This document shows positions 1 through 35,080 of a DNA stretch of 35,080 nucleotides, in pieces. Positions within the stretch are counted from its first letter, which is position 1, and each line of letters opens with the position of its first letter. Below the pieces are notes generated by a model, which was given only the letters and a program-made list of their open reading frames with translations, was not told where the DNA came from and did no database searches. The stretch comes from an uncultured Methanobrevibacter sp. (GTDB taxonomy: Archaea; Methanobacteriota; Methanobacteria; Methanobacteriales; Methanobacteriaceae), in NCBI GenBank assembly GCA_902771225.1, contig CACXWH010000013.1:1-35080 (forward strand), written 5' to 3'. The translations under genes were made by a program, and so were the position numbers.

Positions 1-1
1 C

Positions 2-637
2 CGTAGTTTATCAGCCATTGAAGATTCACTTGAAGAATTTGCAGTAGGATATATGTTTAATGAAAATATGGTTGATTCAATGGATGCGATTAAAGACATT
101 AAAATAGAAGGGAATCACATTTATGCTGAAATTGATGATACTTTACTAAAAAGTAATGAGACTGTTTTATGTTCTGATTCAGCAGGAGGATGGAGAAGCA
201 AAATTAAAAATGTAAAATCAGTCCAATCCGATTTTCAAGTTTCAGTACATGAATTGATTGACAGAATCGAAGAGTTAAAAGATAATGCTGAAATTTGGCA
301 GGCAACAGGCGGAACTCATGTTGCAGGAATAGTCTACAAAGACCATTTTATTGTTAAAGAAGACGTTAGTCGTCACGTTGCTGTTGACAAGGTTATTGGA
401 TACGGATTAATGCATGATTTCGATTTGAAAAACTCTTATGTTATTTACAGTGGGAGGATGCCCGCCGATATGGTTATTAAAATGACCCGTGTAGGAGTTC
501 CAATTTTAGCATCCAACGCTGCTCCGGCAAATTCCGGTTATAATATAGCAAAAAAAGGTAATGTTACATTAGTCGGATTTTTACGCGGCAATAGATGTAA
601 CATTTATAATAATCAAAATAGAGTAATTTTTGATTAA
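2..637 (+). CDS. fdhD: FdhD, formate dehydrogenase accessory sulfurtransferase (5' end missing)
   Basis: FdhD delivers sulfur to the molybdenum/tungsten-bis-pyranopterin cofactor of formate dehydrogenase and is needed for an active enzyme. The reading frame is open from base 2, before the first ATG (53), so the gene begins outside the window. Family blocks are visible: ATGGTHVAG, the SGRMPADMV block, GVPILASNAAP and the C-terminal TLVGFLRGNRCNIY. The conserved CxxC loop that carries the sulfur in Escherichia coli FdhD is absent. At the corresponding place this protein has CSDSAGGW, with one cysteine. It converges with hxlB and the two stop codons share one hairpin. Formate use fits a hydrogenotrophic methanogen. 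Confidence 0.88.
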   Translation, partial: RSLSAIEDSLEEFAVGYMFNENMVDSMDAIKDIKIEGNHIYAEIDDTLLKSNETVLCSDSAGGWRSKIKNVKSVQSDFQVSVHELIDRIEELKDNAEIWQATGGTHVAGIVYKDHFIVKEDVSRHVAVDKVIGYGLMHDFDLKNSYVIYSGRMPADMVIKMTRVGVPILASNAAPANSGYNIAKKGNVTLVGFLRGNRCNIYNNQNRVIFD

Positions 638-646
638 ATTACTCTA
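619..646. terminator. Bidirectional terminator hairpin, fdhD/hxlB
   Basis: An 11-bp perfect inverted repeat (TAGAGTAATTT / AAATTACTCTA) has a 6-nt loop. It contains the stop codons of both convergent genes, fdhD (635-637) and hxlB (639-641 on the minus strand). Confidence 0.6.
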
Positions 647-1232
647 ATACGGTGTGTCTAGCTTTCAAATCACTTTCGGTTTGATGCATTTTTTCCATTA
701 ACTCAGATACAATAGCATCTAAAAATACAAGAGTGGTTAACTCAAAAGCAGTTCCTAAAGGAGTTAATGAAGTATAATTTCCATAAATCTGACGTTTCAT
801 ATAATTTTCATCATCTACTTCTTTTTTAGTTCTTCCTTTAACCAAAAGACAAGAATCAGCCAATTTACCTAAAGTTGATTCAGGATATGAAGTAACCACC
901 AATACTTTTGATCCCCTATTTTTAGCAATATTTACTGCAGATACAATATTATTAGTTTCACCGGATCCTGAAATAGCCACTATACAATCATCTTTATAAA
1001 TAGCTGGAGAAATTGTTTCTCCAACAACATATGCACTTACACCCAAATGCATTAATCTCATTGCAAATGCCTTTGCAGCAAGACCTGACCTTCCGGCCCC
1101 GGTTACAAAAACATTTTTTGATTCCATGATAATATTTTCAAATTCATCTATAGATTTTTCATCCAAAAATTCTTCAGCACTGACAATATTTCCAATAATA
1201 GCTTTGATTGAACTTTTCATTAATTCCATCAT
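639..1232 (-). CDS. hxlB: 6-phospho-3-hexuloisomerase (SIS domain)
   Basis: This enzyme interconverts 6-phospho-3-hexulose and fructose 6-phosphate. In methanogens lacking the oxidative pentose phosphate pathway it works with hexulose-6-phosphate synthase to make ribulose 5-phosphate (reverse ribulose monophosphate route). The 197-aa length is typical. A single SIS fold is visible: VFVTGAGRSGLAAKAFAMRL (phosphosugar loop), then AISGSGETNNIV, then KVLVVTSYPES. The start is ATGATG at 1232 behind AGGATGAT. A second ATG three bases in cannot be excluded. The partner synthase is not in the window. The gene diverges from the regulator at 1286 across only 53 bases. Confidence 0.88.
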   Translation of the reverse strand: MMELMKSSIKAIIGNIVSAEEFLDEKSIDEFENIIMESKNVFVTGAGRSGLAAKAFAMRLMHLGVSAYVVGETISPAIYKDDCIVAISGSGETNNIVSAVNIAKNRGSKVLVVTSYPESTLGKLADSCLLVKGRTKKEVDDENYMKRQIYGNYTSLTPLGTAFELTTLVFLDAIVSELMEKMHQTESDLKARHTVLE

Positions 1233-1250
1233 ATCATCCTAAATACATTA

Positions 1251-1260
1251 TTTAAATATA
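1251..1260 (+). promoter_or_regulatory. TATA-like box in the hxlB/regulator divergent region
   Basis: TTTAAATATA lies about 26 bases upstream of the ATG of the HTH regulator, consistent with a leaderless transcript. The AT-rich stretch could also serve hxlB in the other direction. Confidence 0.3.
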
Positions 1261-1285
1261 TTAATAAAACTTTAATATATAATTA

Positions 1286-2155
1286 ATGAAACTGGAAAGT
1301 AAAGGTCTAATTAGTTTGGAAATAAATGGTGAAATTTATGGTTATAAACTATATCAAAGTTTAGAGTCCCTAAATAGAACTCATTCACAAAGAAAATCAG
1401 CTAAAGAGCTGAATATTTCACATACTGTTTTTAATAGAAGAATACTTCGAGCTGAAGAAAAATTGGGCATTAAATTAACTGAAAAGAAAGGAAACGGAAG
1501 TGGCCTTACAAACGATGGGGTGAGACTTTTAGAAGAATATAGAAAATATTTAATCCAAATTGCCGAACCAGACAATATTAATATTGCTGGCGGCCACATC
1601 AGTTCAGGCCTTCTGGAAAGTCTTGATTCACCATTCAATATAAATGTTTACAGCAGTAATGATCAAGATGCTTTCAAATTAGCCAGAAGAGGTGTTGTCG
1701 ATTTATTAACTCTGGATGACCCATTAATAGCTTATGAAAGAGATATTAATTTTATTCCAATAGCTTATGACTATCTTGTTTTAATATCAAGCCCAGGATG
1801 TCCGGAAATTACAAGCATAAAAGATTTGAATGGGCTAGACTTTGTTAAGGTCAATGGGTCAGCCCAAAGACTTGCCTGGAATACCTTAGAACATTATGAT
1901 TTAGATTATACAATAAAACATGATGTAAATTCACAATTTGATGCTTTTAAATTAGTGAAAAATTCCAAAAACCTGCACAGCTTTTTAAATGCCAGTTATT
2001 TTAACGGAAATGAAATATTAAAATTTGATACCCGACATGTAATCAGTTTAGTTAAAGTTAACAATAATGATTCTAAAACAGACGAATTTATTGATTATAT
2101 ATTAACTAAAGGCCAAAAAAATATTGAAAAGCAAGGTTTCATACCTATGGAATAA
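1286..2155 (+). CDS. ModE/LysR-like HTH regulator with periplasmic-binding-type ligand domain
   Basis: Probable one-component transcription factor. Residues about 25-85 form a winged helix of the ModE/LysR N-terminal type (SAKELNISHTVFNRRILRAEE followed by LGIKLTEKK and LTNDGVRLLEEY). Residues about 95-289 resemble a type 2 periplasmic-binding fold as found fused to ModE-like regulators in archaea: a run of hydrophobic strands, then the DLLTLDDPL and IPIAYDYLVLIS blocks. The ligand is not identifiable; molybdate, tungstate or a related oxyanion is a guess supported only by the adjacent fdhD. No Shine-Dalgarno precedes the ATG, and TTTAAATATA lies about 30 bases upstream, so the mRNA may be leaderless. 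Confidence 0.72.
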   Translation: MKLESKGLISLEINGEIYGYKLYQSLESLNRTHSQRKSAKELNISHTVFNRRILRAEEKLGIKLTEKKGNGSGLTNDGVRLLEEYRKYLIQIAEPDNINIAGGHISSGLLESLDSPFNINVYSSNDQDAFKLARRGVVDLLTLDDPLIAYERDINFIPIAYDYLVLISSPGCPEITSIKDLNGLDFVKVNGSAQRLAWNTLEHYDLDYTIKHDVNSQFDAFKLVKNSKNLHSFLNASYFNGNEILKFDTRHVISLVKVNNNDSKTDEFIDYILTKGQKNIEKQGFIPME

Positions 2156-2352
2156 TAGTTCCCAAATGCTCTCTGATAAAATTTAAATAAATAAATAAAT
2201 AAAATAATAAAATGACAATTAAAAGTTTAATTAGTTTTTTCAACGATAACCAAGTTAAAAAATAAATTAAACCATAATTGTCTTAACCTTTAGAACAAGG
2301 GGGATAGCTTAGAGGTCGTTAAATTAAATAACGGATTAAAAATTCTAGGAAA

Positions 2353-2374
2353 CCTTGTCATCTACAAGACAAGG
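2353..2374 (+). promoter_or_regulatory. Hairpin in pfkB leader
   Basis: Perfect 7-bp stem CCTTGTC / GACAAGG with an 8-nt loop. An upstream ACAAGG at 2295-2300 can pair with the same CCTTGT, so an alternative fold exists. Confidence 0.4.
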
Positions 2375-2421
2375 CAGTTCAAACTTAAAACATAATAAAT
2401 ATTACACCTCATAATCATGTA

Positions 2422-2452
2422 GTGAAATTTCTTTCATCAGTTGAAATTTTAC
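2422..2452 (+). promoter_or_regulatory. Second hairpin in pfkB leader
   Basis: Stem GTGAAATTTC / GAAATTTTAC (10 pairs, one G-T) with an 11-nt loop, ending 45 bases before the kinase start codon. Confidence 0.35.
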
Positions 2453-2497
2453 AAATTTTTAAATAAAACTTAAAATAAAAAATAAAAAGGAGATATT

Positions 2498-3412
2498 ATG
2501 GTTAAAGAAATAGATTTACTCGCAATTGGTCATTCCGCTCATGATTATATCATTAGAGTGCCTAATTTTCCAAAAGCCAACTTTTCATCCCCAATAACAG
2601 ACATGAAAACTTTCAATGGTGGAGCTGCCGCCAATGTTGCTTGTGTTGGGGCCAATCTTGGATTGAAAACTGGTTTAGTTTCTGCAGTTGGTGGAGATTT
2701 TAAAAAGAGCGAATATTTCGAACACATGGAAAACTTAGGTATTAATACTGAATCATTGATTATTGTTCCTGGAGAAAAGACTCCAACCGCATTTGTCCTA
2801 ACAGACGATAATTCTGATCAAATCAGTTATTTCTACTGGGGCGCTGCAAAAGAGTTTTCTGAAAGCAAAGTGCCTTCAAATATAATAAAAAATGCTGAAG
2901 CAGTACATTTAGCTACTGGAGACCCTGAATTCAATTGGAAATGTTCTGAAGAAGCTAAAAATGAAGACACATTTATTTCATTTGATCCAGGTCAAGACCT
3001 TGGAATGTATGATACCAAAAAGTTAAAAGACATGATTGAAAATGCAACCATTCTTTTTGGAAATCACCATGAAATTGAAAGGATTCTAGACTCCCTTGAA
3101 ACTGACTTAACAGGACTTAGAGAATTAGGTCCTAAAATAATTGTTAAAACCTGCGGAGCTAATGGAAGTGAAATATATTCTAGTGAAGATAAAATTAAAA
3201 TTGATGCTATTGATGTTAATGTAGTTGACCCTACCGGTGCAGGAGATTCCTACAGAGCAGGATTTTTATCAAGATTCTTAAATGGAGAATCCTTAGAAGA
3301 ATCCGCTAAATTCGCATCTGCTGTATCATCATTTATTATTGAACATCAAGGTTGTCAAACTAACATGCCTAGTTTTGATGATGCATTTGAAAGGATGAAT
3401 GAGTTTTATTAA
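2498..3412 (+). CDS. PfkB-family carbohydrate/nucleoside kinase
   Basis: ATP-dependent kinase of the ribokinase/PfkB family, 304 aa (usual length). The N-terminal half has the glycine-rich GGAAANVACVGANLG block (signature 1). The C-terminal DPTGAGDSYRAGF is signature 2, with the anion hole GAGD and the catalytic base D250. The substrate cannot be told from sequence. Archaeal relatives include nucleoside kinases and sugar kinases, so ribose or a nucleoside is plausible. The start is supported by AAAAGGAGATATT. A radical SAM gene follows after 28 bases. The long folded leader suggests regulation at the RNA level. Confidence 0.85.
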   Translation: MVKEIDLLAIGHSAHDYIIRVPNFPKANFSSPITDMKTFNGGAAANVACVGANLGLKTGLVSAVGGDFKKSEYFEHMENLGINTESLIIVPGEKTPTAFVLTDDNSDQISYFYWGAAKEFSESKVPSNIIKNAEAVHLATGDPEFNWKCSEEAKNEDTFISFDPGQDLGMYDTKKLKDMIENATILFGNHHEIERILDSLETDLTGLRELGPKIIVKTCGANGSEIYSSEDKIKIDAIDVNVVDPTGAGDSYRAGFLSRFLNGESLEESAKFASAVSSFIIEHQGCQTNMPSFDDAFERMNEFY

Positions 3413-3440
3413 AACTCATTTAACTTATTTTTTTGGTATT

Positions 3441-4310
3441 ATGCACTACACCACCGTTAAAACAATACTATCGCCAACAAATGGAATGAATCTTTATCGC
3501 GGATGCAGTCATGGGTGTATTTATTGTGATTCAAGAAGTAATGTCTATCAAATGAATCATGAATTTGAAGATATTGAAGTTAAAAAGAATTCCTTGGAGT
3601 TATTAAAAAAATCACTGAAAAATAAACGTCAAAAAGTGATGGTTGGTACCGGTTCAATGGCTGATCCATATATGCCAATTGAAAAAAGACTTGAATATAC
3701 AAGAAGTGCTTTAAAATTAATATATAAATATGGTCATGGTTTTACTTGCATTACAAAGTCTGATTTGATTTTAAGAGATTTAGATTTAATTAAAAAAATT
3801 AATGAAACTACAAAATCTGTTGTTCAAATGACACTTACTACTGCAGATGAAGATTTATGCAAAATATTAGAACCTAATGTTTGTTCGACAAAAAGGAGGG
3901 TGGAAGTCTTAAAAATATTGAATAAGAACAATATTCCCTCTGTTGTTTGGTTATGTCCAATTTTACCTTTTATTAATGACAATGAAGAAAATATAAATAA
4001 AATCCTTGATTATTGTATTGACAGTAATGTGAAAGGAATACTGTCTTTTCAGATGGGTTTAACTTTAAGGGATGGCAATAGAGAGTATTTTTACAAAAAA
4101 TTAGATGAAAACTTTTCTGGTTTAAAAGATAAATATATAACTCATTTTAAAAGTAATTATCATGCCCCCAGCCCAAATAATTCAAAACTAATGCGAATTT
4201 TTTACAAAAGAACAAATGATGCTGGAATCATGAATAAACCAAATGATATTTTTTCTTATCTTCATGAATTACCTGCAAAAAATGAAACTAAACAGACCAC
4301 ATTAATTTAA
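3441..4310 (+). CDS. SPL-family radical SAM protein
   Basis: A radical SAM enzyme of the spore-photoproduct-lyase-like (SplB/Rv2578c) family, 289 aa. GCSHGCIYCDSRS gives the CX3CX2C cluster motif with C22, C26 and C29. VGTGSMADPYMPIEKRLEYTR and the FTCITKSDLILRDLDLI block are typical of this group. I chose ATG 3441, which begins MHYTTVKTILSPT, the usual start of this family. An in-frame ATG at 3399 would overlap the kinase gene and add an atypical 14 residues. The ribosome site is weak. True spore photoproduct lyase activity is not implied; the function of archaeal members is unknown to me. Confidence 0.78.
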   Translation: MHYTTVKTILSPTNGMNLYRGCSHGCIYCDSRSNVYQMNHEFEDIEVKKNSLELLKKSLKNKRQKVMVGTGSMADPYMPIEKRLEYTRSALKLIYKYGHGFTCITKSDLILRDLDLIKKINETTKSVVQMTLTTADEDLCKILEPNVCSTKRRVEVLKILNKNNIPSVVWLCPILPFINDNEENINKILDYCIDSNVKGILSFQMGLTLRDGNREYFYKKLDENFSGLKDKYITHFKSNYHAPSPNNSKLMRIFYKRTNDAGIMNKPNDIFSYLHELPAKNETKQTTLI

Positions 4311-4317
4311 AGCATAG

Positions 4318-4366
4318 TTTATATATATCAAATTTAATAGATATTGAATCAATTAATTTAAATATA
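4318..4366 (+). promoter_or_regulatory. TATA-like boxes upstream of thiC
   Basis: TTTATATATA at 4318-4327 and TTTAAATATA at 4357-4366 are both candidates. The 142-base gap shows no CTGAGA-type thiamine riboswitch core. Confidence 0.3.
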
Positions 4367-4452
4367 ATTAATACAAAAGAATTAACATCAACCGAAAATG
4401 ATTACATAATCAAATAGTATTGATTTAATTAAAAAATAATTGAGTGGTAATA

Positions 4453-5751
4453 ATGACACAAATAAGTGATGCAAAAAAAGGTATTTTAACCGATGAAATG
4501 AAACATGTAGCAAAAATAGAAAATGTTTCACAAGATTTTATTTTAAAATCAGTAGCTGAAGGAACTATTGTTATTCCAAGTAATGTTAATAGAGAAATTA
4601 AAGCATCAGGTATAGGTGCAGGACTTAGAACAAAAGTAAATGCTACTGTTGGAACTTCAACCGATATTGTAAACTTTGATGAAGAAGTTCAAAAAGCACA
4701 AATAGCAATCGACAATGGTGCAGATTGTTTAATGGAATTGAGTATTGGTGGAGATTTAGATGTTATCAGAAATAGGGTTCTTGACATGTCCCCACTCCCT
4801 GTAGGATCCGTACCAGTTTATCAAGCAGCAATTGAAAGCATTAGAAGAGATGGATCTGTAATTTACATGACTGAAGATGATTTATTCAACACCATCGAAA
4901 AACAAGCAAAAGACGGTATAGATTTTATGGCAGTCCACAGTAGTATTAACATAGAAACTTTAACCAGACTCAAAAGACAAGGCCGTGTAACTGGACTTGT
5001 TTCAAGAGGCGGATCATTCATGTCCGGGTGGATTGTAGAAAATGAACAAGAAAATCCTTTATACAAAAACTTTGATTATGTTTTAGAAATTGCAAAAGAA
5101 CATGACGTAGTTCTTTCCCTTGCAAATGGTATGAGAGCAGGATCCATTGCCGATTCAACAGACAGAGCTCAAATACAAGAATTAATTATTTTAGGAGAAT
5201 TAATTGATAGGTCCCGTGAAGCTGGAGTACAATGTATGATTGAAGGACCAGGCCACATTCCAATCAATGAAATTCCAACAAACGTAATGATTCAAAAGAA
5301 AATGTGTTCAAATGCTCCATTTTATATGTTAGGACCTATTGTATGTGATGTAGCGCCAGGTTACGACCACATCGTATCTGCAATTGGAGCAGCATCATCT
5401 GCAAAAGCTGGAGCAGACTTTATTTGTTATGTAACACCTGCAGAACACTTGGCTTTACCTTCCCCAGAAGATGTAAAAGAAGGAGTTATTGCAACAAAAA
5501 TTGGAGCTTATGCTGGAGACTTAGCAAGTGGTCAAATTGACGGATCACAAGATTTAGCAATGGCAGAAGCAAGGAAAAAATTAGATTGGGAAGCACAATA
5601 CGAATGTGCAATGTTTCCGGAAGCTGCACGTGCAAAAAGAGATGAAAGACCACCTGAAGAAGAAGACACATGTACCATGTGTGGTAATTTCTGTGCGGTA
5701 AAAATCGTTAACGAATGGTTGGATCAATCTGATTCTGACTTAATTAAATAG
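4453..5751 (+). CDS. thiC: Phosphomethylpyrimidine synthase ThiC
   Basis: ThiC is a radical SAM enzyme that rearranges 5-aminoimidazole ribotide into hydroxymethylpyrimidine phosphate for thiamine synthesis. The protein is 432 aa, the shorter archaeal/bacterial form. Family blocks include [21 protein letters not shown], the [14 protein letters not shown] block, [11 protein letters not shown] and [10 protein letters not shown]. The C-terminal cluster motif is CTMCGNFC (C407, C410, C414), that is CX2CX3C, one residue shorter than the bacterial CX2CX4C. ATG 4453 sits behind GAGTGGTAATA; a GTG nine bases earlier is in frame but would itself be part of the ribosome site. The gene stands alone and ends in a hairpin terminator. 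Confidence 0.93.
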
Positions 5752-5778
5752 ATTTTTTAATCTATTTCTTTTTTATTT
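5746..5778 (+). terminator. thiC terminator
   Basis: Nine-bp stem AAATAGATT / AATCTATTT with a TTTT loop, followed by a long T-rich run. The thiC stop codon TAG (5749-5751) is inside the left arm. Confidence 0.65.
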
Positions 5779-6076
5779 TTTAAATGTGGCACAAAGTCAC
5801 AATTTCATTTAATTTTTATATGCTATAAAGTATAACCTTTTATTAGAAATATTAATAGTTATAACTGTTTATTCATGCTTTTAAAAGAGTATAATATAAA
5901 TCAAACTATGTTAGTCAACAAAAAAATAAAAATTAAAAAATCCACACAATTAGATTAAAAAATCCATGGCACATTCTCATATTTATAGAATTAATCTTTT
6001 ATATGACTACTTACAATAAATTAAAGTATACTAATTTTTTAAAGATAATTTTTTTATTACAATAACGGTGAAATAG
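5779..6076 (+). other. Intergenic region before lysS
   Basis: AT-rich, with no ORF of note. A 13-bp direct repeat ATTAAAAAATCCA occurs at 5932-5944 and 5954-5966, 22 bases apart (two helical turns). TTTTATATGA near 5997-6006 is a possible TATA element for lysS. The ribosome site CGGTGAAATAG directly precedes the lysS ATG. No T-box or other known tRNA-sensing leader was recognised. Confidence 0.4.
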
Positions 6077-7660
6077 ATGACACATTGGATTGAAAATATA
6101 GCTGATGAATTAAGTAAAAGAGATGTAGAAGAACATGTTATATCTAGTGGAACTTCCATATCCGGTTCAATACACATTGGAAACTCTTGTGACATATTTA
6201 TAGCAAATGCAATAGGAAAAAAATTAAGAGAAAAAGGTAAAAAAGCAAAAAGCATATGGATTGCAGATGATAACGACCCATTAAGAAAAGTTCCATATCC
6301 ACTTCCTGAAGACTATGATAAATACTTAGGAATGCCCTACTCAATGATTCCGTGTCCAGATGGTTGTTGTGATAATTTTGTAGAACATTTTGAAAAACCT
6401 TTATTTTCTGTTGTAAAAGAATATGGTATTGAAATGGAAGCTAAATCCGGTTTTGAAATGTACAAAAGTGGAGTTTACAATGATTACATAAGAACTGCAT
6501 TTGAAAGAGTAGATGAAATTAAGGAAATATTCAATGAATACAGAAGAGTACCTTTAGATGATGATTGGTTGCCATATAACCCCGTTTGTGATGAATGTGG
6601 ACGTGTGAATACAACTTATGCTTATGATTATGATGGAGATACCGTAAAATACAGATGTGAATGTGGACATGATGGTGAAATGGACATAAAATCTGGGAAC
6701 GGTAAATTAACCTGGAGAGTTGAATGGGCAGCAAGATGGAAAATATATAAATCCACATGTGAACCATTTGGAAAAGACCATGCTGCTAGCGGCGGTTCTT
6801 ATGATGTAAGTAGCGTTATTTCTGAAAAAATATTCAATTATCCTGCGCCTTATCCAGTACCATACGAATGGATTACACTCGACGGTGAAGCAATGAGTAA
6901 ATCTCAGGGAGTATTCTTTGCGCCAGACGAATGGTTAAAAATTGGTCCTGCCGAAAGTCTTAACTATTACTTATTTAGGTCAAAACCTATGAAAGCTAAA
7001 GATTTCTCACCAAAAATGCCATATTTAGATTTTATTGATCAATTTGATAAAGTGGAAAAAGTATTTTATGATGAAGAGGAAGCGCCATCTGAAAAAGAAG
7101 ATAAGAAATTCAGAGAAATATATGAAATTGCTCAAATTAATGTTGGTGAACCACTTCCATTCAGACCGCCATTTAGATTCCTGGTTAATGCTTATCAAAT
7201 TGCAGGCGATGATTTAGAAAAAATATTTGGAATTTTAAAAAGAAACTCACAATTAACTAAAAGCTTTGAGAATAAAGAATTTAGTGATTTAACTGAAGTT
7301 GAACTATCCCAATATAGACAACGCGTTGATAATGTAAAATATTGGTTAGACAATTATGCACCTAAATTCGTTAAATTCCAAGTACAAGAAAAAAGTGTTC
7401 CTAAATTACCATTAACAGAAGAACAAGATCAGTTTTTAAGTGATTTAGCAGATTTAATTGAAACAACTGAGTTTAATGATGCAACAGAATTGCATGATGC
7501 AATGTATAAAATCTTAGAAGGACAAGGGCTAAAACCACAAAAAGGTTTCCAAGCAATTTATAAAATGATACTTGGTCAAAAACAAGGCCCTAGAGCAGCA
7601 TCATTCTTATTATCCTTAGATAAAGATTTTGTTATTAAAAGACTAAGAAAAGAAGCTTAA
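6077..7660 (+). CDS. lysS: Lysyl-tRNA synthetase, class I
   Basis: Attaches lysine to tRNA-Lys. This is the class I enzyme found in most archaea and some bacteria, unrelated to the class II LysRS of most other organisms. It is 527 aa, normal for the family. The HIGH motif is HIGN at 33-36 and KMSKS is AMSKS at 272-276. A zinc-ribbon-like insert (CDEC ... CECG) lies around residues 172-200, and a CPDGCC cluster lies earlier. The C-terminal part is the helical anticodon-binding cage. The start at 6077 follows CGGTGAAATAG. The gene converges with a GNAT gene and the two overlap by 4 bases inside a shared terminator hairpin. Confidence 0.95.
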
Positions 7661-7671
7661 ATTAAGCTTCT
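7651..7671. terminator. Shared terminator hairpin of lysS and the GNAT gene
   Basis: Perfect 9-bp stem AGAAGCTTA / TAAGCTTCT with loop AAT. T-rich sequence follows on the plus strand. Both stop codons lie within it. Confidence 0.6.
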
Positions 7672-8037
7672 AAATTCTTTTTTTATTAAAATTTCGCCAT
7701 CATTACTGACTATTTGATAATCCATTTTTTTAAATATATCCAAAAGCAAATCATCCTCATCCAAAAATGCATAAGATTCCCTAAACCCTAAATCTATAGC
7801 TATTTTTTCTAATTGTTTAACTAATTTATATGAAATCTCTTCACGATTTTTAGCATCAACAAATAAACTTATAATTTCAATCGAATCCTTATCAAATATT
7901 TTAAAACTGGCACAACCAACAGTAGATCTATAATTAAGTAAAAGTAAAACTACCTGAGGTTCATCTAAAATACAACCAAAAGATTTACAAAACTCAACAA
8001 ATCTTTCATCACGCTCATCAGTAACAATAACTTCCAT
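7657..8037 (-). CDS. Small GNAT-fold acetyltransferase-like protein
   Basis: A 126-aa protein with the order of elements of a GNAT N-acetyltransferase: [18 protein letters not shown] (beta hairpin), [13 protein letters not shown] (strand 4), then a helix [19 protein letters not shown] and [20 protein letters not shown] near the end. The acetyl-CoA loop R/QxxGxG/A is not well kept (REEISY), so it is divergent and may not be an active acetyltransferase. The substrate is unknown. Its ATG overlaps the stop codon of the cytosine deaminase gene by one base (TAATG), which implies translational coupling. Confidence 0.55.
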
Positions 8038-8507
8038 TATTTAACCTCAGTTGTATTTCCAACTTTTGCAAGTTCTTCATCCCATATTTCTGAGTTATTG
8101 CAAGTGAATTTTAAAAATAAGTCCCTGCATCTCAAATCATTTAAAACAACAACTTCAACATCATTACATTTAAGCAAGTTTTCAGCACCCATTAGTGTAG
8201 TATTTTCACCTATAACAACACGAGGTATATTATATAATATTATAGCGCCAGAACACATCGGGCAGGGAGAAAGAGTAGTATATAATGTGCATTTAATATA
8301 ATCTTCATAGTTTAAGCGTCCTGCATTTTCAATTGCATCCATTTCGGCATGTAAAATTACAGAATCATTTTGAATTAGTCTATTATGTCCTTTAGAGATT
8401 ACTTCCCCATCTTTTACGAGAACAGCACCAATTGGAATTCCACCCTCTTTAAAAGATTTTTGAGCTTCCTTAATAGCTAATTCCATAAAATAAGAATCAT
8501 TATTCAT
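8037..8507 (-). CDS. Yeast-type cytosine deaminase (CDA superfamily)
   Basis: A 156-aa zinc deaminase. The zinc site is complete: HAE (H53, catalytic E55) and PCPMC (C82, C85). Sequence around it follows yeast Fcy1 closely: KEGGIPIGAVLV, GHNRL (N42), IENAGRL, CTLYTTLSPCPMCSGAIILYNIPRVVIGEN, then VEVVVLNDLRC. C-terminal IWDEE supplies W142, matching Fcy1 W152; Fcy1 D155 is replaced by E145. The likely reaction is cytosine to uracil (pyrimidine salvage). A guanine or tRNA adenosine deaminase is less likely. There is no Shine-Dalgarno; a T-run and terminator hairpin lie just upstream. It is the first gene of a two-gene unit with the GNAT protein. Confidence 0.75.
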   Translation of the reverse strand: MNNDSYFMELAIKEAQKSFKEGGIPIGAVLVKDGEVISKGHNRLIQNDSVILHAEMDAIENAGRLNYEDYIKCTLYTTLSPCPMCSGAIILYNIPRVVIGENTTLMGAENLLKCNDVEVVVLNDLRCRDLFLKFTCNNSEIWDEELAKVGNTTEVK

Positions 8508-8520
8508 AAAAAAAGAATTT

Positions 8521-8542
8521 GATGATTAAGTTATTAATCATC
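8521..8542 (-). terminator. Terminator hairpin after the coiled-coil gene
   Basis: Nine-bp stem GATGATTAA / TTAATCATC with a 4-nt loop, followed on the minus strand by AAATTCTTTTTTT. The T-run ends directly at the ATG of the cytosine deaminase gene. Confidence 0.6.
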
Positions 8543-9562
8543 TTATTTGAATCTGTCAAAGAATCCGCCTTTAGCAGATTGCTTTTCAGCATCTTGTTTA
8601 AGTTTTTCAATTTGACTTTTTAAATCAGCAATAGATTTTTGAGAGTCATTTGATAATTTGTCATAATTACTCTGCTTAATTTTTAACTCAGCTTTAAGAG
8701 ATACAATTTCTTCTTTTAATTCATCAATTGATTTTTGAGCTTGCTCATCAACTTCTTCTTTATAATCTCCCATTTCAATGAGTTTTTTCCTTAAATCATC
8801 AACTTCTGCCTTAAGCCTATCATTTTCTTCTTTAACATTATCCAATTCTTCATTTGATAATTGTAAATTGTCTCTCAATTTTTGATTATTATTCTCTAAT
8901 TCTTCAACATTTAATTCTTCTAACTCACTAATTTTTTCTTTTAAAGATGAGATTTTATCTTCATATTCATCTTTAATAGTATCTAATTCAGATTCTAATC
9001 TATCAGTTCTTGCTTGATTAACTGCACTATCTGCACCTAATTCACCGATACGATTACTTAAATCTTCATTAATATCTAGTTGATTATAATATTTTCTAGA
9101 AGTTTTATCTAAAGCATTAGTTAATTCTATTTTAAGAGATTTTAATTTTGAATTTTCTTTTTTAAGGTCAGGAATTATTGTATTGGTTAAATAATTTAAC
9201 TCGTTTGATTGATTTTTTAATTTTGATTCTTTTTCTTTTAACTCTTTTTTTAATTGGGATACGGAAGGATCATCATCTTTTGATTTTGGCGCATCCTTAA
9301 CCTTTTCAACAGGTTCATCCTTAACTTCATCTTTTGATTTTGGCACATCCTCAACCTTTTCAACAGGTTCCTTAACAACCTCTTCAACTACTTTTTCATT
9401 ACCCTCTTCTTCAACAGGAGGTTTTATATCAGGCTGTGATTTTAAATTTTCTTTTTTAACTTCAACAGTTGTTGAAGACTCTTTTGCAGGATTTTTACCT
9501 AATTTAGTAAAATCTAATTTTACTTTATTTCCATATAATTTATTTACAGGTTCATCATTCAT
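8543..9562 (-). CDS. Coiled-coil protein with acidic/lysine-rich repeat linker
   Basis: A 339-aa protein of unknown function. Residues 1-30 contain a short basic segment (YGNKVKLDFTKLGKNP). Residues about 30-100 are low-complexity, rich in E, K, V, P and D, and hold a near-duplicate of an 18-aa unit (EPVEKV.DxPKSKD). From about 110 to 325 the protein is a nearly continuous long coiled coil without hydrophobic segments. The tail is GGFFDRFK. I chose ATG 9562, preceded by GGTGTTAAAA; a start seven codons earlier lacks a ribosome site. It has no signal peptide, so it is cytoplasmic. It is divergent from the PolD large subunit gene. A scaffold or chromosome-associated role is only a guess. Confidence 0.7.
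   Translation of the reverse strand: MNDEPVNKLYGNKVKLDFTKLGKNPAKESSTTVEVKKENLKSQPDIKPPVEEEGNEKVVEEVVKEPVEKVEDVPKSKDEVKDEPVEKVKDAPKSKDDDPSVSQLKKELKEKESKLKNQSNELNYLTNTIIPDLKKENSKLKSLKIELTNALDKTSRKYYNQLDINEDLSNRIGELGADSAVNQARTDRLESELDTIKDEYEDKISSLKEKISELEELNVEELENNNQKLRDNLQLSNEELDNVKEENDRLKAEVDDLRKKLIEMGDYKEEVDEQAQKSIDELKEEIVSLKAELKIKQSNYDKLSNDSQKSIADLKSQIEKLKQDAEKQSAKGGFFDRFK
9274..9381 (-). repeat. Tandem 54-bp repeat inside the coiled-coil gene
   Basis: Two adjacent copies begin at 9274 and 9328 with CATCTTTTGATTTTGGC and continue through TTTTCAACAGGTTC. They differ at only a few positions across most of the 54 bases and keep the frame (18 aa per unit). Confidence 0.7.
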
Positions 9563-9583
9563 TTTTAACACCACTAAAAGCAA

Positions 9584-9774
9584 TGAAAAATTTTAAAGTT
9601 CGACAGTCTATGTAAAATAAACATTTCTTTTTTTAGTTATTTAAATTATATTATTTAATGTTTACTTTATATTTATTAATGCCATTTTTTCACATGTGTG
9701 CACTTCCCTAAATTTAATATAGTTCGAAATATACATATAATAACTAACTAATTTTAGAAACCCATGGCGATATT
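9584..9774. promoter_or_regulatory. Divergent promoter region, coiled-coil gene / polC
   Basis: Contains CGAAATATACATATA at 9725-9739, which fits a BRE plus TATA for polC with a short leader, and an inverted repeat TAAACATT (9618-9625) / AATGTTTA (9657-9664). No small ORF was seen. Confidence 0.35.
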
Positions 9775-12700
9775 ATGGATTATTTTGATAGATTAGAAGC
9801 TGAAACACATGAATTATACAAAATAGCTAATGAAGCTCGTTCAAAAGGACTGGATGTTGAAACTAAAACAGAAGTTCCACTAGCAAAGGATTTAGCTGAA
9901 AGAGTTGAAGGACTTGTTGGTCCTGAAGGAGTAGCTAAACGTATTAAGGAATTAGAAAAAGATATGTCTAGGGAAGAAGTAGCTTTTGAAATAGCTGCTG
10001 AAATTGCATCATCAAAATTTGAATTACGTGGTGAAAAAGCGGATTATGATGAAGAACAAAAATGTGATCAGGCTTTAAGAACAGCACTTGCTATTTTAAC
10101 AGAAGGAGTTGTAGCTGCTCCTTTAGAAGGTATTTCACAAGTAAAAATTAAAGATAACTTTGATTCCACAAAATATATCGCCGTTTATTTTGCAGGGCCA
10201 ATTAGGAGTGCTGGAGGAACTGCAGCAGCACTCGCAGTGTTACTTGGAGATAAAATAAGAAGAGCAATTGAAATTAATGAATTTAAACCAATTGAAGATG
10301 AAATTGAACGTTATGTGGAAGAAGTTGAGCTTTATGAATCTGAAGTCACTAACCTTCAATATTCACCAACCCCCGAAGAAGTAAGATTTGCTGCCAATCA
10401 CATCCCTGTTGAGGTTACTGGTGAGCAAACTGATGCTGTTGAAGTATCACACAGGGATTTAGAACGTGTTGAAACAAATAATATCCGTGGTGGAGCATTA
10501 TTGGCTATGGTGGAAGGAGTTATTCAAAAATCTAAAAAGATACATAAAATTTCAAAAAAACTCGACCTCAATTGGGAATGGCTTACTGAATATTCTAAAC
10601 CAAAAAAAGAAGAGTCTTCTGATTCAACTGAAGAATCTGAAATTGTTCATGAACCAAAATATATTCAAGATATTATTGGTGGCAGACCAGTATTAGGCCA
10701 TCCTTCTGAAAAAGGAGGTTTTAGATTAAGATATGGTAGATCAAGAAACACTGGTCTTGCTACAATGGGTGTTCATCCTGCAACTATGGCATTACTTGAA
10801 TTTTTAGCTGTCGGTACACAACTTAAAATTGAGTATCCTGGAAAAGGAAATTGTGTAGTGCCAGTTGATTCAATAGAAGCACCGACTGTTAAACTTAAAA
10901 ATGGTGATGTTGTAATACTCAACAGTGTTAAACAGGCACGTGAAGTTAAAAAGGACGTTGTTGAAATATTATTCTTAGGTGATATGCTAGTTGCATTTGG
11001 TGAATTTTTAAGAAACAACCAACCACTTTATCCTTCAGGATGGTGTGAAGAATGGTGGATTGGACTTTTAAAGGCAAGTGAAAACTATTCAGAAGATGAT
11101 GGCCTTGATTTAGGTCGTCTGGAATATGATTATTTACCTGCCAAAGAAGCTTTTGAATTATCTAAAAAATACAATATTCCGCTTCATCCAAAATACACTT
11201 ATTGTTATAATGACGTTACAATTGATGATTTGAATGCATTATACGATTTACTGATGGAATGTAAAGACAGTTATAGTATTAAAGAAGGGATTAAATTAAG
11301 ATTATCTTATCCTAAAAGAACACTTGAAATGATTGGTGTTCCCCATATTGTCCGTAATGATGAAATAATTATAGATGCAGATAATTCCTATGCACTTCTT
11401 GCAACGCTAGTAGATAGATTACCTAAAAAAGATACTACCATTGAAGCTTTAAATGAAATATCAAATATCGAAATTAAAAATAAAGCTCCAGCATATATTG
11501 GAACCCGTGTAGGTAGACCTGAAAAATCAAAAGAAAGACTGATGAAACCTGCACCTCACGGATTATTCCCAATTGGAACCTATGGTGGATCCCAAAGACT
11601 TGTTGCTAATGCAGCCAAAAAAGGTACAATACAAGTTGAATTATCTAGAAGAAAGTGTACAAATCCTAATTGCAGATTAATGTCATTTAACTCAATTTGT
11701 CCTAAATGTGGTGCTCCAACAGAAAAAGGAAAACCAGAAAATAAAAAAATCAATTTATCCTCAATGCTTAAAAAAGCATCAGATAATGTCAATGTAAGAA
11801 AAGTTGATAAATTTAAAGCTGTAGTAGGTATGATATCAGAATTAAAACTCCCCGAACCATTAGAAAAAGGAATATTAAGATCTAAAAATGAAGTATTTAC
11901 TTTTAAAGATGGTACTATACGTCATGATTCTACAGATTTGCCATTAACCCATTTTATTCCAAAAGAAATTGGAGTTAGTGTTGAAAAACTCTTGGAAATG
12001 GGTTATGAAAATGATTGTTATGGAAACCCAATTGAAAATGAAAATCAGATTATAGAATTAAAAGTGCAAGATGTGGTTATTTCAGACAATTGTGCGGAAT
12101 ATTTAGTTAATACATCCCACTTTATTGATGATGAACTTACTAGATTCTATGGCATGGATAGTTTCTATAACGTTAAAACCAAAACCGATTTAATTGGTCA
12201 TTTAATTGCAGGACTTGCTCCCCATACTTCTGCTGGTGTTTTAGGCCGTATTGTTGGATTTACAAAAGCTTTAGGATGTTACGCACACCCATATTTCCAT
12301 TCTGCAAAACGTAGGAACTGTGATAGTGATGAAGATGCTGTAATGTTGCTTTTAGATGCTTTGATTAACTTTTCAAAAACATACCTACCTAATACCAGAG
12401 GAGGAAGTATGGATGCTCCATTGGTTTTATCTTCAAGAATCGATCCTGAGGAAATTGATGATGAATCACATAACTTAGATATTTATGAACGATTCCCAGT
12501 TGAGTTTTATGATAAAACAAAAGACCCACTAAAACCAGCCGAGGTTTTAGATTTAATTGATAATGTTGAAAAGCATTTAGGAACCCCAGAACAGTATGAG
12601 GGTTTAATGTTTTCCCATCATACTTCAAGCATTCATGCCGGACCAACACTGTGTCTTTATAAGAGATTGCCTTCAATGAAAGAGAAAGTGGAAGCCCAAA

Positions 12701-13071
12701 TTGAACTTGCAGAAAAAATCAGGGCTGTTGACCAAAGAGATGTTGTTCAAAGAGTACTTTCATCACATTTCTTACCAGATATTATGGGTAACTCAAGAGC
12801 ATTTTCTAAACAAAAGGTAAGATGTACCAAATGTAACTCAAAATATAGAAGAATACCATTAACAGGAAAATGTACAAAATGTGGAGGAAACCTTATTCTT
12901 TCAGTCTCAAAAGGGTCTGTTCAAAAGTATCTTGGAATTTCACAGGACTTAGTTAATAGGTACCCAGTATCTTCTTATCTAAAACAACGTTTAGAAATTC
13001 AAGAATATGGCATCAATTCCTTATTTGAAAGTGATAAATCAAAACAAAGTTCTTTAGATGTCTTTTTCTAA
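9775..13071 (+). CDS. polC: DNA polymerase D large catalytic subunit DP2
   Basis: Catalytic subunit of the euryarchaeal replicative polymerase PolD. It is 1098 aa, continuous and without an intein. The N-terminal block (ELYKIANEARSKG, then YFAGPIRSAGGTAAAL) and the RYGRSRNTGLATMG block are family hallmarks. Zinc sites are C628, C633, C642, C645 and C1017, C1020, C1033, C1036. The catalytic loop is KRRNCDSDEDAVMLLLD with aspartates 850 and 852; as I recall the usual spelling is NCDGDED, so S851 is a small departure. The last eight residues QSSLDVFF form a PCNA-binding PIP box. The small subunit is not in the window. The start follows GGCGATATT. Confidence 0.96.
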   Translation: MDYFDRLEAETHELYKIANEARSKGLDVETKTEVPLAKDLAERVEGLVGPEGVAKRIKELEKDMSREEVAFEIAAEIASSKFELRGEKADYDEEQKCDQALRTALAILTEGVVAAPLEGISQVKIKDNFDSTKYIAVYFAGPIRSAGGTAAALAVLLGDKIRRAIEINEFKPIEDEIERYVEEVELYESEVTNLQYSPTPEEVRFAANHIPVEVTGEQTDAVEVSHRDLERVETNNIRGGALLAMVEGVIQKSKKIHKISKKLDLNWEWLTEYSKPKKEESSDSTEESEIVHEPKYIQDIIGGRPVLGHPSEKGGFRLRYGRSRNTGLATMGVHPATMALLEFLAVGTQLKIEYPGKGNCVVPVDSIEAPTVKLKNGDVVILNSVKQAREVKKDVVEILFLGDMLVAFGEFLRNNQPLYPSGWCEEWWIGLLKASENYSEDDGLDLGRLEYDYLPAKEAFELSKKYNIPLHPKYTYCYNDVTIDDLNALYDLLMECKDSYSIKEGIKLRLSYPKRTLEMIGVPHIVRNDEIIIDADNSYALLATLVDRLPKKDTTIEALNEISNIEIKNKAPAYIGTRVGRPEKSKERLMKPAPHGLFPIGTYGGSQRLVANAAKKGTIQVELSRRKCTNPNCRLMSFNSICPKCGAPTEKGKPENKKINLSSMLKKASDNVNVRKVDKFKAVVGMISELKLPEPLEKGILRSKNEVFTFKDGTIRHDSTDLPLTHFIPKEIGVSVEKLLEMGYENDCYGNPIENENQIIELKVQDVVISDNCAEYLVNTSHFIDDELTRFYGMDSFYNVKTKTDLIGHLIAGLAPHTSAGVLGRIVGFTKALGCYAHPYFHSAKRRNCDSDEDAVMLLLDALINFSKTYLPNTRGGSMDAPLVLSSRIDPEEIDDESHNLDIYERFPVEFYDKTKDPLKPAEVLDLIDNVEKHLGTPEQYEGLMFSHHTSSIHAGPTLCLYKRLPSMKEKVEAQIELAEKIRAVDQRDVVQRVLSSHFLPDIMGNSRAFSKQKVRCTKCNSKYRRIPLTGKCTKCGGNLILSVSKGSVQKYLGISQDLVNRYPVSSYLKQRLEIQEYGINSLFESDKSKQSSLDVFF

Positions 13072-13076
13072 AGAAC
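13049..13076 (+). terminator. Hairpin at the polC 3' end
   Basis: Ten-bp stem GTTCTTTAGA / TCTAAAGAAC with an 8-nt T-rich loop. It contains the polC stop codon (13069-13071). No T-run follows, so termination is less certain. Confidence 0.4.
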
Positions 13077-13156
13077 AAAAATTACTTATCAAATGCTCTT
13101 GGACAAGCCAAAATTATAATAATTAATATAATTATTAAATGCATAATATAGTAAAA

Positions 13157-13184
13157 ATATTGTTCGTATTTACACGAACAATAT
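13157..13184 (+). promoter_or_regulatory. 11-bp palindromic operator at the nrdD promoter
   Basis: Perfect inverted repeat ATATTGTTCGT / ACGAACAATAT with spacer ATTTAC. Its right arm runs into the TATA-like AATATATATAC at 13181-13191, so a dimeric protein bound here would block TBP/TFB. It does not match the bacterial NrdR box as I know it. Confidence 0.6.
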
Positions 13185-13191
13185 ATATACA
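13181..13191 (+). promoter_or_regulatory. nrdD TATA box
   Basis: AATATATATAC about 100 bases before the start codon predicts a transcription start near 13210 and a leader of roughly 75 bases. Confidence 0.45.
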
Positions 13192-13213
13192 AGTACATAC
13201 TAATATTATAATT

Positions 13214-13261
13214 AAGTGATTAGTAGTAGATAGTTTACCCTATCACTTTTTTTACTAATCA
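13214..13261 (+). promoter_or_regulatory. nrdD leader with two competing hairpins
   Basis: AAGTGAT (13214-13220) can pair with ATCACTT (13242-13248). TGATTAGTA (13217-13225) can pair with TACTAATCA (13253-13261). The left arms overlap, so the two stems exclude each other. The segment lies in the predicted untranslated leader. Confidence 0.4.
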
Positions 13262-13287
13262 AAATTAACTACAAAATGGTGTGTTAA

Positions 13288-15606
13288 ATGGAAAAAAGTT
13301 CAGAAATTGGAAATAATTTAAATAATTCCGTTAAAATTAATGTGGAAAAAAATAACGGAATAAAAGAAAGATTTAGTTACGAAAAATTATTAAAATCATT
13401 GGTAATGGTTGAAACACCATTCTTTGAATCTGATAAAATTGTAGCAACAGTTGTATCCTCATTATATGACGGCATTACAACCAAAGAAATTAAAAAAATA
13501 GTTTACGAATGTTTAGAAGACATCGATGGTGAAATCGCTAACAAATACTTAGCAAGTACTCAATTAAAAGTACGTACTTCAAGAGATACTATTGAAGCAT
13601 TCGATTTATCTAAAATCGCAAACACTTTAATTGAAGAAACCGGTGCAAGCCAAGAAACAGCATTTGAAATAGCTACCGAAACTTGGAAAGAACTTAAAAA
13701 ATTAAATGTTGAATACTTAACTGCACCAATGATAAGGGAAATAGTAAACACTAAATTAGTTGAATATGGATTAGAAGATTTAAGAAGCCGTTACACTCGT
13801 TTAGGTATCCCTGTTTATAACATTACATCTTTAATTGAAAATGGTAACAGAGATAATGCTAATATGATTCACAACCCAGAAAGCATTCACAAACATGTAG
13901 CAGATGAAGCATTAAAACAATATGCATTATTAAAAATGCTTCCGGCACACTTGGCTGATGCACACATGGCCGGTGACATTCACATTCACGATTTAGAATT
14001 CTTCGCAGGAAGACCATTAAACTGTATGCAACATGATATAAGAACCTTCATCAAATACGGACTTAAAGTAGATGGTACTGGAGATCACACATCCATTGCA
14101 GGTGCACCAAACCACATGGAAACTTTAATGAATCATACCGGTGAAATCATGCTTGCAGCTCAACAAAACATGTCCGGCGGACAAGGAATGTCCTTATGGA
14201 ATGTATTTGTAGCTCCATTTGCAAGAGGAAGAACCTACGAAGAAATCAAACAATCCGTACAAATGCTTATTTACAACTTAAACATGGCTTATGCAGCTCG
14301 CGGATCACAAGTACCATTTACAAGTATGGCATTAGAATTCGGAGTTCCTAACTTCTTAAAAGATGAAACTGCATACGGACCAAAAGGTCAAGTAGTTGGA
14401 ACTTACGCAGATTTTGAAGAAGAAACCAGATTAATCCAAAGAGCATTCACTGAAACTTTACTTGATGGAGATAACGAAGGAAAACCTCATTTATTCCCAA
14501 ATACCATTTATACATTACGTGAAGAAACAATGAAAAGTGAATATGAAGACGATATCCGTTTAGTTCACGAATTATCTGCAAAATATGGTTCATCATACTT
14601 TGTTAATATGTTAGCTGACTACAGAGGAGATATGGCAAATTATATGGGTTGTAGAACTTGTTTACAAGATAATTGGACTGGTGATTGGGACCAAGATTGT
14701 TTAAGAACAGGTAACCTTGCATACGTAACATTAAACCTCCCTAGAATCGGATACCAATCCAAAGACGAAACCCAAGTATTTGAATACTTAGATGAATACA
14801 TGGATTTAGCTACTGAAACCTTAATGCTTAGAAGAGAACAAGGTTTAAAATGTTTGAATGATTTCCACATTTTACCATTCTTAAAACAACAAGTAGCAGA
14901 AGATTCCTACTACAGAATCCAAAATTCAACCTTATCCTTTGGTTTTGTTGGACTTAATGAAATGTTATTATCCTTATTCGGCGAAGGTATTGAAAACCCA
15001 GACGCTAATAAATTTGGTATAAAATGTCTTGAATACATTAATGAAAGAGCAAATAAATTAAAAGAAGAAACTGGACTCAGATGGTCTGTATTACAAACCC
15101 CTGCAGAATCTACTGCTTACAGATTTGCAACTCTTGATAAAAAACAATTTGGAGACCAAGCTATTGTACAAGGAGACAGTAATGCTAATTACTACACCAA
15201 CTCATCCCATGTTCCAGTAGATACTTCTGCATCATTAATTGAAAAAATCAAAATAGAAGAACAATACCACCCATTAACCCCTGGTGGACACATCTTCCAT
15301 GCATTCATGGGCGAATCATACTCTGATCCGGATTCATTAATGAGTTTAACAAATAAAATTGCAAGAAAATCCGACATCGGTTTCTGGGCTTACAGTTCAG
15401 CTTTAAGTTTCTGTTTAAAATGTAAAACTTTAATGAAAGGATTAAACCACACTTGCCCAACTTGTGGTGAAAGTGAAGATGTTGAATGGTATGACAGAAT
15501 CACCGGATACGTACAGCAAGTAGGACGTGCAAAATCTGCATCTGGTGGTTGGAACCCAGGTAAACGTCAAGAATTAATTGACAGAAGAAGATTTGAAGAT
15601 AACTAA
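13288..15606 (+). CDS. nrdD: Anaerobic (class III) ribonucleoside-triphosphate reductase
   Basis: Oxygen-sensitive glycyl radical enzyme that reduces ribonucleoside triphosphates to deoxy forms for DNA synthesis. It is 772 aa. Residues about 18-105 form an ATP-cone allosteric domain. The barrel region contains the HIHDLEFFAGRPLNCMQHD and AAQQNMSGGQGMSLWN blocks. Near the C terminus are four zinc cysteines (C709, C712, C723, C726) and the radical loop DRITGYV with G740. The activase NrdG is not adjacent. The ATG follows GGTGTGTTAA. A palindrome at the promoter and a folded leader suggest dedicated control. The hairpin at the 3' end includes the stop codon. Confidence 0.95.
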   Translation: MEKSSEIGNNLNNSVKINVEKNNGIKERFSYEKLLKSLVMVETPFFESDKIVATVVSSLYDGITTKEIKKIVYECLEDIDGEIANKYLASTQLKVRTSRDTIEAFDLSKIANTLIEETGASQETAFEIATETWKELKKLNVEYLTAPMIREIVNTKLVEYGLEDLRSRYTRLGIPVYNITSLIENGNRDNANMIHNPESIHKHVADEALKQYALLKMLPAHLADAHMAGDIHIHDLEFFAGRPLNCMQHDIRTFIKYGLKVDGTGDHTSIAGAPNHMETLMNHTGEIMLAAQQNMSGGQGMSLWNVFVAPFARGRTYEEIKQSVQMLIYNLNMAYAARGSQVPFTSMALEFGVPNFLKDETAYGPKGQVVGTYADFEEETRLIQRAFTETLLDGDNEGKPHLFPNTIYTLREETMKSEYEDDIRLVHELSAKYGSSYFVNMLADYRGDMANYMGCRTCLQDNWTGDWDQDCLRTGNLAYVTLNLPRIGYQSKDETQVFEYLDEYMDLATETLMLRREQGLKCLNDFHILPFLKQQVAEDSYYRIQNSTLSFGFVGLNEMLLSLFGEGIENPDANKFGIKCLEYINERANKLKEETGLRWSVLQTPAESTAYRFATLDKKQFGDQAIVQGDSNANYYTNSSHVPVDTSASLIEKIKIEEQYHPLTPGGHIFHAFMGESYSDPDSLMSLTNKIARKSDIGFWAYSSALSFCLKCKTLMKGLNHTCPTCGESEDVEWYDRITGYVQQVGRAKSASGGWNPGKRQELIDRRRFEDN

Positions 15607-15619
15607 ATATAGTTATCTT
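15596..15619 (+). terminator. nrdD terminator
   Basis: Ten-bp stem AAGATAACTA / TAGTTATCTT with loop AATA containing the stop codon (15604-15606). A seven-T run follows near 15629. Confidence 0.65.
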
Positions 15620-15690
15620 TCACACCATTTTTTTAACATACCTACCATCACTCATATAATATACTAAAAAACTAAAAGTATATTAATATC

Positions 15691-15700
15691 TTTAAATATA
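15691..15700 (+). promoter_or_regulatory. TATA box of the rpl21e operon
   Basis: TTTAAATATA predicts transcription from about 15722, giving a leader near 120 bases that contains the large hairpin at 15745-15799. Confidence 0.4.
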
Positions 15701-15744
15701 AATTATACTATTATCATATCACTGATGATAATTTATTTTCACAC

Positions 15745-15799
15745 TCTATGTTACTAGTATTTATGGGCTTTTTTGATACTAGGTAGCTGATAACATAGA
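15745..15799 (+). promoter_or_regulatory. Folded leader upstream of rpl21e
   Basis: An outer 9-bp stem (15745-15753 with 15791-15799) is stacked directly on an inner 7-bp stem (15754-15760 with 15776-15782). All 16 pairs are perfect. The 3' side carries an 8-nt bulge GTAGCTGA and the top is a 15-nt loop containing GGGC and six Ts. A smaller 8-bp hairpin (ATTATCAT / ATGATAAT) precedes it at 15710-15732. The pattern is compatible with an autoregulatory ribosomal protein leader or an embedded small RNA. No known family was recognised. Confidence 0.5.
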
Positions 15800-15841
15800 C
15801 TTAATTAATACCCAGTGCATTAACATATCGAGGTAATAAAA

Positions 15842-16132
15842 ATGCAAAGATCAAGAGGATTTAAAAGCAGATCAAGGAAAAAATTAACTAAAGTTGAAAG
15901 AAAAGGAAGAACCAATCCTATTACAAACAGATTCCAAAAATTTGAAGAAGGAGATTTAGTTCACATTATTATTAACCCAAGTATTCAAAAAGGTCAACCA
16001 CACTCAAGATTCCACGGTAAAACCGGAAAAATTATTGGAACTAAAGGTAAAGCATATTTAATCGCTTTAAAAGAAGGAAATAAAGCAAAAGAATTAATTG
16101 TTAGACCTGACCACTTAAAATTACAAAACTGA
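15842..16132 (+). CDS. rpl21e: 50S ribosomal protein L21e
   Basis: Archaeal/eukaryotic-type large-subunit protein, 96 aa, very basic. The N-terminal [14 protein letters not shown], the [14 protein letters not shown] block, [14 protein letters not shown] and the C-terminal [13 protein letters not shown] identify it. The ribosome site GAGGTAATAAA precedes ATG 15842. It is the first gene of a conserved euryarchaeal group with rpoF, DUF655 and ksgA; rpoF follows after 5 bases. Confidence 0.95.
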
Positions 16133-16137
16133 TTTAA

Positions 16138-16482
16138 ATGATTGGTAAAAACATAATTAAAAAAGAGGAAATAAGTGGAGCCGAAGTTAAAGAAACTCTC
16201 GAAGAATTTTCTCAAAATTATGAATTAAATTACGAGCAAAATGTTACCTTAAATCATCTTTCTAGATTCCCAAGATTTTCTCTAGAAGACACAGAAAAAA
16301 TCATTGAGGAACTTGAAACAAATATTGGTTTAAGACACAAAGTTGCTGTACATATTGTGGATTTAATTCCACAAGATTTATCTGATTTAAGACTAATTTT
16401 CGCTAAAGAACCAACACAAATAAGTAAAGAAGAAATGGAACAAATTCTCGATGTCTTAAATCAATATTTCCCTGAAGAATAG
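16138..16482 (+). CDS. rpoF: RNA polymerase subunit F (Rpb4 homologue)
   Basis: Rpb4-type subunit, 114 aa, which with RpoE forms the stalk of archaeal RNA polymerase. Recognisable features are the N-terminal IGKNIIKKEEISGAEVKE, the helical middle TLNHLSRFPRF and the C-terminal HRDC-like part (RLIFAKEP then EEMEQILDVLNQYFP). It starts 5 bases after rpl21e, with no strong ribosome site of its own beyond the end of that gene, so coupling is likely. The gene ends in a hairpin. Confidence 0.92.
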   Translation: MIGKNIIKKEEISGAEVKETLEEFSQNYELNYEQNVTLNHLSRFPRFSLEDTEKIIEELETNIGLRHKVAVHIVDLIPQDLSDLRLIFAKEPTQISKEEMEQILDVLNQYFPEE

Positions 16483-16505
16483 TTTTTACACTATTCTTTT
16501 CAAAA
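16475..16505 (+). terminator. rpoF terminator
   Basis: Nine-bp stem AAGAATAGT / ACTATTCTT with a 6-nt loop and a following T-rich run. The stop codon TAG (16480-16482) is in the left arm. This separates rpl21e-rpoF from the DUF655 gene, at least in part. Confidence 0.6.
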
Positions 16506-16594
16506 CTTTTTTAAACTACTTTTTTTAGATATATTTATTACTATTAAATATTAAATTAAATATTAGATTTTTAAAAAATAGTGAAGTGATAATT

Positions 16595-17230
16595 ATGGAA
16601 AAAAGAAATAATAAACGAAAAAACCCCCCTCAACAAACTGAAGACAATGCAGTTATCCTAGATTATCTTAGTTTAGGATATGTGCAATCTGATATGTCTA
16701 AGTTTAAAGGAAAAGCTATTGCTCAAGCTATTGGTACTGATTACTTCACTTTATTAGAGTTAACACCAAAAAAAGGTGTTGATTTAGAAATTCAAGATAC
16801 AGTTTATATTGGAAAAGGAAAAAGAGATAAAATATACAGAGTACTTGGAAAATTAGACTTTGAAAACTTAACTGCTACAAGTAGAATAGAACTTGAATAT
16901 GCAATTAAAGACATTATTATTTCAAGAGAAGATGAATTCGTTGACTTTTTCAATAATGCGGGTCCTGTTAATACAAGATTACATCAATTAGAATTACTTC
17001 CGGGAATCGGTAAAAAATATATGTGGGAAATAATCGAAGAGCGTAAGAAAAAAGAATTTGAAAGCTTTGAAGATATTAGCGAAAGAGTTCCTGCAATATC
17101 CGATCCTGTTGGAATGATTGTCAATCGTGTAAAACAAGAACTGGATAATACAACAGTTAAAAAAGGTAAACAAAAATATTATTTATTTACCCCTATTCCT
17201 AGAAACGCTCAAAATAGGAATAAAAGATAA
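16595..17230 (+). CDS. DUF655 helix-hairpin-helix protein
   Basis: A 211-aa archaeal protein of the DUF655 family, probably nucleic-acid binding. The N-terminal 75 residues form an OB-like part (AVILDYLSLGY then YFTLLELTPKKGVDL). Residues about 125-185 contain helix-hairpin-helix motifs (LELLPGIGKKYMWEIIEERK and SFEDISERVP). The N-terminus and C-terminus are both basic. I took ATG 16595, since GTG 16586 is part of the ribosome site AGTGATAATT. Its fixed place before ksgA suggests a link to rRNA processing or modification, but no function is established to my knowledge. Confidence 0.82.
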   Translation: MEKRNNKRKNPPQQTEDNAVILDYLSLGYVQSDMSKFKGKAIAQAIGTDYFTLLELTPKKGVDLEIQDTVYIGKGKRDKIYRVLGKLDFENLTATSRIELEYAIKDIIISREDEFVDFFNNAGPVNTRLHQLELLPGIGKKYMWEIIEERKKKEFESFEDISERVPAISDPVGMIVNRVKQELDNTTVKKGKQKYYLFTPIPRNAQNRNKR

Positions 17231-17239
17231 AGTGATAAC

Positions 17240-18112
17240 TTGAATAGTGAAGGTAACGAATCCTTATCTAAAACAACAAAATCTATTCTAAATAAATATG
17301 GAATACGTTTAAATAAAAATCTTGGACAAAACTATTTGATTGATAAAAATAAACGTGACCAAATTATTAATTTTGGAAATATAACAAAAGAAGATATTGT
17401 TTTGGAAATTGGTACGGGAATCGGTACACTTACAATAGAATTAGCTAAAAAAGCTAAGAAAGTAATAGCTATTGAGCAAGATTCTAATATTTTTGAAATA
17501 TTAGAACAGCGTTTAAAAGAAGAAAAAATTGATAATGTAGAACTTATTAATGAGGATGCATTAAAAATTGAATTTCCTAAATTCAATAAAATAGTATCTA
17601 ATCTACCTTATCAAATATCATCACCCATTACTTTTAAATTTTTAGATTATGATTTTGATTTAGCCGTTTTAATGTATCAGAAAGAATTTGCAGAAAGAAT
17701 GAATGGTGAAATTGGAAGCAAAAATTATTCTAGACTTTCAGCAATGCTTTATTTTAAATGTGATGTTAAAAAATTAACTGATGTGAGCTGTGAAAGCTTT
17801 ATCCCAAAACCCAAAGTTGATTCTGTTGTTATGAGTTTAACGCCTAAAGAATCCAAGCTAAACCCCAATGATTTCAATATTTATTCAAAATTTTGTAAAG
17901 CATTATTCCAACATAGAAATAAAAAGATTAGAAATGCCCTGATTGACTCAAGACATATCGTTAGTAATTTGGATAAAAAAGAAATTAAAAAAAGGCTTAA
18001 TGATATTGAAGACGAAAAGCTAAACGATTACTTGACAAAAAGAGTTATTGCATTGACTCCTGAAGAAATCTTATTTATTTCAAAAGAACTGAACCCACTT
18101 TTTAATGATTAA
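17240..18112 (+). CDS. ksgA: rRNA small-subunit dimethyladenosine transferase KsgA/Dim1
   Basis: Dimethylates two adjacent adenines in the 3' terminal hairpin of 16S rRNA during small-subunit maturation, using S-adenosylmethionine. It is 290 aa. Motifs are LNKNLGQNYLID, the SAM site VLEIGTGIGTLTIELAKKA and the catalytic SNLPYQISSPITFKF. FIPKPKVDSVVMSL and FCKALFQHRNKKIRNAL follow. The start codon is TTG at 17240 behind AGTGATAAC, 9 bases after DUF655. The last 8 bases overlap the next gene. Confidence 0.94.
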   Translation: MNSEGNESLSKTTKSILNKYGIRLNKNLGQNYLIDKNKRDQIINFGNITKEDIVLEIGTGIGTLTIELAKKAKKVIAIEQDSNIFEILEQRLKEEKIDNVELINEDALKIEFPKFNKIVSNLPYQISSPITFKFLDYDFDLAVLMYQKEFAERMNGEIGSKNYSRLSAMLYFKCDVKKLTDVSCESFIPKPKVDSVVMSLTPKESKLNPNDFNIYSKFCKALFQHRNKKIRNALIDSRHIVSNLDKKEIKKRLNDIEDEKLNDYLTKRVIALTPEEILFISKELNPLFND

Positions 18113-18695
18113 TATGACTTTTATAATTAACACACATGAAAATGTTTATATTCCTGCTGAAGACAGCTACTTGCTTGCCGAAAATCTGGAGGTAGAGAAT
18201 GGCAAAAGTGTTTTGGAAATTGGTACGGGCAGCGGAATTGTTGCAATGTACGCATCCAAATTAACTGACAAAGTTACTGCCACCGACATTAATTTTGATG
18301 CTATTCAATTAGCTGAATCAAATTTTAAAGCCAATAATATTGACAATGTTGAATTACTCTTTGGAAATTTATTTGAGCCTGTGAAAGATAGGAAGTTTGA
18401 TGTAATTTTATTTAATACTCCATATCTACCTACCGAAGAAGGGGAAGTTATTGAAGACAATTTAAATTATGCATTTGATGGTGGATTAAATGGTAGAAAA
18501 GTTATAGACTTATTTTTAAATGAAGTGAAAAATCATTTAAATGATGGTGGAATTGTCCAGCTAATTCAATCTTCATTATCGGATAATGATGAAACACTTA
18601 ACAAGCTAGATGAACTTGGATTTATAGCTGAAATTACAAAAAAAGAACATTACTTTTTTGAAGACATAGTATTAATAAACGGATATTTAATATAA
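18105..18695 (+). CDS. HemK-like (Mtq2-type) protein N5-glutamine methyltransferase
   Basis: SAM-dependent methyltransferase of 196 aa, of the short HemK/PrmC-related type. Archaeal and eukaryotic relatives methylate the GGQ glutamine of the release factor. The N-terminal VYIPAEDSYLLAENL block, the SAM loop VLEIGTGSGIVAMYASK, an acidic TDINFDA and FNTPYLPTEE are all present. The substrate motif is NTPY, not the usual NPPY, which is a conservative but noticeable change. The ATG at 18105 overlaps the ksgA end. A second ATG at 18114 is equally possible. It is the last gene of the rpl21e-ksgA group. Confidence 0.82.
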   Translation: MINMTFIINTHENVYIPAEDSYLLAENLEVENGKSVLEIGTGSGIVAMYASKLTDKVTATDINFDAIQLAESNFKANNIDNVELLFGNLFEPVKDRKFDVILFNTPYLPTEEGEVIEDNLNYAFDGGLNGRKVIDLFLNEVKNHLNDGGIVQLIQSSLSDNDETLNKLDELGFIAEITKKEHYFFEDIVLINGYLI

Positions 18696-18703
18696 TTAAA
18701 AAA

Positions 18704-18724
18704 GGAGAATAATTAGAATTCTCC
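18704..18724 (-). terminator. dapF terminator, shared with the methyltransferase gene
   Basis: Seven-bp stem GGAGAAT / ATTCTCC. On the minus strand it is followed by TTTTTT, and it contains the dapF stop codon. Confidence 0.6.
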
Positions 18725-19573
18725 ATCGAAAACAAGTTTTGCAGGACCTTCCATGAAAGCACCCAATTCATTATTTTCCTCATAAATTGTGAAGTTTAAA
18801 TCTCCACCAGGCAAATGAAGTAAAACATTTTCATCGAATAATCCTATTTTAAAACCAGAAATAGCTGTTGAAGTTGCGCCAGTACCGCAAGCAAGCGTAA
18901 CCCCAGCTCCACGTTCCCAAGTAATCATTTTACCTTCATTTTTACTGATAACTTCAACAAAATGTACATTGATCTTTTCAGGAAAAACTTCATGAGCTTC
19001 TATAGCTGGACCATATTTATCAATATCAATAGAATCCACATCATCAACAAAAATTATTGCATGAGGATTGCCAACACTAATAGCTGTAATATTGAATGTA
19101 GTGTCCAATACTTCAAGTTCACCATCAATGAATTCCTCTTTATCTGAAGTCATTGGGATTTCAGGAGTTTTAAAAGTTGATGTACCCATATCCACTTTAA
19201 ATAATACCGGTTCATCACCTTCCAATGTAATTTCAATAGTCTTTATTCCAGCTCTTGTCTCAACAGTCATTTTTTCTTGTTTTAAGATGCCTTTTCTATA
19301 AACAAAATCACCGAAACATCTTATACCATTACCACACATTTCAGCTTCGCTTCCATCAGGATTAAACATTCTGTATCCAATATCGGCAACATCAGATGGT
19401 TCTACAAATAACACACCATCCCCACCAACACCAAAGTTTCTGTGGCATAATATTCTACATGCTTCTGGTTTATCGGCTTCAGGAATTACTTCACCTTTAG
19501 ATTCATCAATGATTGGGAAGTCATTTCCTATACCATGCATTTTAGAAAATTTTAATCCTTTTAAATCTAACAT
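18713..19573 (-). CDS. dapF: Diaminopimelate epimerase
   Basis: Converts LL- to meso-diaminopimelate, the substrate of LysA, in lysine synthesis. It is 286 aa. The two catalytic cysteines are present in EMCGNGIRCFG (C80) and LACGTGATSTA (C229). The N-terminal FSKMHGIGNDFPIID is typical, with P where many homologues have V. ATG 19573 is behind TTGATTATT. A TTG three codons earlier is in frame but fits the ribosome site. It follows lysA after 10 bases, forming a lysA-dapF unit. Methanogens usually enter this pathway through the aminotransferase DapL, which is not seen here. Confidence 0.94.
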   Translation of the reverse strand: MLDLKGLKFSKMHGIGNDFPIIDESKGEVIPEADKPEACRILCHRNFGVGGDGVLFVEPSDVADIGYRMFNPDGSEAEMCGNGIRCFGDFVYRKGILKQEKMTVETRAGIKTIEITLEGDEPVLFKVDMGTSTFKTPEIPMTSDKEEFIDGELEVLDTTFNITAISVGNPHAIIFVDDVDSIDIDKYGPAIEAHEVFPEKINVHFVEVISKNEGKMITWERGAGVTLACGTGATSTAISGFKIGLFDENVLLHLPGGDLNFTIYEENNELGAFMEGPAKLVFDGEF

Positions 19574-19583
19574 AATAATCAAC

Positions 19584-20867
19584 TTATTTCAAATGATCCG
19601 GAATTATTTGTTTAGTGTATAAATCTTCAAATGTTTGTCTTTCACGGACAATTTGGCAGTTTCCATCAGTTACTAATACTTCAGAGGCCAATGGTCTGGA
19701 ATTATAATTTGAAGACATTGTAAATCCATATGCACCAGCATTTAATATTCCTAAGACATCCCCTTCTTCAACATCAGGCATTGGTCTGTCACGTGCGAAT
19801 AAGTCTCCGGATTCGCAGACATTACCTGCAATATCAACTTCTTGAGTATTAGGAGCATCCATTTTGCTTGCATCTACAATATGATGATATGACTCATACA
19901 TTGCCGGCCTGAGAAGTGTGTGGAAACCTGCATCCACACCAATGAATTTTCTGTAACTTTGTTTTACACTGTTAACAGTTACTAAAAGCACGCTTGCATC
20001 ACCAACCAAATATCTGCCAGGTTCAAGATACATTGTAGGTGAACCCATATCATATTGCTCTAATTTTTCTTTAAATAAACCAATATTAACTTCTGCAAAT
20101 TTATCTAAATCCACAATATTCTCATCAGGAGTATAAGGAATACCGATACCACCACCAAAATCAACAAATTCAAAGTCAATTCCAGTTTCTTGGTGAACTT
20201 TTCCTGCAATATCCATTGTTGATTCTACAGCTAATTTGAATGGCTCTGGATCTAAAATTCCTGAACCTATATGGGAGTGCATACCAATAGGAGTGAATCC
20301 TAATTCTTTGGCCATTTCATAAACTTCTACAGCTTCTGAATCCATAATACCAAATTTACTCATTACTCCGCCAGTAATACAGTGATCATGATGTCCTGCA
20401 CCGACCATTGGATTTACCCTAAATGATAGTTTCACTCCCTCAGGGTCTACAATTTTAGCCAATCTTTTAAGTGCTGAAACAGAATCTATGTTTAAAACCA
20501 CACCTTCATCATGAACAAATTTTAATTCATCATCAGTAATATTATTTCCTGTAAATAGAATTCTTTCGCCTTCAAAACCTAATTTTTTAGCTGTGTAAAC
20601 TTCACCCGGAGATACTGCATCAATACAGCATCCTTCACTTTCCAAAATTTTCATTACAGCTAAATTAGTGTTGGCTTTACATGCATAGAATACTTTAAAA
20701 TCAGGATAGTATTTAGAAAATGCACTATAAAATCTATTATAATTGTCTCTTATCCTATTTTCATCAATAACATAGGTTGGAGTTCCAAATTCTTCTGCAA
20801 TATCTATTGCATCTGCTCCACCAATATCCAAGTGGTTTTTTTCATTTACTTTAATATTTAAATCCAT
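19584..20867 (-). CDS. lysA: Diaminopimelate decarboxylase
   Basis: PLP-dependent decarboxylase that makes lysine from meso-diaminopimelate. It is 427 aa, fold type III. The PLP lysine is K64 in [23 protein letters not shown] binds the cofactor phosphate and [14 protein letters not shown] and [14 protein letters not shown] complete the site. The start has AGGAGTTTAGATT just upstream. The promoter region beyond contains TAATTATAAATATTA. dapF follows, so the last two steps of lysine formation are co-expressed. Confidence 0.95.
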
Positions 20868-21212
20868 AATCTAAACTCCTAAAAAAAGTTTCATTATGTT
20901 TATAGATATGTATCGAATAATATTTATAATTAGTGAAGGAAAAGATTTTGCCAATGGTTAACTTGATTTAGCGGAGGTTATAATATTAATCGTGTCTATG
21001 TTTTTAAGGACAAGCTTAATTAATGATTGTATAACATCTACTGCGGAAACTATTTTTGAATATTTTGATGATAGTAATTATGCTTTAAAAATATTCTTTA
21101 AACTTGGTGTAATCAATAGGATGTCCGCCAAAGTTTATTTGGCGTTACCTATTGTTACATCGAGTTTTAATTTTTGGATTAGTATAATCACTTTAGAGAA
21201 TATCATCAAAGG
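20868..21212. other. 345-nt gap between lysA and the adhesin-like gene
   Basis: The right part of the gap is covered by an uncertain plus-strand ORF. The left part holds the lysA promoter (minus strand TATA-like TTATAAATATTA near 20920). A GC-rich stem CGCCAAA / TTTGGCG with loop GTTTA stands at 21126-21144, unusual in this AT-rich surrounding. Confidence 0.4.
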
Positions 21213-21261
21213 CTATTGTGGCAGAACAGTAATTTTATCAGAAACTCTTTCTTCCTTATAA
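20992..21261 (+). CDS. Uncertain hypothetical ORF (89 aa)
   Basis: The frame is open from 20962 to 21261, about 100 codons, longer than expected by chance at this base composition. A GGAGGT sits at 20973-20978, 13 bases before the first GTG (20992), a poor distance; ATG 20998 is another start. The translation has hydrophobic stretches (KVYLALPIVTSSFNFWISIITL) but matches no family I know. Its last 49 bases overlap the end of the opposite gene. It may be a gene remnant or a chance frame across a 3' untranslated region. Confidence 0.2.
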   Translation: MSMFLRTSLINDCITSTAETIFEYFDDSNYALKIFFKLGVINRMSAKVYLALPIVTSSFNFWISIITLENIIKGYCGRTVILSETLSSL

Positions 21262-23819
21262 TAATCCGTAATAATGTATTCACCAGGCATTAAATTAATA
21301 TTTAATGCAACATTACCATTTTCATCACTAGTACGATTGTAAAATACACCATTAACATTTAATGTTACAATTTCGCCTGCACCGCAAACATTACCCTCCA
21401 TATCACAGATTTTTATAACATATGGAGCAGGGGTATTATAAATCTTTTCAAAATCACCATGCTCAATAAAATGAGATAAGACAGTGATATTGTTTGAATG
21501 CATTTCACCAGTATATGGATTTGTTGCAGTGATAATGTATTCACCGACAGGTAAATTAATGTTTAAAGTGGCAATACCATTGGAATCTGTGGATTTATTG
21601 TAAAATACACCATTTACATTAAATAAAACGACAGTATTTTTTAAAGGATTGCCTTCATTATCACAGAAAACTGCTGAATATTGAGTATCATTCCTATAAA
21701 TTTTAGTTAAATCAGATCCGGAAACTGTAGATTTGATAGTTACGGATGAATTTATCGCTAATTCATCGACTCGAACATTTACATCATAATATCCACTATT
21801 CAATCTAACATTCAATGAAGCAACACCGTTTTCGTCTGTTATTCTTTCATAAGTGACACCATTTATTGTAATATAAACTGATTTATTTGTTATTGCTTTG
21901 TCATTGTCAAATACAGTAACATTAAACTTTTTAGTATTGCCATAATACTTTACAAGCCCTGGAGCAGATACATTATATGCATAGTTTAAAATAGCAAAAT
22001 AATAAGTATTGTTTTTTAAGGATTCTATAGGTTTAGAATTAACAATATACTTTCCATGCCCATTGTTTAAACTGTAATTTGCTGTATATCTGTCAGAATT
22101 GAACGTTGCATTATCATTATCAGTATTTATGAGAAATGCAAATGAATCGTCTCTAATTACATTAGAATTATCGTCGAATATTTGAGCATATAAGTCAACT
22201 GTAGAAGAATAGATATTGAATGTTTTATTATCCATGACAGTAACATTGGTGTATGATAAAATACTGCCTTTATTATAGATTACATTAGTTAATGTATTAT
22301 TGCAGAGATATAGATTATGTTGGTTTAATATAAAATAATCCCCATCATTAGTTAATTCCAAGTTATTGATTAAATAAACAGAACTGTTTTTAGCATCATT
22401 GTCAGCGGCAAAAATTGAGTTGTTTCCTGTGAAAATAGAATTTGAAATGTTTAAACTCAAGTTATTTATGTCCGCCACATAAATAGCACCTCCATCCCCA
22501 TGATAATTAACATTTGAAAAAATAATATTATCTAAAGTAATATTAGTAGAATTAATGTAAAACACTCTGGAGAGGTTTTTTGCATCAAGAACATGTCCAT
22601 TGCCATTAATGGTTATTGGTCTTGAAATTGGAATTCCATCAACAAAAGCAGCATCATATTTATTATCAAATGCAAAATCAGAAGATAAGTTTAATTCATA
22701 TTCTGCAGATTCAATTTTATAGTTTAGGAAAGAAAATGATTTCAATTCATTTTCATCAACAGTTAAATTAGTAAAATCAATGTTAGGACTACATCCATAT
22801 CTGAAGAATATTGCACCCGTTGCATTTTGATCTAAAACCGTGTTAATTTCCATTTTCGTCTCAGCCATAGGTACTAAATTCTCATTATTATCATTAATAT
22901 ATCCTTGTAAACCTGCCCAAACCTCAGCACCTTTTGAATTTTCACGGAACCACTTTGTATTCTCACTGAGCCAAGGAATATCTTTATATAAAGAACCAAG
23001 ATAAAGCATTGGTAAAACCGCATCAACACTGCTTGTAACAGCGGAATAATTACAGCCAAACCAGTCCTCAAGATGTTCTGGCATAGCACATATAGCGGCA
23101 GATATTGTTAAATTTGGATTTATTTCATGAATTGCGGTATTTGCTTGTGTTACAAACATAGATATAGCTTCCATTCCTCCAGGATTATCAATAGCACGGT
23201 CATATTCATCTGATCCAGAATACTGTGGTGACCCTGAAAATCTTAAATAATCATAGTGAATTCCAGTGAGTCCTTTAGTTTGAGCATAAAATTTGAGTTC
23301 TCCAATCTTTTCATCAAAATATGGCTGATTTATAACTCCATTATCAATAGGTTTAATCCATTCCCCTTCCCAGAAGATTTGGGTCCATATGTGAGTATGA
23401 ATTCCAAATTCATTAGCCTCGGCTATAAATTTTTCAACACCCGTCATATTATGAAGAGTATATGCATAAAAATTTAAGAAAACGTCAGTGACACCATTTT
23501 TGGATAAATCCTCCAAATCCAGATTATTCATATCTCTACCAAAAACCCAATACCCATAATGAGTATCTGAAGTTTCATTTGATTCAGATTGCAAATTTTC
23601 ACTTATTACATTATTTTTCTGTTCTAAAACATCTACAGGTTCAGAATCATTACTAAACAAATTTTCATTAATATCATTAGTACTTATAATATTTTCATTT
23701 CCTACATCTTGGAACTCCAATAAAGTCTCCTGCGTAACATTTTCCTCAGCACTGACTGAAGCAATGCAGACAAATAAAAGAAATATTGAAATACCAATCA
23801 TGACTTTTTTATCAATCAT
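21213..23819 (-). CDS. Secreted adhesin-like protein with TIM-barrel glycosidase-like domain
   Basis: A large exported protein (868 aa). Residues 1-25 are a signal peptide (VMIGISIFLLFVCIASVSA). An acidic, Asn-rich linker follows. Residues about 87-345 look like a glycosyl-hydrolase-type TIM barrel: HYGYWVFGRDM, VTDVFLNFYA, GIHYDYLRFSG (186-196), LTISAAICAMPE, VDAVLPMLYLGS, GAEVWAGLQGY and AIFFRYG. Residues about 395-495 resemble beta-helix coils. Three Ig-like (Big-type) repeats end the protein, each with NGVxY...T(D)xNGxxxLNxxLxxGxY. No C-terminal membrane anchor or pseudomurein-binding repeat was recognised. ATG 23819 follows GGGGGACAAAATC. Its likely place is the cell surface; the sugar target is unknown. 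Confidence 0.72.
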   Translation of the reverse strand: MIDKKVMIGISIFLLFVCIASVSAEENVTQETLLEFQDVGNENIISTNDINENLFSNDSEPVDVLEQKNNVISENLQSESNETSDTHYGYWVFGRDMNNLDLEDLSKNGVTDVFLNFYAYTLHNMTGVEKFIAEANEFGIHTHIWTQIFWEGEWIKPIDNGVINQPYFDEKIGELKFYAQTKGLTGIHYDYLRFSGSPQYSGSDEYDRAIDNPGGMEAISMFVTQANTAIHEINPNLTISAAICAMPEHLEDWFGCNYSAVTSSVDAVLPMLYLGSLYKDIPWLSENTKWFRENSKGAEVWAGLQGYINDNNENLVPMAETKMEINTVLDQNATGAIFFRYGCSPNIDFTNLTVDENELKSFSFLNYKIESAEYELNLSSDFAFDNKYDAAFVDGIPISRPITINGNGHVLDAKNLSRVFYINSTNITLDNIIFSNVNYHGDGGAIYVADINNLSLNISNSIFTGNNSIFAADNDAKNSSVYLINNLELTNDGDYFILNQHNLYLCNNTLTNVIYNKGSILSYTNVTVMDNKTFNIYSSTVDLYAQIFDDNSNVIRDDSFAFLINTDNDNATFNSDRYTANYSLNNGHGKYIVNSKPIESLKNNTYYFAILNYAYNVSAPGLVKYYGNTKKFNVTVFDNDKAITNKSVYITINGVTYERITDENGVASLNVRLNSGYYDVNVRVDELAINSSVTIKSTVSGSDLTKIYRNDTQYSAVFCDNEGNPLKNTVVLFNVNGVFYNKSTDSNGIATLNINLPVGEYIITATNPYTGEMHSNNITVLSHFIEHGDFEKIYNTPAPYVIKICDMEGNVCGAGEIVTLNVNGVFYNRTSDENGNVALNINLMPGEYIITDYYKEERVSDKITVLPQ
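21255..21645 (-). repeat. Repeated Ig-like domain coding segments
   Basis: The two last Ig-like domains share clear DNA similarity (for example TTGTAAAATACACCATT occurs in both, at about 21335 and 21597). This points to fairly recent internal duplication. A third, more diverged copy lies around 21770-21900. Confidence 0.5.
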
Positions 23820-23977
23820 GATTTTGTCCCCCAAAATTAGTGCTTCTCAGATAGTAAATACATTTATTGAAACTACCTGTAAAAACTACATACTATTATA
23901 TTAATTTTAAAACAATTAAATATTATCCATAGAAATTACCTAACAATTAATAATATCAATGAAAAAAATGTGATATC

Positions 23978-24382
23978 ATGGAAAAACCTTACGGATTAAC
24001 AATGAGAAGTGTAGTAAAGAATAAAAAAGATGAAATTTTAGTTTTAAGAAGACATCCTAAATCAAAAACTAACCCCCATAAATGGGAATTGCCCGGAGGA
24101 AAAATAGAAAACGGAGAATTTTTTGATGAAGCATTAATTCGCGAAGTTAAAGAAGAAACAGATTTGGATGTGAAAGTGGGAGATTTTTGTGAAGCAGTAC
24201 AGGATGATTATCCGCACAGAAGAACAGTGCAATTGATAATGTATGCGAAAGACATTACAGGAGACGTTAAAATAAGTGATGAGCATGATGATTGGATGTG
24301 GGCAAGTATTGATGAGATTAAATCATTGGATATTACCCCATCACTTGAAAAAATAATTGAAAAAAGAAATAATGAAATTTAA
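23978..24382 (+). CDS. Nudix hydrolase
   Basis: A 134-aa protein of the MutT/Nudix family, which cleaves nucleoside diphosphates linked to another group. The Nudix box runs from G41 to L63: GKIENGE, seven residues, then REVKEETDL. All acidic metal ligands are kept, but the usual glycine near the end of the box is D62. KWELPGG precedes it. An ADP-ribose or oxidised-nucleotide substrate is possible but cannot be told. The ribosome site TGTGATATC stands before ATG. Its 3' end overlaps the convergent MFS gene by 4 bases. Confidence 0.85.
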   Translation: MEKPYGLTMRSVVKNKKDEILVLRRHPKSKTNPHKWELPGGKIENGEFFDEALIREVKEETDLDVKVGDFCEAVQDDYPHRRTVQLIMYAKDITGDVKISDEHDDWMWASIDEIKSLDITPSLEKIIEKRNNEI

Positions 24383-25545
24383 GAATTATTTTTAAAAAAT
24401 AATGTGGAAAATGCAAATATACTGCCCAAAACTGTCAATGCAACCAATACAATAAGTAAAATATTTACATCATACAATTGAAGGATATTGCCTCCAATGA
24501 AATTAGCAAAAATTAATCCAATTGTTACTGTTGCTCCTAAAAAAGCTTGAGCTTCATATTGATCTTCTTCATCAACTATTTCAGTTGTTAAATGGACTGA
24601 AGCAGGAGCAATAAGAGCATAAGTCACAATTTGTAAAACTTGGGCGACATAAATATCAAAAGGATTTTGAGCAAAGAAAATTATTAAAGAACGTACAATA
24701 TAAAAAAAGCTAGATAAAATAATTAAATTTTTTGCAGAGACTTTATTTAATATCTTTATAAATAAAAACATTACAGGTAATTCTAAAACTGAAGCCAATG
24801 AATTAGAAATACCCACATTAGATATATTTCCTCCAATATTTTCAATAATGTTTATCAAATAGCATTCAAAAATGTTTTGAAATGTCATCATTAGAGTCAT
24901 CGCAATTAAAATTATAGTGAAAAGTGGATATTTAGTTAAAATATTATTTTTAAATGATGTATTATTCTTAGTTCGACTATCATATCCGTAATATGGAAGC
25001 CAATAAATAACAATAATCATTAAAATAGCTGATACCAATGAAAATAACGGTATAATCATTACATTAAAATCAGTTAACATGAACCCGATAACACTTGCAA
25101 AAATAGAAAATGATAAGGAACCAAAACCCCGTGCAACACCAAAATTAGTCTCAACACCATGATTTTCATAATAAAATGGAGAATAATTTATAAAAGGATA
25201 CATAACACCAGATACAATAATCATGACTGAAAACATTAAGGAACACCATACATTTTGGAGCAAAAACATTGATAAAACCGATATAATTACAATAATATTT
25301 AAAAAAACTAAAAGTTTTTGCCATGAAAAATTACGGATATCAACTTGCCGGCCTATTAATGGTTGTAAAATTGATGAAAGTAATGCTGAAATTCCAATTA
25401 TTAATCCAATATCGCTATAAGGAATTCCTAAACTGTTAAGAAAGAAAACACCATAACTATATATGGTTAAAAAAATAATGAAAAAAAGGGCGAATAATAA
25501 ATAGCAACCACAATTAATTTTAGTTTTATTTTCCAAGGCCATCAT
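24379..25545 (-). CDS. MFS transporter, MFS_1-like/LacY-type
   Basis: Membrane transporter with about 12 hydrophobic segments in 388 aa. The start region (CGCYLLFALFFIIFLTIYSYGVFFLNSLG) and the IGLIIGISALLSSILQPLIGRQVD loop between helices 2 and 3 fit the MFS_1-like (LacY/nucleoside symporter related) branch. The substrate is unknown. AGGAGAGTATA precedes ATGATG. It starts 9 bases after the glycosyltransferase gene, so the two form an operon, perhaps moving a glycan or lipid precursor, though that is inference only. Confidence 0.8.
   Translation of the reverse strand: MMALENKTKINCGCYLLFALFFIIFLTIYSYGVFFLNSLGIPYSDIGLIIGISALLSSILQPLIGRQVDIRNFSWQKLLVFLNIIVIISVLSMFLLQNVWCSLMFSVMIIVSGVMYPFINYSPFYYENHGVETNFGVARGFGSLSFSIFASVIGFMLTDFNVMIIPLFSLVSAILMIIVIYWLPYYGYDSRTKNNTSFKNNILTKYPLFTIILIAMTLMMTFQNIFECYLINIIENIGGNISNVGISNSLASVLELPVMFLFIKILNKVSAKNLIILSSFFYIVRSLIIFFAQNPFDIYVAQVLQIVTYALIAPASVHLTTEIVDEEDQYEAQAFLGATVTIGLIFANFIGGNILQLYDVNILLIVLVALTVLGSIFAFSTLFFKNNS
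24385..24403. terminator. Bidirectional hairpin between Nudix and MFS genes
   Basis: Palindromic ATTATTTTT / AAAAAATAAT, giving a T-run on both strands. It lies just after the Nudix stop codon and within the last codons of the MFS gene. Confidence 0.45.
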
Positions 25546-25554
25546 TATACTCTC

Positions 25555-26721
25555 CTAATCTGATTTTTCCATTTGAAACTTATTAATATAATCCAAATAT
25601 ACTTTTTCCATATCTTTTCCAAATTTTTCCTTTGAAAATCTTAAAGAAGATTTTAAAGCATTATTTTTTAATTGGGCATAACCTCCACCCATATTAAATA
25701 TTTTAATAATATAGTTAATAAATTCTTTTTTATTTGTATATGTAAAACCATTAATACCGTTTTCAATAACATTATCTAAAGATTCATCATATCGACAAAC
25801 AAGAGGTATGGAAGATGCAAGTGCTTCCATATAAGTAATTCCTTGAGTTTCACAGGTGGAAGCGGAAACAAATATATCCGCAATATTATAATATTTATAT
25901 GTGTCTTCAGGAGGAATAAGTCCGACAAAACGCACATAATGCTCCATGTTTAACTTTTCAACCTTATTTTTTAAATTTTTTAGATACGGTCCTTCTCCAC
26001 CAATTATCAATACAATATCTTTATTTTTTAAAATCAGATCCGGAAGAAACTCAATTAATTCATCCAAATTCTTTTCTTTTGAAATTCTTCCAATTGAAAT
26101 TAAAACTTTGGAATTTTCATTTATATTTATCTTTGATTTAAGTTTGTTTTTCTCAAATGATGATAAATCCTGGTTAAAATTAGATATGTCAACTCCAGTT
26201 GGAATAACATGAATGGGTAACGTAATATGTATCTCTTTAAGGAATGGAATCATTTTTTCACTTGGAACAACTATGGCAGAAGAATTAGAATAACAGCTTT
26301 TAATAAGATTTTTTGAAAAAAATTTTCTAATAATTCCAATAGGAATTAATCCTCGGGTAAACTCTTCCCACAAAGTGTGAGAAGTATTAATATAAGGACT
26401 GTTACATTTTTTAGCAAGTTTTTTTCCAACACTACCTGCATACCATTCAGTTTGAATATGAATAATATCGGGATTCCATGAAATGATTTCATCCAAAACC
26501 TTATCATTGTATCTGAATGATTGTCTAAAATCAATGAAAGGAAGAGAAAAAGAGCCTATTAAATAATTATCTTTAATAATTTTAGATTTATGATTTCTAG
26601 ACATTAATAAAACCCTAACATCATGGCCTTGATTAATCAACTCACATTTTAAAGTAGCTATTGAACTAGAAACACCACAAACCTGATTTTCATATGTGTC
26701 TGTTGTAAGCAGAATTTTCAT
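25555..26721 (-). CDS. Glycosyltransferase family 4
   Basis: A 388-aa GT-B glycosyltransferase. The N-terminal MKILLTTDTYENQVCGVSSSI with DIIHIQTEWYAGSVGKKLAKK, the sugar-nucleotide half VLISIGRISKEKNLDELIEFLPDL, and EALASSIPLVCRYDESL with NGINGFTY are typical of GT4 enzymes. It resembles those that add glucose to diacylglycerol or build membrane glycolipids. An archaeal glycolipid or surface glycan is the likely product, but the acceptor is not known. The ribosome site GGGGGATTAA precedes ATG 26721. A TCCC shortly upstream could pair with GGGGA and mask it. It forms an operon with the MFS gene. Confidence 0.85.
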   Translation of the reverse strand: MKILLTTDTYENQVCGVSSSIATLKCELINQGHDVRVLLMSRNHKSKIIKDNYLIGSFSLPFIDFRQSFRYNDKVLDEIISWNPDIIHIQTEWYAGSVGKKLAKKCNSPYINTSHTLWEEFTRGLIPIGIIRKFFSKNLIKSCYSNSSAIVVPSEKMIPFLKEIHITLPIHVIPTGVDISNFNQDLSSFEKNKLKSKININENSKVLISIGRISKEKNLDELIEFLPDLILKNKDIVLIIGGEGPYLKNLKNKVEKLNMEHYVRFVGLIPPEDTYKYYNIADIFVSASTCETQGITYMEALASSIPLVCRYDESLDNVIENGINGFTYTNKKEFINYIIKIFNMGGGYAQLKNNALKSSLRFSKEKFGKDMEKVYLDYINKFQMEKSD

Positions 26722-26770
26722 TTAATCCCCCAAAGAGGGAAGCAATCTAAAAAAAAATAAATAAATAACT

Positions 26771-27931
26771 TTAGAGTATTTCATCTAAAGCTTTTACAAA
26801 TTCATCAATGTCTTCTTTAGTGATGATTAAAGGAGGTACGAATCTTAATACTTTATCTGCAGTACAGTTGATTAAAAATCCTTTTTCACGGAGTTTGTCA
26901 ACATATTCTGCACCAGGTTTAGTTAATTCCAAACCCACCATCAATCCTTTACCTCTTACATCAGCAATGATTTCTTTATCTAATTTTTTAAGTTCTTCAA
27001 TAAAGTAATTACCGACTTCATTAACATTATCCAAGAGCTTATCTTCTTCAATGGTATCCAATACTGCATTTGCCGCTGCACAAACTAATGGTCCACCACC
27101 GAAAGTGGTTCCATGATCTCCAGGGACGAATGCGCTGGCTACTTTTTCTGTTGCAAGAATTCCTCCCATTGGGACTCCGCCACCGATTCCTTTAGCCATT
27201 GTCATGATATCAGGTTTTACATCAAATAGTTCATGAGCAAATAATGTTCCGCATCTTCCGAAACCTGTTTGTACTTCATCGACAATGAATACAATATCTT
27301 TTTCATGACAGATTTTTTCAATTTCTTTTAAATATCCGATATCAGGAACATTTACCCCGCCTTCACCTTGGATAGGTTCCACAATAATAGCTGCAGTGTT
27401 TTCAGTAATCGCTTCTTTAATTGCTTCAATATCATTATAAGGCACATTAATGAAACCTTTTGGTAAAATTGATTTAAACGGTTCATGATAATGTTCATGC
27501 CCTGTTGCTGCAAGAGTCATTACGGTTCTTCCGTGGAAAGATTCGACTGTGGATATCACTTCACTTTTTCCTGTGTATTTTACTGCTAATTTAATAGCTC
27601 CCTCATTAGCTTCAGCACCGCTGTTTGCATAAAATATTCTATCAAAACTTGTTAATTCTACTAATTTTTTAGCATATATTAATGCAGGTTCATTATAGTA
27701 AATGCTTGAAATGTGAATGAGTTTTTCTGCTTGGTCTTGTATTGCTTTTACAAGTTTTGGGTGATTGTGACCTAATGCATTAACAGCTATTCCTGCAAAC
27801 ATATCAATATATTCATTTCCATCAATATCTGTTACTTTTACACCTTCACCATGGTCTAAAACTAAAGGCTGTCTTGTGAAAGTATTAATAAAATAATTAT
27901 CTTCAATTTCAATTAGTTCTTTAGTGTTCAT
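26771..27931 (-). CDS. argD: Acetylornithine aminotransferase
   Basis: PLP-dependent class III aminotransferase of arginine synthesis (N-acetylornithine and 2-oxoglutarate), possibly also acting on N-succinyl-diaminopimelate as in some bacteria. It is 386 aa. YANSGAEANEGAIKLA, SFHGRT, EPIQGEGG, DEVQTGFGR and the Schiff-base lysine K247 in TMAKGIGGG are all present. ATG 27931 follows GTGATTATT; a GTG nine bases earlier is in frame but is the ribosome site. A 49-base gap separates it from the downstream glycosyltransferase gene. Confidence 0.94.
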   Translation of the reverse strand: MNTKELIEIEDNYFINTFTRQPLVLDHGEGVKVTDIDGNEYIDMFAGIAVNALGHNHPKLVKAIQDQAEKLIHISSIYYNEPALIYAKKLVELTSFDRIFYANSGAEANEGAIKLAVKYTGKSEVISTVESFHGRTVMTLAATGHEHYHEPFKSILPKGFINVPYNDIEAIKEAITENTAAIIVEPIQGEGGVNVPDIGYLKEIEKICHEKDIVFIVDEVQTGFGRCGTLFAHELFDVKPDIMTMAKGIGGGVPMGGILATEKVASAFVPGDHGTTFGGGPLVCAAANAVLDTIEEDKLLDNVNEVGNYFIEELKKLDKEIIADVRGKGLMVGLELTKPGAEYVDKLREKGFLINCTADKVLRFVPPLIITKEDIDEFVKALDEIL

Positions 27932-27993
27932 AATAATCACTAGTAATTTTATAAATAATGATATTTATATTATTATAATAAAAAGGTGATTAA

Positions 27994-28425
27994 ATGAAAG
28001 TCGCGATAATTGAAACTGACAAAGGCGTAATTGAATTAGAACTATTTCCGAATGAAGCTCCAGGTACTGTAGCTAACTTTGAAAAATTAGCTAATGAAGG
28101 ATTTTATGATGGCTTAACATTCCATAGAGTCATACCTGACTTTGTGATTCAAGGAGGATGTCCTGTTGGAAATGGTACTGGTGGTCCTGGTTACACCATT
28201 AAGTGTGAAACTGAAGGAAATCCACACAAACATGGTACTGGTGCTTTATCAATGGCGCATGCAGGTAAAGATACAGGCGGAAGCCAATTCTTCATTACAC
28301 ACTCCCCACAACCTCACTTAGATGGAGTGCATACTGTTTTTGGTCAAGTAATTAAAGGTCAAGATGTTGTAAATGCAATACAACAAGGAGACAAAATGAA
28401 TAAAGTATATATCGAAGAAAGATAG
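27994..28425 (+). CDS. Cyclophilin-type peptidyl-prolyl isomerase
   Basis: A 143-aa cytoplasmic cyclophilin that speeds proline isomerisation during folding. Motifs are [21 protein letters not shown] (catalytic R), [20 protein letters not shown] and [12 protein letters not shown]. There is no signal peptide. AAAGGTGATTAA is a clear ribosome site. It is divergent from argD across 62 bases and ends in a strong palindromic terminator shared with the MFS gene. Confidence 0.94.
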
Positions 28426-28443
28426 TTAATTTTAACTATCTTT
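28418..28443. terminator. Bidirectional terminator, cyclophilin/MFS
   Basis: A perfect 12-bp inverted repeat (AAAGATAGTTAA / TTAACTATCTTT) with only TT between. It contains the cyclophilin stop codon (28423-28425) and ends at the MFS stop. Confidence 0.7.
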
Positions 28444-29816
28444 TACAAACTACCTACATCATCAGATTTAATTCCAACAAATGAAGCAAATACAGATGCT
28501 ATACACAACACCACACAAATAAGACAAGTTATTTGGCAGCTACTTATTAATAAGGGATAATATTGCTCAACAATCGGAACATCACCCATTACAAATGCAA
28601 ATATTAATGTCAGTATTCCCATACTCATTGCCTGACCAACAGTACGCATTGTTGATACCGCAGCCGATGCAACTGAAGTGTCCTTCGGCGGGACTGAACT
28701 CATTATAACATTAGTATTTGGTGGGGAAAACAGCCCAAATCCAACGCCATAAATTATCATTGACATGATTAAAAACTCAATTGGTGTTTCAGCACTTAAA
28801 AATGAGAATAAAAATAGTGAAATTGTACCTAATGCCATCCCAATAGCAGCTAAAATTTGTGGAACATACTTATCAGATAATCTTCCGGCTATTGGAGCAA
28901 GTACTACTTGACATAATGGTGCAACAAGCAGAACCATACCTGCAGACTGTGAATCAAATCCTTTAATATACTGTAAATGATAATTTAAAATGGTTGTTAC
29001 TGCAAAAGTGGCCAAATAAGCACACAATGAAGCGAAATTAGATGATAAAAATTTACGATTTTTGAAAAATCTTATATCAAATACAGGATTAGGTTGTCTT
29101 AGTTCAACTAATCCAAATATAATTAATATGATTATACCTAAAATTGTTAATAGTACCCCTAATGGCGTATTTAGTATTGTAAATCCATACATAAACAAGA
29201 CCATACCAATTCCATAAGAAAAAGATCCTTTAATATCAAGCGGAATATCTGCAAAGGTAATCCATTCTTCGTCAATTTTAGTTAAAAGTAATGCCAATAT
29301 TACGAATAAAAATGGAACACCAAATAATACTACTGATCTCCAACCTAAGTGATAATTGAGAATTCCTCCAAGGACAGGAGATAATGATAAACCAACGTAA
29401 ACACCAGTAATATTAATTCCTAATGCTTTTCCTCGCTCTTCTGGTTTAAATGCTGATACAATCATAGCCATAGAAGTAACATTAATAAAGGATAAAGATA
29501 TTCCCAATATAAAACGACATGCCAAGAATGCTTCAGCAGAAGTTATCAATACATTAACAATAGAAATTATAATAAAAAGAATAATACTTAAAATTGTAAC
29601 CTTTTTAAGACCATATTTTCCAGAAATTTGGCCTGCTGGAACAGACATTACTGCTACAACCAGTAAAAAAATAATTGTAATCCAATTCTGAACAATATTG
29701 CTCATATGAAATTCACTGGCGATAGATGGAATAACGACCATTACCGCATTAACAGCAAAAACTGTGAAAAATGATAATACTGTACAGATTAAAAGGATTA
29801 TATTTTTCTTTTCCAT
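28443..29816 (-). CDS. MFS drug-efflux-type transporter (DHA2-like)
   Basis: A 457-aa transporter with about 14 membrane segments. The start (MEKKNIILLICTVLSFFTVFAVNAVMVVIPSIA), NWITIIFLLVVAVMSVPAGQISGKYG and ITGVYVGLSLSPVLGGILNYHLGWR match the 14-TMS proton antiporter group (QacA/EmrB-like). The substrate is unknown. There is no Shine-Dalgarno, and AT-rich sequence precedes ATG. It follows the OGG-like gene after 23 bases and may be read through from it. Confidence 0.85.
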   Translation of the reverse strand: MEKKNIILLICTVLSFFTVFAVNAVMVVIPSIASEFHMSNIVQNWITIIFLLVVAVMSVPAGQISGKYGLKKVTILSIILFIIISIVNVLITSAEAFLACRFILGISLSFINVTSMAMIVSAFKPEERGKALGINITGVYVGLSLSPVLGGILNYHLGWRSVVLFGVPFLFVILALLLTKIDEEWITFADIPLDIKGSFSYGIGMVLFMYGFTILNTPLGVLLTILGIIILIIFGLVELRQPNPVFDIRFFKNRKFLSSNFASLCAYLATFAVTTILNYHLQYIKGFDSQSAGMVLLVAPLCQVVLAPIAGRLSDKYVPQILAAIGMALGTISLFLFSFLSAETPIEFLIMSMIIYGVGFGLFSPPNTNVIMSSVPPKDTSVASAAVSTMRTVGQAMSMGILTLIFAFVMGDVPIVEQYYPLLISSCQITCLICVVLCIASVFASFVGIKSDDVGSL

Positions 29817-29839
29817 TAAATTAATTTATATATTATGAA

Positions 29840-30742
29840 TTATTTTAATTTTTCCATCAATCCAGATTTGCGTGCATAATGAAACATATACAACTGAACA
29901 TAACCTGCATATTCACCAAATTCATCCATTCCAAATTCTCTAACTTTTTCTACCTTAATATCAGCACCATCAAAGTAAAGATAAGATACAATACGTTTAA
30001 TCCATACATCAGTTGGAAAAGCTTGTTTAAAACCAAATCCATATAGCAATATACAATCTGCAACTTTTGGCCCTACACCAGGCACTTTTAAGATTGTTTC
30101 AAAAGCTTCATCATAAGACATTTTTGAGATGTCTGAAAGGTTCATTTCAATTGTAAAAATTTCACTAGCTTTTCTCATATATAGTGCTCTATAACCAACC
30201 CCACAATCTTTTAAATTATTATTTTCAACACAACCACAATTTAAAAGTTCCTCTTCGTCATCTAATAAAATTTCATTAAAATTTTTAGGAGTAGGAAATG
30301 AATAATAATTATTAAAATTCCGACCCCATTTAAATTTCATATCGCTTATAGACTTCGTCCATCGTTTAATTGAATTATTAGCAGAACAAATTGAGGAAAT
30401 TATACATTCAAAAGGGTCTTTAGCTTGAAATAGTCTTAAACCATTACAAAATTTAGCCATGTCTTTAAGTTCATCATAATTATCCAAATATCGATAAAAC
30501 TTATTCAAATCAAAATCTAAATCATAAATTTCTTTAACTTTTTTAACAGCCACATCTTCAGTTACATTTCCAGTGTATGAAAAATCAATATTTTCACCAG
30601 ATTGCTTAACATTAAAAATAGTCGGATTATTATTAATACAAACTAAATCACTATAAGAACCAATAATTTTTTTCCATGGAGGCTGTGAAGTTTGACCAGA
30701 ACTTTGAGTTAGTTCTAAATCAATTAAAGCATTAATAATCAT
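29840..30742 (-). CDS. OGG1-like 8-oxoguanine DNA glycosylase/AP lyase
   Basis: Base excision repair enzyme of the HhH-GPD class. The 300-aa size and layout match eukaryotic-type OGG1: an N-terminal beta domain (about 1-75) and a helical domain with [19 protein letters not shown]. The hairpin is [19 protein letters not shown] with the catalytic lysine K226, and FPTDVWIKR supplies D245. It is longer than AGOG or the small archaeal Ogg2 enzymes. The start overlaps the hisF stop by four bases (ATGA). The likely substrate is 8-oxoguanine opposite C; alkylated bases are possible. Confidence 0.82.
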
Positions 30743-31563
30743 AATCTAACAGCCACATTATTTTCTTTTAAGTATTCTTTTACTTCACCAATAGAATATT
30801 GATTAAAATGGAAAATACTTGCTGCAAGAGCTGCACTAACATCGGTTTTTTCAAAAACATCTAAAATATCCTTTGGCTCACCAACACCACCACTGGCAAT
30901 AACTGGAATATCAACAGCATCATTAATAGCCTGATTTAATTCTATATCATAACCTGCTTGTGTTCCATCACCATCCATACTAGTTAAGAGGATTTCACCC
31001 GCACCAAGATCTTGACACTTGCGAGCCCAAGCTATTGCATCCATACCTGTGAATTCACGTCCTCCATAGATGCTGCAGTCAAACCAGCAATATCCATTGT
31101 CAGTTTCAATAACAATTTTATCTTTAGCATCATCCGGATGGTCAACATATCTTCTTTTTGCATCAATTCCTATTACAACAGCTTGAGAACCAACAACTTT
31201 AGAAGCTTCTGTTAATAAATCAGGATTTTTAATAGCTGCAGTGTTAGTTGAGCATTTATCTGCTCCTGCTTTTAACATTTTGATATAATCATCAACTTTT
31301 CTTATTCCCCCACCTACACAAATGGGCATGAAAACATTTTCAGTTAATCTATCAATAACATCTGCCATGGTAGCTCGTCTTTCATGGGAAGCTGTAATAT
31401 CAAGTACAACAACTTCATCCGCCCCTTCTTCATAATAACGGGTTGCAAGTTCTACAGGATTGCCTGCATATTTGATTTCCTTAAATTCAACACCTTTAAC
31501 AACACGTCCTTCTGGAACTTGTAAATCACAATCTAGACAAGGAATAATTCTTTTAGTTAACAT
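30739..31563 (-). CDS. hisF: Imidazole glycerol phosphate synthase, cyclase subunit
   Basis: With HisH, makes imidazole glycerol phosphate and AICAR in histidine synthesis. It is a 274-aa beta/alpha barrel. [12 protein letters not shown] supplies the first catalytic aspartate (D11) and [10 protein letters not shown] the second (D134). Phosphate loops ICVGGGIRK and [10 protein letters not shown] are intact. It is about 20 aa longer than the bacterial form, with an insert after IDAKRR ([11 protein letters not shown]). I chose ATG 31563; the frame is open further upstream through a terminator, which is not credible as coding. hisH is not nearby. Confidence 0.94.
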
Positions 31564-31571
31564 AATATCAA

Positions 31572-31608
31572 TAGAAAAAAAGTAGTTATTGTTTTTAAAA
31601 AACAATAA
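31572..31608 (-). terminator. secG terminator before hisF
   Basis: Ten-bp stem TTATTGTTTT / AAAACAATAA (31586-31608), followed on the minus strand by CTACTTTTTTTC. It ends close to the hisF start, so hisF must rely on read-through or a promoter overlapping this region. Confidence 0.5.
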
Positions 31609-31610
31609 TA

Positions 31611-31772
31611 TTAAGCGGAATATCTTAAAACAAAACAAAATATTGCTAAAATGATAGTTAAAACTACAACATGCTCAGGAGAAAGTTTTGGTCCAACACT
31701 TTCTTCATCAAAGTACCTTACTAAACCTGCACCGGTTTGAGGCATACTCATCTTATTATCTTTTTTTGACAT
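31611..31772 (-). CDS. secG: Preprotein translocase Sec61-beta/SecG subunit
   Basis: A 53-aa protein, the smallest subunit of the archaeal SecYE-beta channel. Translation of the minus strand gives a polar N-terminus ([20 protein letters not shown]), the conserved [17 protein letters not shown] and a single membrane helix ([14 protein letters not shown]) ending near the C terminus, exactly the Sec61-beta plan. The ribosome site GGAGATATT stands directly before ATG 31772. A TATA-like element lies about 56 bases upstream. hisF follows after a terminator-like hairpin. Confidence 0.93.
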
Positions 31773-32057
31773 AATATCTCCTTCAATTAATTAATTAAAA
31801 TAATATGTGCTAATTATCTTTTTTATAGTATATAATATTATTGAAAATGAAAACATATTAGTTACTAAATGAATTTTAATTCATCAGATATATTGAATTT
31901 ACCTATTTATTGTATTATTGTAAACTCAAATTTTAAAAAATAATAATTAATTTCATAGAAAATTAGAAAAAATATCTATTGAACATACATCCTATATATA
32001 ACCTATTTATCATTGTTTCTACATAAATGATTAATAACTGTCATAGGAGTTGATAAT
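31773..32057. promoter_or_regulatory. Divergent intergenic region, secG / ABC transporter
   Basis: 285 AT-rich bases. AGTATATAAT (31828-31837) is a likely TATA for secG on the minus strand. TATATATAAC near 31991 is a candidate for the ABC operon. A 16-bp palindrome ATGAATTTTAATTCAT-like element (7-bp arms, TT spacer) stands at 31869-31884 and could be an operator. No ORF was seen. Confidence 0.4.
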
Positions 32058-33008
32058 ATTATATCAAAAAATAGAAAAATTATTCTAATAACTATGGTAA
32101 TAGCAGTTTTTTTACTAATTATTTTTACATTATATGGTATGACTGATGAAGATGCAGATACTGTTAAGATTGGATATTTACCTACAGATCATGACACAGC
32201 ATTATTTGTCGCAAATGCTACAGGAATGTATAAGGATGAGGGAATGAATGTGGAATTATATGAATATAATAATGGTGGAGATTTGATGAGCGCAATGGTC
32301 AGTGGTGATTTAGATGTTGGTTATGTTGGAATAACTCCAGTAATAAATTCTATGTCTAAAGGAGTACCTATAAAAATTGTTGCAGGAGTTCAAAATGAGG
32401 GAAGTGGTTTGCTTTCTCATAGTTCATCAATTAAGTCAATCACTGATTTAAAAGGCAAAACAGTAGCTACACCTGGTGAAGCATCAATACAAAATGTATT
32501 ACTAAAATATGAATTAAAGAAAAACGGACTAAGTACTTCTGATATTGAAAGTCCTAGTATGAAGGTTCCTTCAATGAATGATGCATTAAGAACTAAAAGT
32601 ATCGATGCAATGTTAACATATGAGCCTTATGTTACAATTTCAAAAGAAGTTAATAATGAGACTTTGGTGAAAAGCTCTGGAGATATTTTACCAGACCATC
32701 CATGTTGTGTTGTAGTGATGAATGAAAAATTTTTATCAGGACATTCTGACAAAGCACAAAAAATTTTAGATGTTCATAAAAAAGCAACAGAGAAAGTAAA
32801 AGAAAATCCTGAAGGAATGGTACAATATTTGCCGCCGCATATTGTTCCAAATTCTGAAATTGAAAAAGAAAGTTTAACACATATTAAGTGGATAAGCGAT
32901 TTAAATGATACTTATAAGAAAAATGTGAATAATTTCTTAAAGATTGAAGAGGATTTGGGAATAGTTAATGAAACAGTGCCTCAAGAAAAGTTATTTGCAG
33001 AAATTTAA
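32058..33008 (+). CDS. ABC transporter substrate-binding protein (NitT/TauT/SsuA family)
   Basis: Captures an anion such as a sulfonate, taurine, nitrate-like or riboflavin-precursor-like ligand outside the membrane. It is 316 aa as called. VKIGYLPTDHDTALFVANATGMYKDEGMNVELYEY, DVGYVGITPVINSMSKGVPIKIVAG and DLKGKTVATPGE are typical of the SsuA/TauA/NMT1 group. The N-terminal hydrophobic helix has no lipobox, so it is membrane-anchored or signal-cleaved. The first ATG is 32094, but GGAGTTGATAAT ends right before ATT 32058. That start adds ISKNRKIILIT, giving the positive N-region a signal sequence needs, so I take ATT as the probable start. Confidence 0.8.
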   Translation: MISKNRKIILITMVIAVFLLIIFTLYGMTDEDADTVKIGYLPTDHDTALFVANATGMYKDEGMNVELYEYNNGGDLMSAMVSGDLDVGYVGITPVINSMSKGVPIKIVAGVQNEGSGLLSHSSSIKSITDLKGKTVATPGEASIQNVLLKYELKKNGLSTSDIESPSMKVPSMNDALRTKSIDAMLTYEPYVTISKEVNNETLVKSSGDILPDHPCCVVVMNEKFLSGHSDKAQKILDVHKKATEKVKENPEGMVQYLPPHIVPNSEIEKESLTHIKWISDLNDTYKKNVNNFLKIEEDLGIVNETVPQEKLFAEI

Positions 33009-33042
33009 ATTTTTATCTAAAGTTTACAAAAAGGTTTTTAAT

Positions 33043-33795
33043 ATGAATAATTTCAGAGATGAATATAAAAAAGAGATGTTAATATTACCTATTATTTTAA
33101 TAATAATTTGGTATTTTATTTGTGATTATTTTCAACTAATTCCAGTTTACATGTTTCCTGGACCAACAGACGTTGCAACCTCCTTTGTCAAGTTAATTGT
33201 TTCAGGTAAACTTTTTAAAGATATATTTGAAACAATATATAAAGTATTGTTTGGTATGTTACTAGCATCAGTAGTAGGTATAACATTAGGTATACTATTA
33301 GGCTGGTTTAACCGTTTAGAAACATTATGTAAATTAATTATTAGTATTTTAAGACCTATTCCTCCAATTGCATGGATTCCTTTTTCAATAATATGGTTCG
33401 GTATTGGAGTAGGGCCAGCAGTATTCATAATTTTCATGGGATGTGTTTTCCCAATACTACTTTCAACAATTGATGGTGTACATAGAACAGATCCTGTTTT
33501 AATAGAAGCAGCAGAATCATTTGGAGCATCAAATTCACAGATGCTAACTGAAGTAATCATACCATCAAGTTTACCATATATTGTATCCGGACTTAAAATA
33601 GCAACCGGTATTGCTTTAATGTGTACAATTTCAGGTGAAATGATTGGATCTAGTTCCGGTATAGGATATATGATTTTAACATCAACAAACCTATTTGATA
33701 CAGGTTCAACAGTAGTTGGAATGTTAGTAATTGGTGTAATTGGTATAATTTTTGATTATATTTTTACAAAGATACAAGAAAGAATATTCTGGTAA
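33043..33795 (+). CDS. ABC transporter permease (SsuC/TauC-type)
   Basis: Membrane subunit of the importer, 250 aa with about 6 hydrophobic segments. The cytoplasmic coupling loop EAAESFGASNSQMLTEVIIPSSLPYIVSGLKIA contains the EAA motif. ILRPIPPIAWIPFSIIWFGIG is strongly typical of the NitT/TauT permeases. I chose ATG 33043 (MNNFRDEYKKEM), 34 bases after the binding-protein gene. An in-frame ATG at 32968 would overlap that gene with an atypical basic extension. The ribosome site GGTTTTTAAT is weak. Confidence 0.87.
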   Translation: MNNFRDEYKKEMLILPIILIIIWYFICDYFQLIPVYMFPGPTDVATSFVKLIVSGKLFKDIFETIYKVLFGMLLASVVGITLGILLGWFNRLETLCKLIISILRPIPPIAWIPFSIIWFGIGVGPAVFIIFMGCVFPILLSTIDGVHRTDPVLIEAAESFGASNSQMLTEVIIPSSLPYIVSGLKIATGIALMCTISGEMIGSSSGIGYMILTSTNLFDTGSTVVGMLVIGVIGIIFDYIFTKIQERIFW

Positions 33796-33804
33796 GGTGA
33801 TAAT

Positions 33805-34563
33805 ATGACATTTGAAATAGAAAATGTATCAAAAACTTTTGTATCAAACGATAGTGACGAAGAAGTACTTGCATTAAAGGATATTAACCTTACTATTGAA
33901 ACAGGAAAATTTATATCTTTAGTAGGTCCATCAGGTTGTGGAAAAACAACCTTGTTACGTATAATAGAAGGATTTGTAAAACCTACAGAAGGTACTGTTA
34001 AAGATGATGGAGAAATAGTAACGGGACCTTCAAACCAAAGAGGTTTTATATTCCAGAACTATTCTCTCTTCCCTTGGTTAAATGTCATTGATAATGTAAT
34101 ATTCGGATTAAATATCGGTGGAAAACCTGAAAAAGAAAGTAAGGAACGTGCAATGAAATATCTTGAGGATGTTGGACTAAAAGATTTTGCAGAAAGATAT
34201 CCTCATGAATTATCTGGAGGTATGAAACAAAGAGTTGCAATAATTCGATCATTAATTAATGATTCTAAAAGTTTATTGATGGATGAAACGTTTAGTGCAT
34301 TAGATGTGCAGACAAAACACAAACTACAAAAACAAATTCATGAAATTTGTAAAGAACAAAATAAGACAATCATCTTCGTTACACACGATATTGATGAAGC
34401 AGTATTTTTATCAGACGAAATTATCGTTCTTTCCAGAAGACCTGGGAGAATCAAGAAAATTTTTGAAATCAAACTAGAACACCCAAGAAATAGGGATAGT
34501 GAAGAATTTAAAGATTTGATATCTGAAATTACCCAAGAAATTGGTGAATTAGAAGACGAGTGA
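33805..34563 (+). CDS. ABC transporter ATP-binding protein (SsuB/TauB-type)
   Basis: ATPase that drives the importer, 252 aa. Walker A GPSGCGKTT (41-49), Q-loop FQNYSLFPW, signature LSGGMKQR (136-143), Walker B LLMDE (157-161), D-loop SALD and H-loop VTHDIDEA are complete. The residue after the catalytic glutamate is T162 where nearly all relatives have P (DEPFSALD). This is the only deviation I see. The ribosome site GGTGATAAT lies just before ATG, 9 bases after the permease. It is the third gene of the operon and converges on moaC. Confidence 0.9.
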   Translation: MTFEIENVSKTFVSNDSDEEVLALKDINLTIETGKFISLVGPSGCGKTTLLRIIEGFVKPTEGTVKDDGEIVTGPSNQRGFIFQNYSLFPWLNVIDNVIFGLNIGGKPEKESKERAMKYLEDVGLKDFAERYPHELSGGMKQRVAIIRSLINDSKSLLMDETFSALDVQTKHKLQKQIHEICKEQNKTIIFVTHDIDEAVFLSDEIIVLSRRPGRIKKIFEIKLEHPRNRDSEEFKDLISEITQEIGELEDE

Positions 34564-34857
34564 TTTCATCTTATGAGTCTGTTCATTGAGCTACCACGAG
34601 TTACAGTCAGATAATATTGGAGGATTATCCCCCGCACCCTCTTCAGAACCGAGCATATGACTTCCATCATACTCGGCTCAAGCAAGAATTTATCCAATAA
34701 TCTATTGTTAGGATATATCCTCCACAATATCCCATTTACATACTTTAAAAGTAAACATTTGATGAACGGACTCAAAATTTTTTTGAGCATAATCTAGTCC
34801 ATAATATCAAAATAATCCATAAAACAAATAATTGAGATTTTTAGGACACTACCAAAA
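34564..34857 (-). other. Intergenic region with group II intron remnant
   Basis: 294 bases between convergent genes. The minus strand carries a complete domain V at 34646-34679. Upstream of it in the intron direction are hairpins at 34700-34725 and 34771-34787 (CTCAAAA / TTTTGAG). Downstream (below 34646) is a G-rich run with a 5-bp stem GGGGG / CCTCC that could be part of a domain VI. No reverse transcriptase is encoded. A 74-codon minus-strand frame crosses the RNA element and is not a credible protein. Confidence 0.55.
34646..34679 (-). ncRNA. Group II intron domain V (relic)
   Basis: On the minus strand these 34 bases begin GAGCCGAGTATGATG and end ATATGCTCGGTTC. They can form every pair of the yeast ai5-gamma domain V: a 9-pair lower stem (including one G-T at position 3), a 2-nt bulge (AT at 24-25), a 5-pair upper stem and a GGAA tetraloop of the GNRA class. 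The catalytic triad AGC at positions 2-4 is intact. Several pairs differ from ai5-gamma on both sides, which is covariation. Confidence 0.78.
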
Positions 34858-35079
34858 TTAAATTTTTTCTTTTTTTAACACTTTGATTTCACTTATTCTT
34901 GTATCTGGATATTGGCCATATTCATCTTTTTCAACAGCTTTTACCATGTCCCAAATTGTTAAAAGACCAATACTAACTCCCGTGATAGCTTCCATTTCAA
35001 CACCAGTTTTGCCCAATGTGTTAACAGCACAGGTACATGTAATAAAAGTAGGATTTACATCAAAATCTACTTCAATACC
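34858..35079 (-). CDS. moaC: Cyclic pyranopterin monophosphate synthase MoaC (5' part outside the window)
   Basis: MoaC acts with MoaA in the first step of molybdopterin synthesis, forming cyclic pyranopterin monophosphate. Only the last 73 residues are in the window; the frame runs off the end. The conserved [31 protein letters not shown] and the tail [17 protein letters not shown] identify it. The gene is on the minus strand and converges with the ABC ATPase gene. Need for molybdopterin fits fdhD at the other end of the window. Confidence 0.93.
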
Positions 35080-35080
35080 C

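What the first reader, a model, noticed from the sequence alone, without database searches (positions are those of the whole stretch)
34646..34679. Perfect group II intron domain V without an intron-encoded protein
The minus strand folds as a canonical 34-nt domain V: AGC triad, 9-pair lower stem, 2-nt bulge, upper stem and GNRA loop. At least four pairs covary relative to yeast ai5-gamma (positions 7-28, 8-27, 10-23, 11-22), so resemblance by chance is very unlikely. Only 294 bases lie between the flanking genes, far too short for an intron with a reverse transcriptase. It is therefore a relic, an ORF-less or trans-acting fragment, or a domain kept for another use. Perfect pairing in an otherwise drifting AT-rich gap hints at recent insertion or selection.
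Basis: partly seen in the sequence, partly recalled or inferred. Interest (0 to 1): 0.75.

Follow-up and report, generated by a model that had tools for sequence, protein, structure and literature searches.

The report
Tail end of a dead intron
The hairpin is real: it is the last hundred or so bases of a group II intron, a self-splicing mobile RNA, left behind between two genes of a gut methanogen that still carries complete introns of the same family elsewhere, so it is almost certainly an ordinary broken copy.

Summary
Minus strand 34679-34646 is a canonical 34-nt group II intron domain V (14 of 14 pairs, AGC triad, 2-nt bulge, GNRA loop). Rfam RF00029 matches above its gathering score (46.2 bits). 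A model built from 25 related introns without this copy scores it 66.7 bits, E 4.8e-13, and extends the match through domain VI to a canonical 3' end (...UUAUCUGAC) at 34606. A short stretch of domain IV (to about 34703) precedes it. No other intron part was detected. The genome, a Methanobrevibacter by inference, carries six other domain V copies, two with intact reverse transcriptases and one with most of it deleted. Of 26 copies with at least 250 bases of upstream sequence, only this one has neither reverse transcriptase nor 5' intron sequence there. Best reading: a 5'-truncated, splicing-dead remnant. The covarying pairs show that its ancestor evolved as a functional intron; they are not evidence for a present function. 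Domain VI has a broken pair that the other 24 aligned copies keep. Truncated group II introns are commonplace (PMC4028801, passages). Interest is low; a kept function is not excluded but has no support.

The parts
34646..34679 (-). group II intron domain V, canonical 34 nt
34606..34645 (-). 3-nt linker plus domain VI; bulged branch-point-like A at 34612; two non-standard pairs (lower stem G x A, and a C x A position that is unpaired in 7 of 25 aligned copies); intron 3' end AC at 34607-34606
   Evidence: (R1 alignment, positions to 77/77)
34680..34703 (-). 3' strand of domain IV, by similarity; the similarity to other introns stops here (boundary approximate, 34695-34703)
34704..34857 (-). about 154 bases between the moaC stop and the remnant; no similarity to intron or reverse transcriptase sequence above chance level was found; origin unknown
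34564..34605 (-). 3' flank of the remnant up to the stop of the ABC ATPase gene; the part next to the gene (to about 34585) is shared with relative L051, which has no remnant there
33805..34563 (+). neighbour: ABC transporter ATPase gene (last gene of an NMT1-like transporter cassette)
34858..35079 (-). neighbour: moaC (cut by the contig end)

Best explanation
A dead, 5'-truncated group II intron. An intron of the lineage now represented by C90 and C55 sat on the minus strand behind the ABC transporter gene. Everything upstream of the end of domain IV is gone, leaving domain IV's last strand, domain V and domain VI with a correct 3' splice end. Without domains I-III it cannot form the splice-site contacts or the active site on its own, so it does not splice or move. 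The loss was either incomplete copying during insertion (reverse transcription starts at the intron's 3' end; established knowledge) or a later deletion; the data do not separate these. Shown: identity of domains V and VI, the parts not found, and relatives with intact reverse transcriptases in the genome. Inferred: loss of activity, cause of truncation, neutrality.
For: RF00029 and genus-model matches, the latter through the 3' end. Seven domain V copies in the genome, two intact group II reverse transcriptases (both pass the TIGR04416 cut-off) and one ORF-deleted copy. Of 26 genus copies with at least 250 bases upstream, 25 have reverse transcriptase or 5' domain sequence there; only this one has neither (35 copies were compared, of 66 matches listed, and 9 had 61 bases or fewer upstream). 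Its domain VI shares the motif of the C90/C55 lineage (GAGGGTGCGG...), and its last 16 bases equal those of a decayed copy in a sister species, L160. Of 33 full-length matches to R1, 30 score 78.7-98.2 bits, the window copy 66.7, and two visibly decayed ones 37.5 and 36.1 (25 of the sequences built the model and so score high by construction). A group II intron pipeline paper states that a majority of bacterial copies are truncated (PMC4028801, passages).
Against: Domain V itself shows no broken pair, which is mildly unexpected for a long-dead copy. No intact parent with this domain V sequence was found: the nearest of 30 copies compared without gaps differs at 7 of 34 positions (four copies with an insertion were not compared), and apart from the window itself no match in 138 family genomes exceeds 84% identity (at most six candidates scored per genome). 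A paper on S. meliloti cites studies in which decay goes with loss of the 3' end, whereas here the 5' side is lost (PMC4496777, passages).
Confidence: 0.91

Rival explanations
1. Exapted RNA: the domain V-VI hairpins are kept as a structured 3' end or processing signal for the convergent moaC and ABC transporter transcripts.
For: It lies between convergent genes; 1 of 200 shuffles of the 100 nt folds as well, z -3.57; domain V has 14 of 14 pairs.
Against: Stable folding is inherited from the intron. In the other 66 genus genomes no match extended into the flanks, so conservation of the locus cannot be shown. The ABC gene of the relative L051 lacks the element.
Confidence: 0.05
2. Half of a split (trans-splicing) or circularly permuted group II intron whose 5' domains lie elsewhere.
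For: Domains V-VI stand without domains I-IV upstream, the arrangement reported for circularly permuted introns (PMC8637638, passages); trans-splicing fragments are known. A 5'-end-like sequence without a visible domain V sits at the end of contig C4.
Against: The region downstream on the minus strand runs into the ABC ATPase gene. The 5'-end pattern of C90-type introns has 0 matches in the window with up to 3 mismatches, and C90 5' domain sequence occurs only at introns with their own domain V. The C4 sequence is more simply the other side of the C17/C20/C31 copies, whose contigs break inside the intron. A 5' half of a very different lineage would be missed.
Confidence: 0.02
3. Assembly error: a complete intron is present in the cell and was cut short in the contig.
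For: Contigs C17, C20 and C31 break inside the intron, and the copies on C29, C55 and C90 lie within about 110 bases of a contig end; L050 ends inside domain VI.
Against: The 154 bases upstream are joined directly to the remnant and match nothing else in the genome search, and the remnant's sequence differs from the genome's other copies, so it is not a collapsed repeat. L050, a contig of another assembly, supports the 3' junction at 98.7% identity over 3121 bases; nothing independent supports the 5' junction.
Confidence: 0.02

Closest known systems
Group II intron C90/C55 lineage of the same genome (C90 reverse transcriptase matches TIGR04416)
   Same: Domain V fold, domain VI motif, 3' end of the form UAUCU(A/G)AC, domain IV 3' strand
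   Different: C90 keeps its 5' part and a 497-aa reverse transcriptase; C55 keeps the 5' domains; the window copy keeps neither, and its domain V differs at 14 of 34 positions from that of C90
Fragmented introns of Thermosynechococcus elongatus (TeI3g, m, n) and other truncated bacterial copies
   Same: Deletion-bearing fragments in a genome with intact and ORF-less relatives (PMC2882425, passages)
   Different: Different phylum and lineage; which domains those fragments keep was not read
Circularly permuted group II introns (PMC8637638, passages)
   Same: Domains V-VI without domains I-IV upstream
   Different: No domains I-IV found downstream here

Membership tests
Group II intron (as origin of the fragment) | domain V: 34-nt hairpin with AGC-type triad, 2-nt bulge, GNRA loop | tested here: met
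Group II intron (as origin of the fragment) | domain VI with bulged A 7-8 nt from an AY 3' end | tested here: met
   A at 34612, end AC at 34606; two non-standard pairs in domain VI
Complete group II intron | 5' end GUGYG and domains I-III upstream | tested here: not met
   no similarity to the C90 5' domain upstream; only 178 bases lie between moaC and domain V; C90-type 5'-end pattern absent from the window. Rfam was uninformative for domains I-IV: it returned only RF00029 on C90, C55 and C29 too
Complete group II intron | intron-encoded reverse transcriptase in domain IV (or ORF-less with domains I-IV) | tested here: not met
   no reverse transcriptase similarity in 399 bases upstream (best E 0.56, wrong strand)
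Active ribozyme | splicing or reverse splicing | not testable with these tools
   needs RNA work
Circularly permuted group II intron | domains I-IV downstream of domain VI | tested here: not met
   C90-type 5' domain absent from the window; a divergent lineage would be missed

The most novel reading that the evidence does not exclude
The orphan domain V-VI unit is transcribed and kept, either as a trans-acting catalytic domain that rescues the genome's degenerate introns or as a 3'-end RNA element for moaC.
Probability: 0.03. Interest if true: 0.6.

Novelty: new member of a known kind. Interest (0 to 1): 0.12.

Why it matters
On its own it matters little: it is one more truncated copy of a widespread retroelement. 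It does point to a larger, less described set of group II introns in Methanobrevibacter (domain V in 23 of 60 sampled species, this one included), with ORF-deleted copies, a tandem insertion and a recurrent motif at insertion sites.

Tried and rejected
Covariation as proof of present selection: rejected, because the pair types of the window copy also occur among the other introns of the genus, so the changes can predate truncation. Rfam absence of domains I-IV in the window as evidence: rejected as uninformative, since C90 and C55, which keep their 5' domains, also give only RF00029. Hidden reverse transcriptase or 5' domain remains upstream: lax tblastn and blastn gave only chance-level matches; the upstream stretch gave short weak matches elsewhere (best E 0.002, 33 bases, to a moaC locus of a relative), none within intron sequence. 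Searching viral contigs for the exact 34-mer: 0. A fold that pairs domain VI with sequence upstream of the remnant was seen and not pursued. The motif found beside C90 and C55 is not near the remnant; the window's only exact copy is at 13083-13102.

Full report
What is there. Read on the minus strand, 34679-34646 forms the textbook domain V: 9 lower pairs, a two-base bulge (A-U), 5 upper pairs, a GGAA loop and the AGC triad, all 14 pairs standard; a strict search for that structure found it once in the window and never in 40 simulated windows. Rfam's Intron_gpII model matches 34681-34611 at 46.2 bits, over its gathering score of 40. I aligned 25 other domain V-VI copies from the same genus, built a model from them without the window copy and searched the window: one match, 34681-34606, 66.7 bits, E 4.8e-13. 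That match runs through domain VI to the expected 3' end...UUAUCUGAC, with the bulged A (34612) seven bases from the end. On an alignment of the window copy with 24 others, 98.5% of cells are paired and 19 of 27 pairs are changed on both sides in at least one copy; slid controls pair at 40-51%. Folded alone, the segment's minimum-energy structure keeps the domain V hairpin in outline but does not show the canonical domain VI lower stem.

What is missing. Similarity to the other introns stops at about 34695-34703, in the last strand of domain IV. Upstream lie about 154 bases with no intron or reverse transcriptase similarity above chance level, and then moaC. I compared 35 copies (of 66 matches listed). 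Of these, 26 had at least 250 bases of upstream sequence; 25 of the 26 had reverse transcriptase or 5' intron sequence there, and the window copy had neither. The other 9, with 61 bases or fewer, cannot be judged. The pattern for the 5' end of C90-type introns is absent from the window. Rfam cannot be used to judge domains I-IV here, because it reports only RF00029 on C90, C55 and C29 too.

Where it comes from. The genome (2.36 Mb, 122 contigs) has seven domain V matches and two reverse transcriptase genes of group II type, on C90 and C29. C55 is a copy whose reverse transcriptase is deleted after about codon 45 but whose 5' domains are 88-89% identical to those of C90. C17, C20 and C31 break off inside a third lineage. 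The window copy's domain VI belongs with the C90/C55 lineage, and its final 16 bases equal those of L160, a decayed ORF-deleted copy in another species. Its domain V differs at 7 to 15 of 34 positions from the 30 copies that could be compared without gaps; four others were not compared.

Setting. In 28 of 29 relatives fetched, moaC is followed within 450 bases by a small Sec61-beta/SecG-like gene (naming recalled). In the window that gene is at 31772-31611, and the ABC transporter cassette plus the remnant lie between it and moaC. A contig of another assembly, L050, labelled Methanosphaera, matches window 31506-34626 at 98.7% and ends inside domain VI, so the cassette and the remnant's 3' junction exist in a second assembly. 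The ABC gene of the relative L051 has no remnant behind it.

How it works, or does not. Group II splicing needs domain I for recognition of the splice sites and for docking domain V (established knowledge). With domains I-III gone, this segment cannot splice alone. The paired differences between its domain V and those of its relatives show that its ancestor evolved as a working intron. They cannot show selection since truncation, because the same pair types occur in the other introns. Signs of decay are a broken domain VI pair that the other 24 aligned copies keep, a second unpaired position that is also unpaired in several others, a missing base in the domain VI loop, and a bulge A-U seen in none of the 34 other copies (31 have A-C and two U-C, counting by script; the script misread L145, which reads A-C by eye). 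The same A-U bulge occurs in the decayed small unit in L152 (by eye). The 100-nt segment folds strongly (z -3.57), as expected of such a fragment.

Literature. [quoted passage not shown] T. elongatus has 28 introns, 17 of them ORF-less and three fragments (PMC2882425, passages). A survey of 296 archaeal genomes found group II introns in 28, mainly Halobacterota, with most other phyla having none (PMC8919778, section 8). Searches for group II intron with Methanobrevibacter, Methanobacteri and rumen methanogen listed 3, 9 and 1 papers, none of which looked from its title to be about such introns (listings only). So the domain V matches in 23 of 60 species here may be under-described, but that lies outside this finding.

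Verdict. The explanation is ordinary: a 5'-truncated, inactive group II intron remnant in a genome with complete relatives.

Noticed in passing
window 13083-13102 (-) and 51 of 60 genus genomes: A short motif, CCRAGAGCATYTGAMAAGTA, found with up to 1 mismatch in 51 of 60 genomes, often several times, and 0 times when read backwards. Forms of it lie directly upstream of the 5' ends of introns C90, C55 and L160. It also stands empty, as at 13083-13102 just behind a gene end, and occurs in genomes without a domain V match such as G010 and G029. Of 8 further copies examined, 4 (L232, L235, L236, L239) start within about 6 bases past the end of an open frame on the other strand. Function unknown.
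   Followed up: partly
C55 (L015), L137, L152, L160: Introns in three species have lost most of the reverse transcriptase but keep 5' domain sequence and about the first 36-45 codons. G055 and G006 hold 5 and 6 domain V matches; how many are ORF-deleted was not counted. This resembles the trans-mobilised ORF-less introns of T. elongatus.
   Followed up: partly
L152 1498-1251 (-): Directly behind an intron's 3' end starts a second intron-like unit of only about 250 bases, with a 5' end, pieces of the 5' domain and a decayed domain V-VI (36.1 bits).
   Followed up: partly
60 Methanobrevibacter species: Domain V over the Rfam cut-off in 23 of 60 species, although a 2022 survey reports archaeal group II introns mainly in Halobacterota, with none in most other phyla.
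   Followed up: no
window 31800-34860: An NMT1-type ABC transporter cassette plus the remnant sits between moaC and the SecG-like gene, which are neighbours in 28 of 29 relatives fetched.
   Followed up: partly
L229 (contig C4, 98-114): A group II 5'-end-like sequence (GTGCGACGAG...) next to a form of the same motif, at a contig end with no domain V in view; possibly the 5' side of the C17/C20/C31 lineage.
   Followed up: no
L050: A 3122-base contig labelled Methanosphaera is 98.7% identical to the window over 3121 bases; it is either misbinned or a recent transfer.
   Followed up: no
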